DNA of 64,000 bases. Source: Bacteroidetes bacterium GWF2_33_38 (lineage in GTDB: Bacteria > Bacteroidota > Bacteroidia > Bacteroidales > GWF2-33-38). The translations under genes and the position numbers were made by a program. Position 1 is the stretch's first letter. Each line of letters begins with the position of its first letter. The stretch covers positions 1-64,000 of the forward strand of contig MEOF01000049.1 of the NCBI GenBank assembly GCA_001769505.1. Reading direction: 5' to 3'. The notes beneath the pieces were generated by a model that worked only from the letters and a program-made list of their open reading frames with translations, was not told where the DNA came from and searched no databases. Below, piece after piece: positions 1 to 64,000 of this stretch.

Positions 1-2
1 GT

Positions 3-2363
3 ACCGGAGAGACAACAGAAAGTATTTCAGTAACAGAATCTGGAACATATTCCGTTACCGTTACCGATATCTTCGGGTTTTATTCAAGCGATAGTGTTTA
101 TGTAAGATTTCCAGAGTACAATTCAATATCATCACAATCGATCTGTCTTGGAGATACCTTGCAATGGAACTTGAATTTAGGAACAGACTATACATATTTG
201 TGGCAAAATAGCGATACGCTCCCTTACTTTAATGTTTCTGACGAAGGATATTATTTTGCTAAAATTACAGACACAACTAGCAATCATTGTTTCATTTATA
301 CCGATTCGGTTTTCTTTGATGTTGACTCGTTTAGTGTTCAACTGTCGCTTGGTTCAGATACCTCAATTTGTTCGGGAAATTCCATACAACTTATTTCCGG
401 AAACGAAACGGCAACCTCATATTTATGGTCAACAGGTGATACTACTCAAAGTATTCAAATTCAAAATTCAGGAACTTATTTTGTTACCATTGAAAATTCT
501 ATAGGTTGCGTAGGACATTCCTCTGTAAATATTAATATTCAAGGCATTGCACCAAATGCAAATTTTATTTTTGGAAATACTTGTGTTGGAAATTCGATAA
601 CTTTTACCGACTCTTCTTATACTACCGACGGTAGCAATATAATAAATTGGGAATGGAATCTAAACAATAGTAATTTTTATTCTCAAAACATAAATTATAC
701 ATTCTCTGACACAGGGTATTATGCTGTTTCTTTAACTATAGCTAACGATAGTAATTGCTCTGAAATCATCACTAAGAATCTTTTTGTAAATTCGTTGCCA
801 TCTGTTTTATTTTCACCCTTAATCGGATGTTCTAACAAAAATATTTCTTTTACAAACTTAACAACAACAGCACACGGAACTGTAATTACAAATTTATGGC
901 AGTTTAATAATGATTCAATTATTTCATCTTACAACTTTGAATATTCTTTCGAAAATGAAGGAACAAATATCCTAAAATTGATTTCTACAACATCATTAGG
1001 CTGTACCGACTCGTTAGAGCAAAACATTGATGTAAAACTTTCGCCTCAAACCAATTTTTCGTATTCTCCGCCTTGCGAAGATCAATTTGTGTATTTTTAC
1101 GATGAGACGGAAACTCCTGTTTGGCTGGGCATTACAGGATATTTATGGACATTCAGCAATAGCGTTTCAAGCACGTCTTCTTCTCCAAGCATAGTATTCG
1201 ATACAACAGGAATTTATAGCGTAACACTAACTACATTTGCAAATAATGGTTGTTCGAATACTTTAAGTAAAAATATTATTGTAAATCAAAAACCTCATGC
1301 ACAATTTTCAAACCTTGAAGCTTGTGTGTCAAACAATCATACATTTATTGATTCAAGTTATATTTCGCAAGGTGTAATCTCAAATTGGAAGTGGAATATC
1401 GAAACGGGTGGTACAATTTTATCTCAAAATGCTTCCTTTTTTCCTCTTGACACTGGCATTTTTGATGTCCAGTTAATCGCATATTCTGAATCGGGCTGTT
1501 CCGATACCATTCAAAAAGAATATTCGGTAAATTCGCTACCTATAATCGATTTTTCATTTTCCCCCACATTTGGAGCTAAACCATTGACTGTTACGTTCGA
1601 AAATTTATCTTCGAATGCTACATCGTATTTATGGGATTTTAACGATGGTGAAACCGATGCGATTTTTGAACCCGTACATACATTTTTTGATAGTACCGAA
1701 TATCGAATTAAATTATATGGATGGACCGAAAATCAGTGTCTCGATTCTCTGTCGAAGAGCTTGTTTGTTACCAGCTTATACAATGATATTGCCGTTTTAA
1801 ATACACAAATATTAATCGAAAATGAATATGCTAGCATAAATACTACTATTGGAAATTTCGGAACCTTACCTATCAGCAATTTTGATATTTTTATTGATAT
1901 TGAAGGTTTGTCAAATTATAAGGAAATCTGGAATGGAGATCTGAATCCAGGCGAAATTATCAATGTAACATTAGCTACACAATATAAAATTATCGACAAT
2001 CAAACACCAACCTACGTGTGCGTTAAGGCTGATTATTCTGATGGAAGTGTCGATTTTGTCCCCCATAATAATGAATATTGTTACATTGCTGAACAAAAAT
2101 TCAAAATGTTTAATCCTTATCCAAATCCTACTCAAAGCGAAATAAGCTTATCTTATTTATTGCCTTTCGACAATAATGTTTTGATACAATTCTACAGCGA
2201 TTTAGGACAATTGCTATATCAACAAGAATTTGACGGAAAAGCAGGATTAAACAGAACTAGTTTTATAATTTCAACTTTTTCCGATGGTGAATATTTTGTG
2301 AGATTAACTTTCGAAAATGATATTGTTACTACTTCATTTATAAAGAATACGTTGAAAGATTAA
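3..2363 (+). CDS. PKD-repeat surface protein with T9SS type A sorting domain (5' end outside window)
   Basis: The reading frame is open from the left edge, so the first ATG at 159 is internal and the gene starts outside the window. About 786 residues are visible. They are a string of roughly 80-90-residue PKD/Ig-like modules, each with a W.(F/W) core strand, a G.Y.V.L strand and paired Cys residues, as in many Bacteroidota adhesins. The last 75 or so residues contain NPYPNPTQ and end in a short basic tail, the pattern of a T9SS type A C-terminal sorting domain. The inferred role is a secreted or cell-surface protein; ligand unknown. The stop is followed by a 260-bp gap with a bidirectional terminator. 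Confidence 0.85.
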   Translation, partial: TGETTESISVTESGTYSVTVTDIFGFYSSDSVYVRFPEYNSISSQSICLGDTLQWNLNLGTDYTYLWQNSDTLPYFNVSDEGYYFAKITDTTSNHCFIYTDSVFFDVDSFSVQLSLGSDTSICSGNSIQLISGNETATSYLWSTGDTTQSIQIQNSGTYFVTIENSIGCVGHSSVNINIQGIAPNANFIFGNTCVGNSITFTDSSYTTDGSNIINWEWNLNNSNFYSQNINYTFSDTGYYAVSLTIANDSNCSEIITKNLFVNSLPSVLFSPLIGCSNKNISFTNLTTTAHGTVITNLWQFNNDSIISSYNFEYSFENEGTNILKLISTTSLGCTDSLEQNIDVKLSPQTNFSYSPPCEDQFVYFYDETETPVWLGITGYLWTFSNSVSSTSSSPSIVFDTTGIYSVTLTTFANNGCSNTLSKNIIVNQKPHAQFSNLEACVSNNHTFIDSSYISQGVISNWKWNIETGGTILSQNASFFPLDTGIFDVQLIAYSESGCSDTIQKEYSVNSLPIIDFSFSPTFGAKPLTVTFENLSSNATSYLWDFNDGETDAIFEPVHTFFDSTEYRIKLYGWTENQCLDSLSKSLFVTSLYNDIAVLNTQILIENEYASINTTIGNFGTLPISNFDIFIDIEGLSNYKEIWNGDLNPGEIINVTLATQYKIIDNQTPTYVCVKADYSDGSVDFVPHNNEYCYIAEQKFKMFNPYPNPTQSEISLSYLLPFDNNVLIQFYSDLGQLLYQQEFDGKAGLNRTSFIISTFSDGEYFVRLTFENDIVTTSFIKNTLKD

Positions 2364-2569
2364 CTATTTAGTAACTAATCAGCATGTTACAAATTTGCAA
2401 TAATTTTAAGAAGAATAAATGATTTTGCTTGTTTTTAATAATTGAATCGGTAATAGAACGAAGAACGGCAAAATTAGTACTACCAATAGCAAGCTTAAAG
2501 ATTTGATATTTTTTGTTTCACTTTTATATTCCGTATGACTTGAATGTTTTTTAAAAACTATTTCAATAA

Positions 2570-2605
2570 TAGAAAAGGAGTTCGCAAATGCGAACTCCTT
2601 TTCTA
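2570..2605. terminator. Bidirectional rho-independent terminator
   Basis: A perfect 17-bp inverted repeat with a 2-base loop. The arms begin TAGAAAAGGAG and end CTCCTTTTCTA, so each strand has a T-rich 3' flank. It lies between two convergent genes, the PKD protein (+) and sppA (-), and can serve both. Confidence 0.85.
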
Positions 2606-2626
2606 TCGAACGACAAACGAGATTTT

Positions 2627-4402
2627 TTAATAAATATCCAGTTCAAAAGGCATTCTTGCTTGTACACCTTTAATTTTCAAAATATTGTTATAAGCCTTTA
2701 AGTATTTGTAGCTTTGACCTAATTCGTTTGCGAAAAAATAAGTTTCAGCTTCTCCTTTAAGTTCTTTCAACAGTTCTTGGAAAGGATCCTTTTCTTTTGG
2801 GAATTCAACAATTCTATAATCAGTAAGACCAGCTTTCTCAGCCGCAATTTCGATTGCTTTTTTAATTCCTCCAAACTCGTCAATTAATCCTATTTCTTTT
2901 GCATTAACTCCGCTCCACACACGACCTTGTCCAATACTATCAACCGTTTCTTTAGTTATGCTTCTGCCTTCCGAGACATGTGAAATAAACGTGTCGTAGA
3001 TATCTTCAACACTTCGTTGAATAACTGCCTTTTCTGATTCTGCCATTGGACGGAACATAGAACCAATGTCTGAATGTGTATTGGTTGTTACTCGATCAAC
3101 GGTAATTCCGATTTTTTCGTTTAAGAATTTTTGTCCATTCCAAAGAACGCCAAATACACCAATCGAACCCGTAATAGTTGTTGGATTAGCAACAATAACG
3201 TCAGCAGGACATGAAATATAATATCCTCCTGAAGCAGCCACATCTCCCATCGAAACAATAACGGGCTTAACTTGTTTTGCCAATAATACTTCTCTCCAAA
3301 TAATGTCAGAAGCTAACGCACTTCCTCCCGGAGAATTCACTCTTAACACAATTGCTTTAACTGTTGAATCTAATCTCGCTTTACGAATCGATTCTGATAA
3401 TCCATCTGACCCAATTGAAGCTTCGTCTCCTTCTCCCATATCTATTTGCCCAACTCCATAAACAACAGCAATTTTGTCCTTGCTTTTACTTTTATCTGTT
3501 TCAGGAACTCTGTCGTATTTGCTTAGCGTTACAAAACGCAATTTTCCATCTTTTTCGATTCCTGATAATTCTTTTAATTCAGCAATAATTTCGTCTTTAT
3601 ATTTTGCATTATCAACAAGCTTATATGTTACTGCACTTTTTGCATTTTCAACTTTCATACTATCAGCCAACAAATTTAATTCAGCAACCGATATGCCTCT
3701 TGATACAGAAATTCCTTCTAATAAATGATTCCAAATTGATCCCATATATGTTTGAGTTTGCAAACGATTTGCTTCGCTCATTTTATCATACATAAAAGGC
3801 TCAACAGCACTCTTAAACTTATTGTTTTTCCCCCTGATAATAACTGGCTCAACCCCAAGTTTTTCCAAAGCATTTTTGAAAAACATCATTTCTGCTCCTA
3901 AACCTTTAAACTCTATTGCTCCTTGCGGATTAATATAAAGTTTATTCGCAACCGACGCCAAATAATATGCTTTTTGTGTATAAATATCACTATAACTTAA
4001 AATAAATTTACCCGATTCTTTGAAATCGATTAATGCTTCTCTGATTTCCTCAACCGTTGCTATTCCTGCTGTAACACCTAAGGTTTCGATATATATCCCT
4101 TTAATATTATCGTCAGTTTTTGCTTTTTTAAGATTTTTTAAAATATCATTTAGTCCAAGTTTTTTCTCGTTTTCGAACGACATGAAATTAAAATTTGCTA
4201 AAGGATTGCTTGAACTGCGATCGACTACTTCATTGTCTAATGTGATTTTAAGAATTGAATTTGCCTCAATAATAGCTGGTTTATCGGAACTGGAACTAGC
4301 AATAATTCCTCCTATAATTGCCACAAAAATAATAATCAATAGGAACGATGTAATAATAATTCCCACAATTGTTGCGAGTAAAGAACTAAAAAAACTTTTC
4401 AT
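2627..4402 (-). CDS. sppA: Signal peptide peptidase SppA, 67K type
   Basis: A 591-residue membrane-bound serine protease of the S49 family, which degrades cleaved signal peptides in the membrane. An N-terminal membrane segment (about residues 8-35) is followed by two tandem protease-like halves, as in the E. coli 67K enzyme. The predicted catalytic Lys is K197 (NNKFKSAVE) and the nucleophile is S391 (DVAASGGYY), close to E. coli K209 and S409. The start at 4402 places the hydrophobic anchor directly after the initiator Met. A TATTTTTG -7-like box reads on this strand at 4477-4484. It is divergent from folK. Confidence 0.95.
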   Translation of the reverse strand: MKSFFSSLLATIVGIIITSFLLIIIFVAIIGGIIASSSSDKPAIIEANSILKITLDNEVVDRSSSNPLANFNFMSFENEKKLGLNDILKNLKKAKTDDNIKGIYIETLGVTAGIATVEEIREALIDFKESGKFILSYSDIYTQKAYYLASVANKLYINPQGAIEFKGLGAEMMFFKNALEKLGVEPVIIRGKNNKFKSAVEPFMYDKMSEANRLQTQTYMGSIWNHLLEGISVSRGISVAELNLLADSMKVENAKSAVTYKLVDNAKYKDEIIAELKELSGIEKDGKLRFVTLSKYDRVPETDKSKSKDKIAVVYGVGQIDMGEGDEASIGSDGLSESIRKARLDSTVKAIVLRVNSPGGSALASDIIWREVLLAKQVKPVIVSMGDVAASGGYYISCPADVIVANPTTITGSIGVFGVLWNGQKFLNEKIGITVDRVTTNTHSDIGSMFRPMAESEKAVIQRSVEDIYDTFISHVSEGRSITKETVDSIGQGRVWSGVNAKEIGLIDEFGGIKKAIEIAAEKAGLTDYRIVEFPKEKDPFQELLKELKGEAETYFFANELGQSYKYLKAYNNILKIKGVQARMPFELDIY

Positions 4403-4572
4403 AATAATTTGTTTAAATTTATAAATTTAAGATATAAAATACAATTGGTTTCATTTTTGTATCCCATTCATTTTAACAAAAATACGAGGAAATAATCAAT
4501 AAAAAATATGTTATCTAACTTGAATCTCTAAATTTATATTTTTTTAACATATTTTTGTAAAAACAATCGGTC

Positions 4573-5070
4573 ATGGCAAAAGCATATTTATTACTTGGTG
4601 GAAATCTTGAAGATAGATTTTATTCTTTAAATAGAGCTACTGAATTAATCGAACGGGTTGTTGGAGAAATTGTTGCAAAATCCTCATTCTACGAATGTGC
4701 TCCATGGGGATTTACACACAAAAATCAGTTTTTGAATCGAGTGATTGTTGTTGAAACCATTTCAAGTGCACACCAATTATTATTACATTTAAACCGAATC
4801 GAAAATATGCTTGGTCGAGTTAGAGGCTCCGATCAATACATTGAACGAAATATCGATATTGACATTATATTTTATGAAAATCAAATAATTCAAGACGAAA
4901 ATCTAACAATTCCTCATCGTAAAATGCAATTTAGAAGATTTACGCTTGAGCCTCTAAATGAACTTATTCCAGACTTTATACATCCTGTTTTAAATAAAAC
5001 CGTAAATGAATTGCTTCGCGATTGCGAAGATCAATTATCGGTTACTATTATTGACGAACCGAAAGAGTAA
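4573..5070 (+). CDS. folK: 2-amino-4-hydroxy-6-hydroxymethyldihydropteridine pyrophosphokinase
   Basis: HPPK, 165 residues, the family's normal length. It transfers pyrophosphate from ATP to 6-hydroxymethyl-7,8-dihydropterin in folate synthesis in the cytoplasm. Visible signatures are the LLLGGNL..R N-terminus, the WGF substrate loop, E..LGR.R and the catalytic signature around ERNIDIDI (residues 96-103), then IPHRKMQFRRF. A TATTTTTG -7-like box lies at 4550-4557, but no TTG is correctly spaced upstream of it. It is divergent from sppA, with 170 bp between them. Confidence 0.95.
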   Translation: MAKAYLLLGGNLEDRFYSLNRATELIERVVGEIVAKSSFYECAPWGFTHKNQFLNRVIVVETISSAHQLLLHLNRIENMLGRVRGSDQYIERNIDIDIIFYENQIIQDENLTIPHRKMQFRRFTLEPLNELIPDFIHPVLNKTVNELLRDCEDQLSVTIIDEPKE

Positions 5071-5106
5071 GCCTACAAAAAACGATTTCCTTTATTAAAT
5101 AATGGA

Positions 5107-5691
5107 TTAGAATTTCACAATTTTTGTTTTTATCATTCTTGTTAATTCATCTTTACACCGTTTTCTAAGTCTGCTTATTGCCTTGTTGCTTTTTTTTAAG
5201 GTGCTATCATAATTCGACATCGTAACATCCTGCCCATTTAGTCGAAATTTAAAAAGACTATGTGGGTACATACAATTCAATGGGTCATGAATTAATTCCA
5301 TCTCTAGTTTATGTATATTCTCATTTCCATCGATATCTTCATATTTCTTTATGTAAGGCTTGCTTATCTCTTTAATTTCTAATATAATAATTCCACAATC
5401 ATATTTTTCATTTTTAGAATCTGTAAGATTGTATAGAGCATCTTGGGGTTCACTTATTGGGGCACATGGGTTTCCCTGCCTATTAATAGACACATCGGCT
5501 AATGATATTTCAGCATATGGATTTGAAAATTTTTCTTCTTTGCATCTCCAATACAATTCTTCGTTTAAGAAAAATTCGTTAATTGCTTTTTTATTATTCC
5601 AATGTAACTTTGCAGGAATATAAGCAAGATTACATTTTTTATGTAAGCAAATTGTAGACAAGTTCTTCGGCGTCAAATTTTGAATTTTCAT
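5107..5691 (-). CDS. Unrecognised 194-residue protein, third gene of an overlapping operon
   Basis: I do not recognise this family. The protein is soluble, with no signal peptide or membrane segment, and is rich in Lys and Asn with several Cys (CLHKKC near residues 16-21, a CMYPH stretch and a C-terminal CKDELTRM). It is the last gene of a three-gene minus-strand set. Its predicted start lies inside the preceding gene, an overlap of 53 bases in another frame, which suggests translational coupling unless a later non-ATG start is used. There is no in-frame ATG soon after the start. It is convergent with folK, with only 36 bp between the stops. Confidence 0.6.
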   Translation of the reverse strand: MKIQNLTPKNLSTICLHKKCNLAYIPAKLHWNNKKAINEFFLNEELYWRCKEEKFSNPYAEISLADVSINRQGNPCAPISEPQDALYNLTDSKNEKYDCGIIILEIKEISKPYIKKYEDIDGNENIHKLEMELIHDPLNCMYPHSLFKFRLNGQDVTMSNYDSTLKKSNKAISRLRKRCKDELTRMIKTKIVKF

Positions 5692-6112
5692 AAAATGTAG
5701 GTTCTTTATGAAAAAAATCTATTTTACTTAACATTATATCCCCTTCTTCATCTATTGAAATATAAGACAAATTATCATTATCTTTTTCAAACTTGCTAAT
5801 TAAAATTTCATCATCAAAAGACTTCTCAAAATATATAACAAAATTGAATTGACTCTCTTTTTTAATTCTAATTAATTCCTCGGTCAATTTATTTAAAACC
5901 CATTCTTGATTTCCTGTTAAATTCGAATTTTGAAAAATTTTACTGTATTGTGCAGAAATATCATAGTTATATACAGTCGTTAAAGAACCATTCGCCAAAT
6001 TAAAAAACTTGCTGTATTCTTGTTCAATTTTCATTTCAGAGACACTTCCCTGTAATAAACACCTTTTTGGAGGAACATTATATTCCCGAATAAGATTTAA
6101 GTTAATTGTCAT
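5639..6112 (-). CDS. Unrecognised 157-residue protein, second gene of an overlapping operon
   Basis: A small acidic soluble protein of unknown family. It begins MTINLNLIREYNVPP and has no signal peptide or transmembrane segment. Its start codon shares one base with the stop of the upstream TIGR04255-like gene (a TAATG junction at 6110-6114), and its 3' end overlaps the next gene by 53 bases. Such tight packing is strong evidence of co-expression and perhaps of a protein complex. Function cannot be named from the sequence. Confidence 0.65.
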   Translation of the reverse strand: MTINLNLIREYNVPPKRCLLQGSVSEMKIEQEYSKFFNLANGSLTTVYNYDISAQYSKIFQNSNLTGNQEWVLNKLTEELIRIKKESQFNFVIYFEKSFDDEILISKFEKDNDNLSYISIDEEGDIMLSKIDFFHKEPTFYENSKFDAEELVYNLLT

Positions 6113-6843
6113 TATTTGTATTTTTTAATAATATGTTTAGATAAACCATTAAAAAAAATGTTGTTTTTAAAATCTCTAATAATTTCAATATCTTCCCATA
6201 ATTTATCCCAATTAAAATAATCTTTTTCGATATATACCTCGATATCAAATATATAAGGAAGAATATTGTTGTTCGGTGGATTAAATGATTGATTTATAAT
6301 TGAATAAATATCCTTTTCTTTGTTATTTAGACCTAATTGCATAAAAAAATGATTAACATTTGAGTTTATGCTTTTAGGTATTTTGGGAAGCATTTTTAAA
6401 TGTTTTTCTAATATTTCAATTTCAGTTAAGTCAATTTCAATTTCATTTATATATCTAATAGAAATTTTTTTTACACAGTTTAATTCAACAGACGAGATAT
6501 ATTTTTCCCAAACGTTATACACAATATTCATAAAATTATTCCAACAATCATATGGTTTAATAATATGAATTGATAGTTTGTTTACTGATATTTGAATTAC
6601 TTTTTTTTTTGACTCATCACTCAAAATATAACCTTCGATGTTTTTGGATGATTTTACATCAGAAGCTTCAACTCCAAATCGAGCAGAAAGTTGAAATCCT
6701 ATTTTCTCTTTGATATTAGGATATTCTGTTTCATTTTTTTTTATAAATCCTTTTAAAGCATCAATATCTGAATTCGTTTGTAGGGTTTGGAATTCAATTA
6801 TTGCTTCCCTTATAGGTGCGTTTTTTAATAGAGGCTCGTTCAT
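6112..6843 (-). CDS. TIGR04255-like protein, first gene of an overlapping operon
   Basis: A 243-residue soluble protein. The N-terminal pattern (LLKNAPIREAIIEFQ) and the later ISIRYINEIEI strand resemble proteins classed as TIGR04255, whose biochemical role is unknown to me. It heads a minus-strand operon with two small unrecognised genes. The stop overlaps the next start by one base. Members of this class are patchily distributed, which fits an accessory module sitting between conserved housekeeping genes (folK and upp). The family call is by eye only. Confidence 0.6.
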   Translation of the reverse strand: MNEPLLKNAPIREAIIEFQTLQTNSDIDALKGFIKKNETEYPNIKEKIGFQLSARFGVEASDVKSSKNIEGYILSDESKKKVIQISVNKLSIHIIKPYDCWNNFMNIVYNVWEKYISSVELNCVKKISIRYINEIEIDLTEIEILEKHLKMLPKIPKSINSNVNHFFMQLGLNNKEKDIYSIINQSFNPPNNNILPYIFDIEVYIEKDYFNWDKLWEDIEIIRDFKNNIFFNGLSKHIIKKYK

Positions 6844-6959
6844 TCGTCTAATTATTGTTGCAAATTATAAAAAAACTTTTAGACTTAAAAAAAATTAACA
6901 CTTTTTATTAATTAATTATTTTAAAGGAGTTCGTCCAAATACTAATAGTTCAATATTAC

Positions 6960-7430
6960 TTACAAGTACAAAATTATGTAGGTTAGTATATTAGACCAAA
7001 TTGCAACCGACAACAATAAATATAATATTGTTACTTTAAAATTGGGGTAGTATCTCAAACTTAAAAATGTTCCAACAGGAATCGATAGAAAAATAGGAGT
7101 TAAAATTGCAAGACCTATTAGTCCGTATTTCCCTTTAATTTTAATAATTAGCCTATTCTTTTTTGAAAAAGATTTACTATTTGATGGAAAAAGTTTATTG
7201 TTTAATTTATTCAACGATTCGCTCAATCCTGCTACCTCAATAAACCAAGACCACGCATCAACAATAACATTTGTTAAAAATGCAAAAGTAAGTACGCCCA
7301 AAAAACCGCCAGCAGTAGTTATAAGGACAGTTTCGAGGTAACCCAAATTGTATTTTAAAACTGAAAATGCTGGTGCAAAAGCGAATTTTACAGAACTAAT
7401 GAGTATTAAGATAAAAAAATTGAATAACAT
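6960..7430 (-). CDS. Small multipass membrane protein
   Basis: A 156-residue protein with about four hydrophobic helices: residues 1-18, 30-60, 102-122 and 132-156. A short basic stretch rich in Ser/Lys/Asn separates the second and third. The segment KYGLIGLAILTPIF followed by SIPVGTFLSL loosely recalls the glycine- and proline-bearing re-entrant helix of small multidrug-export or DedA-like proteins, but the match is too weak for a function. It is the last gene of the run radC-GNAT-upp-this gene; its start is only 2 bp after the upp stop, so it is probably co-transcribed. Confidence 0.6.
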   Translation of the reverse strand: MLFNFFILILISSVKFAFAPAFSVLKYNLGYLETVLITTAGGFLGVLTFAFLTNVIVDAWSWFIEVAGLSESLNKLNNKLFPSNSKSFSKKNRLIIKIKGKYGLIGLAILTPIFLSIPVGTFLSLRYYPNFKVTILYLLLSVAIWSNILTYIILYL

Positions 7431-7432
7431 AA

Positions 7433-8083
7433 TTAGATTTTACTCCCAAAAGCCAAGTCTCCAGCATCGCCCAAGCCTGGCACAATATACGATTTTACAG
7501 TAAGTTCATCATCAATAGCACCTAACCACAAGGTTATATTTTGTGTCGAGAGATTTTTTTGTACATATTCAACTCCCTCTTTGCTAGCAATTACTGAAAC
7601 TATATGGGTATGCTTTGGTTTTCCGCGTTGCAATAATGCTTTATAAGCAAGTACCATCGAGGCTCCGGTTGCCAACATTGGATCGGAAATAATTACTGTT
7701 TTATTTTCAATTGATGGACAAGATAAATATTCAAATTGTATATCGAACGAGCCGTCTTTTTCGTATCGTCGGTATGCTGAAATGAAGGCATTTTCGGCTT
7801 TATCAAAAACATTTAACATTCCCATGTGAATAGGAAGTCCAGCTCGTAAAATGGTTGCTAAAACGGGTTGTTCGCTAAGTTTAGGAACACTTGCAATTCC
7901 CAATGGAGTTTGAACATCTTCGTTTTTGTAATTCAATTTACGACTTATTTCGTATGCGAAAATTTCACCAACTCTTTCGAGGTTGCGTCTAAAACGCATG
8001 CTGTCTTTTTGAATTTGCTCATCGCGAATTTCTGCAACAAAATTGTTGAAAATTGAGTTAGATTCTCCTAGGTTTATGATCAT
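7433..8083 (-). CDS. upp: Uracil phosphoribosyltransferase
   Basis: Converts uracil and PRPP to UMP in pyrimidine salvage; cytoplasmic. With a start at 8083 (MIINLGESNS) the protein is 216 residues, the usual size. The longer open frame to 8164 would add an unrelated basic peptide lying inside the upstream gene, so it is rejected. The PRPP-binding loop is seen as ISDPMLATGAS and the uracil-binding region as VPGLGDAGD near the C terminus. The start is 4 bp past the stop of the GNAT-like gene upstream, in a tight operon. Confidence 0.93.
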   Translation of the reverse strand: MIINLGESNSIFNNFVAEIRDEQIQKDSMRFRRNLERVGEIFAYEISRKLNYKNEDVQTPLGIASVPKLSEQPVLATILRAGLPIHMGMLNVFDKAENAFISAYRRYEKDGSFDIQFEYLSCPSIENKTVIISDPMLATGASMVLAYKALLQRGKPKHTHIVSVIASKEGVEYVQKNLSTQNITLWLGAIDDELTVKSYIVPGLGDAGDLAFGSKI

Positions 8084-8087
8084 TATT

Positions 8088-9008
8088 TTACGATTTAAAT
8101 ATTTTATAATACCAAGGCAACATATTCTTTTGAAGGCTAAAATATTCGCAAGATTTTGCTCCAAAACTGGAATAGAATCGAGCTAATCCTTCGATATTTG
8201 AGCCTTCAAAATCTAAAGTTAAATTATTTTCTGAATGTTTTTGTATAAAACTATCGATTAATAAAAACATTCCTCCATTTTCTTTTCCTTCAGGAGTTGT
8301 TGCTGAGAACAAAAATATAGATTTATTGTGCGAACGAATGAAAAAAGCTCCTCCGCAAAGGTTGTTGTTCGAATCGTAAGCCCCATAAAGTTCTCCGATT
8401 TTAAATCGAAGCGAAACTGCCATTATTTTCCGAATGATATTGTAGTGAACTTTGTTTAGTTCAGGGACTTTTTCGCTTATATTTTTGCTAAATAAATCAA
8501 TTAATTGATTTGGCTGAATTCCATTTGTTATGGATACTTTACTACTAATTGCTTTTTTTATATTGCGTTTTGTGTTTTGAGCATAATTCTCGGCCAATTT
8601 TTGATACGGTTGAATAAGGTCTAATTCATATGTAATATTTGTTTTTTTAGCGATTTCAAAATCATCAAGTTTATTGAATGTATTTAAGTTTATTTCATAA
8701 AACTTATAGTGTTTTGGAATAGCTTTGATAAAATCAGAAACAATATTAGAATTTAGAACCGTAGTTGAAATAACGCCTAGTTGCTGCGTGAAAAAAGGCT
8801 GATAAAGGTATTGTATTCCATATTTTTTATTTCGGGTAAGCGGCATTACTATTGAATAATCATCGGCCATTAAAGCCTCCCACTCTTCATTAACAATATC
8901 TAAGTACCACGAATATGCATAAACGATTCCATTAACAGCGTTAGTAATGCAATTGTTCCATTTCTTGGTGTCAATTTCGCTATGTTTCAAGTACTTAATT
9001 TCCAGCAT
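8088..9008 (-). CDS. GNAT/FemAB-like acyltransferase
   Basis: A 306-residue soluble protein resembling the GNAT-fold proteins of the FemAB/LBP type common in Bacteroidota. The central block RNIKKA and the later stretches GELYGAYD, NNLCGGAFFIR, IFLFSAT and LDFEGSNIEGLARFYSSFGA match the acetyl-CoA-fold core and the typical end of that family. The substrate cannot be read from sequence; peptidoglycan or lipid modification are possibilities known for relatives. It lies between radC (4 bp away) and upp (4 bp away), so it is part of the same transcript. Confidence 0.7.
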   Translation of the reverse strand: MLEIKYLKHSEIDTKKWNNCITNAVNGIVYAYSWYLDIVNEEWEALMADDYSIVMPLTRNKKYGIQYLYQPFFTQQLGVISTTVLNSNIVSDFIKAIPKHYKFYEINLNTFNKLDDFEIAKKTNITYELDLIQPYQKLAENYAQNTKRNIKKAISSKVSITNGIQPNQLIDLFSKNISEKVPELNKVHYNIIRKIMAVSLRFKIGELYGAYDSNNNLCGGAFFIRSHNKSIFLFSATTPEGKENGGMFLLIDSFIQKHSENNLTLDFEGSNIEGLARFYSSFGAKSCEYFSLQKNMLPWYYKIFKS

Positions 9009-9012
9009 GAAT

Positions 9013-9708
9013 TTAAATAATTAGACCTTCGTCAGCAAAACTATAATAATTACTATCGGTAACAATGATATGATCGAGTATTTTTATATCAAAAATATCT
9101 GCAGCTTTTTTTATTTTATCGGTTACTTGTTTATCATTTTCACTCGGACTAATATTTCCAGATGGGTGATTGTGGCAGAGAATCAATGACGAAGCACTGC
9201 CTTCAATGGCATATTTCATTATTACTCGAGTATCAATTACAGTTCCACTAATTCCTCCCTGGCTAATTTTTATTTTTTCGATTATTTTATTAGAGCGATT
9301 CAACAGTAAAATCCAAAATTCTTCATACGGTAAGTCTCCTAATATTGCTTTGAATATTTCGAAAGCATCTTTACTTCCTGATATTTTTTGTTTTTCAACA
9401 ATGTCGGCAATTTTTCGTCTTCGTCCTAATTCAAGAGCAGCTATAATTGTAACAGCTTTTGCATCTCCAACTCCCTTGTGCTTCTTCAAGTCGGCAACCG
9501 AATATTTTCCGAGTTGATTTAAGTCGTTTTGTGATGAACTTAAAATATTTTTTGCTAAATCAACTGCCGATTCGTTTTTTGATCCAGAACCTATTAAAAT
9601 AGCAATTAACTCAGCATTGCTTAAACTTCCAATCCCCTTCTCAAGAAGTTTTTCTCTTGGTTTATCGTCGTTTGACCAATATTTTATGCTAAGTTTTTCT
9701 TCCGACAT
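9013..9708 (-). CDS. radC: RadC family JAB/MPN-domain protein
   Basis: RadC-type protein of 231 residues from the start at 9708 (MSEEKLSIK); a Met five codons earlier is possible but lies against the rpsT terminator. The N-terminal helix-hairpin-helix part reads LLEKGIGSLSNAELIAILIGSG and LKKHKGVGDAKA. The C-terminal JAB domain keeps the metal ligands in LILCHNHPSGN..PS..D. The family's cellular role is still unsettled despite its DNA-repair name. It is the first gene of the radC-GNAT-upp run. Confidence 0.92.
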   Translation of the reverse strand: MSEEKLSIKYWSNDDKPREKLLEKGIGSLSNAELIAILIGSGSKNESAVDLAKNILSSSQNDLNQLGKYSVADLKKHKGVGDAKAVTIIAALELGRRRKIADIVEKQKISGSKDAFEIFKAILGDLPYEEFWILLLNRSNKIIEKIKISQGGISGTVIDTRVIMKYAIEGSASSLILCHNHPSGNISPSENDKQVTDKIKKAADIFDIKILDHIIVTDSNYYSFADEGLII

Positions 9709-9723
9709 TTTTCTTCTGAACAC

Positions 9724-9757
9724 AAAAAAAGGTCTTCCACGTTAATGAAAGACCTTT
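9724..9757 (-). terminator. rpsT terminator
   Basis: Inverted repeat AAAGGTCTT / AAGACCTTT at 9728-9736 and 9749-9757 with a 12-base loop. Read on the minus strand it is followed by a T run, directly downstream of rpsT and just before radC. Confidence 0.8.
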
Positions 9758-9779
9758 GTATTATTTCGAGACATGCAAA

Positions 9780-10031
9780 TTATAAACTATTAACTCGTTT
9801 AGTTAATTTCGATTTTAAATTTGATGCTTTGTTTTTATGAATAATATTTCTTTTAGCAAGTTTATCAAGCATTGTAATAACTTTAGGCAACAATTCGCTT
9901 GCAACTTGTTTTTCGTCAATTGCTCTTAATGTTTTTACAGCATTACGTGTAGTTCGAGCAAAGTATCTGTTATGAACTCTTTTGACTTCAGTTTGTCTGA
10001 TTCTCTTTTTTGATGACTTGTGATTTGCCAT
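9780..10031 (-). CDS. rpsT: 30S ribosomal protein S20
   Basis: An 83-residue, strongly basic protein of the 30S subunit that binds 16S rRNA. It starts MANHKSSKKRIRQ and has the family's helical core NRYFARTTRNAVK and the C-terminal IIHKNKASNLKSKLTKRV. It lies 19 bp downstream of tRNA-Glu on the same strand with no terminator between, so the two probably share a transcript that ends at the hairpin at 9724-9757. Confidence 0.97.
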   Translation of the reverse strand: MANHKSSKKRIRQTEVKRVHNRYFARTTRNAVKTLRAIDEKQVASELLPKVITMLDKLAKRNIIHKNKASNLKSKLTKRVNSL

Positions 10032-10050
10032 TTTATTATTTTTAATTTTG

Positions 10051-10122
10051 TAGCCCGTAGGGGATTCGAACCCCTGTTACCAGGATGAAAACCTGACGTC
10101 CTAACCCCTAGACGAACGGGCC
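10051..10122 (-). tRNA. tRNA-Glu (anticodon TTC)
   Basis: A 72-nt cloverleaf on the minus strand. The acceptor stem is GGCCCGT/ACGGGCT with a G-U first pair, the D arm is GTCTAGGGGTTAGGAC, and the anticodon stem-loop has TTTTCAT with anticodon TTC. The T arm is AGGGGTTCGAATCCCCT. The discriminator base is A and CCA is not encoded. Confidence 0.97.
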
Positions 10123-10148
10123 AAGTTTTTATTCTAAACTTCGGACTG

Positions 10149-10177
10149 CAAAGGTAGTAATAATTTTATTTCGGCAA
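10149..10177 (-). promoter_or_regulatory. Promoter of tRNA-Glu-rpsT
   Basis: On the minus strand TTG, an 18-base spacer and TACCTTTG, matching the Bacteroidota vegetative consensus TTG-N19-TANNTTTG. It lies 27 bp before the tRNA. Confidence 0.7.
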
Positions 10178-10746
10178 AATATTTTTTCAAAAAAAACTCG
10201 AACTCCGAAAGTTTATTTATTTTATACAAATATTCCTACGCAAATATATTTACCATAGTTCGTAAATTATTTATATTGTTTTGAAAGTCAAAATGTTGGC
10301 ATAGTTAAACTAATTTAGTTATACTGTTAATTATTAAATATTTATGAATTTATCAAAAACAAATTACCAATTTGACCGAAGTATTGTAATAAATTCTGCA
10401 AAATTTTAACTTCAAATCAAGAAAAAACGTGCATTTATAATACAAAAAATGCCTTTTTCAAACATTATTTTACTGAAAATGTGAAGATTGAAGATATATT
10501 GAGGATTAATTAATTAGTGGGTGTCGTATGAAATAATAGTTCAGCATATTTTCACAATGTGTTGATTATTAGCCAGATTAATTATATGCATTCGAAATCG
10601 TAAAATCCACAATAATCAGCACACTGTCATTTCGACAATAGAAAAAATTTTAAATATTACCGAACCATTGATGAGCCATTTTATCAAATATTTTTTCATT
10701 CGGAAGTTTTTTGATGAACAAAAACCGAAAGTCTTAACTCCAAATT
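10178..10746. other. Non-coding region upstream of rpoD
   Basis: About 570 bp with no convincing reading frame on either strand. It holds the imperfect inverted repeat at 10554-10627 and a weak hairpin near 10429-10450 (GCATTT...AAATGC followed by a short T run). No other feature was recognised. Confidence 0.5.
10554..10627. repeat. Imperfect long inverted repeat upstream of rpoD
   Basis: Arms 10554-10570 and 10611-10627 pair at 15 of 17 positions, with a 40-base loop. There is no T run after it, so it is not a plain terminator. It could be a structured leader, a small RNA or a degenerate mobile repeat. Confidence 0.5.
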
Positions 10747-10776
10747 TTGATAAACGGGTTTATTTTTGTAATTTTG
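10747..10776 (+). promoter_or_regulatory. rpoD promoter
   Basis: TTG at 10747-10749, exactly 19 bases, then TAATTTTG at 10769-10776. This fits the Bacteroidota consensus with no mismatch in the conserved positions and lies 20 bp before the chosen ATG at 10797. Confidence 0.75.
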
Positions 10777-10796
10777 GTAAACTAAATTAATTGGTA

Positions 10797-11660
10797 ATGA
10801 GGCAACTTAAAATTTCAAAGCAAATTACAAATCGCGATACAGCCTCATTAGATAAGTATCTTCAAGAGATTAGTAAAGAAGTTTTAATTACTGCTGATGA
10901 AGAGGTCGAATTGGCGAGAAAAATTCGTGAAGGTGATAAAAATGCTCTTGAAAGGCTAATAAAAGCAAATTTACGATTCGTTGTTTCAGTTGCCAAACAA
11001 TACCAAAATCAAGGTTTGTCGTTACAAGATTTAATCAATGAAGGAAATTTAGGTCTTATAAAATCAGCGGAACGTTTTGACGAAACTCGAGGATTTAAAT
11101 TTATTTCATATGCTGTTTGGTGGATTCGCCAAGCAATTTTACAAGCTTTAGCCGAACAAGCTAGAATTGTACGATTACCCTTGAATAAAATAGGTTCATT
11201 AAAAAAAATCAATCGCACGTTGGCAAAACTCGAACAACAATTTGAACGAGAGCCAACTGCCGAGGAAATTGCTAAAGAGCTTGAAATCGCACCAAGTGAA
11301 GTTGCAAGTGCAATGGGAAATTCGTTTCGATATGTATCAATGGACGCTCCTTTAAGCAACGACGACGATAGTTCAATGTACGAAGTTTTACGCGACGAAG
11401 ACGCTCATAAACCCGACGATAATTTATTGGACGAATCGCTTCGAAAAGAAATTGAACGCTCATTAGCAACTCTGCCAAAGAGAGAAGCCGACACGTTGAG
11501 ATATTATTATGGATTAAATGGATTGCAACCACATACGCTCGAAGAAATTGGCGATATTATTGGTCTAACCCGCGAAAGAGTTCGCCAAATAAAAGAAAAG
11601 GCAATTCATAAGTTGAAAAATAAATCAAGAAGTAAAATCCTACGTACTTATTTAGGATAA
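10797..11660 (+). CDS. rpoD: Primary RNA polymerase sigma factor (RpoD/SigA)
   Basis: Sigma-70 of 287 residues from the ATG at 10797 (MRQLKISKQ). An upstream TTG two codons earlier is less likely because MRQLKI is the usual N-terminus in this phylum. Regions 1.2 ([10 protein letters not shown]), 2 ([23 protein letters not shown]), 3 and 4 ([35 protein letters not shown]) are all present. The protein lacks the long region 1.1 and non-conserved insert of E. coli RpoD, as is normal for Bacteroidota. It directs vegetative transcription from TTG/TANNTTTG promoters such as those seen in this window. Confidence 0.96.
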
Positions 11661-11712
11661 TAATAATATTCAAAACAATTTTAATTAACCAGACACTGTT
11701 TATCATTATATT

Positions 11713-12363
11713 ATGAGTCATTTAGTCGCCCCATCAATGCTTTCAGCCGATTTTGGAAATCTTAATAAAGATATAGAAATGATTAATAAAAGTGAAGCCG
11801 ATTGGTTTCATATTGATGTTATGGATGGTGTTTTTGTCCCAAATATTTCCTTTGGATTTCCGATAATCGGGGTCATTAAAAAAATGGCTAAAAAACCCTT
11901 AGATGTTCACCTAATGATTGTTAATCCCGAACGATATATTGTCGAATTTAAAAAAGCCGGCGCCGATATTCTTACTGTACATTACGAGGCTTGTTCGCAT
12001 TTACATCGTACAATTCAACAAATAAAACAAGAAGGTATGAAGGCAGGCGTTTCGCTAAATCCTCACACACCCGTTAATGTATTAAGTGAAATTATTTCTG
12101 AAATTGATTTAGTTTTAATTATGTCGGTTAATCCCGGATTTGGAGGACAACGCTTCATCGAAAATTCCTATCCAAAAGTAAAAGAACTGAAAGAACTTAT
12201 CATTCGCAAAGGCTCGAAAGCGTTAATCGAAATTGATGGCGGAGTTGACACATCTAATGCAAACAAACTTATCGAAGCAGGAGTTGATGTACTTGTAGCT
12301 GGAAGCTCTGTTTTTAAATCAGAAAATTCGACTAAAACAATTGCCGATCTAAAATTTCTTTAA
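11713..12363 (+). CDS. rpe: Ribulose-phosphate 3-epimerase
   Basis: A TIM-barrel epimerase of 216 residues that interconverts ribulose 5-phosphate and xylulose 5-phosphate in the pentose phosphate pathway. Signatures: APSMLSADFGNL, the metal-binding HIDVMDGVFVPN, HLMI near residue 68, MSVNPGFGGQRFI and EIDGGV near the phosphate site. It lies 52 bp after rpoD on the same strand and is probably partly co-transcribed with it. Confidence 0.96.
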   Translation: MSHLVAPSMLSADFGNLNKDIEMINKSEADWFHIDVMDGVFVPNISFGFPIIGVIKKMAKKPLDVHLMIVNPERYIVEFKKAGADILTVHYEACSHLHRTIQQIKQEGMKAGVSLNPHTPVNVLSEIISEIDLVLIMSVNPGFGGQRFIENSYPKVKELKELIIRKGSKALIEIDGGVDTSNANKLIEAGVDVLVAGSSVFKSENSTKTIADLKFL

Positions 12364-12385
12364 AATTTCGGTAATGTGGTCAAAA

Positions 12386-12772
12386 ATGATTTATGAGAAA
12401 GTATATTACGACTCTTGTGATAAAGATTCTATTTTAAGGTTGAATGGTGTGATTATAAAAGACTTACAGAAACAAGTATTTTCTATAGTTCTGGAGAACA
12501 ATGTTTATATTCGTCAGTTTTATTTGACTCAAAGGGTAGATTATTAACGAATAGTTCCTTAGATTACAATAATAATGATTTTTCGACTAGGATTTTATTG
12601 TATAATGATACTATGGTTTTACCATATGAAATAATTGAATATAAAAATGGTGTAAGAAAACCAGAAAAACATGTTTTTAATCTTAGAGAAGATGGTAGGA
12701 TCATAAGAAATTAAAACGTTTGGTAGTGATACGTTAGATTATTATCTATACAAATATGAGTTTTATGATTAA
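12386..12772 (+). pseudogene. Frameshifted remnant of a small unknown gene
   Basis: Coding-like sequence is spread over two frames. The first (from ATG 12386) gives about 20 residues, MIYEKVYYDSCDKDS. Another frame then carries roughly 95 residues including YKRLTETSIFYSSGEQ, LFDSKGRLLTN and VFNLREDGRIIR, ending at 12714. The first frame resumes with GSDTLDYYLYKYEFYD and a stop at 12772. The pieces read as one small protein broken by two indels. The family is not recognised. Two sequencing errors could give the same picture. Confidence 0.45.
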
Positions 12773-12833
12773 GACAAATCTAACAATAACAAACTCCGCC
12801 CATTTAAGTTTGCAACTTAAATTATTTGTTTGA

Positions 12834-13619
12834 TTATTTCTTCGTAATTTCTTCGGTTAACACATCAAAGTTGACGAAATACTTTCCAGCTTGCAGGCTT
12901 GATACATCAACCGTTTTGCCAACGCCCTTTTTAACTAAATTTCCGTAATAATCGTAAATTTCGTACATGGTTTCGATTGAAAATTCAACTTTATCACTTA
13001 CTTTTTTAGAAACTAAACTAACAGGAGGAGTCATTGATCTAAATGGAACTTCAGCCGAATATCGAGGTTTATTTGTATAATCAATTTGTTTTACACGAAA
13101 CTTATTGCTACCCGAATGCACATTAACTTTCATCGTGTAATTCGATGAACTTGGAGTTCCTTTGCCTTCAATAGTTCCTACTTTAACCCATTTATTCCAT
13201 CTGAATTGCTCTACAACAAAGGGTAATTTTCCTGATTCGTTCTCTGTTGTCCAATTAAGATTTCCCTCTTTGTCAACATTAATTAGTTTTATCTCAAATG
13301 TGCTTTTAGCTTTAAGCACCTCTGGATTTAAAACTTTTGGTTTGCAGTTTTCTTTATGTTTAATCGATACTTTTATTTCGCTTCCCAAATTAATGTTAAG
13401 CGACGAAAAATCTATTTCAAACGCACTTGAGTTTATTTCATCGGTAGTAACTTTTCCATTTACGGTTACTTCATATACGCAAAATCCAACTCCTGATTGA
13501 GAAAATGGATTCATAACATAAATATTTTTACCTTGAAAAACTCCGTCTAATTCAATAGTTCCGGCAATAGAAAAGGTATAGGCTATCGAAAATAGTGCGA
13601 GTATAATAAATTTTTTCAT
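12834..13619 (-). CDS. Secreted protein with a C-terminal domain resembling a T9SS sorting domain
   Basis: A 261-residue protein with a signal peptide (MKKFIILALFSIAYTFSIA). No catalytic motif is recognised. The middle reads as a beta-rich domain with repeated K(W/F)R strands. The last 40 residues (YEIYDYYGNLVKKG, then LQAGKYFVNFD and a basic tail ITKK) resemble the end of a T9SS type A sorting domain, although the usual YPNP motif is missing. Role unknown, probably exported or surface-associated. It is monocistronic, about 100 bp from metF. Confidence 0.7.
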   Translation of the reverse strand: MKKFIILALFSIAYTFSIAGTIELDGVFQGKNIYVMNPFSQSGVGFCVYEVTVNGKVTTDEINSSAFEIDFSSLNINLGSEIKVSIKHKENCKPKVLNPEVLKAKSTFEIKLINVDKEGNLNWTTENESGKLPFVVEQFRWNKWVKVGTIEGKGTPSSSNYTMKVNVHSGSNKFRVKQIDYTNKPRYSAEVPFRSMTPPVSLVSKKVSDKVEFSIETMYEIYDYYGNLVKKGVGKTVDVSSLQAGKYFVNFDVLTEEITKK

Positions 13620-13715
13620 TGTTGTCGTCTTTAAAAGATTTCTTCAAATAGCGAATTTAATATCAAATTTTAAAAATTCAAAAAAAATCGGCATTATTCT
13701 TTAAAATATTGATAA

Positions 13716-14684
13716 TTAAAATATTTCCTTTGCGATTTTTTTAATATTTTTTGACTTTCCGATTGTAAAATAGTGCAACGATGGGACTCCAAACTTTATG
13801 AGTTCTTTTGATTGTTGAATTGTCCACTCGGTTCCAACTTTACAAACTTCGTCGTTGGTCTTGCATTTTGAAACTTCCTTTATCAATTCGTTTGGAATGT
13901 CAATGCTGAAAATTTGAGGAATCACTTTTACATCGTTAAAATTGGCAATGGGTTTAAGCCCCGGAATAATTGGAACATTGATTCCCTTACTACGACATAG
14001 TTTTACAAAATCGAAATATTTTTTATTGTCAAAAAACATCTGAGTTACAATATATTCGGCTCCGGCATCAATTTTTTGTTTCAAATATTTTAAATCCTCT
14101 TCCATGTTCGGCGATTCGGCATGCTTTTCAGGGTATCCAGCAACTCCAACGCAAAAATTTGTAGTCGTTTTATTTTTCATTTCGTTGTCCAAATAAATTC
14201 CCTTATTGAGGTTCATAATTTGTTCTATTAAACCCAACGAATGTTCGTGTCCTCCTTTTTCAGGAGTAAATCGACGTTGATTTTTTTGTGGATCTCCTCT
14301 CAAAACCAACAAATTTCTCATTTCAAGAAAATGTAAGTCAAGCAATGCATCTTCGGTTTCTTCTTGCGAAAAACCACCGCAGATTAAATGCGGAACGACT
14401 GGAATTTTGTATTTGTATTTTATAGCAGCAGATATGGCAACCGTTCCTGGTCGTTTACTTACCGTTTTTTTCTCTATCAATCCATCTTCTCTCGTTTTAA
14501 ATTCCTCTTCCTGTTGATGATAGGTAACATTGATAAAACTTGGGCCAAATTCGAGCAATGGCTCAATAGCTTGATAGATTGTGTCAATATTATGCCCTTT
14601 TAATGGAGGCAAAATCTCAAATGTAAATAAAGGATTTTTCGATTCGTTTATATAATCTGTAACTTTTTTGTTATTCATAATCAT
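13716..14684 (-). CDS. metF: Methylenetetrahydrofolate reductase
   Basis: A flavoprotein that reduces 5,10-methylene-THF to 5-methyl-THF for methionine synthesis. From the start at 14684 (MIMNNKKVTDYI) it is 322 residues. The open frame to 14804 adds 40 residues that do not belong to the family, and a -7-like TACTTTTG box at 14698-14705 on this strand falls inside that extension, which supports the later start. Motifs: FTFEILPP, FINVTYHQQEEE, HLICGGFSQEE, LVLRGDP and TQMFFDN. A second Met two codons on is equally possible. Confidence 0.94.
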   Translation of the reverse strand: MIMNNKKVTDYINESKNPLFTFEILPPLKGHNIDTIYQAIEPLLEFGPSFINVTYHQQEEEFKTREDGLIEKKTVSKRPGTVAISAAIKYKYKIPVVPHLICGGFSQEETEDALLDLHFLEMRNLLVLRGDPQKNQRRFTPEKGGHEHSLGLIEQIMNLNKGIYLDNEMKNKTTTNFCVGVAGYPEKHAESPNMEEDLKYLKQKIDAGAEYIVTQMFFDNKKYFDFVKLCRSKGINVPIIPGLKPIANFNDVKVIPQIFSIDIPNELIKEVSKCKTNDEVCKVGTEWTIQQSKELIKFGVPSLHYFTIGKSKNIKKIAKEIF

Positions 14685-14922
14685 AGTTTTACTTATGCAA
14701 AAGTATAAAAAATATGTGAATTTTGTTTTTATTACCATCAAGCTATTTGGAAATATAACGTAGGAAGCGTTTCGGTGAAAATAAATGCGACCATTGAACA
14801 ACAAGTCTTTAGCAATCGCTGTTTCTATTTTTTTACTTTTATTTACCTTATTTTCCTATTATTCAAAACATTCTATTTATTTTTGATTTTAGTAAAAACG
14901 GTCGAAAAACAAAAGTATTCAG

Positions 14923-15957
14923 ATGTATAATTTTAAAAATGATTATAGTGAAGGTTGCCATCCTGCAATTATTGATGCAATTATAAAAACCAACGATTCG
15001 CAGCAAGAAGGATATGGCGACGATGATTTTTCTATCGAAGCAAAAAACTTTATCAGAAAGAAATTAAATAATCTAAAGTCGGAGATTTATTTTATTTCGG
15101 GGGGGACACATGCAAATCTAACTGTAATTGCAGCGGCTTTGCGTCCACACGAATCGGTAGTATGTTGTAACGTGGGACACATCAATGTTCACGAGACGGG
15201 TGCAATTGAAGCTACCGGACATAAAATAAATATTATTCATAGCATAGATGGAAAAATTCGTCCGAGCGAAATCCAAGCTGTAATCGACGAACATAATGTT
15301 ATACCACACATGGTAAAACCTAAACTGGTGTACATTTCTAATTCAACCGAAATCGGAACTATCTACAAAAAACAGGAATTGCAAGACTTGTCGGCATATT
15401 GCAAAAGCAAAGGACTGTTTTTATTCATGGATGGAGCCCGACTTGGCTCAGCCCTATGTGCCAAAGATAACGACCTCGACATATCAGATTTAGCAATACT
15501 TACAGACGTATTTTATATTGGCGGAACCAAAAACGGAGCTTTACTCGGCGAAGCTATTGTTATAAATAATGAAGCATTAAAAGAAGATTTTGGATTTCAT
15601 TTAAAACAACGCGGAGCTTTGATGGCAAAGGGTAGAGTACTTGGAATTCAGTTTGCGGAATTGTTTAGAAACGATTTGTTTTTTCAATTAGCCACACATG
15701 CGAATACAATGGCTATGAAAATGGCAGATGCTCTGAAAGAAAGAGGTTTTAGCTTTTTAACCCAATCTACTACAAATCAAATTTTTCCAATACTTCCAAA
15801 CAAGCTTATCGCCGAACTTTCAAAAAAATATGGTTTTTATATCTGGCAAAAAATGGACGAAAACCATTCGGCTATTCGGCTTGTAACTTCTTGGGCAACA
15901 AAAGAAGAGGTGATTGCACAATTTGTTAAGGATATCGAATCGATAAAAATAGAATAA
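14923..15957 (+). CDS. ltaE: Low-specificity L-threonine aldolase
   Basis: A PLP enzyme of the beta-eliminating lyase family, 344 residues, that cleaves L-threonine or allo-threonine to glycine and acetaldehyde. The N-terminal NDYSEGCHPAI and EGYGDD match the family's substrate-entry region. SGGTHANL binds the cofactor phosphate, FLFMDGARLGSAL holds the Asp that contacts the pyridine nitrogen, and the PLP lysine is in YIGGTKNGALLGEA. The start is 2 bp before the next gene's ribosome-loading region is reached, so the two are translationally close. Divergent from metF across 238 bp. Confidence 0.9.
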   Translation: MYNFKNDYSEGCHPAIIDAIIKTNDSQQEGYGDDDFSIEAKNFIRKKLNNLKSEIYFISGGTHANLTVIAAALRPHESVVCCNVGHINVHETGAIEATGHKINIIHSIDGKIRPSEIQAVIDEHNVIPHMVKPKLVYISNSTEIGTIYKKQELQDLSAYCKSKGLFLFMDGARLGSALCAKDNDLDISDLAILTDVFYIGGTKNGALLGEAIVINNEALKEDFGFHLKQRGALMAKGRVLGIQFAELFRNDLFFQLATHANTMAMKMADALKERGFSFLTQSTTNQIFPILPNKLIAELSKKYGFYIWQKMDENHSAIRLVTSWATKEEVIAQFVKDIESIKIE

Positions 15958-15959
15958 TA

Positions 15960-16388
15960 ATGAATCTTAAAATTCAACACAAACCGGTTTTAATTATCGG
16001 AGCAATATTGTTATGCATTTTAACCTATTCTTTTATTACCGAGAGCTTGTTATCGATGATAAAAAGAGGACAAACTATTTCAGTAGTTACAGAAATTATT
16101 GGTTTTTTAATCGTCGTTAAAGGAACCGCATTAATGGTGTACGGAGGCTATTTGCTTTTTATACGAACGGTTGCATTATTCTTAGGAAGTAAAACAATTT
16201 ATGAAAATATAGGATTGCTAAGAAATCCCAGTACTAGCAAAAGTGATAAAAGAAAAATTAGGAAAGAAAATATTAATCTTCTTATTGAAACATGGAAGCC
16301 AAGCTTTGTGTACTTAATTTTAGCTCCTTCTCTGATTGTTATTGGAGCAATACTTATAAATATTGCAGAAGGTACAATCGTTTTTTAA
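15960..16388 (+). CDS. Small membrane protein
   Basis: A 142-residue protein with three hydrophobic helices: about residues 10-28, 42-72 and 113-138. A basic cytoplasm-like loop, SKSDKRKIRKEN, lies between the second and third. It begins 2 bp after the threonine aldolase stop, so it is co-transcribed, but no family or function is recognised. About 190 bp of non-coding DNA follow before the SprB-repeat gene. Confidence 0.6.
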   Translation: MNLKIQHKPVLIIGAILLCILTYSFITESLLSMIKRGQTISVVTEIIGFLIVVKGTALMVYGGYLLFIRTVALFLGSKTIYENIGLLRNPSTSKSDKRKIRKENINLLIETWKPSFVYLILAPSLIVIGAILINIAEGTIVF

Positions 16389-16577
16389 TTCAGACATCTC
16401 TAAAAACCAAATAATTCAGACAAGATTTATCATGACCTCAATTTTTGTATTATTTGCTAAGCTCTTCTGCTAACACTCATCTGTTGATAAAGAAACCATT
16501 TCGACTTTTCAAATACTTAATTCCTTAGTATCTTTATATGAAATTGTTACAAGTATTATTATATAAATTTTAGAAAA

Positions 16578-17906
16578 ATGAGGAATAAAATTTTTCTACT
16601 AATTGCCTCCCTTGTGGGATTGATAAATATTGGTTTTTCGCAATTAAACATAAGCACAGCAGATATAAATCCAACTTGCTTTGGCGACAATAATGGAAGC
16701 ATTGATTTAACTATTTTTGGGGGAACCGCACCCTATACAATTACGTGGACAAAAGATGGTTTTCCGATAGCAAGTAACGATAGCTTGCTAACCGATTTGA
16801 CCGATGGAACATACATTGCAAATGTTGTTGACTTTGTTGGAACTTCAGCAAATGACACAAGCATTCTTGCCGGAAATAATGTTTATACAGTCGATACTAT
16901 TGTTGATGCTCCTTGTTATGGAGCTAAGGGAAGTTTAAAAATCACGCCTTACGGAGGAACTTACCAATACGTTGGATATTGGAAACGAATGATTTGGGAG
17001 CCAAGTATTAATACAATGATACTCGACACCGAATGGGCTGATACATCGCAAACATATATCGATACTGTTTTTTTTCAGCTTGCCTATCCAAAAGGAAACT
17101 ATATTTTAACAGTTGTTGATTCCTTAGGCTGTGTATCTACACCCAAAAACATCGAAATTAAAGAACCTACGTCAGCATTGAGTTTACAAGAAACTCATTC
17201 ACATAATATTTGTAAAAACGACTCAATTGGACAAATAAGTATTCAATCTTATGGAGGAACTGCTCCATATACCTATGCTTGGTCGAATGGAAAAACAACC
17301 GCCTCAAACATAACACTAAAAGCCGGAACATATACCGTTACTGTTCGTGATGATAATAATTGCCTAATTTCAGAGTCAATTGATATTGAAGAACCTTTTC
17401 AAGATTTAATATTGATTTCTGACATTCATGATGTTTCGTGTCGCGATAATCAAGATGGTTATGTCCTCATCGAAAATATCGAAAATGGTTTAGTTCCTTT
17501 CTCGTACGCTTGGTCGAATAACGAAACTGATGAGGCAATTACTGATTTACTTGCCGATACTTATTCGGTTACCATTACCGACGCAAACAATTGTACCATA
17601 ATCGATACTTTCGATGTTGCATTAAACGATGTCGATTGCATTGTCATAAATAATGTGATAACTCCAGATGATAACGGTAAAAACGACGAATGGATAATCA
17701 AAAACATTCATTTATATCCCGATTGCGACGTAAAAGTTATCGACAGATGGGGAAATGTAGTTTTTTCAAAAACAGATGGTTACGATAATTTGTGGGACGC
17801 AACGAGCAATGGAAACGTGCTTAGTAGTGGCGATTATTATTACATCGTTAATCTTAACACCGGAAATTATCCGCCATATACCGGCCCACTTAAAATTATA
17901 AAATAA
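16578..17906 (+). CDS. SprB-repeat surface protein with T9SS type B (CHU_C) sorting domain
   Basis: A 442-residue exported protein. A signal peptide (to about residue 21, GFSQ) is followed by several SprB-type repeats, each with a C.G...G.I.....GG..PY.(Y/I).W pattern, starting near residues 33, 110, 205 and 290. The last 85 residues form a CHU_C domain: NVITPDDNGKNDEW, YPDCDVKVIDRWGN, a WDA..NG turn, then GDYYYIV and a final KIIK. Type B cargo needs a PorP/SprF partner, and one lies 4 bp downstream. This is a short relative of the gliding adhesin SprB; adhesion is an inference. Confidence 0.85.
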   Translation: MRNKIFLLIASLVGLINIGFSQLNISTADINPTCFGDNNGSIDLTIFGGTAPYTITWTKDGFPIASNDSLLTDLTDGTYIANVVDFVGTSANDTSILAGNNVYTVDTIVDAPCYGAKGSLKITPYGGTYQYVGYWKRMIWEPSINTMILDTEWADTSQTYIDTVFFQLAYPKGNYILTVVDSLGCVSTPKNIEIKEPTSALSLQETHSHNICKNDSIGQISIQSYGGTAPYTYAWSNGKTTASNITLKAGTYTVTVRDDNNCLISESIDIEEPFQDLILISDIHDVSCRDNQDGYVLIENIENGLVPFSYAWSNNETDEAITDLLADTYSVTITDANNCTIIDTFDVALNDVDCIVINNVITPDDNGKNDEWIIKNIHLYPDCDVKVIDRWGNVVFSKTDGYDNLWDATSNGNVLSSGDYYYIVNLNTGNYPPYTGPLKIIK

Positions 17907-17910
17907 ACAG

Positions 17911-18816
17911 ATGAAAAAAATAATACTTATAATCAGTATAATAACGATTTGCTCATTGTTTGGCCAAGCCCAGCAAATGAATAGCTTTACGTTGTATCCC
18001 TTAAATCGTTATGTTCAAAATCCTGCGGCAGCAGGAACAAAGCCATACTTATTTATATCAACATCTTTCAGCCGTTATTGGAGTGGAATAAATGGAGCTC
18101 CTGAAATTCAAGCAATGAGTGCTCACTCTTTGCTTTCGCAAAGAACAGCTATCGGCTTCAATCTTTTGAACGAAAACACTGGACTTAGCGGAAAAACTGG
18201 AGCAGAATTTAGTTATGCATACCATTTACCAATTTCTTCGGGAGGAACAAAATTATCATTTGGCTTATCGGCATTAGTTAGCCAATATAAAATGTTTACC
18301 GAAAAATTTGTTGTCGATAATATCGATGACGAACTTATTAAAAATTCTGAAAATAGTATTATTGTTCCCGATGCTGCTTTCGGAATGTCGTTGTATCAAG
18401 AAAATAAATTTTTTGTCGATTTTTCGATTCGACAACTTTTAGGACGAAGTGTAAATTTTGTAAACCCTGAAAATTTAGAAAACAAACAAATACGCCACTA
18501 TTCACTAGGCTTAGGCTGCTTATTGTCGATTAACGAAAACATTGAAATCGAACCTTCGGCTTTATTAAAAGCAAGCGAAGCTATGGTTGTTCAAGCCGAT
18601 TTGGGAGCAAGAGCCATTTTCAACAAATCTATTTCAATTGGTTGTTATTATCGTACTAACGATGGGATTTTTCCTTTCATCGGGTACGATACCAAAAACA
18701 TAATGTTTGCGTATTCGTACGGAGTTTTAATGGGAGATGTGGCAAATTATTCAACCGGTTCGCACGAAATTATGTTGATTCTAAAATTAAATTATTCGAA
18801 ATCGAATTTGGAATAA
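17911..18816 (+). CDS. PorP/SprF family outer-membrane protein of the T9SS
   Basis: A 301-residue predicted beta-barrel with a signal peptide (MKKIILIISIITICSLFGQAQ cleavage region). It has the family's opening block, L.RYVQNPAAAG followed by SFSRYWSGINGAPE, and alternating hydrophobic strands to the end. SprF-type proteins bind secreted type B C-terminal domains and attach that cargo at the surface. It sits 4 bp after the CHU_C gene and 6 bp before the PD40 gene, so these three genes form a cargo-plus-partner operon. Confidence 0.9.
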   Translation: MKKIILIISIITICSLFGQAQQMNSFTLYPLNRYVQNPAAAGTKPYLFISTSFSRYWSGINGAPEIQAMSAHSLLSQRTAIGFNLLNENTGLSGKTGAEFSYAYHLPISSGGTKLSFGLSALVSQYKMFTEKFVVDNIDDELIKNSENSIIVPDAAFGMSLYQENKFFVDFSIRQLLGRSVNFVNPENLENKQIRHYSLGLGCLLSINENIEIEPSALLKASEAMVVQADLGARAIFNKSISIGCYYRTNDGIFPFIGYDTKNIMFAYSYGVLMGDVANYSTGSHEIMLILKLNYSKSNLE

Positions 18817-18822
18817 GTTAAA

Positions 18823-20289
18823 ATGACACAAAAGCTGACCAGCATATTATTTCTCATTTTTTTTATAGGTTCTTTTGTTTTTGCACAAGAAAAAAGTTTG
18901 ATTGCCGTAAAACTCGATGCAATTGGAAGTAAATACAACGAATTTTACCCTATATTTATCGATTCAACAAGCATATATTTTACGTCGGAAAGAGAAAACG
19001 GAAAAGGAGAAAAAATTTCAGCCTTTTCGCAAAGCATATATATTTCTGAAAATAAAAATAACTTGTGGTCTTCGCCAAAAAGTCTTTCGTATTTTTTAAA
19101 TTCCGACAATCACGATGCTTGTGCTGGAGTTTCGAACGATAAAAACAAATTGTTTGTATATAAGCGGTTTAACGGTGGCGATATTTATGTTACCGAGAAA
19201 AACGAAAAAGGAATGTGGAATAATTTAAAACATTTAGCAATAAATTCTGAATTTCACGAATCGTCGGTAGCAATGACCGATTCGGCAATATATTTTACAA
19301 GCGATATGTCAAACGGGAAAGGGCAACATGATTTGTATGTAGCCACGATTGACGAAAAAGGGAATATTGCGAAACCTCAACCGATTGCAGAATTGAATTC
19401 AGAATTAGACGAAAATTATGTGTTTTTAACCGAAGATGGAAACACAATGTATTTTAGTTCAAATCGAAAAGATTCGATTTACGACATTTACAAATCGACC
19501 AAAATATATGGAGAGAAATGGGGCGTGCCGCAAAAACTTGAATTTCCTATAAATTCTGACAAAAACGATATTTGTTACAGCGAAGATATATTTGGAAATA
19601 TTTATTTTTCAAGCGATAGAATCGATAGTTTACAATACGAAATTTTTAAAGTCGATGTCGAAAAGCAAGCGAAAATAGACGAGAAAAAAGCGATTATTAA
19701 GTCTATTCCCATAAATTTAATCGGAGAGTCGAAAATAGAGTTAAATCACATTGGCGAAATTGTTCAAATAAAAGACAGCGTAAAAGTTGAATGTTTACAA
19801 GAAAATATTCCAGCTTATTTTGAAATTAACAAAGCATTGGTTAACGACACTTCGCGACTAATATTCGTAAGCGATATAATATCGGACGAAAGTTTCAATA
19901 TTTTAGATAGCCCTAACGAAGCCATTATTAGCATCAAAAAAAGCGAAGGCTTATCACTCGAAGAAGTAAAAGCCGAAATAGATTTTGACATAAAATATTG
20001 CAAAATTCAAGTGGGAGCATTTATTAATATTTCTACACTTAAAGATTTTGAAGCAAAATATCCGAAACTCAAAGGGAAAGTCAATATCGAACCATTTCCA
20101 AATATTTTCAAATTCGTATTAAAAGAAACTTGTAAAGACTTAGAATGTGCTTCGGCGTTGCAAAAAAAATGTATAACCGAGCACCAAAGCGTAAGCGACA
20201 CCTTTATTGGTGTGTATAGCGAAGAGGGTGAGCGTATTGTGATTTTTTTCGATGTCGAAAAAAACAAATACATTCTGTTGAAAAAGTAA
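18823..20289 (+). CDS. PD40 beta-propeller protein with SPOR-like C-terminus
   Basis: A 488-residue exported protein with a signal peptide ending near FVFAQ. Residues about 40-275 hold repeated PD40/WD40-like blades (SIYFTSER, AIYFTSDM, TMYFSSNR, NIYFSSDR). The last 100 residues (YCKIQVGAFINISTLKDFEA, then FKFVL and FIGVYSEEG) resemble a SPOR peptidoglycan-binding domain. Third gene of the SprB-repeat/PorP operon. By analogy with PorE-like periplasmic proteins it may link the outer-membrane partner to the cell wall; that is inference. Confidence 0.75.
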   Translation: MTQKLTSILFLIFFIGSFVFAQEKSLIAVKLDAIGSKYNEFYPIFIDSTSIYFTSERENGKGEKISAFSQSIYISENKNNLWSSPKSLSYFLNSDNHDACAGVSNDKNKLFVYKRFNGGDIYVTEKNEKGMWNNLKHLAINSEFHESSVAMTDSAIYFTSDMSNGKGQHDLYVATIDEKGNIAKPQPIAELNSELDENYVFLTEDGNTMYFSSNRKDSIYDIYKSTKIYGEKWGVPQKLEFPINSDKNDICYSEDIFGNIYFSSDRIDSLQYEIFKVDVEKQAKIDEKKAIIKSIPINLIGESKIELNHIGEIVQIKDSVKVECLQENIPAYFEINKALVNDTSRLIFVSDIISDESFNILDSPNEAIISIKKSEGLSLEEVKAEIDFDIKYCKIQVGAFINISTLKDFEAKYPKLKGKVNIEPFPNIFKFVLKETCKDLECASALQKKCITEHQSVSDTFIGVYSEEGERIVIFFDVEKNKYILLKK

Positions 20290-20624
20290 ATGATTCAGCG
20301 GATTTAACTTGAAATGCTCATGAATAAAATCGGAATATATTTTACACTTGTTGGTGTTGCCAGCAAATATTTTTCATCAGTAAAATTTAAGAGCTTAACG
20401 TATCGGATTTTCGTTTTCTTGAAGATTTTGTAATTTTTGATTAGATTTGTGTAATGTGCTTGTTGGTATTATCACAAACAAGGGCAAAAGAATTATCGGG
20501 CATATTGCATACAAATCTTGTATTTATTTCATCTTTGTAGGTGTTCCCAACAAGACCGAAAATTCTAGTATTTTCCACTCGTCTAAAATTATTTCATTTG
20601 TTAACAATCTAGGATTTTATTTCA
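20290..20624. other. Non-coding gap before the endonuclease gene
   Basis: About 335 bp without a supported gene. It contains short CTTGTTGG/CCAACAAG-like words near 20347, 20458 and 20548 but no hairpin with a T run. Nothing else was recognised. Confidence 0.4.
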
Positions 20625-20632
20625 TAATTTTG
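20625..20632 (+). promoter_or_regulatory. -7 box of the endonuclease gene
   Basis: TAATTTTG, a match to TANNTTTG. A TTG at 20598-20600 is 24 bases away, longer than ideal. The position places transcription start near 20637, which argues for the downstream ATG at 20655. Confidence 0.45.
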
Positions 20633-20654
20633 CATGGAAATAAAAATAGGTGTT

Positions 20655-22238
20655 ATGAAAATGTTTTTTCTGTGTTTTGCATTCCTTTACGTAGCGTTTA
20701 GTTTTGCTCAAATTCCTGTTGGATATTACGATTCTGCACAAGGTTTATACGGACAACCATTGAAGCAAGCTCTGCATGATATTATTGATAATCATATTGT
20801 GGCTTCATACGACGCTCTTCATACACATTACAACACAACCGACAAAAAAGAAAACGGAATGGTTTGGGATATGTATTCTGATATACCAGGTGGAACACCT
20901 CCTTACGAATACGCATTCGGCACAACTTGCGGAAACTATAATTCGGAAAACGATTGCTATAATCGCGAACATTCTTGGCCACAAAGCTGGTTCGACGAGT
21001 CGTCTCCAATGGTGTCTGATTTATTTCATGTATATCCCACCGATGGATATGTAAACGGCAAACGAGCAAATTATCCATACGGCGAGGTTAATTCGCCAAA
21101 TTGGACTTCGATGAACGGTAGCAAGCTGGGAACTTGTTCATATCCTGGATACACAGGAATCGTTTTTGAGCCGATTGATGCTTATAAAGGCGATTTTGCA
21201 CGAACTTATTTTTATATGTCGACTCGATATTACGGCGAAGATGCTGGATGGACAGGAAGCCCTATGGTTAATGGAGCCGAACTTGAACCTTGGGCAATGA
21301 AAATGATGCTGGAATGGAGCGACGCCGACCCCGTAAGTCAAAAAGAAATAGACAGAAATAACGCTGTTTATGGAATTCAGAATAATCGAAATCCGTTTAT
21401 CGACCATCCCGAATATGCAATGGAAATTTGGCGATACGATGAAGTTGAATTTGAAGTTGGAACAAATAAAAACATTACTTGTGGCGACTCGGTTTTGTTA
21501 AATCCGACAATTGTTTATTACGACGAAAACGCCTTGATTTATAATTGGCAGCCAAGTTTTGGTTTGAGTAACTCAACAATCAAAAATCCGGTAGCAAAAC
21601 CTATCGAAACTACAAAATACGTGTTGACTGTAACCTGTCAAGGCTCCTGTGTTGTAAAAGACTCGTTAACTATTTATGTTTCCACCAATTTAGATCTAGA
21701 CTTCGTTTCCGACAACGATTCTCTTTTTGAAACTCCGTTTATATTTCAATTTGCAAATGCAAGTGCCGATTTAACGAATTATACTTTTGAGTGGACTATC
21801 GGAGATTCTACCTTCGTAAATAATAATTCATACTTTAGTTATGAATTTTTCGAGAATGGAACATATACAGTAAGTTTATTAGCAACAAACAATCAAAATG
21901 GTTGTTTCGATTCCATTACGAAACCAAATTATCTTTACACAAACGACGATTCAAGTTCAAGCATTGAATCTAAAGAGAATTCGCAGAAATATAATGTGTA
22001 TCCAAATCCGACAAGAGACTACTTACATATAGATATTAGCAATTTGAAAGAAGCCGATTACGGTATTCAAATTATTGATCCGCAAGGAAAAACAGTATAT
22101 GAAGAAAACTCAATGAAAAAGGCACATTCAATAGATATTCGGGCATTTAAAAATTCAGGAGTATATCTAATTTCTATTCACGATAAAGCAAAAAATCAAA
22201 CCGAAATAAGAAAATTTGTTTTTGAGATTATGGAATAA
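20655..22238 (+). CDS. Secreted endonuclease I family nuclease with T9SS type A sorting domain
   Basis: 527 residues from the ATG at 20655, which starts a clear signal peptide (MKMFFLCFAFLYVAFSFAQ). An ATG seven codons earlier would sit on the promoter. The nuclease domain, about residues 20-260, has the family block NREHSWPQSWF, SDLFHVYPTDG and N.KR.NYPYGEV, with the likely metal and general-base residues in REHSW and DLFH. A PKD-like module follows (residues 340-435), then a T9SS type A domain starting YNVYPNPTRDYL. Likely an extracellular DNA/RNA scavenging nuclease. Confidence 0.9.
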   Translation: MKMFFLCFAFLYVAFSFAQIPVGYYDSAQGLYGQPLKQALHDIIDNHIVASYDALHTHYNTTDKKENGMVWDMYSDIPGGTPPYEYAFGTTCGNYNSENDCYNREHSWPQSWFDESSPMVSDLFHVYPTDGYVNGKRANYPYGEVNSPNWTSMNGSKLGTCSYPGYTGIVFEPIDAYKGDFARTYFYMSTRYYGEDAGWTGSPMVNGAELEPWAMKMMLEWSDADPVSQKEIDRNNAVYGIQNNRNPFIDHPEYAMEIWRYDEVEFEVGTNKNITCGDSVLLNPTIVYYDENALIYNWQPSFGLSNSTIKNPVAKPIETTKYVLTVTCQGSCVVKDSLTIYVSTNLDLDFVSDNDSLFETPFIFQFANASADLTNYTFEWTIGDSTFVNNNSYFSYEFFENGTYTVSLLATNNQNGCFDSITKPNYLYTNDDSSSSIESKENSQKYNVYPNPTRDYLHIDISNLKEADYGIQIIDPQGKTVYEENSMKKAHSIDIRAFKNSGVYLISIHDKAKNQTEIRKFVFEIME

Positions 22239-22455
22239 AACATGATGAAGAAAATTTGAAAATGAAGTTGGAGATTAGAAATTAGAAGGATAGAATACAG
22301 AAGGTTAGAAGGGGAAAATTGTTAATTACTAATTGCAAATTGCCTTTCAACTTTATAAACTTTATAGACTTTACAAACTTAATATAAGAACTTTTTATAT
22401 ATTTACCTCTCAAGCCAACTAAATTTTTATTACAGGAACAGATAGCAGAAAATAC

Positions 22456-24030
22456 ATGAAATTACAATCCGATTTTTTGGTCATAGGTTCGGGAATTGCC
22501 GGATTAAGTTTTGCACTGAAAGTAGCAAAATTTGGGAAGGTTTGTGTATTGACTAAAAATAGTATTACCGATACAGCAACCGTTTATGCTCAGGGTGGAA
22601 TAGCTGCTGTTATAAAAAAAACCGATACTTACGAAAAGCACATTGCCGACACATTGATTGCTGGTGCAGAACTATGCGACGAAGAAGTGGTTCGAATGGT
22701 TGTAAAGGAAGCTCCAGCTCAAATTAAGGAACTAATTAGTTGGGGAGTAGAATTTGATAAAACCGACGATGGCAAGTTCGATTTAGCAAAAGAAGGTGGT
22801 CATTCTGAACATCGAATTTTACACCATAAGGATAATACCGGATATGAAATTCAACGCAGCTTAACACAAGAAGTATTGAATCATCCCAACATTCGAGTTA
22901 TGGACGAATATTTTGCTATTGAAGTAATTACACAACACCATTTGGGCAAAATTGTAAAACGAAGCAACGATAATATTGAGTGCTACGGTGTTTATGCGTT
23001 GAATAAAAAAAATAATACGATTGACACATTTTTAGCAAAAACTACATTAATTGCAACTGGAGGAACAGGAAACTTATATCAAACAACTACAAATCCAGAA
23101 GTTGCAACTGGTGATGGAATTGCAATGGTTTATCGTGCAAAAGGCACAATTGAAAATATGGAGTTCGTACAATTTCACCCAACCTCGCTTTATAATCCAG
23201 GAGAGACTCCATCTTTTCTGATTTCAGAGGCTGTTCGTGGATTTGGAGCCATTCTTCGAAAGATAAATGGCGAGAAATTCATGTATAAATACGACGAGCG
23301 AGGTTCGCTTGCTCCACGAGATATTGTTGCAAGAGCAATTGATAACGAATTGAAAATCAGCGGAGAAGACCATGTATTTTTAGATTGTACCCATTTAGAT
23401 TCAACAGAATTGCTAGCTCGATTTCCTAATATTTCGCAAAAATGTAAAAGTTTGGGAATTGATATTACAAAAGATATGATTCCCGTTGTTCCTGCTGCAC
23501 ATTACTTATGTGGCGGAATAAAAGTTGATAAAAATGGTCGGAGCTCAATTAAAAATTTGTACGCTGCCGGTGAAACATCTTCAACCGGAATGCACGGAGC
23601 TAACCGATTAGCCTCTAATTCCTTATTAGAAGCCGTTGTTTATGCCGACAGAGCAGCCAAAGATGCCATATCGCTGATTGATAAAATTGAGTTTAATACA
23701 TCTGTTCCCGATTGGAACGACGAAGGCACAACTCATAACGAAGAAATGATTTTGATTACCCAAAATCTTAAAGAAGTACAGCAAATTATGAGCAATTATG
23801 TTGGAATTGTTCGCTCCGATATTCGATTAAAAAGAGCTTTCGATAGACTCGAAATTATTTATAACGAGACGGAAGAATTGTTTAAAAAATCGAAACTATT
23901 TGTTCGTTTATGCGAACTACGAAATCTTATAAACGTTGGCTATTTAGTTATAAAAATGGCACAAAAACGAAAAGAAAGTATCGGCTTGCATTACACAATA
24001 AATTATCCGCCCAAAAAGAAAGAAGCATAA
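22456..24030 (+). CDS. nadB: L-aspartate oxidase
   Basis: An FAD enzyme of 524 residues that oxidises L-aspartate to iminoaspartate, the first step of de novo NAD synthesis. N-terminal FAD-binding motif VIGSGIAGLSFAL, QGGIAAV near residue 49, FVQFHPTSL, the catalytic-loop region around RDIVARAID, and GANRLASNSLLEA near the C-terminal FAD contact. nadA and nadC are not in the window. The upstream 217 bp are simple A/T-rich repeats. The next gene starts 2 bp after the stop. Confidence 0.95.
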   Translation: MKLQSDFLVIGSGIAGLSFALKVAKFGKVCVLTKNSITDTATVYAQGGIAAVIKKTDTYEKHIADTLIAGAELCDEEVVRMVVKEAPAQIKELISWGVEFDKTDDGKFDLAKEGGHSEHRILHHKDNTGYEIQRSLTQEVLNHPNIRVMDEYFAIEVITQHHLGKIVKRSNDNIECYGVYALNKKNNTIDTFLAKTTLIATGGTGNLYQTTTNPEVATGDGIAMVYRAKGTIENMEFVQFHPTSLYNPGETPSFLISEAVRGFGAILRKINGEKFMYKYDERGSLAPRDIVARAIDNELKISGEDHVFLDCTHLDSTELLARFPNISQKCKSLGIDITKDMIPVVPAAHYLCGGIKVDKNGRSSIKNLYAAGETSSTGMHGANRLASNSLLEAVVYADRAAKDAISLIDKIEFNTSVPDWNDEGTTHNEEMILITQNLKEVQQIMSNYVGIVRSDIRLKRAFDRLEIIYNETEELFKKSKLFVRLCELRNLINVGYLVIKMAQKRKESIGLHYTINYPPKKKEA

Positions 24031-24032
24031 AA

Positions 24033-24494
24033 ATGAAAATCACGATTAGCAAACGAGAGTTTAATCAGTTTTATGTTTACAACTATTATTTCGGACAACG
24101 AGCAATTATCAATAATATGAGACGTTTGATGGGCCCAACTTTGGCTGGAGTTGGATTGTATTTGTATTTATTTACAAGCATTAAAGAAAGTTCTGCTTTA
24201 GGATTTTGGTCTATTGTATTTATTCTTGCTTACGGTCTGTTTTATACAGTAAAGCCTTTAATTTTTGTTTTAGCATTGGCTTCAACTGACGAAACATTTG
24301 AATTTGAAATCGAAGACGATAATTTATACATTAAAGATAGGTTAAGAGAAGACAATATAAACCTGATTGAAAATAAATTGGAAGAAAATAAAAAATATTT
24401 TTTTGTAAAATTAAAAAACAATCAGATAATCTTTTTCCCTAAAGAAATGCTGGATAAAAAAACATATTCGTTGTTTGAAAAACGAATTCGGTAA
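24033..24494 (+). CDS. Small membrane protein, YcxB-like
   Basis: A 153-residue protein from the ATG at 24033. A longer frame back to 23910 would overlap the end of nadB and is rejected. Two adjoining hydrophobic helices (about residues 33-50 and 56-82) are followed by a charged cytoplasmic domain with strands FEFEIEDDNLYIKDR and KNNQIIFFPKEML. That layout resembles YcxB-like proteins of unknown role. Co-transcription with nadB is likely. It marks the last plus-strand gene before the accessory island. Confidence 0.6.
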   Translation: MKITISKREFNQFYVYNYYFGQRAIINNMRRLMGPTLAGVGLYLYLFTSIKESSALGFWSIVFILAYGLFYTVKPLIFVLALASTDETFEFEIEDDNLYIKDRLREDNINLIENKLEENKKYFFVKLKNNQIIFFPKEMLDKKTYSLFEKRIR

Positions 24495-24502
24495 TAATAA
24501 AA

Positions 24503-24649
24503 ATGCCGCATCTGCGAGATATCGGTTGAGACTATATACAGAAAGGGATTGCGGGCTGCTTTCCTGTCTGCCGATACCGATTTTGAGCGGGGTAGAATGC
24601 TTGAATATCCTCTGAAACCCTTATTTCATATAGCCTTTGTACCACCATG
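24503..24649. other. G+C-richer segment at the island edge
   Basis: About 145 bp clearly richer in G and C than the surroundings. One plus-strand frame stays open through most of it without a start codon, with the words RKGLRAAF and ERGRMLEYPLKPL, so it may be a gene or element fragment. Not identified. Confidence 0.4.
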
Positions 24650-25258
24650 TTATTGTTTTACTGTCTTATAAATCGAAGTTGAGCATCCACTGTCTAAGCC
24701 TCCCGCAAAAAGTGCAAATCCCCACATTTTTATGGTATGGTCAACAACTATGTCATTTTCAACTTTTCCAATTCTCACTCGTTCAAAATTATGAACATAG
24801 AAAACAGGAAAAAACGGAATTAAAAACATTTTCGGTTTTACATAAAAATATCCATTCTTAAATTTTCCTCTAATTTTCTTAGATAGGAAAATCTGTCCAT
24901 TTTGATAAGCACTAACATTTGCTTGTCTTTTGGAAATAAATTCAAATTTAACAGTAACATTACTTTCATATGCTTTGTCTGGGAAAAAGATAAATAGTCT
25001 GTCTAATAAATTCCTATTATTTTCATTTATACCCCGATAAGGCATGTGTACAATTTGTCCGAATACAGTGTCTTGGGAATTTTTATAAATCCCATTAAGT
25101 TTTACAAAATCGTTTTTTTGAAGGTTGTCAATTAAATAATCATTTGAACTCATATTTTTCAAAGGTTGACACCCAGTTGTCGAGTTTAAGATTAAGAAAA
25201 TCAGCAAACCTTTTATAAGAAGTCTTTTTAATTCAAATATATTTCTCTTCTTAGTCAT
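24650..25258 (-). CDS. Putative lipoprotein of unknown function
   Basis: A 202-residue protein with a basic N-terminus, a hydrophobic segment and a lipobox-like LNSTTGC around residues 24-30, so it is probably a lipoprotein. The mature part is beta-strand rich with no recognised domain. It is the last minus-strand gene of the island, 30 bp downstream of mazF. No relatives are recognised. Confidence 0.6.
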   Translation of the reverse strand: MTKKRNIFELKRLLIKGLLIFLILNSTTGCQPLKNMSSNDYLIDNLQKNDFVKLNGIYKNSQDTVFGQIVHMPYRGINENNRNLLDRLFIFFPDKAYESNVTVKFEFISKRQANVSAYQNGQIFLSKKIRGKFKNGYFYVKPKMFLIPFFPVFYVHNFERVRIGKVENDIVVDHTIKMWGFALFAGGLDSGCSTSIYKTVKQ

Positions 25259-25288
25259 TCTCTGCCTTGTCTTTATAATTGGTGGTAA

Positions 25289-25612
25289 CTAGTCGACAAA
25301 GATTTCTTTTATGATTAACTTAACTTTTGCAATCTCTTTTTCTGTAAGTTTATCAAGTGATTTCAAAACTCGTTGCTTGTCAATCGTTCTAATTTGATCT
25401 AAAACTATCCAAGCATTTTTCTGATTGTGTTTTATTTCAATCCTTGTCGGGTAGTTTTTAGACTGAATCGTCATCGGAGCAATAATAAGCGTCTGTAAAT
25501 GCATATTCATCTCGTTGGGTGAGATTATCACGCATGGTCTCGTTTTCTTTATTTCACTTCCTATCGTGGGGTCAAGATTAACAAGCACAATACAATATTG
25601 AATTAACTCCAT
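25289..25612 (-). CDS. mazF: MazF/PemK family toxin
   Basis: A 107-residue endoribonuclease toxin that cleaves mRNA in family members. Diagnostic motifs: LVNLDPTIGSEI, then KTRPCVIISP near residues 23-32, LIIAPMT, and VLDQIRTIDKQR near residues 71-82. Its start overlaps the end of the antitoxin gene by 10 bases. The cleavage sequence cannot be predicted. Confidence 0.92.
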   Translation of the reverse strand: MELIQYCIVLVNLDPTIGSEIKKTRPCVIISPNEMNMHLQTLIIAPMTIQSKNYPTRIEIKHNQKNAWIVLDQIRTIDKQRVLKSLDKLTEKEIAKVKLIIKEIFVD

Positions 25613-25848
25613 TCTTCAAAGTTTTCGTCTTCAAAAATGTCTGACATTAAATGCTTGTCGTCTTTATTCTCATGCATCTTCTTAAATGCTTTTTCCCAAC
25701 CTTTTCTAGGATTTGCTTTCGGTTTAAGAATAATATATCCTTTCTCAAGGATTAGCTCAACAGTATCCTTGATATTATATTTTTCGATAAGGGTTTTGCT
25801 AAGTCTTATCCCTTTTGAATTTCCTATCTTTACAATTGAAATATCCAT
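25603..25848 (-). CDS. mazE: MazE/AbrB-type antitoxin
   Basis: An 81-residue protein whose N-terminal swapped-hairpin AbrB domain reads VKIGNSKGIRLSKTLIEKY. The acidic tail (EDENFEEWS) probably contacts MazF. Translation of the toxin is coupled through a 10-base overlap. Its own promoter lies at 25872-25902. It should neutralise MazF and repress the operon, as in relatives. Confidence 0.9.
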   Translation of the reverse strand: MDISIVKIGNSKGIRLSKTLIEKYNIKDTVELILEKGYIILKPKANPRKGWEKAFKKMHENKDDKHLMSDIFEDENFEEWS

Positions 25849-25871
25849 AACTAAAATCTTAAATGTTACTA

Positions 25872-25902
25872 CAAAGTTATTACATTACTTTCGATTTAGC
25901 AA
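25872..25902 (-). promoter_or_regulatory. mazEF promoter
   Basis: On the minus strand TTG, 20 bases, TAACTTTG, which fits the group consensus. It lies about 25 bp before the mazE start. Confidence 0.65.
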
Positions 25903-25926
25903 AAGCCTTTCGTGAAAATTGTGGGT

Positions 25927-25953
25927 AACGGCAGCTCGTTTAAAAACCAGTTT
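25927..25953. repeat. Copy 1 of a short direct repeat around parDE
   Basis: The stretch with GGCAGCTCGTTTAAAAACC matches GGTAGCTCGTCTAAAAAACC at 26649-26668 in the same orientation. The two copies bracket the parDE pair. Confidence 0.5.
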
Positions 25954-26021
25954 CTCTTTTAAATTTTGAGTCTCTCGAATGATACAAACAAATTTCTCTA
26001 CAATTTAACGATTATGTGGGG

Positions 26022-26324
26022 TTATTTTTCTGATATTCTATTCTTTAAATCCATTTGTTCGTGAAGAATTCTTATGATTTCTACTTCATTCTTTTCAATC
26101 ATGCGATAAAAAATGATGTGTCTACCAGCCTTAAACCCTAATAAGTTTTCTGTAACACCTGAATAATTCTTACCTAAATCAGGGCTACTTGCAACTTCTT
26201 TGCAGTTTTCAATAAGCATGTGGTAGTAACTGTCTGCTTGATTTTCAGACCATTTATCAACGGTGTAATTCCAAATCTGAGTTAAATCATAAACCGCTTT
26301 GTTTGAAAACGTATATTTAGCCAT
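26022..26324 (-). CDS. parE: ParE/RelE-family toxin
   Basis: A 100-residue toxin. The N-terminal YTFSNKAVYDLTQIWNYT and the end, GRHIIFYR followed by IIRILHEQMD, are typical of ParE. Known ParE toxins inhibit DNA gyrase. Its start overlaps the antitoxin gene by 8 bases, so the two are coupled. Confidence 0.92.
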   Translation of the reverse strand: MAKYTFSNKAVYDLTQIWNYTVDKWSENQADSYYHMLIENCKEVASSPDLGKNYSGVTENLLGFKAGRHIIFYRMIEKNEVEIIRILHEQMDLKNRISEK

Positions 26325-26568
26325 TCGAATTCCTATTCGCTTTTATTTTCCCTAAATGGTTTTCAGGGTTAAAATCATGAGCAATTCCGCTTTCTATCCC
26401 TTCTTGAATAGCTTCTCTAAGGGCAATAATCTTATTTTCTTCTTCTTCCAGAAGTCTTAGTCCTGCTCGGATTACTTCACTCGCATTTTTATATCGCCCT
26501 TCAGAAATTCTACTTTTTATAAAACTATCAAAATAGTTTCCTATTGATATTGAGGTATTTCTATTCAT
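26317..26568 (-). CDS. parD: ParD-family ribbon-helix-helix antitoxin
   Basis: An 83-residue antitoxin. Residues 3-45 form a ribbon-helix-helix (TSISIGNYFDSFIKSRI, then YKNASEVIRAGLRLLEE). The C-terminal tail should bind ParE. The promoter at 26587-26617 contains a perfect palindrome at 26593-26607, a likely autoregulatory operator. Confidence 0.92.
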   Translation of the reverse strand: MNRNTSISIGNYFDSFIKSRISEGRYKNASEVIRAGLRLLEEEENKIIALREAIQEGIESGIAHDFNPENHLGKIKANRNSNG

Positions 26569-26586
26569 AGTACATTAATTTTTCTT

Positions 26587-26617
26587 CAAAGATACCAAAT
26601 ATTGGTACAATTATCAA
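26587..26617 (-). promoter_or_regulatory. parDE promoter with palindromic operator
   Basis: On the minus strand TTG, 20 bases, TATCTTTG. The spacer contains TACCAA-ATA-TTGGTA at 26593-26607, a perfect 6+6 palindrome overlapping the -7 box. This is the expected position for repression by a dimeric ribbon-helix-helix protein. Confidence 0.65.
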
Positions 26618-26674
26618 GTTCGGGTTCATTTTTATAATCCCACATAATGGTAGCTCGTCTAAAAAACCCGAACT
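26617..26674. repeat. Inverted repeat upstream of parDE with direct-repeat copy 2
   Basis: AGTTCGGGTT at 26617-26626 pairs perfectly with AACCCGAACT at 26665-26674. The loop carries copy 2 of the repeat seen at 25927-25953. Together these mark the upstream boundary of the parDE pair. Confidence 0.55.
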
Positions 26675-26689
26675 ATTAATATAAAACAA

Positions 26690-26801
26690 AAATTTGGAGC
26701 AAAGAGCAAAATCTGTATGCAAATCGAACCGCTCCTATAAATCGGAGTGGTGTGAGAGGTGTACTCCGTCAAAATTTACTGGCGGAGCCATCTATTCGAT
26801 T
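26690..26801. repeat. Tail repeat, copy A
   Basis: Closely matches copy B' at 28305-28410, including AGCAAAGAGCAAAATCTG and CTCCTATAAATCGGAG. The stop codon and last residues of the collagen-like gene lie inside this copy. It is preceded by a short trace of the leader repeat (ATATAAAACAAA). Confidence 0.75.
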
Positions 26802-27914
26802 AACTATAGATATTATGCCTAAAATGGAAAAGTTTACATCTTCTACTTTAATTAATGGAAAATTGTTGCAACGCCCATTTAGTCCATTTGTCCCATTATT
26901 TTCACCGTTTATATATTCTTTTGTTGGAGCACTAACGTCTCTATATCTAACTTTATTTATGAGTACATCTCCTATCTGCCCACACTCACCTCTAGTGCCT
27001 CCTTTTCCTCCTTCTCCTTCAGATATTTCAAAGCGAAATATAGATTTATACTTTTCTGCCTCAGGTGAAAAAACAATTTTGATATTTCCACAATTACCTC
27101 CGCTACCACCATTTCCTCCACGTCCTCCACGTCCTCCAGGTAACCCTGGCACTAATGGCTGTACAGTTTTATTAAGAGTAACGGCAGTATAATAGCCTAT
27201 ACTAAGCTCTCCTTTACCACCATTACCACCATTACCACCATTACCTCCATTACCACCATTTGCTTTTATGATTATTTCACTGAACAATGGGTCTGATAGA
27301 TAATAACGAATAGATTTTTCTTTTAAATCCATCACCTTTAAACAAAGTAGCTTATTACTAGTTATCCTCTCTTCAATCCTAACAAGAACTTCTATATCCC
27401 TTCCATCTTCGCCCTTTAACCCATCTTCACCGTTTAGTCCATCTACACCGCTTAGTCCATCTTCACCGTTTAGTCCTTTTTTGCCATTTCTCTGGGAATA
27501 ATCAACAATTAATAATCCTTGATAATTTAGGCGAATATTTGTGTCGCATTTTATTTTCCTATCTTTTTTATAAACAATACTAAATGGTATTTCATCAGTA
27601 TTAGGATATTTTGAATTTTGATGAACAACAAGTTGTCCTTTATTATTAAATGAAGCATCCATTGACTCTAGATCAAAGCATAAATTATTAACTATTCCTT
27701 CTGATATTATTGTTTTTTTTCCCTGCATAGCAAATATTGAAATATCAATTGCTTGATTAGTCCTAAATGAATCAGGAAAAACTACATGAATATTTGAAAT
27801 GTTAGCCTTATTAATCTTCTTTACAAGTTTTTTTTGTTCTTTATCTTGTGCAAATAATTGGTTTAGGGATCCTATTATGAGAAAAATAATTAATATTTGT
27901 CTTGCTTTTATCAT
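26769..27914 (-). CDS. Secreted collagen-like and Gly-Asn-rich repeat protein
   Basis: 381 residues from the start at 27914, where a signal peptide begins (MIKARQILIIFLIIGSLNQLFAQ region). An upstream in-frame Met at 27962 gives a non-hydrophobic extension and is rejected. A folded N-terminal part is followed by collagen-type Gly-X-Y runs (GLNGEDGLSGVDG, GLKGEDG), a core strand region, a run of NGG triplets, and a second Gly-rich block (GLPGGRGGRGGNGG). Such proteins form extended fibres at cell surfaces in other bacteria. It is island cargo with its stop in the tail repeat. Function unknown. Confidence 0.75.
   Translation of the reverse strand: MIKARQILIIFLIIGSLNQLFAQDKEQKKLVKKINKANISNIHVVFPDSFRTNQAIDISIFAMQGKKTIISEGIVNNLCFDLESMDASFNNKGQLVVHQNSKYPNTDEIPFSIVYKKDRKIKCDTNIRLNYQGLLIVDYSQRNGKKGLNGEDGLSGVDGLNGEDGLKGEDGRDIEVLVRIEERITSNKLLCLKVMDLKEKSIRYYLSDPLFSEIIIKANGGNGGNGGNGGNGGKGELSIGYYTAVTLNKTVQPLVPGLPGGRGGRGGNGGSGGNCGNIKIVFSPEAEKYKSIFRFEISEGEGGKGGTRGECGQIGDVLINKVRYRDVSAPTKEYINGENNGTNGLNGRCNNFPLIKVEDVNFSILGIISIVNRIDGSASKF
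27214..27258. repeat. Five 9-bp tandem repeats in the collagen-like gene
   Basis: Five units of TTACCACCA, one with a single change, encode Asn-Gly-Gly on the minus strand. The unit length keeps frame, so slippage would alter tract length without breaking the gene. Confidence 0.85.
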
Positions 27915-28031
27915 AATTGTAGTTAACTCATTTATATATGCACCAAAAGTGTATATATACATCTAAATTTGCTTGTATTTGTAAACCTTTGGGGAAATAC
28001 TATTTTTCAAAAATATTTATTTTTTTCTTAT

Positions 28032-28255
28032 AAATCAACGAAACCCGATTTTATATTTTGTAATCTTTTGCTTGTTAAATTTATTCCAATTTCAATTCCC
28101 ATTGCAACCATTCAACTGTATGAATTGCTAATACAAATTAGCAGTTGTTGTAAAATAAATTTGCGGTTGCAAATACAAGAAACTATCGAATCAATATAAA
28201 ACAAAAAATCCTCGAAAATTTCGAGGATTTTTTGTTTTATGCTACCTGATAAATT
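28032..28255. repeat. Leader repeat, copy B
   Basis: A 224-bp segment closely matching copy C at 30169-30387. It includes a hairpin (TCCTCGAAA/TTTCGAGGA) with flanking A and T runs that duplicates the terminator found after actP. Weaker similarity continues to about 27925, just before the start of the collagen-like gene. Confidence 0.85.
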
Positions 28256-28304
28256 TTTTGCCGCTGTCGGAATCCTTTCCGACAACAGACCCAAATATAC
28301 TCCA

Positions 28305-28410
28305 AAAATTTGTAGCAAAGAGCAAAATCTGTATGCAAATCGAACCGCTCCTATAAATCGGAGAGGTTTACTCCTTCAGAATTTACTGGCGGAAAAGGCT
28401 ACTCGATTAG
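28305..28410. repeat. Tail repeat, copy B'
   Basis: Second copy of the tail repeat, 34 bp after the stop of the lipoprotein gene on the minus strand. Between it and leader copy B is a small hairpin, TGTCGGA/TCCGACA, at about 28265-28284. Confidence 0.75.
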
Positions 28411-28444
28411 GGCTAGTATTTTTATATTTCAAACTATTTTCCAT

Positions 28445-29080
28445 TTAATTATAAACTGGAATCTCAACTAAATAGCTTACTGTAACACGATTCCCATTAT
28501 TAAATGGAGTGCTAAAGTTGGGTAACTTGCCAATGAGAATTTTAGCTAATTGTATTTCCTCATTATTTTTTGTCATCGCCTCTTTATAAGTTGCTTTTCC
28601 TGATTCGTTTATTAAAATATAAACTCCAATTTTTTTAAAATCATTTGATGGCGTTGAGTGTTTTCTAAAAAATTCAAAAAGAAGTGAGTCATTCTCATAT
28701 TCATTATTTGCTCCTGGGAAAAGTGGTTTTTGGTCAACACTATGAAAACTATAAACAGGTGAATTTTCATCTTTAGTATTAATATTTACTATTGCATTCT
28801 CTGTTTTCCAAATACGCTCAACTACAGAAATGAACACAAATTTGTCAGGTTGTTTTTTTTCTATTTTTAATTTTAAACTGTCTGATGAAGTGAAATCTCC
28901 CTCTATTTCTTCGAGGTCAAAATGTCCATTATAAATTTTGTTTTGGTAGTCATATGAAAAATAAATTTCACTAGTGTCAATTTTCTGAATTGCAACAGTC
29001 TTAGTTGAATATTTTTGAGTGCAGCTTGAAAAAATGACTGTCATGAATGTTAATATAATAAGTGCAATTTTTCCTCTCAT
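28445..29080 (-). CDS. Putative lipoprotein with TonB-like C-terminus
   Basis: 211 residues from the Met at 29080, where the lipoprotein signal begins (MRGKIALIILTF, then FSSC). A Met 11 codons earlier would precede the signal with a charged stretch. The last 60 residues (IGVYILINESGK, then a QLAKILIGKLPNFSTP helix-turn and VTVSYLVEIP) resemble the C-terminal domain of TonB-like proteins of Bacteroidota. It is probably an envelope protein. It lies just downstream of the attC-like hairpin, as a cassette gene would. Confidence 0.6.
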   Translation of the reverse strand: MRGKIALIILTFMTVIFSSCTQKYSTKTVAIQKIDTSEIYFSYDYQNKIYNGHFDLEEIEGDFTSSDSLKLKIEKKQPDKFVFISVVERIWKTENAIVNINTKDENSPVYSFHSVDQKPLFPGANNEYENDSLLFEFFRKHSTPSNDFKKIGVYILINESGKATYKEAMTKNNEEIQLAKILIGKLPNFSTPFNNGNRVTVSYLVEIPVYN

Positions 29081-29122
29081 TTTTTTATTAATATTTATTC
29101 TCGGTGGCTTCATTTAATATTA

Positions 29123-29220
29123 GCCCTAACAGCGGCCGCTTGGCATTGTGCAAATTATGTCAAACTTTTCAATCCACAAAAACTTTTTTATTTGCATAAT
29201 GCTAAGCGGCTGTTATAGCC
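29123..29220 (-). repeat. attC-like recombination site
   Basis: A 98-bp imperfect palindrome. On the minus strand the left side begins TATAACAGCCGCTT and the right side ends AAGCGGCCGCTGTTAGGGC. The arms pair over about 25 bases except for three unpaired bases (GGC) on one side and two mismatches. TGTTAGGG resembles the integron core GTTRRRY. Unpaired bases in a long hairpin are typical of attC. No integrase is in the window. Confidence 0.55.
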
Positions 29221-29229
29221 TGAATTTAT

Positions 29230-30033
29230 TTATTTTGAAAGTAATTCAACTATATCTTCTTTTGTCTTTATTTTATTTTTAATTTCAAGTTTCGAACTCT
29301 CAGTTAGATTGGGATTTTCTATAAAATAAAGAATGAGACCAACTTCAATATTATCAGATAATGTAAATTCAAGACCTTCATAAAAAATATCATTACCGTA
29401 TTTTTTATAAAAATAATCGAATGTCTGTTTAGCATACTCTATTCCAAGACTATCTTCAATATTTTCTTTTCTTGTTAGAGTTATCATTTGAGTTATATAC
29501 TCGTCCTTGTTTTTGATAATTCTACGTTTTAAATATTTTTTAAAATCTTCTTTTGATTTTACACTGTTTCTAATATACTGTTTGATACTGTCTGAAAGTT
29601 TTGGGTTCTCAACAAAATAAAGAATCAATCGAATTTCAATACTATCTATTAAATTACCTTTAAATCCCTCATAAAGTAAATCGTCCCCATATTTTTTATA
29701 AAGATATTTATATGCTTCATTTGCATATTCAAGTCCTATACTATCAGGAAAATTTTCTTCTTTACACACATTAACAATTTCATTTATATATTCCTCTTTA
29801 TTTTGATAAATTTTTCTTTTTAAATCCTTTTGAAATAAAAAATATAAGGTAAAAAGGACAACAATGATTGATACTGATAATAAAATAATCTTTTTGAAGA
29901 ATTTCTTAAGTCTATGCTTTTCAACGTTTTTGTCTTTATAAATGACATTCATATACAATAGTAACATGGTAATTAAAGAAAAAGTAAGCATTAATAAAGC
30001 ACTAAAAAATATTATCCTTAAAAGTTCAATCAT
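29230..30033 (-). CDS. Membrane protein with two internal repeats
   Basis: 267 residues from the Met at 30033 (MIELLRIIFF). The frame extends 20 residues upstream into the leader repeat, which is rejected. Two N-terminal membrane segments (about residues 3-27 and 47-68) are followed by two similar halves of about 96 residues. Each has (K/N)(E/D)EYI, then D SLGIEYA or DSIGLEYA, Y(L/F)YKKYG(D/N), LLYEGF/IFYEGL and LILYF(V/I)ENP. The domain is unknown. The upstream region contains the IR at 30070-30137. Confidence 0.65.
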   Translation of the reverse strand: MIELLRIIFFSALLMLTFSLITMLLLYMNVIYKDKNVEKHRLKKFFKKIILLSVSIIVVLFTLYFLFQKDLKRKIYQNKEEYINEIVNVCKEENFPDSIGLEYANEAYKYLYKKYGDDLLYEGFKGNLIDSIEIRLILYFVENPKLSDSIKQYIRNSVKSKEDFKKYLKRRIIKNKDEYITQMITLTRKENIEDSLGIEYAKQTFDYFYKKYGNDIFYEGLEFTLSDNIEVGLILYFIENPNLTESSKLEIKNKIKTKEDIVELLSK

Positions 30034-30069
30034 AATTTCAATCTCTAATTTTGGCTCTAACTCGTTTAT

Positions 30070-30137
30070 AACCGTACCATAATATGTAAGCAAATACAGC
30101 TAAATTTGGTTGTATTTATGTACCTTTTGGTACGGTT
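30070..30137. repeat. Inverted repeat before the 29230-30033 gene
   Basis: AACCGTACCA at 30070-30079 pairs perfectly with TGGTACGGTT at 30128-30137. It lies between the start of the gene and leader copy C. Possible operator or element end. Confidence 0.5.
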
Positions 30138-30168
30138 TATTTTTTCAAATGTAAAAATTATATTTTAC

Positions 30169-30387
30169 AAATCAACGAAACCCGATTTTATATTTTGTAG
30201 GCTTTCGCTTGTTGAATTTATTGCAATTCCCATTGCAACCATTCAACTGTATGAATTGCTAATTTGTATTGGCAATTGTTGTAAAATAAATTTGCGGTTG
30301 CAAATACAAGAAACTATCGAATCAATATAAAACAAAAAATCCCCGAAAATTTCGAGGATTCTTTGTTTTATGCTACCTGATAAATTT
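30169..30387. repeat. Leader repeat, copy C
   Basis: A 219-bp segment starting at the actP stop codon (two bases of it are inside) and closely matching copy B at 28032-28255. It contains the actP terminator. This is probably the original copy, since it is attached to a complete conserved gene. Confidence 0.85.
30333..30369 (-). terminator. actP terminator
   Basis: Hairpin ATCCCCGAAA/TTTCGAGGAT with a T run on the minus strand, 20-50 bp after the symporter stop. A near-copy is in leader copy B. Confidence 0.75.
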
Positions 30388-32275
30388 AATTAACATCAAT
30401 CTTATTCGCATTGTCCTTTTGCGACATTAGCGAAACAACAACTAAGGTTAACAAGGCTAAAGTAAACGAAATAATAGCTGGAGCATCAATTGGTTGAATC
30501 GCATTTTCGCGAGCTATTCCAAAAAATTGTTCTCCAATGGTTGGTCCGGTCATGATAATACCAAGAGCCGAAACAATACCAACAATAATCGACCATGAAA
30601 CGCCTTTTGCTGTTGTTTTTTTCCAGAACAACACCATAAGAATTGCTGGAAGATTTGCCGATGCAGCTACTGCAAAAGCCCAACCTACCAAGAAAGAAAC
30701 GTTCATTCCCTTAAATAAAATTCCTAACAAAATAGCAATAATCCCAACTCCAAATGCAGCAAATTTTCCTGCTCGTACTTTTGCCTTATCAGTTAAATTT
30801 TTGCCTAAGAATTTGTCGATAAAATCGTGTGCAATTGCACCCGACGAGGCTACGATTAAACCACTAACAGTTCCTAAAACGGTTGCAAAAGCAATTGCCG
30901 AAATTATAGAGAACAATCCAATTCCAAAAGCTTTAGCGAGAAGAGGTCCCGACATATTGCTACTTTCAACATCAAGTACACCATTTACAGCTGCTCCAAG
31001 TCCCATGAAAAGAGTTAAAACGTAGAAAAATCCAATGGCCGCAATCGCAACAATGGTTGATTTACGTGCCGCTTTTTGGCTTGACACAGTATAGTAACGA
31101 ATCAAAATATGAGGCAATGAAGCTGTTCCAAGAAATAAAGCTAACATCAATGAAATAAAGTTGATTTTGCCAATCATGCTATCGTCTTTAATATCGGGAA
31201 ACTGAAGACCAGGTATCAGCATGTCGGAACCTTTGGTAATGTCTTGTCTCCAGAGGGTTACATCATCACCATTATCTTTAAATTTTTGTTTCAAAAATCG
31301 AACTAATTCACTATTTCCAATTGTTGATAAGAATTTGAATGGTCCGATTGCTCCTGTTGCATCAACTTCTTTGCCGTCAACAATAATTTTGTTCATGTGA
31401 CCAACTGGAAAGAATTTCGCTTTTTCTTTTGGCTCGCCATTATATAATTCTGTACCATCAGCTTTTATTGTTTTCGACAAAACTTCAATATAACCTTTGT
31501 CAGTGCTCTCGAACCAACGATCAACGCCTTCTTTCTGCATTTTAACAAAAGTATGACCTTTAATTGTAGTGTCGTTTGCCGCCATATAACCCTGCATGTT
31601 GCTATCGTTTAGTACGATAAAATCGTGATATTTTTGTCCTTCATGTTCAGGTTTCAACGAAAGTCCATTGTTAAAAATGTAAACTGCTAAAATCGTAGAG
31701 AAAACGATAAGTAAACCGCCTTTAATAAATTGTACATAGGTTGTGGACGTCATACCTGCTGTAGCAACAATTGTAATTACAATTGCCCCAACTATAACAA
31801 CTCCGACCCAATGAGGTAGTCCTAAAAGTGGCGTTACAAGATCTCCAGCACCAACCATTTGTGGGATTAAGTAAAAAATCGAAACGATAAGTGTGCTGAA
31901 TGCTGCTGTAAACTGAATTCCTTTTGAATTAAATTTTGCATCTAAGGCATCGGTAAATGTGTATTTACCAAGTCGTTTTAGCGGTTCTGCTACGAGAAAT
32001 AATGCAACAATCCATCCGGCAAGATAGCCGATTGAATATAAAAAACCATCATAACCAGAATAAGCAATCATTCCGCAAATTCCTAAGAATGAGGCAGCCG
32101 ATAAGTAGTCTCCTGCAAATGCAATTCCGTTAACAGCCCAGTGAATTGAGCCTCCGGCAGCAAAATAACCACTTGCCGATTTTGTTTTTCGTGCAAAATA
32201 AAATGATAAACCAAGCACAAGGGCTACGAATACCAAGAATAATACTACTGCAAATGTTGACGCTTCGTAAATCAT
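30386..32275 (-). CDS. actP: Sodium:solute symporter, acetate (ActP)-like
   Basis: A 629-residue SSS-family transporter with about 13 membrane helices. The opening YFARKTKSASGYFAAGGSI and AGDYLSAASFLGI are the family's sodium-site region. VAASANLPAILMVLFWKKTT lies near the end. Residues about 210-350 form a large soluble insertion between helices, longer than in E. coli ActP. The DUF485 protein encoded 2 bp upstream is the usual partner of acetate-type symporters. Substrate inferred as a short carboxylate; acetate is most likely. Confidence 0.82.
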   Translation of the reverse strand: MIYEASTFAVVLFLVFVALVLGLSFYFARKTKSASGYFAAGGSIHWAVNGIAFAGDYLSAASFLGICGMIAYSGYDGFLYSIGYLAGWIVALFLVAEPLKRLGKYTFTDALDAKFNSKGIQFTAAFSTLIVSIFYLIPQMVGAGDLVTPLLGLPHWVGVVIVGAIVITIVATAGMTSTTYVQFIKGGLLIVFSTILAVYIFNNGLSLKPEHEGQKYHDFIVLNDSNMQGYMAANDTTIKGHTFVKMQKEGVDRWFESTDKGYIEVLSKTIKADGTELYNGEPKEKAKFFPVGHMNKIIVDGKEVDATGAIGPFKFLSTIGNSELVRFLKQKFKDNGDDVTLWRQDITKGSDMLIPGLQFPDIKDDSMIGKINFISLMLALFLGTASLPHILIRYYTVSSQKAARKSTIVAIAAIGFFYVLTLFMGLGAAVNGVLDVESSNMSGPLLAKAFGIGLFSIISAIAFATVLGTVSGLIVASSGAIAHDFIDKFLGKNLTDKAKVRAGKFAAFGVGIIAILLGILFKGMNVSFLVGWAFAVAASANLPAILMVLFWKKTTAKGVSWSIIVGIVSALGIIMTGPTIGEQFFGIARENAIQPIDAPAIISFTLALLTLVVVSLMSQKDNANKIDVN

Positions 32276-32277
32276 AA

Positions 32278-32553
32278 TTATTCCTCCTTATTTAATTTGT
32301 TTTCATAACCGGTGCAAATCCAATTGTAGATTAAGCCCATAATAATCGCAAGTACAATTAACCCAAAACCGAATACAACGGCAAGGTTTTGTTGTCCTAG
32401 AACAATTTTTCCCATTGTCTCGTAATTTAATACGCCAATTGCTACAAAAATAGCATACACGGTGGTGTATAAAATAAATAACCAGACGCCAAGTTTTGCC
32501 TTTTTCCCCGAGGCATTATCGACACCTAATTTTGCTGCTGGTCCATGACTCAT
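32278..32553 (-). CDS. DUF485 membrane protein, symporter partner
   Basis: A 91-residue protein with two membrane helices (about residues 20-42 and 55-78), a charged N-terminus and a charged tail. It matches the DUF485/YjcH type that is encoded directly before acetate symporters. The actP start follows 2 bp after its stop, so they are one operon. The 209 bp upstream, shared with the divergent porin gene, hold only A/T-rich sequence. Confidence 0.82.
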   Translation of the reverse strand: MSHGPAAKLGVDNASGKKAKLGVWLFILYTTVYAIFVAIGVLNYETMGKIVLGQQNLAVVFGFGLIVLAIIMGLIYNWICTGYENKLNKEE

Positions 32554-32762
32554 AACATTCTGTGTTTTAGTTAATAATTAAAATTCATATTTCTGACTAC
32601 AATAATAAATATAAATAACATATAAAAAAAACCAATAATCTATATATATAGATTGATTTGTGCTTTTTATGATGAAAGAAATACAAATTATTATAAAAAG
32701 AATACTTGATTCGATATATTAAAAAAAAAATATATTTTTGTTCATAAATTAAAAATATATAT

Positions 32763-34043
32763 ATGAAAAAACTATTATTTGTATTTGCAGCCATTCTAAC
32801 AATTCCAACATTTTTGTTCTCTCAAGAAGAGAAAAAAGAAGAATATGGAATAAAATGGGGCGGATTTATTGCTAACGACATGCTTTATAATACTCGTCAG
32901 GTTGTTTCGGCAAGGGGTGAAGGCTTACTACTGTTAGTTCCGTCTCCTTTACTATTAGATGCTGACGGAGAAGATATCAATGCAACTCCAAACCTAAATT
33001 TAATTGGAATTCATTCTCGTTTGAAAGGAACAATTACGTCTCCAGATGCATTTGGAGCAAAAACATCAGGATACCTTGAAATTGATTTTTATGGAAAAGA
33101 TGCAGCAACTGCTTTTATGCCGATTCTTCGACATGCATTTATGAAGATGAATTGGGAAGGAGGATCTGAATTATTAATTGGACAATTTTGGAATCCTTCG
33201 TTTGTAACAGATTGCTACCCTGGTACAGTATCATACGGGGCTGGCGTTCCGTTTAATCCGCTTTCACGAACACCTCAATTACGTTTTACTAGAGCTTTTG
33301 GTGGGTTAAAAGTTTTTGCATCAATTATGTCACAAGGAGCTGTTAAGAGTAGTGCTGGAGCAACTACAGCTATGAATTCAGGAATCCCTGAGGCTCATAT
33401 ACAAATTCAATATGCTAAGAAAAAAGAAGACGGAACAGGAATTTTTACAGGTGCTGGATTTTATATAAAAACACTTAAACCCCTGAATAATGTAACTGCA
33501 GATACTAATGGCGTTGCGTTAAAGTATAAAACGGATGTTACAGTATCAGGAGCAACTTCATTTGCATATTTTAAAATGATACTTAAGCCAATTACATTCA
33601 AATTATATGGTATGCTTGGACAATTGAACGATAACATGGTAATGATGGGAGGTTATGCAACTCAGTACGATACAACAACTGTATTATCAACCGGAAACAG
33701 ATATGATTATACATATTCGCCATACAAAACATTGACTACTTGGGTTGATTTTAATACTAACGGTAAAAAAATAGAAGTTGGATTATTCGCAGGATATAGC
33801 AAAAATTTAGGAACGCTAGACGACATAACTATTAATGCAAAAGTCGGTAGATGGACAGATGTAGAGTCAATGATGAGAATAGCTCCTAGAGTTGTTTTTA
33901 AATCAAGTAAAATGAGTTTTGGTTTTGAGCTTGAATACAGTTCAGTTAACTACGGTAGTGTTTTCGGAGCTAAAGGTGTTGTTGAAGAATTTACTACTGC
34001 AAATAATATTAGAGGAATATTTTCAGCCATGTACAATTTCTAA
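32763..34043 (+). CDS. Predicted outer-membrane porin
   Basis: A 426-residue protein with a signal peptide (MKKLLFVFAAILTIPTFLFSQ). Alternating amphipathic strands, LRHAFMKMNWEGGSELLIGQFW and RTPQLRFTRAFGG, and a C-terminal aromatic residue (MYNF) indicate an outer-membrane beta-barrel. It is divergent from the actP operon; a -7-like TATTTTTG lies at 32733-32740, without a correctly spaced TTG. A role in carboxylate uptake with the symporter is suggested only by position. It is followed by a strong terminator. Confidence 0.75.
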   Translation: MKKLLFVFAAILTIPTFLFSQEEKKEEYGIKWGGFIANDMLYNTRQVVSARGEGLLLLVPSPLLLDADGEDINATPNLNLIGIHSRLKGTITSPDAFGAKTSGYLEIDFYGKDAATAFMPILRHAFMKMNWEGGSELLIGQFWNPSFVTDCYPGTVSYGAGVPFNPLSRTPQLRFTRAFGGLKVFASIMSQGAVKSSAGATTAMNSGIPEAHIQIQYAKKKEDGTGIFTGAGFYIKTLKPLNNVTADTNGVALKYKTDVTVSGATSFAYFKMILKPITFKLYGMLGQLNDNMVMMGGYATQYDTTTVLSTGNRYDYTYSPYKTLTTWVDFNTNGKKIEVGLFAGYSKNLGTLDDITINAKVGRWTDVESMMRIAPRVVFKSSKMSFGFELEYSSVNYGSVFGAKGVVEEFTTANNIRGIFSAMYNF

Positions 34044-34061
34044 AAACATAAAAGCATAAAT

Positions 34062-34090
34062 AAAAAAGGAGACAGAGGTCTCCTTTTTTT
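34062..34090. terminator. Strong bidirectional terminator
   Basis: Stem AAAAAAGGAGAC/GTCTCCTTTTTT with a 4-base loop, between the porin (+) and the convergent DUF302 gene (-). Confidence 0.88.
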
Positions 34091-34097
34091 GTTTAAC

Positions 34098-34604
34098 CTA
34101 AAACAGAGTATATTTCAAATTTATGAATCGCATCATATCTTCAACTTCGAGCGAAACCTCTTCGATAATTTTCTCTACTTCGCCACCAAATATTTTTCCC
34201 ATAATTGCTCCATTCATAGTAGATACCAAAACTTGTCCATCAGATTTCTCATAAACAGCAAAAGTTTTAGGCATCATATTTCCGATTTTTTTTCGCTCAT
34301 CGGATTTGAGCATGCGAGCAGAGTATGCCCCAGAGCAATATTTAATTATTTTATAATTCCCGATTGGAAAGCCTCCATTTTCAATCACTTCTTTGTTTTG
34401 GTCAATTATTTCAGTTACGTGCCAGCCGGCTTTGTTGTTTATTCTATCGACAATTACACTTACGGTTTTGTCAAAGTCATATGGACTTTTAAGTTCATTT
34501 ACCATCATATCTCCTGAAGAAATGCTAATCACAATTCCCGAAAAAATAATTCCGGCTAAAAAGCCAAATATTAGCATTACAATTACAAGTACTTTTGTAT
34601 TCAT
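34098..34604 (-). CDS. DUF302 domain protein, membrane anchored
   Basis: A 168-residue protein with one N-terminal membrane segment (residues 4-30) and a DUF302 domain, about residues 42-140. Typical features are SPYDFDKTVSVI, the GWHV strand, YKIIKYCSGAYSARMLK and MMPKTFAVYE, ending with GEVEKIIEEV. The family's role is uncertain; relatives are found near sulfur or redox genes. It lies about 20 bp downstream of the TDT-type transporter and is probably co-transcribed. Confidence 0.8.
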   Translation of the reverse strand: MNTKVLVIVMLIFGFLAGIIFSGIVISISSGDMMVNELKSPYDFDKTVSVIVDRINNKAGWHVTEIIDQNKEVIENGGFPIGNYKIIKYCSGAYSARMLKSDERKKIGNMMPKTFAVYEKSDGQVLVSTMNGAIMGKIFGGEVEKIIEEVSLEVEDMMRFINLKYTLF

Positions 34605-34626
34605 TTTATTTCATTTTTAATTTTAA

Positions 34627-35577
34627 TTAGTCTTCGTTTACACATATTTCTCTATTCATAATTTTCTTTACAGTCTCTCGCATAACAATAGAAACAACTA
34701 CAATTGCAACAACAAAAAAGAAAAATGAGAAATATTTATATATAGCCTGATGCGATATTTGGTATGCCACAACCGATGCAATGGTTACAGCCATTAACGG
34801 AAAGGTAAAAGCCCACCACGAAATAAAAAATTTAAGTTTTTTGAAGCTTTTGTACAAGAAAAAAAGTAAGGCTACAAAAAAGTACGACATATAAAGCATA
34901 AACACGGCGAAGCTATCCCAACTTTGAGTAATACGCATATAGGCAATGAATCCAATTGCAGGAGGAGCTATTAAAATAAATAATGTTGGTATAAATTTTT
35001 GAGGTAATTGATGATGGAAAATTGCTCGATTCAAAAATATAGCAAAAAGAATAATCCAAAAGAAAAAACCAACCGAAAAAAAACCAAAAGAAAAAGCATC
35101 TGGTAAAAATTCGACTCCAGCAACAGGAATAAGAATATTTCCTACAACTGGAATAAACCAAGCAGGATTCATCGTTTGAATTTCAAAATTGTGTTGAATC
35201 CAAAAACGGATAGTGTGCAACATCAAAAACGAATGGACAATAAGTCCGACCCACCAAAAAACCATCGAAACAAATGGCCAATATCCCATAAAAGCAATTG
35301 AAAGCAACAGCATCGAAATGGAAATAGCCGAAAAGAAATTAATTCTTATCGGATGATTAAAATCGGCTTTAAATTCGTTGAAATGAAAAATCGCTTTTCG
35401 TCCATAGTTATAAGTAATAAACAAAAAAAGAATAAAAGTGAAAAACAAAAAAAAGTCGAAAAAAAATTTGGGAAGCCACTGCATGTGATAAAATTTGCTA
35501 AAAACAATCGTAAGACCCGAAAGCCCCATCACGATTGCGTATGTCGTGATAGGAAAAAACTGTAATTTTTCTTTCAT
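34627..35577 (-). CDS. TDT/SLAC1-family transporter
   Basis: A 316-residue protein with about 10 membrane helices. It starts FFPITTYAIVMGLSGLTIVF, the hallmark of the TehA/SLAC1/tellurite-resistance dicarboxylate transporter family. The central NPAWFIPVVGNILIPVAG motif lines the pore in relatives. Anions such as sulfite, dicarboxylates or nitrate are possible substrates; none can be chosen from sequence. First gene of a two-gene unit with DUF302. Confidence 0.85.
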   Translation of the reverse strand: MKEKLQFFPITTYAIVMGLSGLTIVFSKFYHMQWLPKFFFDFFLFFTFILFLFITYNYGRKAIFHFNEFKADFNHPIRINFFSAISISMLLLSIAFMGYWPFVSMVFWWVGLIVHSFLMLHTIRFWIQHNFEIQTMNPAWFIPVVGNILIPVAGVEFLPDAFSFGFFSVGFFFWIILFAIFLNRAIFHHQLPQKFIPTLFILIAPPAIGFIAYMRITQSWDSFAVFMLYMSYFFVALLFFLYKSFKKLKFFISWWAFTFPLMAVTIASVVAYQISHQAIYKYFSFFFFVVAIVVVSIVMRETVKKIMNREICVNED

Positions 35578-36055
35578 TTTCTTTTATATTTAGTCGCTAA
35601 AAACAAATTTTGTTTATTGCTACAAAATTACGATACGAAAAAGCGGAAATCGATTCTTAGGCAAGAGAACTTATTAAGTCATACTATGAAATATCATAGT
35701 TTTTTTCATGTTAAATTTCATAAAAAAACATTCTGTAATACCAATTGCCAATAGTATAAAGATTAGAAATAAGCCTCTAACTTTGTTTAGCAGTAAATAA
35801 GCCTAAAACACAAGATTGCAATCAATTAATTATCAGTCGGTTATGCTTGAGTTAGATAGATTGTGTTTCAAAATGATTGTTAAAGAAATTTTGGAACAAC
35901 AATGGTTAATGCCGATATTAAAGCAAAACAAGCATACAGAACGAAGTGAAAGTATGCGACATTTTGATGTTTAATCGGTATAATACAATAACAATTCTCA
36001 TTCTTAATTTGGTTTTGTATCTTTGTTAAAGATAAACTTGCAGAAGAAATGAAAT
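35578..36055. other. Non-coding divergent region
   Basis: About 478 bp between the TDT transporter (-) and the Crp/Fnr gene (+). A -7-like TATCTTTG box is at 36019-36026 on the plus strand. It also contains TATGAAATATCATA near 35683, a short palindrome-like word. No gene is supported. Confidence 0.45.
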
Positions 36056-36733
36056 ATGGAATTCGAAAATGATTGTAGTAAAATATCAACTTGCTTTAGA
36101 TATTTAAATCAGCAACAACTTGCATTTATTGATTCTAAAACCACTCAATTAACCTACTTGAGAGGCGAAAATGTGTTTAAACAAGGTGCTTTTGCTCCAT
36201 ATATTTTGTACATTATCGATGGTTTGGTAAAAACATACTTACAAATCGGCAATCACAAACAACTAAATATCAGTTTAGGAAAAACAGGTGATTTTTTAGC
36301 ATTCTCTACAATTTTTTCCGAAAATATGTATAATTATTCAGCCATCTCATTAAAAGATTCAACCATTTGTATGATAGACAAAGAAGCCTTAAAATATTTA
36401 ATGCTACAAAATCCCGATTTTGCCATGCACATTGCGTCAAAAAACGGACGAAACGAAATGCAATTACTTGAAATAATAAAGAATATTTCGTACAAACAAA
36501 TGAGAGGTAAACTAGCATCTTCCTTACTGTATCTTTCGTCGGAGGAATTTCACGAACATGCTATTTTTCAATACCTTACACGTCAAGATATTGCAGACTT
36601 TGCTTCAATTTCAACCGAATCGACAATAAAGTTTATCAAAGAATTCGAAAAAGAAGGAATATTAAGTCTTGATGGAAAAAATATAATTTTCAACAACAAA
36701 GAATTATTACTCGAAATCAGCAAAAAGGGTTAA
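36056..36733 (+). CDS. Crp/Fnr-family transcriptional regulator
   Basis: A 225-residue protein. An N-terminal cyclic-nucleotide-binding-type beta-roll (residues 20-130; GENVFKQGAFAPYILYIIDG, LGKTGDFLAFSTIF) is followed by a long helix and a winged helix-turn-helix near residues 170-210 (YLTRQDIADFASIS, STIKFIKEFEKEGIL). There is no Fe-S cysteine cluster like that of FNR, though a few Cys occur at the N-terminus. The effector is unknown. It may control the divergent transporter pair or be a global regulator. Confidence 0.88.
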   Translation: MEFENDCSKISTCFRYLNQQQLAFIDSKTTQLTYLRGENVFKQGAFAPYILYIIDGLVKTYLQIGNHKQLNISLGKTGDFLAFSTIFSENMYNYSAISLKDSTICMIDKEALKYLMLQNPDFAMHIASKNGRNEMQLLEIIKNISYKQMRGKLASSLLYLSSEEFHEHAIFQYLTRQDIADFASISTESTIKFIKEFEKEGILSLDGKNIIFNNKELLLEISKKG

Positions 36734-36746
36734 AGAAAATATAATT

Positions 36747-36777
36747 TTGACGTACTGCTAACAATCTTGTATCTTTG
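36747..36777 (+). promoter_or_regulatory. era-der promoter
   Basis: TTG at 36747-36749, 20 bases, TATCTTTG at 36770-36777; 20 bp before the era start. Confidence 0.65.
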
Positions 36778-36797
36778 CAAGTTTAACACAATAATGT

Positions 36798-37673
36798 ATG
36801 GGACACAAATCGGGCTTTGTAAATATTATCGGAAATCCGAATGTTGGAAAATCAACGCTGATGAATGCCTTTGTCGGCGAAAAAATATCCATCATTACAT
36901 CGAAAGCCCAAACAACACGACACCGCATTATGGGTATCGTTAATGGCGAAGATTTTCAAATTGTATATTCCGATACGCCAGGAATAATAAAGCCTAATTA
37001 TAAAATGCAAGAAACCATGGTTGGTTTTGTAAAAGGAGCTATTTCCGATGCCGATATTATTTTATATGTAACCGACCATTACGAAACGATTGATAAAAAC
37101 GAAGAATATCTAATAAAACTTAGCAAAGTTAATGTCCCCGTTTTTTTAATAATCAATAAAATTGATTTAGCCCCCGAAGAAAAAATTGCGGATTTAGCCA
37201 ATCAGTGGAAAGAATTTTTGCCAAAAGCAGAAATTAAAATTTGTTCGGCCTTGAAAGGAATTAATATTGCTCAAATTTTCGACGATATTTTAAAACATTT
37301 GCCTGAGTCGCCGCCATATTACCCTAAGGATCAGCTTACAGATAAAAGTGAACGTTTTTTTGTTTCGGAAATCGTACGCGAAAAAATATTATTGAATTAT
37401 AAAAAAGAAATTCCATATTCAGTCGAAGTTGCCGTTGAGGAGTTTAAAGAAGAAAAAGATATTATCAGAATACGAGCAATTATTTATGTTATTCGCGATT
37501 CGCAAAAAGGAATTATCATCGGTCACAAAGGAAGCATGTTGAAAAAAACAGGCACTGAAGCCCGATTGGATTTAGAAAAGTTTTTTGATAAAAAAATATT
37601 TATTGAATTACACGTGAAGGTAAATAAAGATTGGAGAGATGATAGCCGACAACTTAAAAGTTTTGGATATTAA
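36798..37673 (+). CDS. era: GTPase Era
   Basis: A 291-residue ribosome-assembly GTPase that binds the 3' end of 16S rRNA. G1 GNPNVGKST, G3 DTPG, G4 NKID and G5 CSAL are all present in the first 160 residues. The C-terminal KH domain carries GIIIGHKGSMLKKTG. The order era-der is usual in this phylum. Confidence 0.96.
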   Translation: MGHKSGFVNIIGNPNVGKSTLMNAFVGEKISIITSKAQTTRHRIMGIVNGEDFQIVYSDTPGIIKPNYKMQETMVGFVKGAISDADIILYVTDHYETIDKNEEYLIKLSKVNVPVFLIINKIDLAPEEKIADLANQWKEFLPKAEIKICSALKGINIAQIFDDILKHLPESPPYYPKDQLTDKSERFFVSEIVREKILLNYKKEIPYSVEVAVEEFKEEKDIIRIRAIIYVIRDSQKGIIIGHKGSMLKKTGTEARLDLEKFFDKKIFIELHVKVNKDWRDDSRQLKSFGY

Positions 37674-37702
37674 ATAAATAAAAAGATAAATACGAAAAAA
37701 TA

Positions 37703-39013
37703 ATGGGAAATATTGTTGCAATAGTAGGAAGACCGAATGTGGGGAAATCGACTATATTTAATAGATTTACAGAAAGTAGAGATGCGATAGTTGATGAATT
37801 TAGCGGTGTAACTCGCGATAGACATTACGGAAAAGTAAACTGGAGCGGAATAGATTTTTCGATCATCGATACTGGAGGTTATGTTGAGAATTCTGAAGAT
37901 ATTTTTGAAAGCGAAATAAATAAACAAGTCTTATTAGCAATCGAAGAATCCGATGTTATATTGTTTATGGTTGATGTAATCAGCGGAATAACCGACTTAG
38001 ACGAAGCAATAGCCCAAAAATTACGACGAAAAGGCAAAAAAGTTATCGTGGTTGTAAATAAGGTCGATAACACCGAACGCTCATACAGAGTAAGCGAGTT
38101 TTATGCACTTGGATTTGAACATGTATTTGGAATTTCGTCAATTAGCGGAAGCGGAACCGGCGATTTACTCGATGTGATTGTCGAAAAATTTGAAAAAAAT
38201 GAAATTGACCAAGAAGCCGAAGATAATATTCCCAAATATGCAATCATTGGAAGACCAAATGTTGGAAAATCGTCGTTAACAAATGCATTGCTGGGTGAAG
38301 ACCGAGCAATTGTTACTCCTATTTCGGGAACAACACGCGATTCGTTTTTTGCAAAATACAACAAATTCGGGCAAGAGTTTTATTTGATTGACACTGCTGG
38401 ATTACGTAGAAAAACTAAGGTTCACGAAGATTTGGAGTTTTATTCTGTGATGCGCTCAATTCGCTCAATCGAAAGGTCTGATATATGCATTATTATGATT
38501 GATGCAACACTCGGAGTTGAATCACAAGATTTGAACATTATTGGACTTGCACAAAAAAATCATAAAGGAATTGTTATCGTGGTAAATAAATGGGATTTAG
38601 TCGAAAAAGATACAAATTCGACCAAGAAATTTACCGAAGAAATTCAATCTAAAATAGCTCCTTTTACCGATGTTCCTATTATTTTTACATCAGTAATCAA
38701 CAAACAACGAATTTTAAAAGTACTCGAAACAGCTGCCATGGTTTATCAAAACATGAAAAAGCGAATACCAACTTCCGAATTAAACGAATATATGCTCGAA
38801 GTTATTGAGGAGAATAATCCCCCATCGCTGAAAGGTAAGTTTATCAAGATTAAGTACGTTACACAATTACCTACTCGATTTCCTTCTTTTGCGTTTTTCT
38901 GTAATTTGCCACAATATGTTAAAGCTCCATACAAACGATATTTGGAAAATAAAATTCGCGAACGGTTTGATTTTTCGGGGGCTCCAGTTCATATTTACAT
39001 GAGACAAAAGTAA
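37703..39013 (+). CDS. der: GTPase Der (EngA)
   Basis: A 436-residue 50S-assembly GTPase with two tandem G domains: first G1 GRPNVGKST near residue 8, with DTGG and NKVD; second G1 GRPNVGKSS near residue 181, with DTAG and NKWD. The KH-like C-terminal domain ends [17 protein letters not shown] and [11 protein letters not shown]. It lies 29 bp after era, in the same operon. Confidence 0.97.
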
Positions 39014-39016
39014 AAG

Positions 39017-39523
39017 ATGAAGGTTTTTCAGGTCATATTATTTTTTTTAATCGCAGAAATCCTGTTTTCGTGCAAAGCTCCCGAAGTTTATCCTGACGAA
39101 CCCGAAATCACATTCAAAGAAATTATTGTAAAAGATACAAGCGATTTGTTGAATGATATAAAAATGGTGAAAATAATTTTTTCGCTCATCGATGGCAATG
39201 GCGACATCGGACTTGACGAATCAGACACCATTGCTCCTTACAACCAAGGAAGCATATATTACTACAATCTTTATGTTTCGTTTTTCGAAAAACACGATGG
39301 AATTTTTGAAGAAATAACCGATTTACAAGTTCCGTATTATTATCGAATTCCAAATGTTTCGAAAGAAGGGCAAAACAAAACGCTTAAAGCTGATATTCAG
39401 GTTGATATAGATTATTTATATCCTATAAAATACGATACAGTTTACTACGAAATTTACATTTACGACCGAGCCTTAAATCAAAGCAATACGATTACAACCA
39501 ATACGATAATTTTAAACAATTAG
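39017..39523 (+). CDS. Putative lipoprotein
   Basis: A 168-residue protein with a lipoprotein signal (MKVFQVILFFLIAEILFSC, Cys at residue 19). It has the acidic turn DGNGDIG, common in Bacteroidota lipoproteins with a beta-sandwich, and an end that pairs strands Y-X-I-X-I. No function is recognised. It begins 3 bp after der, so it is likely in the era-der transcript. Confidence 0.7.
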   Translation: MKVFQVILFFLIAEILFSCKAPEVYPDEPEITFKEIIVKDTSDLLNDIKMVKIIFSLIDGNGDIGLDESDTIAPYNQGSIYYYNLYVSFFEKHDGIFEEITDLQVPYYYRIPNVSKEGQNKTLKADIQVDIDYLYPIKYDTVYYEIYIYDRALNQSNTITTNTIILNN

Positions 39524-39527
39524 AATT

Positions 39528-40256
39528 ATGATAGTGAGCACGATGAAAATGGCCGACATGATTCATTTAAATTACATGTTGTTGTCGGTTATCAACCGAT
39601 TAGAGATGAAACTTGGTTTTGGCGATGCTACTATCGAAGACCTTTGTCGCAAACACAATGTAAATACCCATTTTTTTTTAGAAATCGTGAATACGTTTCA
39701 TGACAAAAATTATTTTCCTCAAAAGCGAATGCAGACCTTTTCGGTTTTAGATATAATCGATTATTTACGAAAAACTCACAAATTTTACTTGAATCAAAAA
39801 TTGCCGATTATCGAAAAAATGATAAACGAGTTAATTGACGAAAATCAAGCACAGAAAAAAAGTTTAACCTTATTAGTTTCGTTTTTTACCGAATACAAAC
39901 AAGAGCTAATCAATCATATCGAACGTGAAGAAAAAAAGGTTTATCCTTATATCCTCGAAATTTATAATGCACTTGAGGCAAAGTCGAAAAATCAAGAATT
40001 GTTTAATAAAATGAACGCCTATTCTATCGAAAAATACGAAGGAGAACACGACAATGTAGAGGAAAAACTATTCGATTTAAAAAATATTATAATCAAGTAC
40101 TTACCGCCATTAGTCGATTCAAATATTTGTAACAGAATACTTTCGGAACTTTTTAAATTAGAAAAAGACCTAAACGACCACTCTCGAATCGAAGATAAAG
40201 TGCTGGTTCCTAAAGTTTCGCAAATGGAAGAAAGTTTTAGAAAATTATTCGCATAA
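39528..40256 (+). CDS. Hemerythrin-like domain protein
   Basis: A 242-residue protein related to the RIC/YtfE-ScdA group. An N-terminal part (DLCRKHNVNTHFFLEIVN) resembles the ScdA_N helical domain. The hemerythrin-like four-helix part has candidate iron ligands in YLRKTHKFYLN, HIEREEKKVYPY, YEGEHDNVEEKL and HSRIEDKVLVPK, a set of His and Glu at the expected spacing. Relatives repair nitrosylated iron centres. It is followed 8 bp later by a LuxR-type regulator, a recurring pair. Confidence 0.8.
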   Translation: MIVSTMKMADMIHLNYMLLSVINRLEMKLGFGDATIEDLCRKHNVNTHFFLEIVNTFHDKNYFPQKRMQTFSVLDIIDYLRKTHKFYLNQKLPIIEKMINELIDENQAQKKSLTLLVSFFTEYKQELINHIEREEKKVYPYILEIYNALEAKSKNQELFNKMNAYSIEKYEGEHDNVEEKLFDLKNIIIKYLPPLVDSNICNRILSELFKLEKDLNDHSRIEDKVLVPKVSQMEESFRKLFA

Positions 40257-40263
40257 TCGAAAA

Positions 40264-40866
40264 ATGAGCAAAATTACGGTCATCTTATTTTATCGAAACT
40301 ATTTGCTTTGTTCGGGACTCGAACACCTTTTAAAAAATGAAATTGGCGTTTCTGCAATTTTTAAATATATTTCGTTTGACGAAATCGACGATTCATTACA
40401 TGCCCTTTCCGAAAAATTAATCATTGTCGAAGACGAATTGCTCGATTCGTATAAAAATTTTATTGCCGAAAATGCTGGACTTTTTACCAACTCGAAAGTT
40501 TTGTTGCTTGTAAAAAGCAAATCAAAAAACGCTCACATGGATTTGTTCGATGGAATTCTAGATATTACATCAAGCAAGACCGAATTAGCCGAAATTATTA
40601 ACAAACAACTCCGTTTAATCCCTGCTCGAAAATCGAAAAATCAAGACGAAAAATCAGACCTTTCGGAAAGAGAAAAAACGATTGTAAAACTTGTTGCACT
40701 TGGCAAAACCGCAAACGAAATTGCCGATGTTTTGTTTCTAAGTTCGCATACGGTTATTACACATCGCAAAAACATTTCAAAAAAATTAGGAATTAAAACT
40801 GTTTCTGGACTTACGGTTTATGCTATACTCAATAATATTGTAACGTTTGAAGAAATAAGTGCCTAA
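40264..40866 (+). CDS. LuxR-type transcriptional regulator with degenerate receiver
   Basis: A 200-residue protein. The first 110 residues fold-match a receiver, with no clear phospho-acceptor Asp (the acidic triad is not evident). Residues 135-195 are a LuxR helix-turn-helix: LSEREKTIVKLVALGKTANEIA, ISKKLGIKTVSGLTVYAI. It is coupled to the hemerythrin gene 8 bp upstream. Control by something other than phosphorylation is inferred. Confidence 0.85.
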   Translation: MSKITVILFYRNYLLCSGLEHLLKNEIGVSAIFKYISFDEIDDSLHALSEKLIIVEDELLDSYKNFIAENAGLFTNSKVLLLVKSKSKNAHMDLFDGILDITSSKTELAEIINKQLRLIPARKSKNQDEKSDLSEREKTIVKLVALGKTANEIADVLFLSSHTVITHRKNISKKLGIKTVSGLTVYAILNNIVTFEEISA

Positions 40867-40961
40867 TCGTATTTTGGCAACTAGGAGATTGAATTTTTAA
40901 TGTAAAAAAAGCCGTCGGGTTTTCTTTTATCAAAAAATACAATTGCTAATTTTCTTTTTCA

Positions 40962-42557
40962 CTAATTGTCTCCAACCTTTTTTATCTCAGAAGTAAAATG
41001 AAATTCGATGTTTGGAAAATTTTGCATAACCACTTTTAAATACCATTCGCTTTCGGCCATAAATACAGGACGGTCGTCTTTATCTACCGTTATATATTGG
41101 CTTTTTTGGGTTATGAATTTATTAAGCATCACTTTATCGGTTGAGGTAAACCAACAAGCTTTGTAAAAATTCAAATGTTGAAATATACACGATGCACCAT
41201 ATTCGTGCAACAATCGAAATTGAATAACTTCAAATTGCAACTCTCCAACCGTTCCTATTATTTTAGTGTTACCCGGTTGTCGAACAAACAATTGTGCAAC
41301 TCCTTCGTCGGTTAATTGGCGAATTCCTTTTTCCAACTGTTTGGTTTTTAGTGGGTCTTTATTTATCAGCTCTTTAAATATTTCGGGCGAAAAGCTAGGA
41401 ATTCCTTTAAACGACAGTTGTTCTCCTTCAGACAAGCTGTCGCCTATTTTAAAGTTTCCGGTATCGTACAAACCAACAACATCGCCAGGATAAGCCTCGT
41501 CGAGAATACTCTTTTCATTTGCCATAAAACCAACCGGACTCGAAAAACGCAATTTTTTATCGAGGCGAGTATGATAATAAAATTTATTTCGTTCAAATTT
41601 GCCCGAAACTATTCTGCAAAAAGCAATTCTATCGCGATGATTCGGATCAAGATTAGCATGAATTTTAAAAACAAAACCAGTGAAATTTTCTTCGGTAGCT
41701 AGAATTTCTCTTTTGTCGGTTTCTCTCGATAATGGCGATGGTGCAATTCTTACAAAAGTATCGAGTAGTTCTTTTACTCCAAAATTATTAAGAGCACTAC
41801 CAAAAAAAACAGGCGATAAATATGCATCTCGATAAAGAGTTTCGTCAAAAGTCTCATAAATTTCATCGATTAATTCAACATCTTCTCGAAGTTGATTAGC
41901 GGCATCTTTTCCTATTCGTTTATCTAACTCAACATCGTTTAAATTTTCGATATCAAACACATCTTCTGAAATATTCGATTTATTAGGCGAAAATAGTTGT
42001 AACTGCTTTTCAAATAAATTGTAAACTCCCTTGAAAGTGCTTCCAATTCCTATCGGCCAACTTAGTGGTCGGGTATGAATGCTTAGTTCCTTTTCTATTG
42101 AATCAAGCAATTGATATGGATCTTGACCTTCTCTATCCATTTTATTGATAAAGACAATCACAGGCGTATGTCTCATTCTGCAAACATCCATAAGTTTACG
42201 TGTTTGCTCCTCAACGCCTTTTACCGAGTCAATAACCAAAATCACACTATCGACTGCCGTTAGAGTTCTGTATGTGTCCTCAGCAAAATCTTTATGCCCA
42301 GGAGTATCTAAAATATTTACTTTGTATCCATCGTATTCAAAACCCATAACAGACGTAGCAACCGAAATTCCACGTTGCTTTTCGATTTCCATAAAATCAG
42401 ATGTTGCTGTCTTTCCAAATTTATTACTTTTTACGGCTCCAGCAGTTTTAATTGCTCCGCCAAACAACAATAATTTTTCAGTTAGTGTTGTTTTTCCGGC
42501 ATCGGGATGGCTAATAATTCCAAAAGTTCTTCGTTTTGTTATTTCGTCTTGTCTCAT
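40962..42557 (-). CDS. prfC: Peptide chain release factor 3
   Basis: A 531-residue GTPase that releases RF1/RF2 from the ribosome after termination. G1 HPDAGKTT at about residue 17, QRGISV switch, DTPGHKDF and [10 protein letters not shown]. Domains 2-3 continue with [10 protein letters not shown]. Convergent with the LuxR-type gene; no clear terminator in the 95 bp between, only an AAAAAAAGCCGTCGGG stretch. Confidence 0.95.
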
Positions 42558-43135
42558 TATGAAATTTTTGTCGATGAAAATATTTTGATACTGAATATAA
42601 GTAAGATGTCTGATAAGCTCTAAGTCTTTACTAATTAAGACAAGATATCGATATTTGTATTTTATTGTAAATTAACATATTCCTGCTTTTTTTATTTAAT
42701 CAAACATGTATTTTAATTGTTTTTGCATAATACATATTTCGGCTTTCTTATCGTAAGACCCTGATTATGAAAAAACAAATATTTTTTTCTTTCTAGAAAA
42801 GCATTCCGACAAAGATACAAATAATTTGATAATGGAAAATAGAGTTTGTTTTGCTGTTACGATAAGCAACAACTAAAATATTCTTATACAAATGTACTGA
42901 AAAATGAGATTTTTAATTTTACTTAAATAACTTGTATCATAAAATATGTTAGAGTAAAAATCAATAAGATATAAAAGTAACACGGACAAGAATGTCTAAG
43001 CTACAAATCATCAAATAAGTAGCTTGTATCAACAGTGAAAATCTGTTTATAACCGATTATTTAACGATTCTGAAAATCACAATTTATTCGGATTAGAAGA
43101 AAATAATTCCAATTCCCTTAATCAAGTGCAATAAA
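42558..43135. other. Non-coding region upstream of prfC
   Basis: About 580 bp with no supported gene. It is A/T-rich, with a small inverted repeat AAGCTAC/GTAGCTT near 42998-43024. The terminator-like hairpin that follows at 43136 suggests a transcript ends here. Confidence 0.4.
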
Positions 43136-43159
43136 AAAAGCCAACTTTGGTTGGCTTTT
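43136..43159. terminator. Terminator hairpin without an obvious adjacent gene on the plus strand
   Basis: Stem AAAAGCCAAC/GTTGGCTTTT with a 4-base loop and A or T runs on both sides. It may serve the minus-strand gene at 43324-43767, but the repeat at 43163-43310 lies between. Confidence 0.75.
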
Positions 43160-43162
43160 CTT

Positions 43163-43310
43163 TATAACAATAGTTCGGTTAATTTTCGTATGTCTCTGAT
43201 TTTAAGAACTTTGCCAAAGTTTGCATTGAATTGAAATATTACTGATTATCAGCGAGTTATACTTTGGTTAAAATCAACTTTGGCAAAGTTGAACGAACTA
43301 TAGTTATAAA
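43163..43310. repeat. Nested inverted-repeat element
   Basis: Outer arms TTATAACAATAGTTCG (from about 43162) and CGAACTATAGTTATAA (to about 43310) are complementary apart from a few bases. Inside are two copies of the palindromic word AACTTTG-CCAAAGTT or its inverse (43208 and 43275 areas). It looks like a small non-autonomous mobile element. Confidence 0.55.
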
Positions 43311-43323
43311 ACATTTCGACTAA

Positions 43324-43767
43324 TTATTTTTTGAAAAATAATCTAGTAATAAAAATACCATTGTTATCGTCTTTGCTACCAACGCTTTCAACTGCACTTG
43401 TAACAAAAGCCAATTGCCAACCGGCTTTACACATTTCGTTGATTTTTGATGAAACAATAGCATCATTTGAAGCTATGTTTTGGAAATTGATACCAACTCC
43501 ACTGAAAAAGTTTAAAAGTTTGGTTTCTTCCAATGCGTCAACTTTTGCATCACCTCTACTAACATCGCCTTGTTTGCTATCTTTTCCGTCTTCTCGTGAT
43601 GTTGTAAAATTTCGATAATCTTGTGCTTGCGTATGTTCAAGAATTCTCGAACGACCTAATCCCATTGGAATAATTGATTCAATAACAGTTACGATTTTAT
43701 ATTCTTGTGCATTTACATTGAAAATAAAAGACACAGCTAAAAGGCTTAATAGTAATAATTTTTTCAT
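43324..43767 (-). CDS. Secreted protein of unknown function
   Basis: A 147-residue protein with a signal peptide (MKKLLLLSLLAVSFIFNVNA). The middle has a charged stretch, SREDGKDSKQGDVSRGD, and the end reads MCKAGWQLAFVTSAVES with a final GIFITRLFFKK. No family is recognised. Monocistronic, about 80 bp before the FAH gene end. Confidence 0.6.
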   Translation of the reverse strand: MKKLLLLSLLAVSFIFNVNAQEYKIVTVIESIIPMGLGRSRILEHTQAQDYRNFTTSREDGKDSKQGDVSRGDAKVDALEETKLLNFFSGVGINFQNIASNDAIVSSKINEMCKAGWQLAFVTSAVESVGSKDDNNGIFITRLFFKK

Positions 43768-43847
43768 AGATAAAATGTTATTTGTTTATAATTAGAAAAT
43801 ATTTTTTTCGAATATATTATCTTTTCTTGAAAAATCAAACTTACAAG

Positions 43848-44459
43848 TTAACAAATTTTAAAATCCATGATTTTTTTATCTTCTAAATATGCTTGAAGTC
43901 TATCTCCGACTTCAACTTTTCCAACTCCTGAAGGGGTTCCTGTAAAAATTAAATCGCCAATTTTCAAGGTGAAATATTTCGATACATGAGAAATAATTTC
44001 ATCTATTTTGAAAAGAAGATTTTCGGTATTTCCTTTTTGAACCATTTCTCCATTTTTTAACAAATGAAAAGATGCATTATTTATGTCTGAAATTTCGTTT
44101 GTGCTTACAAAATCACCTATGGGAGCGGAACCGTCGAATGCTTTTGCAATTTCCCATGGCATTCCTGTCTTTCTCATTTCTCGTTGAATATCTCGAGCTG
44201 TAAAATCGACGCCAAGTGTAATTTCGTCGAAATATCGTGAAGCAAATTTTACAGGGATATTTTTCCCAATCCTATTTATTTTAACAACTAGTTCAAGTTC
44301 GTGATGAATTTCGTTTGAAAAATCAGGAATAAAGAAAGGAGCATTTTTTCGAAGAATTGCACTATCTGGCTTTAAAAAAATTACGGGTTGACTAGGAATT
44401 TCATTGCCCATTTCTTTTATATGATCAATATAATTTTGTCCTATGCAAATTATTTTCAT
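43848..44459 (-). CDS. Fumarylacetoacetate hydrolase family protein
   Basis: A 203-residue protein of the YcgM/FAHD1 type. It opens IICIGQNYIDHIKEM; metal ligands are in HHELELVV (Glu residues) and GVDFTARD, with FTGTPSGVG near the C-terminus. Relatives act on acylpyruvates or oxaloacetate (hydrolase, decarboxylase or tautomerase); the sequence does not settle which. A 95-bp gap separates it from the upstream exonuclease gene. Confidence 0.88.
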   Translation of the reverse strand: MKIICIGQNYIDHIKEMGNEIPSQPVIFLKPDSAILRKNAPFFIPDFSNEIHHELELVVKINRIGKNIPVKFASRYFDEITLGVDFTARDIQREMRKTGMPWEIAKAFDGSAPIGDFVSTNEISDINNASFHLLKNGEMVQKGNTENLLFKIDEIISHVSKYFTLKIGDLIFTGTPSGVGKVEVGDRLQAYLEDKKIMDFKIC

Positions 44460-44554
44460 CTTTTTCTTTTTTTAAGCCTTGCTCCCTATAATTCGAAAAT
44501 ATTCATATTTCAAAAAAACATAAGTTACGAAATTAAAAGCTTAATTATTCGGGG

Positions 44555-45322
44555 TTATTTCCCAAAACCTCTAAGTTTAATCGCCGTGATAACTTTTTTA
44601 GTATATAGCGGAAAATCGCCATTCATCATCCAGGCGTAATATCCTTGGTCTTTTTCAAAGACAGCTTCTACCGATTGCCCTTTGTATTTTCCAAAGTTGA
44701 AAACTTCGATTCCTTTTTCGTCAAATATAATTCGACCTAGTAAATCGGCAGTTTTTGATTGTGTAGAAAACTCATCTAAAAATTCAACATTATTTTTAAG
44801 ATCTTCGTATTTTTCGAGTTGCGATTTCAAAACATCATACGTTGCTCTAATGTCGGCTTCGGCACTATGTGCGTTATCTAGGGGTTTATTGCAATAGAAT
44901 TGATATGCAGCAATCAGCGTTCGTTGTTCTTTTTTGTGAAAAATTACCTGCACATCAATATGTTTTCGATTCGACATATCAAAATCAACTTCGGCTCTTA
45001 AAAACTCTTCGGCTAACAAAGGAATGTCAAATTTTGCAGAATTATATCCAGCTAAATCGCAACCTTCAATAAATTTCGATAATTCTTTTGCTACGTCTTT
45101 GAATGTTGGGCTGTTGGCGACATCAATATCGTAAATTCCGTGTATTTCAGATGCTTGAATCGGAATGTGCATTTCGGGATTTATTCGTATTGTTTTAATA
45201 TCTTCGTTTCCGTTTGGATGTACCTTTAGTATCGAAATTTCTACAATTCTATCCGATGCTACATTTACTCCGGTTGTTTCTAAATCGAAAAAAGCAATGG
45301 GTTTTGTAAGGGTTAAATTCAT
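44555..45322 (-). CDS. DEDDh 3'-5' exonuclease, DNA polymerase III epsilon-like
   Basis: A 255-residue exonuclease. ExoI motif FFDLETTG, ExoII GYNSAKFDIPLL, ExoIII HSAEADIRAT, so all four acidic residues and the DEDDh His are present. The C-terminal 70 residues (VFNFGKYKGQSVEAVF, YYAWMMNGDFP) form an extra domain found in relatives from this phylum. It starts 6 bp after the PD40 gene stop. A proofreading or repair role is inferred. Confidence 0.88.
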   Translation of the reverse strand: MNLTLTKPIAFFDLETTGVNVASDRIVEISILKVHPNGNEDIKTIRINPEMHIPIQASEIHGIYDIDVANSPTFKDVAKELSKFIEGCDLAGYNSAKFDIPLLAEEFLRAEVDFDMSNRKHIDVQVIFHKKEQRTLIAAYQFYCNKPLDNAHSAEADIRATYDVLKSQLEKYEDLKNNVEFLDEFSTQSKTADLLGRIIFDEKGIEVFNFGKYKGQSVEAVFEKDQGYYAWMMNGDFPLYTKKVITAIKLRGFGK

Positions 45323-45328
45323 GTATTC

Positions 45329-46879
45329 TTATTTTTTTTGTAGATATATGTTCTGCTCTATTTCAGAATTAGTATAGTATGTTTCGTAAATTTCAATTTC
45401 TTTTTTGTAGGTTATATAACTTTCGCCTTCGACTTCTAAACGATATTCGCCCGGAGGTAAGGTTATAATATACCTTCCACTGGATTTTGAATATGCATAC
45501 GTTCCAAAAATTTCATCATCAGCTTTATTAAACACAGTGATTGAAATCTCGGGGTTTACATCTTTGAGCTGAATAGGATTTATTGAATCTCCAACTGCAA
45601 TTACTCCTGTGTAAACAATATTCTGACTTTCTACATTATTAAATATCACTTTGTAAATATCTGAATCGCCAAATCCTCCATCGCGAGTTAACGAAACATA
45701 ACCATATCTTTTGTTTTGAGTAAATGATATAGTAAGATTATCGTAAGTATCGTTTATCGGATAGCCAATATTTTCGGGTTTGCTCCAAATTCCATCTGTA
45801 TTCTTTCGGCTTACAAAAATATCGTATCCGCCCATGCTATTGTATCCTGTTGAACAGAAATACATCACATTCCCATCGTTCGAAATATTAGGGTAATTTT
45901 CATCTTCAGCGGTGTTTATTTCATTGCCCAAATTCACTGGAATCCCCCACTCTCCGTTAGGCAGTTTAATCGACAAATATATATCCATGCCTCCAAAGCC
46001 CCCTTCTTTGTCGCTGGCAAAATATATGGTGTCGCCACTTACGGTTGGTGAAGCTCCGCATTCAATGTCTTTCGTGTTAATTGTTTTGCCCAAAGCAATA
46101 AGTTCATTAAACCGATTTTTAACTTTTGTAGTAGAGTATAAATTCAAATACGTATCGAAGCTTTCGGGTTGAATATACAAAGTGTTTCCATCTTTTGAAA
46201 TACCGACCAAAACCTGGCTTTCATCAGTATTAACCTTACTTCCAATTGATTTCATTTTCTGCCATTTTCCATTCGATGACTTGCTGAAATAAACACTATT
46301 GATTAACTCTTGAAAATCGGAAATATATTTTTTGTTAGAAGCATAATATATAACCGACTCATCTTCAATCACAAACGGATTGTAGTCAGCTCGCTTAGTG
46401 TTAATCATTTCGCCAAGATTTACCAGCGTAACGTCTAACGGTTTTTTAATTAATCGTTGTGCGTTTTCAGCATACCTAATTTGCTTATTTACCTTTGCTA
46501 AAATCGAATCAACTAAGCCCTGAGACTTGTAATTATTTAAAATTGAAAGGGCAGTGTCGAATTTATGGGCGTAATAGTATGCTTGAGCAATATCAAATTG
46601 AATAGATTTCTCAATTTTAGGATCTTTTGCCGCATACTCTAAATAAGGAATCGCCGCTTTTTTATCTAGGTTCGTTTTTAAATAACATAAACCTATTCGA
46701 TAATGAAAAAACGTGTTTTCCTTTTCTGATTTTAACAATTTCAAATATTGAGTCAAGGCAACTTCACAATTGTTGATATCGAAATTCGAGTTAGCTTCTC
46801 CCTTTGTTGGTTGAGCCGTTGAATTTTCAATAAATAGGATTAGAAAAACAATTGAAATTACAATCTTAATTTTGTGCAT
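45329..46879 (-). CDS. TPR-PD40 surface/periplasmic protein without an OmpA domain
   Basis: A 516-residue protein with a signal peptide (to about residue 22). Residues 28-130 are TPR-like helices, residues 150-410 a PD40 propeller (VIYYASNKKY, TIYFASDKEGGFGGMDIYLS, VMYFCSTGYNSMGGYDIFVSR), and the last 95 a carboxypeptidase-regulatory-like sandwich (ITLPPGEYRLEVEG). This is the PorE-like domain order, but the OmpA peptidoglycan-binding domain that normally follows is missing. Envelope role inferred. Confidence 0.82.
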   Translation of the reverse strand: MHKIKIVISIVFLILFIENSTAQPTKGEANSNFDINNCEVALTQYLKLLKSEKENTFFHYRIGLCYLKTNLDKKAAIPYLEYAAKDPKIEKSIQFDIAQAYYYAHKFDTALSILNNYKSQGLVDSILAKVNKQIRYAENAQRLIKKPLDVTLVNLGEMINTKRADYNPFVIEDESVIYYASNKKYISDFQELINSVYFSKSSNGKWQKMKSIGSKVNTDESQVLVGISKDGNTLYIQPESFDTYLNLYSTTKVKNRFNELIALGKTINTKDIECGASPTVSGDTIYFASDKEGGFGGMDIYLSIKLPNGEWGIPVNLGNEINTAEDENYPNISNDGNVMYFCSTGYNSMGGYDIFVSRKNTDGIWSKPENIGYPINDTYDNLTISFTQNKRYGYVSLTRDGGFGDSDIYKVIFNNVESQNIVYTGVIAVGDSINPIQLKDVNPEISITVFNKADDEIFGTYAYSKSSGRYIITLPPGEYRLEVEGESYITYKKEIEIYETYYTNSEIEQNIYLQKK

Positions 46880-46910
46880 TGATTAAAATTTTACAATTCG
46901 AATAATGTTG

Positions 46911-46939
46911 AAAGAAAAAAAGGAGACTTTCGTCTCCTT
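46911..46939 (-). terminator. dnaN terminator
   Basis: Stem AAGGAGAC/GTCTCCTT at 46920-46939 with a 4-base loop, followed by a T run on the minus strand, 8 bp after the dnaN stop. Confidence 0.88.
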
Positions 46940-46947
46940 AATATTGA

Positions 46948-48078
46948 CTAAACGTTAATCATCATCGGCATCAGGAGCATAAGTACATCCTCGCTCTTAT
47001 TGTCATGGTCTAGTGGCAATAAGATTCCAGCTCTTGATGGGTCAGATAATTCAACAACAACTTCATTAGATGCTAAATTTGCTAAAATCTCAAGTAAAAA
47101 TACCGATTTGAAACCTATTTCCATGTCATCGCCTTCGTATTGACAACTAATTCTTTCGGTTCCCGATATTGAAAAATCAATGTCTTGAGCCGATATTGTA
47201 ATTTGATTTCCAGTGATTTTTAATTTAATTAAGTTGCTAGCTTGATTCGAAAAAACCGAAACCCGTTTAATCGAATTGTATAATTCAGCTCTATCGATAA
47301 TTACTTTGTTTGGGTTTTTGGTCGGAATTACCGAATTATAATTTGGATATCGACCTTCAACAAGTCTGCACGCTAATTTGTATCCTGGCATCGTAAAAAA
47401 CGCATTTTTTTCGTCAAACTCTACCGTTACATCTTCGTGTATCTTACCAAGAATATTTTTTAATAAGCCTGCTGGTTTCTTTGGAAGAATAAATGCAGAT
47501 TCAACTTCTGATTTTGCATCTAAACGTCGGTATCGAACTAATTTATGAGCATCGGAAGCCACAAACGACAAATATTCGCTTGATAATTCCATATAAATTC
47601 CGTTCATAACAGGTCTAAGTTCATCGTCGGCTGTCGCAAAAATAGCTTTGTTAATACCTTGATTTAAAACGTCAGAACTTACTGCGATTTTTGAAGTAGA
47701 TTCAGGATTTAAGTTAGGCAGATTCGGAAATTCATCTCCATTTTGTCCTTTGATTGAAAACTTACCATTTTCAGAAAGAATATCAACATTCAACGTTTCA
47801 GAATCAATATTGAATGTCAATGGTTGCTCAGGAAACTCTTTTAAAATATCGTTTAATCGTTTAGCTTCTACGGCTATGTTTCCAGTGCCTTCGGCATTGT
47901 CAAGACTTATAGTTGTTATAAGCGTTGTTTCAAGGTCAGAAGCTGTTACAGTAAGTTCTTTCTTTTTTAATTGAAATAAATAATTGTCTAAAATTGGCAA
48001 GGTGTTTTTTGAACTAATTACTCTGCTAACTGCTTGTAAATGACTCAATAATTCGGTACTCGATACAACAAAATTCAT
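46948..48078 (-). CDS. dnaN: DNA polymerase III beta subunit (sliding clamp)
   Basis: A 376-residue clamp, the normal length, with three similar domains. Signatures: N-terminal LLSHLQAVSRVISSKNTLPIL, middle GINKAIFATADDELRPVMNG, and the end DPSRAGILLPLD. A TACCTTTG -7-like box lies on this strand at 48152-48159. dnaA is not adjacent and no DnaA-box cluster was seen, so this is not evidence for oriC. Confidence 0.97.
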   Translation of the reverse strand: MNFVVSSTELLSHLQAVSRVISSKNTLPILDNYLFQLKKKELTVTASDLETTLITTISLDNAEGTGNIAVEAKRLNDILKEFPEQPLTFNIDSETLNVDILSENGKFSIKGQNGDEFPNLPNLNPESTSKIAVSSDVLNQGINKAIFATADDELRPVMNGIYMELSSEYLSFVASDAHKLVRYRRLDAKSEVESAFILPKKPAGLLKNILGKIHEDVTVEFDEKNAFFTMPGYKLACRLVEGRYPNYNSVIPTKNPNKVIIDRAELYNSIKRVSVFSNQASNLIKLKITGNQITISAQDIDFSISGTERISCQYEGDDMEIGFKSVFLLEILANLASNEVVVELSDPSRAGILLPLDHDNKSEDVLMLLMPMMINV

Positions 48079-48660
48079 GTGTTTATATATTTAAATTTAA
48101 CCTTATTAATTAAAAAAATAATGATGTGGTTTTGAAACCCAACATAGCTAACAAAGGTATAAAAATTTTGTTAATTTGAAAAACTAGTTTGATTTTGCTG
48201 GCAACACGCATTATTACTATTCTTTAAATTAATGCGTTTGTTATTTATCTAAATTACAGCGAATAACCAATCTACAGATTCCTCTAAAGGTAATTGAAAA
48301 TATCACCCAGCCTTGTCATTTTGAATTAAACTAAGATGCTATATGCTTGAATATCTATTAAATAAAACTTACTGCAACTTATAATTCGTATTATTCTTTC
48401 TGATTTTACGAAAAAACATATATTCTTGCAGAATGTTTTGTTTTAGCTGAAAATAACATGAATAAACGAGAGCTTTCTAATTAGCAAAAAAATAGGTAAT
48501 GTGGTCAAAAAATATCATAATCAATTGTCATTTAAAAAAAGCCGTTCGTGGAGTTGAACAGCTTTTTTCGACCAAAGAATATATTTAGGAAAGAACAAAC
48601 CAATAAGTTTTTAAAACTCGTAAGTTCATTGCAAATATATTTCGTAAATTTCGAATATAA
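48079..48660. other. Non-coding region between dnaN and the RprX-like gene
   Basis: About 580 bp without a supported gene. It holds the small inverted repeat ACGCATTA/TAATGCGT (48206-48237) and the hairpin at 48534-48568. A small RNA ending at that hairpin is possible. Confidence 0.4.
48534..48568. terminator. Terminator-like hairpin
   Basis: Stem AAAAAAGC-c-GTTC / GAAC-a-GCTTTTTT with one mismatch and a T run. No annotated gene ends just upstream on either strand. Confidence 0.6.
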
Positions 48661-48705
48661 TGTTAACCAGAGTTAACAAGTGTTAAGAGTTGTTAAATTG
48701 TTAAT
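48661..48705. promoter_or_regulatory. Phased GTTAA array upstream of the RprX-like gene
   Basis: GTTAA begins at 48662, 48672, 48682, 48692 and 48700, so three steps of exactly 10 bp and one of 8. A TATTTTTG -7 box follows at 48724-48731. Direct repeats at one helical turn are the usual target form for OmpR-family response regulators, such as the one encoded by the second gene here. Confidence 0.55.
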
Positions 48706-48749
48706 TCGTAATATTTTATATTGTATTTTTGATGTCAATAACTTAACCC

Positions 48750-50291
48750 ATGACAGAACGGTTTATCAAAATATTGATTGTATCGTCAATCTTGATTATT
48801 TCCAGTTTAATCGCTGTTCAAATTTATTGGATAAGCAATGCTATTGAATTGAAAAAATCGCAATTCGAGCAAAATGTATTTAAAGCAATGCTAAATTTTA
48901 CGGCTAAATACGAACGATTGGAAAATGCATATATGTTTCAAAACCGAGGCGTTTACAATCATTTAAACCAACCTTCACCGCACTCAAAAAATGCAAAACC
49001 TAAATTCAAAACATATTCCCTCGAATCAGATACTGACTATAATCGAAAGCGTCATTTATCTGCAAATACCGACAAGGATCAAATACAAGAACCATCGAAA
49101 GAGTTAGCTAAACGGTACGGAATAAAAGACTCTACAATTGCCTCTAGTTCTTGGGCTCACATAAATATTAACGATTCGAGTATCAGTGTTGGCGGAGATT
49201 CCCTACCAAACATTATTCTCACAGATGCTGACAGTGCTGAGGAGAATCAAACAAAGAAGAAAATGAATAATCCACTTATTGATTCGTTATTGAAAGTTGA
49301 ACTTAAAAATGTAGGCATTTCAACTCGATTCGAATACGGTGTTTTTGATAAGTACAATTTCCCTATTTGGGGTAAATTTAATGATATTAGTCGGTTGATT
49401 CACTCTAGCTATGCCGCAAATCTTTACCCCGCATCAATTTTTGGCAGCGACAAAATAATAAAAGTATTTTTCCCAAATCAAAAGTCTTATATACTGAAAG
49501 AAACTGGATTAATTCTTTTAGCTTCAATCGGGCTAGTGTTTTTAATTATTTTTATTTTTTACAAATCCATTTCAACCATCATAAAACAAAAACAATTATC
49601 GGTCATAAAAAATGATTTTATAAACAATATGACCCACGAGCTAAAAACGCCGATTTCGACTATATCAATAGCTTGCGAAGCATTAAACGACCCCGATGTA
49701 TCAAGCAGCGATGATACTCGAAAAAGCTTTACCAATATCATTGTAGAAGAAAATAAGCGTTTGGGCGAGATGGTTGAAAAAGTACTCAAAAATGCAGTGT
49801 ACGAAAAATCAGATTTTAAACTTAAACTTGAGCTAGATGATATTCACACAATTGTTTCAAAAGCAATTAATAATATTGAAATGCAGGTAAAACGGAATGA
49901 AGGACTGATAAGCAAAAATTTGAATGCAACAAGCACAATGTTTTTTGTCGATAAACTTCACATATTTAATGTCTTTTTGAATATTCTTGATAATGCAAAT
50001 AAATATTCGCCCGAAAAACCCGAAATAAATGTTTCAACGCTTAACGACGAAAAAGGAATTTACATTAGCTTTAAAGATAAGGGCATAGGAATAAGCAAAG
50101 AAAGTCAACGAAAAATATTTGAAAAATTTTATCGTGTTCCAACTGGAAATATTCACGATGTTAAAGGTTTTGGATTAGGCTTGAATTATGCCTTTAACAT
50201 TGTAAAAAAACATGGTGGCGAAATTACCGTATTATCGGAAAAAAACAAAGGAAGCGAATTCATTATCTTTATCCCAAATAATAATATATAA
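48750..50291 (+). CDS. rprX: Sensor histidine kinase, RprX-like
   Basis: A 513-residue membrane kinase. Two membrane segments (about residues 8-28 and 250-272) enclose a 220-residue periplasmic sensor rich in Asp, Ser and Asn. The H box is NDFINNMTHELKTP (predicted phospho-His H296). The N box is FLNILDNANKYSP, and G boxes are DKGIGIS and GFGLGLNY. The size, layout and cognate RprY-like regulator 11 bp downstream match the RprX/RprY pair of Bacteroides. The signal sensed is unknown. Confidence 0.8.
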   Translation: MTERFIKILIVSSILIISSLIAVQIYWISNAIELKKSQFEQNVFKAMLNFTAKYERLENAYMFQNRGVYNHLNQPSPHSKNAKPKFKTYSLESDTDYNRKRHLSANTDKDQIQEPSKELAKRYGIKDSTIASSSWAHININDSSISVGGDSLPNIILTDADSAEENQTKKKMNNPLIDSLLKVELKNVGISTRFEYGVFDKYNFPIWGKFNDISRLIHSSYAANLYPASIFGSDKIIKVFFPNQKSYILKETGLILLASIGLVFLIIFIFYKSISTIIKQKQLSVIKNDFINNMTHELKTPISTISIACEALNDPDVSSSDDTRKSFTNIIVEENKRLGEMVEKVLKNAVYEKSDFKLKLELDDIHTIVSKAINNIEMQVKRNEGLISKNLNATSTMFFVDKLHIFNVFLNILDNANKYSPEKPEINVSTLNDEKGIYISFKDKGIGISKESQRKIFEKFYRVPTGNIHDVKGFGLGLNYAFNIVKKHGGEITVLSEKNKGSEFIIFIPNNNI

Positions 50292-50302
50292 AACCAAAAT
50301 AT

Positions 50303-50995
50303 ATGTCAAAAATAAAAATATTAGTAGCTGAAGATGACCCGAATATGGGTTTAGTTTTAAAAGAATTTTTGAAAGCAAAAGGTTTCGAAATTACACTCGC
50401 TGTAAACGGAAAAGAAGCTTACGAAAAATTTTGTTCCGACACGTTTGATTTTTGTATTTTAGATGTAATGATGCCTATAAAAGATGGCTTTACGGTAGCC
50501 CAAGAAATTAGAAAAGCAGATAAAAATGTTCCCATCATTTTTCTGACAGCAAAATCGATGAAAGAAGACACCATTAAGGGGCTTAAAGTTGGTGCTGACG
50601 ATTATATGACAAAACCATTCAATATGGAAGAATTGATTTTAAGAATCAATGCCATTTTGAGACGAACCAGCGAAGTCTCCGAAATTAAAGACAAAAACAA
50701 CATTCAAGTCGGAAAATATTTATTCAATTATAATCAACAGTTCATTACTAAAGATGACGAAACTCAAAAACTCACTTCGAAAGAAACCGAACTATTATAC
50801 ATTTTGGCGATTAATGCTTTTCAAACCGTTGAACGCTCGGCTATTTTAAAAAAAATATGGGGAGACGATAACTATTTTAATGGCAGAAGCATGGACGTGT
50901 ATATTGCAAAATTGCGAAAGTATTTCAGAGAAGACGAAACAGTTGAGATTATGAATATTCATGGTTCAGGATATAAATTAATTTACAATCAATAA
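50303..50995 (+). CDS. rprY: OmpR-family response regulator, RprY-like
   Basis: A 230-residue regulator. Receiver with acidic pair DD (residues 11-12), phospho-acceptor D54 in CILDVMMP, and K in MTKPFNMEEL. A winged helix DNA-binding domain fills residues 130-228, with KLTSKETELLYILAI, IWGDDNYFNGRSMDVYIAKLRK and NIHGSGYKLI. The close match to RprY in these blocks supports the name. It may bind the phased GTTAA array upstream of its own operon; that is inference. Confidence 0.88.
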   Translation: MSKIKILVAEDDPNMGLVLKEFLKAKGFEITLAVNGKEAYEKFCSDTFDFCILDVMMPIKDGFTVAQEIRKADKNVPIIFLTAKSMKEDTIKGLKVGADDYMTKPFNMEELILRINAILRRTSEVSEIKDKNNIQVGKYLFNYNQQFITKDDETQKLTSKETELLYILAINAFQTVERSAILKKIWGDDNYFNGRSMDVYIAKLRKYFREDETVEIMNIHGSGYKLIYNQ

Positions 50996-51044
50996 AACAT
51001 TTATTTTTTTTTGTATTTTCACGGTTAAATAAAAACAGTGAATT

Positions 51045-51839
51045 ATGAAAAACTATTTTTTAATTATTTTCGTAGCGATTTCGATTTCAGCCTGCAATAA
51101 AACAGAGCCTGTACAAGAAACTAAATCCGAATACGAACATTTGCTTATGTCAACAGTTTGGTTTCAACAATCGGCTGAGATGAAAGCATTATATCACCAA
51201 TGTTATAATTGGGCAACAGTTATGCTCGACAAATATTTAGAGAATATCGACACCACTAAAAAAGCCTGCGTGATTGTTGATATCGACGAAACTGTGCTTG
51301 ACAATAGTCCTTTCGAAGCAAAATGTATAGAAACAGGAAAAGGATATAGTTCGGAAACATGGAAAGAGTGGACAGACCAAGCTAAAGCAAAAGCCTTACC
51401 CGGAGCATTAGAATTTCTAAACTATGCCAAAGAAAAAGGTGTTGAAACCATTTATATTTCTAATCGAAAATTAAACGAATTGGAAAAAACTAGAAAAAAT
51501 TTATCCGACTTAGGTTTCCCGTTTATTGATGATGCTCATATGTTATTTAAAGACAGTGTTAACAGCAAGAAAGATCGCAGGATAGCTATTGGAAAAGAAT
51601 ATCAGATTTTATTATTAATTGGCGACCAATTAACCGACTTTACTGAAATATTCGAAAAACGAGATTCAACACTTGGATTCGATTTAGTCGAACAATACAA
51701 AAATGAATTTGGCGACCGTTTTATTTTACTTCCAAACCCAATGTATGGCGAATGGGAAGGAGCTATTTACGGAAACGACTTTAAAATTTCTGATGCGTTA
51801 AAAGCCGAAAAAAGAAGAAAAATACTTAAGAGTTTTTAG
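51045..51839 (+). CDS. 5'-nucleotidase, lipoprotein e(P4) family
   Basis: A 264-residue acid phosphatase with a lipoprotein signal (Cys at residue 17, ISISAC). The HAD motif I is VDIDETVLDNS near residue 80; GDQLTDF and later acidic residues form motif IV. In Haemophilus e(P4) dephosphorylates nucleotides for NAD and nucleoside uptake. It likely acts at the outer membrane or in the periplasm. Separate transcription unit, about 50 bp after rprY. Confidence 0.88.
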   Translation: MKNYFLIIFVAISISACNKTEPVQETKSEYEHLLMSTVWFQQSAEMKALYHQCYNWATVMLDKYLENIDTTKKACVIVDIDETVLDNSPFEAKCIETGKGYSSETWKEWTDQAKAKALPGALEFLNYAKEKGVETIYISNRKLNELEKTRKNLSDLGFPFIDDAHMLFKDSVNSKKDRRIAIGKEYQILLLIGDQLTDFTEIFEKRDSTLGFDLVEQYKNEFGDRFILLPNPMYGEWEGAIYGNDFKISDALKAEKRRKILKSF

Positions 51840-51927
51840 TTCATAAAGTTTGTAAAGTTCATAAAGTGAAAAGTATTTTTAAACCGATAAACCCATCAAC
51901 TTATAAACATATCAACCAATTAATCAA

Positions 51928-53466
51928 ATGATTACACAAGAAGATTTTTTCAAAAAACTGATAGCACACTCAAAAGAGTACGGATTTATATTTCAATCGA
52001 GCGAAATTTATGATGGTTTAAGTGCCGTTTACGATTATGGTCAAAATGGAGTTGAACTAAAAAATAACATCAAAGAATATTGGTGGAAATCGATGACACA
52101 AATGAACGAAAACATTGTGGGAATTGATAGTGCAATTTTTATGCATCCAACAATTTGGAAAGCTTCGGGTCACGTTGATGCTTTTAACGACCCTTTGATC
52201 GACAATAAAGATAGCAAAAAACGTTATCGTGCTGATGTTTTGATTGAAGACTATCTTGCTAAAATTGAAGATAAAATAAACAAAGAAGTTGAAAAAGCTG
52301 AAAAACGCTTTGGCGAAACTTTCGATAAAGCACAATTTGTTTCAACAAACCAACGAGTATTAGAAAATCAAGAAAAAATAGATGCCGTTAAAAAACGTTT
52401 CGTTGACGATTTAGAAACGAACAATTTAGACGATTTAAAACAATTAATTATTGATTGTGAAATAGTATGCCCCGTTTCAGGCACCAGAAATTGGACAGAT
52501 GTTCGTCAATTTAATTTGATGTTTTCGACCCAAATGGGTTCAGTTTCTGAAGATGCAAACACAATTTACCTTCGTCCAGAAACAGCACAAGGAATTTTTG
52601 TAAACTATTTGAACGTTCAAAAAACAGGACGGATGAAAATTCCTTTCGGAATTGCACAAATTGGAAAAGCATTTAGAAATGAAATAGTTGCACGTCAATT
52701 TATTTTCCGTATGCGAGAATTTGAACAAATGGAAATGCAATTTTTTGTTCGTCCAGGCGAAGAATTAAAATGGTTCGAACATTGGAAACAAGCACGTTTG
52801 AAATGGCACAAAGCTTTAGGAATTGATGCAAAACATTATCGTTTCCACGATCACGATAAATTGGCACATTATGCAAATGCAGCTTGCGATATTGAGTTTC
52901 AATTTCCTTTCGGATTTAAAGAATTAGAAGGTATTCACTCACGAACAGATTTCGATTTGAAACGCCATCAAGAATTTGCAGGCAAAAAAATTCAATATTT
53001 TGACCCAGAATTGAACGAAAATTATGTTCCTTACGTGGTTGAAACTTCGGTTGGTTTAGACAGAACTTTTTTAGCAATTATCAGCAATGCATTCACAGAA
53101 GAAAAACTTGAAGATGGTTCAGAACGAGTTGTGATGAAACTTCCAGCAGTTTTAGCTCCATACAAAGTTGCCGTACTTCCATTAATGAACAAAGACGGAA
53201 TGCCTGAAATGGCTAGAAAAATTTTCGATAATCTAAAATATGACTTCAAATGTCAAATTGAAGAAAAAGATGCGATTGGAAAACGCTATCGCCGTCAAGA
53301 TGCAATTGGAACACCATTTTGCATAACAATTGACCACCAAACATTGGAAGATAATACGGTTACCATTCGTTACAGAGACACAATGCAACAAGAAAGAATT
53401 TCGGTAAATGATGTGAATAAAATTATTCAAGATAAAGTTAGTTTGAAGAATTTGTTTAAAAATTAA
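51928..53466 (+). CDS. glyS: Glycine--tRNA ligase, homodimeric class II type
   Basis: A 512-residue enzyme of the alpha-2 (eukaryote-like) type that charges tRNA-Gly. Class II motifs: motif 2 FRNEIVARQFIFRMREFEQ; AYIRPET-like LRPETAQGIFVNYLN; motif 3 ETSVGLDRTFLAI. The C-terminal anticodon-binding domain begins near residue 410 (YKVAVLPL). Upstream 88 bp consist of simple A/T-rich repeated words. Confidence 0.95.
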   Translation: MITQEDFFKKLIAHSKEYGFIFQSSEIYDGLSAVYDYGQNGVELKNNIKEYWWKSMTQMNENIVGIDSAIFMHPTIWKASGHVDAFNDPLIDNKDSKKRYRADVLIEDYLAKIEDKINKEVEKAEKRFGETFDKAQFVSTNQRVLENQEKIDAVKKRFVDDLETNNLDDLKQLIIDCEIVCPVSGTRNWTDVRQFNLMFSTQMGSVSEDANTIYLRPETAQGIFVNYLNVQKTGRMKIPFGIAQIGKAFRNEIVARQFIFRMREFEQMEMQFFVRPGEELKWFEHWKQARLKWHKALGIDAKHYRFHDHDKLAHYANAACDIEFQFPFGFKELEGIHSRTDFDLKRHQEFAGKKIQYFDPELNENYVPYVVETSVGLDRTFLAIISNAFTEEKLEDGSERVVMKLPAVLAPYKVAVLPLMNKDGMPEMARKIFDNLKYDFKCQIEEKDAIGKRYRRQDAIGTPFCITIDHQTLEDNTVTIRYRDTMQQERISVNDVNKIIQDKVSLKNLFKN

Positions 53467-53480
53467 AATCCCTTTCTGGC

Positions 53481-53586
53481 TGTCATTTCGAGGGAAGTGT
53501 AACGACGAGAAATCTATTTCTTTGAATGATTGAGATTTCTCACAGGATACTTCGACTTCGCTCAGTAACCGAGTTCGAAATGACAA
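53481..53586. repeat. Palindromic dispersed repeat (MITE/REP-like)
   Basis: Outer arms TGTCATTTCGA and TCGAAATGACA are perfect complements. Inner arms GAGAAATCT and AGATTTCTC are too, and TTCGACTTCGCTCAG lies between. This form of repeat is widespread in Bacteroidota genomes. It sits between glyS and the glycan locus. Confidence 0.75.
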
Positions 53587-53611
53587 CTTGATAGAATTGT
53601 ATTAAAAATAT

Positions 53612-54496
53612 ATGGGAAAGTACAAAATTCAGATTTTTATTGAAAATTTGGTTTTATCGTTTTTAACGATGATCAAAATTTTGTTGACTTCACATTTTTT
53701 TCTTCGTAAACCCAAAAATGTAGTAGAAAATAAAGATTGTTTGATTTTAGGAAACAGTCCTTCGTTGGAAGAAACCATTAAAAACAATCCGAAATTTCTC
53801 GAAAACAAAGATTTATTTGCTGTAAATTTCTTTTGGAAATCGGAACTTTTTCCGAAAATTAAACCACGAAATTATGTAATTGTTTCTACAAATTATTGGG
53901 CACAACATCAAATTATTACGAATAAAGAAGGTCGATTAGCAACTTTTAAGGAAATTGCAAAAATAGTTGATTGGAAAATGTTTTTGTTTGTTCCAGCAAT
54001 GGCAAAAAATCACAAAACATGGAAAATTGAACTTGAAGCAAATAAAAATATTACAATTGTTTATTTCAATGTAACTCCTGTTGAGGGATTTACTTCGTTA
54101 AATCATTTTTTCTTCAAAACAGGTTTGGGAATGCCACGACCACACAATGTTTTAATTCCATCATTAAAATTTGCAATTGATTTGGGTTATGAAAATGCTT
54201 ATTTAATTGGTGCCGAACATTCGTGGCTGAAAGATTTGTTTGTTGGCGACGACAATAAAGTTTATTTAAGTCAAAAACATTTTTATGATGCAAAAACAGC
54301 AAAAGCAGAAGTAATGTACAAAGGCTCAACTGACGATGAACGAAATTTATCAGAAGTTTTAATGAAATTTGTATATTCTTTCAACAGCTATTATGTTTTG
54401 AATAATTATGCAAAATCTCGAAATGTAAAAATTTTCAATGCAACCGAAAATTCATATATTGATGCTTTTGAAAGAGTAAAACTTTCAACTTTATAA
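53612..54496 (+). CDS. DUF115/MptE-like protein, possible nonulosonate transferase
   Basis: A 294-residue protein. The Rossmann-like core starts with [15 protein letters not shown] and later has FAVNFFW and [10 protein letters not shown]. This GxSPSL...EHSW layout is shared by the 6-hydroxymethylpterin-kinase-like/DUF115 group, which includes Maf proteins that attach nonulosonic acids in flagellate bacteria. An N-terminal hydrophobic helix may anchor it. First gene of the glycan locus. Function inferred from neighbours; GT42-type sialyltransferases have a similar start and are an alternative. Confidence 0.65.
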
Positions 54497-54518
54497 ACTT
54501 TATAACTTTCAACTTAAT

Positions 54519-55070
54519 ATGTCACAAAGTCAATTTCGAAAACATTTAAAATTTACGTTTAGAAATTCTATTCGTTTATTTTTCGCAAAAAGAAGATTAG
54601 AACATTGTGGTGATTGGGTTTTTATTGATAAAAACGTTGAATTTCAACGATTTCCTAAAAATATTTCAATTGATGATAATGTTGCCATAAAAGAAGGAAC
54701 TCGTATTTGTAGTTGTAACGAAAATGCAAAAATCAGCATTGGAAAAAACACAACAATTGGTTTTCATAATTTTATTTTTGCATCAAACAAAATTGAAATT
54801 GGCGACGATTGTTTAATTGCTCCATTTGTATATATTGTTGACAGTAATCATCAAGCAAAAAAAGGAATAAACATTAATCAACAACCAAACGAAACAGCAC
54901 CAATAAAAATTGGTAACGATGTTTGGATAGCCTCAAATGTTACCATTTTAAAAGGAGTTACAATTGGCGATGGAGCTATTGTTGCAGCAAATTCAGTTGT
55001 AAATAAAGATGTTGAACCTTATACAATCGTTGGCGGTTCACCTGTAAAATTTATTTCAAACCGTGAATAA
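54519..55070 (+). CDS. Hexapeptide-repeat acyltransferase
   Basis: A 183-residue left-handed beta-helix protein of the LbetaH O-acetyltransferase family. A stack of hexapeptides runs from about residue 45 to 170 ([54 protein letters not shown]). The catalytic-type His is in SNHQAK and the end is VGGSPVKFI. It probably acetylates a surface sugar. It begins 22 bp after the MptE-like gene. Confidence 0.85.
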
Positions 55071-55090
55071 TTATTAATTGTTAATTATAA

Positions 55091-55450
55091 ATGGATAAGA
55101 ACATTGTGAAAAATAAGAGTTTTGATTTTGCAATACGGATAATAAAACTATATCAATATTTACAAATTGAGAAAAAAGAATATATTTTATCAAAACAATT
55201 ATTAAGAAGTGGAACTTCAGTTGGTGCAATGGTTCGTGAAGCTGAACATGCAGAAAGTAAAGCCGATTTTATTCACAAACTAGCAATTGCTCAAAAAGAA
55301 ATAAATGAAACAATATATTGGTTAGAATTAATGAAAGCAACAGATTATTTAAATCAAACAGAATTTGAAACAATAAATAAAGATGCTTCAGAAATAATCA
55401 GATTAATAACAAGCATAATTAAAACAACAAAAACAAATTTGAAACAATAA
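55091..55450 (+). CDS. Four-helix bundle protein (S23/Avd-like)
   Basis: A 119-residue, all-helical protein. NKSFDFAIRIIKLYQYL, LSKQLLRSGTSVGAMVREAE and FIHKLAIAQKEINETIYWL are the family's recurring blocks. It is a common small protein in Bacteroidota, often in glycan loci, with no agreed function. It lies in the glycan locus flanked by A/T repeats (TTGTTAATTGTAAATT type). Confidence 0.88.
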   Translation: MDKNIVKNKSFDFAIRIIKLYQYLQIEKKEYILSKQLLRSGTSVGAMVREAEHAESKADFIHKLAIAQKEINETIYWLELMKATDYLNQTEFETINKDASEIIRLITSIIKTTKTNLKQ

Positions 55451-55562
55451 ATAATTGTAAGTTGTTAATTGTAAATTATTAAACGAAGAGAATAAAATGA
55501 AAAAAGGGAGCGAATTCTGTATTAATTTACAATTTATAATTAACCATTTATAATTTATAATT

Positions 55563-56264
55563 GTGAAACTAGGGTTTATAATATTATGTCGTTATAATTC
55601 ATCAAGATTACCAGGTAAAATCTTGCGAGAAATTAATGGAAAACCTATTTTGAAATACATTTTCGAAAGTTTATCGCAAGTTGTTTCACCTGAAAATATT
55701 ATTGTTGCAACTTCAGAAGAAGAAACTGATAATCCGATAGTTGAATATTGCAAAAAAAATAAAATTAATGTTTTTCGTGGTTCTTTAGAAAATGTTGCCG
55801 AACGGTTTTTAGAATGTGCAAAACATTTCAATTTAGATTATGCAACACGAATTAACGGAGATAATTTATTTATCGATTTGAATACTATTAAATCGATGCT
55901 GGAAATTGCTCGAAAAAATACTTTCGATTTGGTTAGTAACGTGAAAAATAGAACTTTTCCAAAAGGAATGAGTGTTGAAATGGTGAAAGTGAATTATTAC
56001 AACGAAATTTACAAAAAATTCAATAAGCCCGAACATTTTGAACACGTTACTATATATTTGTATCAAAACGATGCAGAACAAAATTTCTATTATTTTTTCA
56101 ATCAAACTTGCATAGAAGCGGCTGGAATTCAAATGGCAATTGACGACCAACATGATTTTGAAACCGCTTCAAAAATTATTGCTAAATTTGACCGTGAACA
56201 TTTTACATATTCTTTAAAAGAAGTTTTTGAAATTTATAAAAACGTGAATGAACAATCCATTTAA
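55563..56264 (+). CDS. Cytidylyltransferase, SpsF type
   Basis: A 233-residue nucleotidyltransferase. Its opening IILCRYNSSRLPGKILREI..KPI and the later NGDNLFID and GMSVEMV match SpsF-like CMP-transferases of spore-coat and glycan loci. It probably activates a sugar acid with CTP. It overlaps the NeuB-like gene by 17 bases, so the two are translationally coupled. Confidence 0.85.
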   Translation: MKLGFIILCRYNSSRLPGKILREINGKPILKYIFESLSQVVSPENIIVATSEEETDNPIVEYCKKNKINVFRGSLENVAERFLECAKHFNLDYATRINGDNLFIDLNTIKSMLEIARKNTFDLVSNVKNRTFPKGMSVEMVKVNYYNEIYKKFNKPEHFEHVTIYLYQNDAEQNFYYFFNQTCIEAAGIQMAIDDQHDFETASKIIAKFDREHFTYSLKEVFEIYKNVNEQSI

Positions 56265-57264
56265 AGGAAAATATGGTCCATTATTGATTGCCGAAATTGG
56301 TGGAAATCACGAAGGCAATTTCGAATATGCAATGAAATTGGTCGATTTGGCAATTTCTACAAATGTTGATTTCGTGAAATTTCAACTTTACACGGGCGAT
56401 ACTTTGGTTAGCCGAATTGAAAGTCCTGTAAGAAATTCGCATTTCAAAAAATTTCAACTAACCAAAGAACAACATATTGCAATTGCAGAAAAAATTATAA
56501 AAGCAGGAATTGGTTATATGGCTTCGGTTTGGGACGAAGAAATGATGCTTTGGATTGACAAATATATGCCAATTTATAAAATTGGTTCTGGCGATTTAAC
56601 TGCATATTCAGTTTTGAAAACCATTGCAAAAAAAGGAAAACCAATCATACTTTCTACAGGATTATCGACTGAAAATGAAGTTTTAGAAGCTGTAAAATAC
56701 ATTCAATCAATTGATAAAAAATATTTAAAACCAGAAAATTTAGCACTTTTGCAATGCACATCAATGTATCCAATAAATCACAGCGATGCAAATTTGAATG
56801 TGATGTCGAAATTGAAAGAATTAACAGGTTTAACCATTGGATATTCTGACCACACAATTGGCTGGAAAACATTAGCTTATTCGGTTGCAATGGGAGCCGA
56901 AATTTTAGAATTTCATTTTACCGATAGTCGTGAAGGAAAAGAATTTCGCGACCATAAAGTTTCGCTAATTCCAGAAGAAGTTATTGAATTAGAAAACGAA
57001 ATTCAATTTATTCAAAGCATAAAAGGAAACGAAACTAAAAAACCTTTGCAAATTGAAGAAGAAAATGGTCACGTTCAATCGTTTCGTCGTGCTGTTTATC
57101 CAAAATTTGATTTAAAAGCTGGAACTGTTTTAAGCGAAGAAAATTTAATTTGTCTTCGTCCAAATTCAGGAATTGACGCACGTGATTTTGAAAAACTTAT
57201 TGGAAAAACCACAACAATTGATTTACTTGCACATCAAAAATTAGATTGGAAAAATATTAAATAA
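56248..57264 (+). CDS. neuB: N-acetylneuraminate/nonulosonate synthase (NeuB/SpsE family)
   Basis: A 338-residue enzyme condensing a hexosamine-type sugar with phosphoenolpyruvate. Barrel signatures: LIAEIGGNHEGNFEYA, FVKFQLYT, ILSTGLSTENEV, LLQCTSMYPI and LTIGYSDHTIGW. The C-terminal SAF (antifreeze-like) domain begins about residue 275 (SFRRAVYPKFDLKAGTVL). Whether the product is a sialic, legionaminic or related acid cannot be told; the epimerase and dehydratase genes are not in the window. Confidence 0.9.
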   Translation: MNNPFKGKYGPLLIAEIGGNHEGNFEYAMKLVDLAISTNVDFVKFQLYTGDTLVSRIESPVRNSHFKKFQLTKEQHIAIAEKIIKAGIGYMASVWDEEMMLWIDKYMPIYKIGSGDLTAYSVLKTIAKKGKPIILSTGLSTENEVLEAVKYIQSIDKKYLKPENLALLQCTSMYPINHSDANLNVMSKLKELTGLTIGYSDHTIGWKTLAYSVAMGAEILEFHFTDSREGKEFRDHKVSLIPEEVIELENEIQFIQSIKGNETKKPLQIEEENGHVQSFRRAVYPKFDLKAGTVLSEENLICLRPNSGIDARDFEKLIGKTTTIDLLAHQKLDWKNIK

Positions 57265-57269
57265 AAAAC

Positions 57270-57300
57270 TTGTGACAGCCGTATTGATTTTGTATATTTG
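57270..57300 (+). promoter_or_regulatory. Promoter of the DUF6364/PIN pair
   Basis: TTG at 57270-57272, 20 bases, TATATTTG at 57293-57300. It gives the toxin-antitoxin pair its own transcription start inside the glycan locus. Confidence 0.65.
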
Positions 57301-57318
57301 TACGACAAAATTACAATT

Positions 57319-57564
57319 ATGGACTCGAAATTAACAGTTAGATTAGATAGTGCCGTTATTGAAAAAGCAAAAGAATACGCTAGAATTCACAATATTAGCG
57401 TTTCTCGAATGATTGAATCATACTTAAATTCAGTTACTCAACAAAAATCAAAAGATATTGAAATTACTCCATTAGTTGAAAGTTTAATTGGTGTAATAAT
57501 AGTTGATACTGATCATGAATTCAAAAAAGATTATAGTGATTATCTATCTGAAAAATATAAATGA
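57319..57564 (+). CDS. DUF6364-like antitoxin
   Basis: 81 residues from the ATG at 57319 (MDSKLTVRLD); an ATG seven codons earlier would lie on the promoter's -7 box. The N-terminal ribbon-helix-helix-like segment reads KLTVRLDSAVIEKAKEYA, followed by SVSRMIESYL. It overlaps the PIN toxin gene by 4 bases. It should bind DNA and neutralise the PIN protein. Confidence 0.85.
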   Translation: MDSKLTVRLDSAVIEKAKEYARIHNISVSRMIESYLNSVTQQKSKDIEITPLVESLIGVIIVDTDHEFKKDYSDYLSEKYK

Positions 57565-57977
57565 AGAAGCTATTTATTGATACCAATATTGTTATTGATT
57601 TACTTGCAAAAAGAGAACCTTTTTACGAAGACGCAGCAAAACTTTTTTCACTGGCTGATAAGAATAAATGTAAATTGTACTTATCAACGTTGACATTTGC
57701 AAACATTAATTATATTTTGCAAAAAACAAATTCAGTTACATCTACTCGAGAAATTTTGAGGAAATTTAAAATACTAATTTCAATTTTATCAATTGATGAT
57801 AAAATAATTGATTTAGCTCTTAACGATAATAAATTCATTGATTTTGAAGACGCAATTCAATATTATTCAGCAATTGAAAACAATCAAGACATTATTATTA
57901 CAAGAAATTTAAAAGATTTTACACACTCAAAACTTCCCGTAATGACAGCAAGTGAATTTATTAAAACGATAAAATAA
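57561..57977 (+). CDS. PIN-domain ribonuclease toxin (VapC-like)
   Basis: A 138-residue PIN-domain protein. The acidic metal-binding residues are visible in LFIDTNIVIDLL (Asp at residue 6 and 12), Glu near residue 98 (FIDFEDAIQYY) and IITRNLKDF near the C-terminus. Overlap with the antitoxin start confirms the pair. RNase target unknown. Confidence 0.9.
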   Translation: MKKLFIDTNIVIDLLAKREPFYEDAAKLFSLADKNKCKLYLSTLTFANINYILQKTNSVTSTREILRKFKILISILSIDDKIIDLALNDNKFIDFEDAIQYYSAIENNQDIIITRNLKDFTHSKLPVMTASEFIKTIK

Positions 57978-57983
57978 AAATCA

Positions 57984-58607
57984 ATGTTTTTATCTATACA
58001 TCAATATTATACAAGAAATATTTGCAAACTAAAAGGCAAACTTTTTCGCTTTTTAGTTTCATCTAAAAATTTGAAAATTGGTAAAAATTTTCAGTGCGAT
58101 ACATTTCCAAGTTTGATGATTGATAAAAACAGCAAAATCACAATTGGCGACAATGTAATTTTCAAACGCAATGTTGAAATTCGGGCACACGCAACTTCAG
58201 AAATGATAATAGAAAACAATGTAAAAATTGACCGAGGAGTTCGACTTTTATCGAATAATAATGCGAAATTACACATTTCGGAAGGAGCAAGAATTGGACT
58301 TTATACAGTTTTCAATGGTGGCGACAGCATTTTTATTGGTAAAAAAGTTTTGATTTCGGGATTTGTTTACATTCAAACAAGTATGCACAATCACGAAAAA
58401 TCGAAATCAATTCAAGAGCAAGGATATTCGCACGCACCAATTGTTTTGCACGACGATGCTTGGTTGGGAGCTCACGTTTCGGTTTTGCCTGGCGTTACCA
58501 TCGGAAAAGGCGGAGTTGTTGGAAGCAATGCTGTGGTTACCAAAAATGTTGCTGAAAACGAAGTTGTTGCTGGAGTTCCTGCAAAAGTTATTAAAGAACG
58601 AGAATAA
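57984..58607 (+). CDS. Hexapeptide-repeat acyltransferase
   Basis: A 207-residue LbetaH acyltransferase. An N-terminal basic segment is followed by hexapeptides from about residue 50 to 190 (ITIGDNVIFKRNVEI, ISEGARIGLYTVFNGG, AWLGAHVSVLPGVTIGKGGVV, VVAGVPAKVI). Probably modifies a sugar or the growing glycan. It starts 6 bp after the PIN gene. Confidence 0.85.
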   Translation: MFLSIHQYYTRNICKLKGKLFRFLVSSKNLKIGKNFQCDTFPSLMIDKNSKITIGDNVIFKRNVEIRAHATSEMIIENNVKIDRGVRLLSNNNAKLHISEGARIGLYTVFNGGDSIFIGKKVLISGFVYIQTSMHNHEKSKSIQEQGYSHAPIVLHDDAWLGAHVSVLPGVTIGKGGVVGSNAVVTKNVAENEVVAGVPAKVIKERE

Positions 58608-58613
58608 TTTAAA

Positions 58614-59993
58614 ATGAATATTCAAACACCATTAGTTACGGTTTATATCACCAATTTCAATTATGGCAAATACATCAAACAAGCCATCGAAAGTGTTTTA
58701 AATCAATCGTTTCAAGATTTTGAAATAATAATTATTGACGACGGTTCAACCGATAATTCGAAACAAATTATTGAAAGTTTTTCGCATCATTCAAAAATTC
58801 AAGTCATTTTTCAACAAAATAAAGGTTTAAATGTAACCAATAATATTGCTTTACGTGTTGCTCAAGGCAGATACATAATGCGTTTAGATGCTGACGATTA
58901 TCTCGAAAAAAATGCTTTGGAATTAATGTCCGAAGTTTTGGAAAAAGATGCTGAACTTGGTTTGGTTTTTCCTGATTATTTTATGGTGGATGCTCAAGGC
59001 GATGTAATGAATATTGAAAAACGACATTCGTTCGAAAAAGAAGTTTCGCTTTTAGACCAACCTGCTCACGGAGCCTGCACAATGATACGCAAAAAGTTTC
59101 TTCAATCGCTTGGCGGATACGATGAACAATTCAAATGTCAAGATGGATACGATTTGTGGATACGTTTTACAGCAAAATATAAGGTTACAAACATAAACAC
59201 TCCATTGTTTTATTATCGTCAACACGGTGAAAATTTAACATCGAACGAAAATAAAATTTTAGATACACGAGCTGCAATTAAAGAGAAATTTATTGCAAAT
59301 AATATTTCAAATTACGATGATGCAATTGCAATAATTCCAATTCGAGGAACAAAATACGACAGCAAAAATGTTGCTTTTATTGAATTGAATGGCAAAAAAG
59401 TTGTTGATTTAAAAATTGAACAAGCTTTAAAAGCTGAAAAAATTAATAACATTGTGATTTCATCTCCAGATGAAACTGTTGGTGAATATATTGCTGAAAA
59501 ATATCCAAACAACAATAAAATAATTTTTCACAAACGTCCCGAAAAATTTGCTCGCCACAACACAAGTTTAGCCGAAACAGTTGCTCACGTTATTCAAATG
59601 GAAGAATTAAAACATTTGAAAATTGAAATAATTGTGCTTTTGTCGGTTGAATTCCCATTTATAAAAACACAAACTATTGAAGATGCAATAAACACAATTC
59701 GCATTTTCAAAACCGATAGTTTAATAAGCGTTCGCCAAGAAATGAACACATTTTTTCAGCACGATGGAAGCGGAATGAAACCAATTTTAAATCAAGAAAA
59801 TTTCACAAAACTCGAACGTGAAGCATTGTACAAAAATACAGGTGGAATTATTGCTGTAAACCGTGAATTTTTCGATAAAAATAAAAGTTTAATTTCTGGA
59901 ACTGTTGGGCATATTGTTGTAAATCAATTATCTTCACTTAAAATCCAAACCAAACTTGATTTGGAAATTGCAGAATTTATTGCAAGAAAATAA
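58614..59993 (+). CDS. GT2 glycosyltransferase fused to a CMP-sugar synthetase-like (NeuA-like) domain
   Basis: A 459-residue protein. Residues 7-225 are a GT2 fold (VTVYITNFNYGKYIKQAI, IIIDDGSTDNS, the DxD-like RLDADDYL, DGYDLWIR). Residues about 240-459 resemble a CMP-acylneuraminate synthetase (IPIRGTKYDSKN, VVDLKIEQALKAEKINNIVIS, RPEKFARH..LAETVAHVI, SLISVRQE). Of the usual catalytic residues, Arg and Lys near the start are kept; others look changed. Activation and transfer of a nonulosonate may be joined in one chain. Confidence 0.75.
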   Translation: MNIQTPLVTVYITNFNYGKYIKQAIESVLNQSFQDFEIIIIDDGSTDNSKQIIESFSHHSKIQVIFQQNKGLNVTNNIALRVAQGRYIMRLDADDYLEKNALELMSEVLEKDAELGLVFPDYFMVDAQGDVMNIEKRHSFEKEVSLLDQPAHGACTMIRKKFLQSLGGYDEQFKCQDGYDLWIRFTAKYKVTNINTPLFYYRQHGENLTSNENKILDTRAAIKEKFIANNISNYDDAIAIIPIRGTKYDSKNVAFIELNGKKVVDLKIEQALKAEKINNIVISSPDETVGEYIAEKYPNNNKIIFHKRPEKFARHNTSLAETVAHVIQMEELKHLKIEIIVLLSVEFPFIKTQTIEDAINTIRIFKTDSLISVRQEMNTFFQHDGSGMKPILNQENFTKLEREALYKNTGGIIAVNREFFDKNKSLISGTVGHIVVNQLSSLKIQTKLDLEIAEFIARK

Positions 59994-60077
59994 CGCGAAA
60001 TTTTCTACTTAAATAAATATTCGTCTAAATTTAGTATTCTATATTTTAAATAGTATATTTGTTATTCATACCTAATT

Positions 60078-63000
60078 ATGAAGCCATTTAAACTGTTTTT
60101 AACATTAATAATCAACCTTTTAATTATTTTTTTATCCAATGCACAAATTGGAACTGTGTTATCATACAGCAAAATAAGTTCTACATTTGGAAACTTTTCT
60201 GGAACACTTGACAGTGATGATGGCTTTGGTCGAGCAATTTCTATTGGAGATTTTGATGGAGATAATATTAATGATATTGCTGTGCCAGCTTCTGGAGATG
60301 ATGATGGTGGTTCAAACAGAGGAGCAGTTTGGCTTTTGATGTTGAATGAAGACAAAACTGTTAAAAATTATTACAAAATAAGTTCAACAAGTGGTGGTTT
60401 TGGAATAGGACTAGATAATGAAGATATTTTTGGTGCATATGTTTGCAATTTGGGAGATATAGATGGCGATGCTGTCACAGATATAGCTGTAAGTGCATGG
60501 GGAGATGACGATGGAGGAACAAATACGGGTGCCGTTTGGATTATATTTCTAAATTCTAATGGAACTGTGAAAAATAAGCAAAAAATTTCTGCTTTAGAAG
60601 GCAATTTTATAGGAGATTTAGATGCTGTTGACATGTTTGGAATTACAGTTTCAAGTTTAGGTGATTTGGACGATGATGGTATAACGGATATTGGCGTATC
60701 AGCAAGAGATGATGATGATGGCGGGACTGATAGAGGAGCCGTTTGGATATTATATTTATATTCTAATGGAACTGTAAAAACACACTCAAAAATAAGTAAT
60801 ACTTCTGGTGGTTTTTATGGACAACTAGATGATTACGATTGGTTTGGTCGTGGATTAGCCAAAATTGAAGATTTAAATGGAGATGGTATTAATGAATTTG
60901 TCATTGGGTCTATGCAAGATGATGACGGAGGAACAGATAAAGGGGCAATTTGGATTTTATTTATGAATAGTGATGAAACTGTAAACTATTACCAAAAAAT
61001 AAGTGCAACACAAGGAAATTTCAATGGAGTTTTGGATGCTGGTGATAACTTTGGTAGAAGTATTTGTAATATTGGAGATATAGATAATGATGGTATTTGT
61101 GATATTGTTGCAGGAGCTTATGACGATGACGATGGAGCTACAAATGCAGGTGCTTTTTGGGTTCTTTTATTAAATAGTGATGGCACAGTGAAAGATTATC
61201 AGAAAATAAGTAGTTTATTTGGAGGTTTTACGGGCATATTAGATGCTGGAGATTATTTTGGCGTATCTGTAGAACTTTATCTTGCAAATACAAATTCATT
61301 CGAAGTACTAGTTGGAGCTGTTTCAGATGATGATGGTCAAAGTGGAGCCGGTGCTGTTTGGATATTAACAATTGGAAATTTAGAAACTCCTACCGTAGAA
61401 ATTATTCAAACCTGCGAAAATAATTCTATTTTGTTAACAGCCCAAATCAATTTGAATTGTTCAATATTATGGAGTACAGGCGATACATCATTAAGTATAA
61501 TTGTTCCTAATGTAGAAAATTCATATTCAGTTATTGCATCTATTGATGGAAATAATGCTACCGATAGTATTTACATTAAAGATAGTTTACAAACATTTAA
61601 TGACTTACTAATTCTTTCACTCCCATTCAACGGAAATGCCATTGATGAGTCTGGAAATGGGAATAATGGTATTATTGAAAATGGAACGACTTTAACAACA
61701 AATAGGTTTGGCGAGGAAAATAAAGCTTATTTTTTTGATGGAATAGATGATTATATTTTAATAACACCAATTACAGATGTTTCTGAAATTGGTGATTTTA
61801 CAATTTCTCTTTGGGCATATTGCGAAGGTTGGGAAAATCAACCTGGTTTATCAATAGGATATTTAGATCATCAATATATTTTTGATGGTCATTCTCGATC
61901 AGGAACTGTAACTTCTGATTTTTTTAGAGACGGCATCCACGTTGATTACAATCAAAAAACTGATTATCACGAAACAACTTATAACGTAACACGAGATTTA
62001 GAAACCAACAGTTTTGTAAATGAATTTGATTTTGCAAATGATTTATTATTCAAATGGCATAATCTAGTTTTTATAAGAAAAAATGACAGTACTTACCATT
62101 ATTTTGATGGGAATCTGATTTCTGTAAAGTTAAATAATAATTCGCTTTTAAATATGCAACACGACTGGCATATTGGAACATTTTCTGCCAATAATCATAA
62201 TTATAGCTCAATGAATTATAACTTTTTTGGTAAAATAGACGACATATTATTTTATAATAAAGCGTTAAACAATTGTGAAGTGCAAAATTTATTTAATCAA
62301 AATTCAACTATCCCTAATATTGGAATAGTCAACAACGATACAACAATTTGTACAGGAAGTTCAATTATTTTAAGAGCTAATGAAAATAGCACATATACAT
62401 ATTTATGGAATACAAGCGAAACAACAGCTTCAATTTCAGTTTCTCCAATCGAAACCACAGAATATTTTTTAACAATTACCAATGGAGCAAATATTTTTGT
62501 TGATAGCATAACCGTAAATATAAGTCCTAATCCCGTTGTTAATTTAGGCGGCGACTTTTCACAATGTGAGGGCAATCCTATTGTATTAGATGCTGGTAAT
62601 GACGGAACATATAATTGGCAAGATAACTCCATAAATCAAACTTTTTCTGTAACTCAAACGGGATTATATTCTGTAACTGTTACTAATCTTTATGGCTGTT
62701 CTGATTCAGACAGTGTTTTAATAAGCATTCTTTCAACACCTTCAGTTACAATACTGGGAAATCCTTATTTTTGTACAACAAACACAACAATGTTAACTGC
62801 CGAGGGAGGTGATTTGGGAGCATCTTACCATTGGTCAAACGGGTCTGATTTAGCAGAAATTACGGTCTCAATAGGAGGAGTTTACTCCGTAACGGTTATA
62901 AACTCTAATGGATGCGAAGATGAAAATTTTGTAACAGTTGTTGAAAGCCTTAATCCGATTGTTAATTTAGGCGACGACTTTTCGCAATGTGAGGGCAACC

Positions 63001-63683
63001 CTATTGTATTAGACGCTGGTAATGACGGAACATATAATTGGCAAGATAACTCCATAAATCAAACTTTTTCTGTAACTCAAACGGGATTATATTCTGTAAC
63101 TGTTACTAATCTTTATGGCTGCGAAACATCTGACAATATTTTTGTTACGATTAATCAGTTACCTTCATCGCCTATAGAAAATACCAATATTACTTTTGAA
63201 CAAGATGTCGACACAGTCATTACGCTAAATGCCGATAATGGAGAAAATAATATGGCCTATTTTTGGGAAGAAACTAATGATACTTCAAAAACAATAATAG
63301 TTTCAACAAATGGCATTTTTAATACTTTAAACTACAACGTAATAATAGAAAATAAAAACACGGGGTGTAGTATTACGATTACATATACAATAACTAAAGC
63401 CCAGATGGATATTCATCCGTATAATGTTATTACAGCAAACGATGATGGTTATAATGACTATTGGGAGATTGATAATATTGTACTATACCCTGAATCAACT
63501 GTTATAATTTTCAACAGAAATGGGAATACAGTATATGGTCCTCAAAAAGATTACGAAAATTCAACTAAATTCGACGGGACATACAATAATAAACATTTAC
63601 CAGCAGCGACTTATTTTTATATTATTGATCTATCAAAATATTCAAAAAAACAAATAAGAGGTTCCTTAACAATTTTAAGATAG
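60078..63683 (+). CDS. Large T9SS-secreted protein: FG-GAP repeats, LamG-like domain, Ig-like repeats, type B sorting domain
   Basis: A 1201-residue exported protein (signal peptide to about residue 22). Six FG-GAP/integrin-alpha-type repeats occupy about residues 28-420, with calcium motifs such as DFDGDNINDI and DLDDDGITDI. A LamG-like jelly roll lies about 515-725 and several Ig-like modules follow (WNTSETTASI, YHWSNGSD). A CHU_C type B domain ends the protein (NVITANDDGYNDYW to the last strands). A -7 box TATATTTG is at 60054-60061. Probably an adhesin; partner PorP not adjacent. Confidence 0.9.
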   Translation: MKPFKLFLTLIINLLIIFLSNAQIGTVLSYSKISSTFGNFSGTLDSDDGFGRAISIGDFDGDNINDIAVPASGDDDGGSNRGAVWLLMLNEDKTVKNYYKISSTSGGFGIGLDNEDIFGAYVCNLGDIDGDAVTDIAVSAWGDDDGGTNTGAVWIIFLNSNGTVKNKQKISALEGNFIGDLDAVDMFGITVSSLGDLDDDGITDIGVSARDDDDGGTDRGAVWILYLYSNGTVKTHSKISNTSGGFYGQLDDYDWFGRGLAKIEDLNGDGINEFVIGSMQDDDGGTDKGAIWILFMNSDETVNYYQKISATQGNFNGVLDAGDNFGRSICNIGDIDNDGICDIVAGAYDDDDGATNAGAFWVLLLNSDGTVKDYQKISSLFGGFTGILDAGDYFGVSVELYLANTNSFEVLVGAVSDDDGQSGAGAVWILTIGNLETPTVEIIQTCENNSILLTAQINLNCSILWSTGDTSLSIIVPNVENSYSVIASIDGNNATDSIYIKDSLQTFNDLLILSLPFNGNAIDESGNGNNGIIENGTTLTTNRFGEENKAYFFDGIDDYILITPITDVSEIGDFTISLWAYCEGWENQPGLSIGYLDHQYIFDGHSRSGTVTSDFFRDGIHVDYNQKTDYHETTYNVTRDLETNSFVNEFDFANDLLFKWHNLVFIRKNDSTYHYFDGNLISVKLNNNSLLNMQHDWHIGTFSANNHNYSSMNYNFFGKIDDILFYNKALNNCEVQNLFNQNSTIPNIGIVNNDTTICTGSSIILRANENSTYTYLWNTSETTASISVSPIETTEYFLTITNGANIFVDSITVNISPNPVVNLGGDFSQCEGNPIVLDAGNDGTYNWQDNSINQTFSVTQTGLYSVTVTNLYGCSDSDSVLISILSTPSVTILGNPYFCTTNTTMLTAEGGDLGASYHWSNGSDLAEITVSIGGVYSVTVINSNGCEDENFVTVVESLNPIVNLGDDFSQCEGNPIVLDAGNDGTYNWQDNSINQTFSVTQTGLYSVTVTNLYGCETSDNIFVTINQLPSSPIENTNITFEQDVDTVITLNADNGENNMAYFWEETNDTSKTIIVSTNGIFNTLNYNVIIENKNTGCSITITYTITKAQMDIHPYNVITANDDGYNDYWEIDNIVLYPESTVIIFNRNGNTVYGPQKDYENSTKFDGTYNNKHLPAATYFYIIDLSKYSKKQIRGSLTILR
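62529..62698. repeat. Direct repeat copy 1 inside the FG-GAP protein gene
   Basis: A 170-bp segment repeated 423 bp downstream at 62952-63121 with about six differences; the last 113 bp are identical. It encodes one Ig-like module. Recent duplication or gene conversion. Confidence 0.85.
62952..63121. repeat. Direct repeat copy 2 inside the FG-GAP protein gene
   Basis: Second copy of the 170-bp module repeat; see copy 1 at 62529-62698. Confidence 0.85.
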
Positions 63684-63757
63684 CAAAACCCAACCGAAAT
63701 TCAACATCTCTTTTCGAAATAAACTTCATTATCTGGTTTTGTTACATATTATAGTAT

Positions 63758-64000
63758 TTACGCACCTCCTCCAAAATTCATCTCCATTCCGTTTTGTTGT
63801 TGACGACGTTGATAGTTGTTGATTTTGTAAATTAGCGTAAGCCTTACAACTTGCGATTCACCTTTGAACCATATGTGCGAATCATAATATTCGGTTTTTG
63901 AATGCGTAATATAATTTTGTGTTCCAAAAATATCGTTAATGCTTACTGCTATCGATGCTTTTTTCTCGAGAAAATCCTTGTGAAACGAAGCTCCAACCGA
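63758..64000 (-). CDS. Outer-membrane beta-barrel protein, C-terminal part (TonB-dependent-receptor-like)
   Basis: The last 80 residues of a minus-strand gene running past the right edge. SINDIFGTQNYITHSK, then VVRLTLIYKINNYQ and a short GGG-rich tail, form the closing strands of an outer-membrane receptor barrel of the Bacteroidota OMP_b-brl type. The N-terminal plug and most of the barrel lie outside the window. Confidence 0.7.
   Translation of the reverse strand, partial: SVGASFHKDFLEKKASIAVSINDIFGTQNYITHSKTEYYDSHIWFKGESQVVRLTLIYKINNYQRRQQQNGMEMNFGGGA

Follow-up and report, generated by a model that had tools for sequence, protein, structure and literature searches.

The window, a 64,000-nt stretch of Bacteroidota DNA, carries at 58614–59993 (+ strand) a gene for a 459-aa protein in which a predicted GT2 glycosyltransferase is joined to a NeuA-like domain that appears to have lost its catalytic residues and kept its dimerisation arm. 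On balance, and with modest confidence, we read this protein as a GT2 enzyme with a pseudo-cytidylyltransferase that would serve dimerisation or docking in an SpsF/NeuB nonulosonate pathway. The gene is one uninterrupted reading frame of 459 codons, and its description in the initial annotation as a GT2 domain followed by a NeuA-like domain was borne out by PF00535 and PseF profile matches, by hhalign and by the predicted structure. The GT2 catalytic half (residues ~6–230; 58629–59303, +) matched PF00535 above the cut-off over residues 9–164 (7e-30, 104.6 bits), and D42-D43, D92, D94 and D95 were invariant in an alignment of the fusions, with both the DD and the DxD motif present. The profile match and these motifs identify the protein as a predicted GT2 glycosyltransferase.

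Residues ~236–459 (59319–59990, +) are predicted to form a complete NeuA/PseF-fold domain, on the evidence of hhalign, AlphaFold2, Foldseek and VIA-align. Against the curated cut-offs, single-profile scores were mixed: the PseF model TIGR03584 aligned to residues 238–456 with an E-value of 1.4e-12 and 50.4 bits, far below its equivalog cut-off of 205.7, and PF02348 (cut-off 22.6) fell just short when the whole protein was scanned (22.0 bits) and just passed for the isolated domain (23.9 bits). A profile of five fused C-terminal domains matched canonical NeuA end to end (hhalign, 99.4%, 217 columns). AlphaFold2 modelled the C-terminal half with a pLDDT of 92.4 and a pTM of 0.88 from a 47-row alignment that contains canonical NeuAs and is thus biased toward the NeuA fold; the fold assignment also rests on the hhalign match, which is independent of the model. 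A prediction for the full protein from a 4-row alignment was poor in its C-terminal part (pLDDT 57.8) and was excluded from the fold claims. The best PDB match of the C-terminal model was 6ifd (Foldseek 8e-18; VIA Z 26.8, rmsd 2.9, 221 residues aligned), followed by 9t4z, 1eyr, 1qwj and 9ftc, and the top matches were CMP-sialate synthetases. The comparison with NeuA that the initial annotation had proposed for this half thus returned a nucleotidyltransferase fold. In a tree, the fusion domain was placed on a long branch among NeuAs and apart from SpsF, a position on which descent from the SpsF of the same locus was rejected.

The residues that canonical enzymes use for catalysis are largely missing from this domain. 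Work on the Neisseria and Vibrio enzymes assigns nucleotide binding to R12, S15, K16, K21 and N22, cytosine reading to R71, Mg binding to D209 and D211 and a part in quaternary organisation to Q166, and it places Q104 and T106 at the sugar and R165 at the sugar carboxylate (PMC2901514; PMC6580227). In the Neisseria enzyme, D211A lowered kcat 15,000-fold and D209A was worse (PMC2901514). A phmmer alignment to 6ifd placed K443-I-Q445 (59940–59948, +) where the Mg-binding D-I-D would stand, and the aspartate pair was lost in 7/7 fusions (K/Q, G/Y, A/Q, H/N, G/K and T/R, with L136 also lacking the pair), a broken copy in L043 included. Among 23 canonical NeuAs from related genomes, D209 was present in 22 and D211 in all. 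S15, K21, T106 and Q166 were likewise present in 23/23 canonical NeuAs and lost in all five of the intact fusions found first, and N22, present in 22/23, was lost in the fusions. Most nucleotide and sugar contacts (the equivalents of S15, K21, N22, Q104, T106 and Tyr179) were gone from the fusions. What remains of the CTP-binding loop (residues 241–256; 59334–59381, +) differs in length among members and in the window keeps R12 as R244, with S15, K16, K21 and N22 lost. Both R12 (R244) and R71 (R308) were retained in 5/5 of the intact first-found fusions; given that these residues contact the beta-phosphate and the cytosine, respectively, in CMAS, the C-terminal domain may still bind a nucleotide.

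The NeuA-pattern motifs cited in the initial annotation were all located, at residues 241–252 (IPIRG..SKN), 258–272, 308–310 and 320–327, but the SKN was misleading. Its position is shifted by two residues from the canonical K21-N22, and the other fusions carry NNR, ASE, NT or MDG there, so that it was ruled out as the mark of an intact loop. Two options had been raised for the domain. That of joined activation and transfer found no support, since residues needed for CMP-sialate synthesis were missing in every member; that of a degenerate synthetase put to another, possibly regulatory, use agrees both with the loss of catalytic residues and with regional conservation indicative of selection. 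From these losses, we infer that the fused C-terminal domain is non-catalytic.

The best-conserved part of the domain is its predicted dimerisation arm (residues 378–413; 59745–59852, +; motif FxxHxGxGMxxIL..KLEREALY..GG), which was found in both the aligned and the modelled domain. In the fusions, identity relative to the domain mean was 1.54-fold in the arm, 0.97-fold in the CTP loop and 0.68-fold in the DxD region, compared with 0.58–1.15, 1.41–2.72 and 0.87–2.10, respectively, in quintets of canonical NeuAs; these ranges come from 6,000 random sets of five that share sequences, and are therefore descriptive and carry no p-value. Conservation in this enzyme is normally lowest in the dimerisation domain, and it takes the arm of the partner to complete a NeuA active site (PMC6580227). 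Invariant residues occupied 15/36 arm positions and included H383, K399, E401 and R402. L136, an out-of-sample member from another class that was detected by profile only after the motif had been defined, still shows the central part of the arm motif (FRHGPEGL ... FERERHYRFNGAI), and its CTP loop and DxD are gone. These patterns support the view that the fold and the dimerisation arm have been kept under selection, with conservation apparently inverted relative to canonical NeuA, and they turn it into a direct, testable claim, namely that selection keeps the arm and not the active site. The conserved arm could, alternatively, serve a new ligand site rather than dimerisation.

The fusion lies in a predicted surface-sugar operon whose conserved genes begin with an MptE-like protein (53612–54496, +). 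PF01973, a family that includes Maf-type proteins, was sub-threshold on this protein in all copies scanned (best 1.9e-5, in L001), and it is possibly a candidate Maf-like nonulosonate transferase. There follow a conserved hexapeptide acyltransferase (54519–55070, +; PF00132), an SpsF-type cytidylyltransferase with intact catalytic motifs (55563–56264, +; PF02348, 3.5e-29), a NeuB-family synthase with an SAF domain (56248–57264, +; PF03102, 8.7e-59) and, directly upstream of the fusion, a further hexapeptide acyltransferase (57984–58607, +; PF00132) that holds the same position in L042 and L044. The separate SpsF-type transferase that had been noticed in the locus is thus present, and its motifs RYxSxRLPGK, RINGDN and IDxxxD were kept in six loci with one change (P to H, in L045). 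The order MptE-like protein, acyltransferase, SpsF, NeuB, methyltransferase or acyltransferase, and fusion recurs in L001, L042, L043, L044 and L045, commonly with a flippase or YfhO-like protein next after the fusion, and intact SpsF and NeuB stood beside every fusion copy seen. In L154, an acyltransferase is followed by SpsF-NeuB as one 571-aa reading frame and then by the fusion; this fused SpsF-NeuB (10768–12483, −) adjoins a divergent GT2-pseudo-NeuA gene, and the joining suggests that SpsF and NeuB work as a complex.

Other genes in the window's operon were missing from the gene order of the relatives. These were a 23S rRNA-intervening-sequence four-helix protein (55091–55450, +; PF05635, 1.4e-28) and, at 57298–57977 (+), an 88-aa reading frame overlapping a PIN-domain (VapC-like) gene, which together resemble a toxin-antitoxin pair. 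Directly downstream of the fusion (60078–63683, +) lies a gene for a large protein with FG-GAP repeats, a laminin-G-like domain and a type IX secretion signal of the CHU_C kind, possibly a surface protein.

Two carrier genomes, G282 and G004, bear on which enzyme activates the sugar. Each has one NeuB, that of the locus, and the sole other full PF02348 gene outside the locus is KdsB-like as read from its sequence, so that, the fusion aside, the in-locus SpsF was the one enzyme of this class detected that is not of the Kdo type. Because of this, sugar activation in G282 and G004 most likely rests on SpsF. The window's own genome carries a second, apparently complete nonulosonate locus (L049; G000:C45:60000-78000) with NeuB, NeuC-like and PtmE-like proteins and an intact NeuA.

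The same two-domain protein was found in six other genomes, intact in L001, L042, L044, L045 and L136 and broken in L043, and these six ruled out a frameshift or assembly artefact as the source of the fusion. The broken copy, from G047 (L043, 143–1236, −), is short by ~110 codons across the domain junction and out of frame, and is either a pseudogene or an assembly error near the contig end. Of 393 genomes sampled from the order, four were carriers, and the class and phylum samples each added one; because the carriers are scattered, we suggest that the cassette has moved horizontally. The phage and viral collections searched gave matches to the GT2 only.

We propose that an ancestral GT2 acquired a NeuA/PseF-type domain, which would then have lost its CTP, Mg and most sugar contacts while selection kept the fold and the arm. 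The operon's NeuB would make a nonulosonic acid, or an ulosonic acid of a similar kind, and SpsF would convert this product to a CMP sugar; the fused domain would itself activate nothing, and would instead dimerise the GT2 or dock it to another pathway protein or intermediate, coupling sugar transfer to nonulosonate supply. The dimer or docking role and the identity of the sugar are putative parts of this scheme. The main rival to it, which we consider unlikely and yet give serious weight, is a ligand sensor or donor/acceptor-recognition module whose remodelled pocket would bind CMP, a CMP-nonulosonate or a nonulosonate-terminated acceptor and gate the GT2. Such a module would account for the retention, in the five intact first-found fusions, of the R71 equivalent (the cytosine contact in VcCMAS; PMC6580227), for the invariant arm residues, which in NeuA reach the neighbour's pocket, and for the linkage to SpsF/NeuB, but it sits poorly with the loss of most nucleotide and sugar contacts and with a CTP-loop remnant of variable length. 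Rather doubtful, in our judgement, is a repurposed NeuA with a rebuilt arm and pocket (H383, K399, E401, R402 and H433) that would sense CMP-nonulosonate, or bind the SpsF-NeuB pair, and so gate or channel the GT2; the physical SpsF-NeuB complex that it involves fits because the two are fused in one relative, and if true, this reading would make the protein a point at which a pseudoenzyme controls the assembly of nonulosonate glycans.

Among the remaining explanations, it is improbable that the NeuA domain is an inactive leftover of a formerly bifunctional protein, decaying without a present role. Its sequence does diverge more quickly than that of the GT2 half (35–54% vs 62–71% identity among fusions) and the L043 copy is broken, but that break also takes out GT2 sequence near a contig end, full length has been retained over two classes together with the invariant arm positions and new family-specific residues, and inverted conservation is not expected from neutral decay. 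We think it very improbable that the C-terminal half still produces CMP-nonulosonate, in an active site that has been rearranged, and passes this product to the GT2: glycosyltransferase-NeuA fusions do exist (PMC7248181), R244 and R308 are retained and NeuB is in the operon, but against this stand the absence of the metal aspartates from every member and of S15, K21, T106 and Q166 from the five intact first-found ones, the crippling of the Neisseria enzyme by D209A and D211A (PMC2901514), and an ever-present intact SpsF that leaves no need for a second activator. The partner's arm completes NeuA active sites (PMC6580227) and contig C45 of the window's genome encodes an intact NeuA, which would suit a heterodimer in which the fusion lends arm residues to a canonical NeuA encoded elsewhere; we hold this highly improbable, as the relatives detected in G282 and G004, the fusion aside, were all of the Kdo or SpsF type, and the missing NeuA partner in these two carriers rules it out as a general rule. 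The GT2 with a dimerising or docking pseudo-cytidylyltransferase is the reading we retain.

Among kinases, pseudoenzymes are a familiar class. The open-licence papers searched yielded neither a CMP-sialate synthetase family member described as non-catalytic nor, next to an intact SpsF, a glycosyltransferase fused to a NeuA half that is non-catalytic and arm-conserved; such a negative is weak evidence of absence. The initial annotation had called either use of the fusion, joined activation and transfer or regulation, unusual; glycosyltransferase-NeuA fusion has a precedent in Campylobacter (PMC7248181), and it is the non-catalytic version that was not found in those papers. Annotation pipelines could label such a protein a bifunctional synthetase, leading to misleading predictions of nonulosonic acid pathways.

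The precedent is C. jejuni cgtA/neuA1 (orf5/10), a GalNAc transferase fused to a CMP-Neu5Ac synthetase (PMC7248181). Judged by description, it resembles the window's fusion in that a NeuA domain is attached to a glycosyltransferase and NeuB is encoded in the same locus (PMC7248181), but NeuA1 is counted among the sialate-synthesis genes, whereas the NeuA half in the window is degenerate, with residues of a catalytically complete half lost, and a separate SpsF is present. The legionaminate pathway of B. subtilis, where legionaminate transfer depends on SpsF and the CMP-Leg step is assigned to it, likewise pairs a NeuB-type synthase (SpsE) with an SpsF-type cytidylyltransferase (PMC7439481). Unlike that pathway, the window's locus has no precursor genes adjoining. 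The B. subtilis system is not known to include a GT2-NeuA fusion. SAR11 fusions (L002, 7998–9248, +; L003, 584–1837, +) also place a NeuA-like half after a GT2, and NeuB adjoins in L002, but their losses are reversed: the CTP loop is retained, the dimerisation arm is absent and D211 has become H; in the tree they grouped apart from the family of the window's fusion, and they probably represent a separate fusion event or a different fate. With the CMP-Neu5Ac and CMP-pseudaminate synthetases themselves (NeuA and PseF; 6ifd, 1eyr and 9ftc), the fusion domain has in common the whole-domain fold (Z 23–27, rmsd 2.7–2.9), profile homology, R12 and R71, and the dimerisation arm; it differs from them in lacking the metal aspartates, the CTP loop, K21/N22, T106 and Q166, in its inverted pattern of conservation and in its placement behind a GT2.
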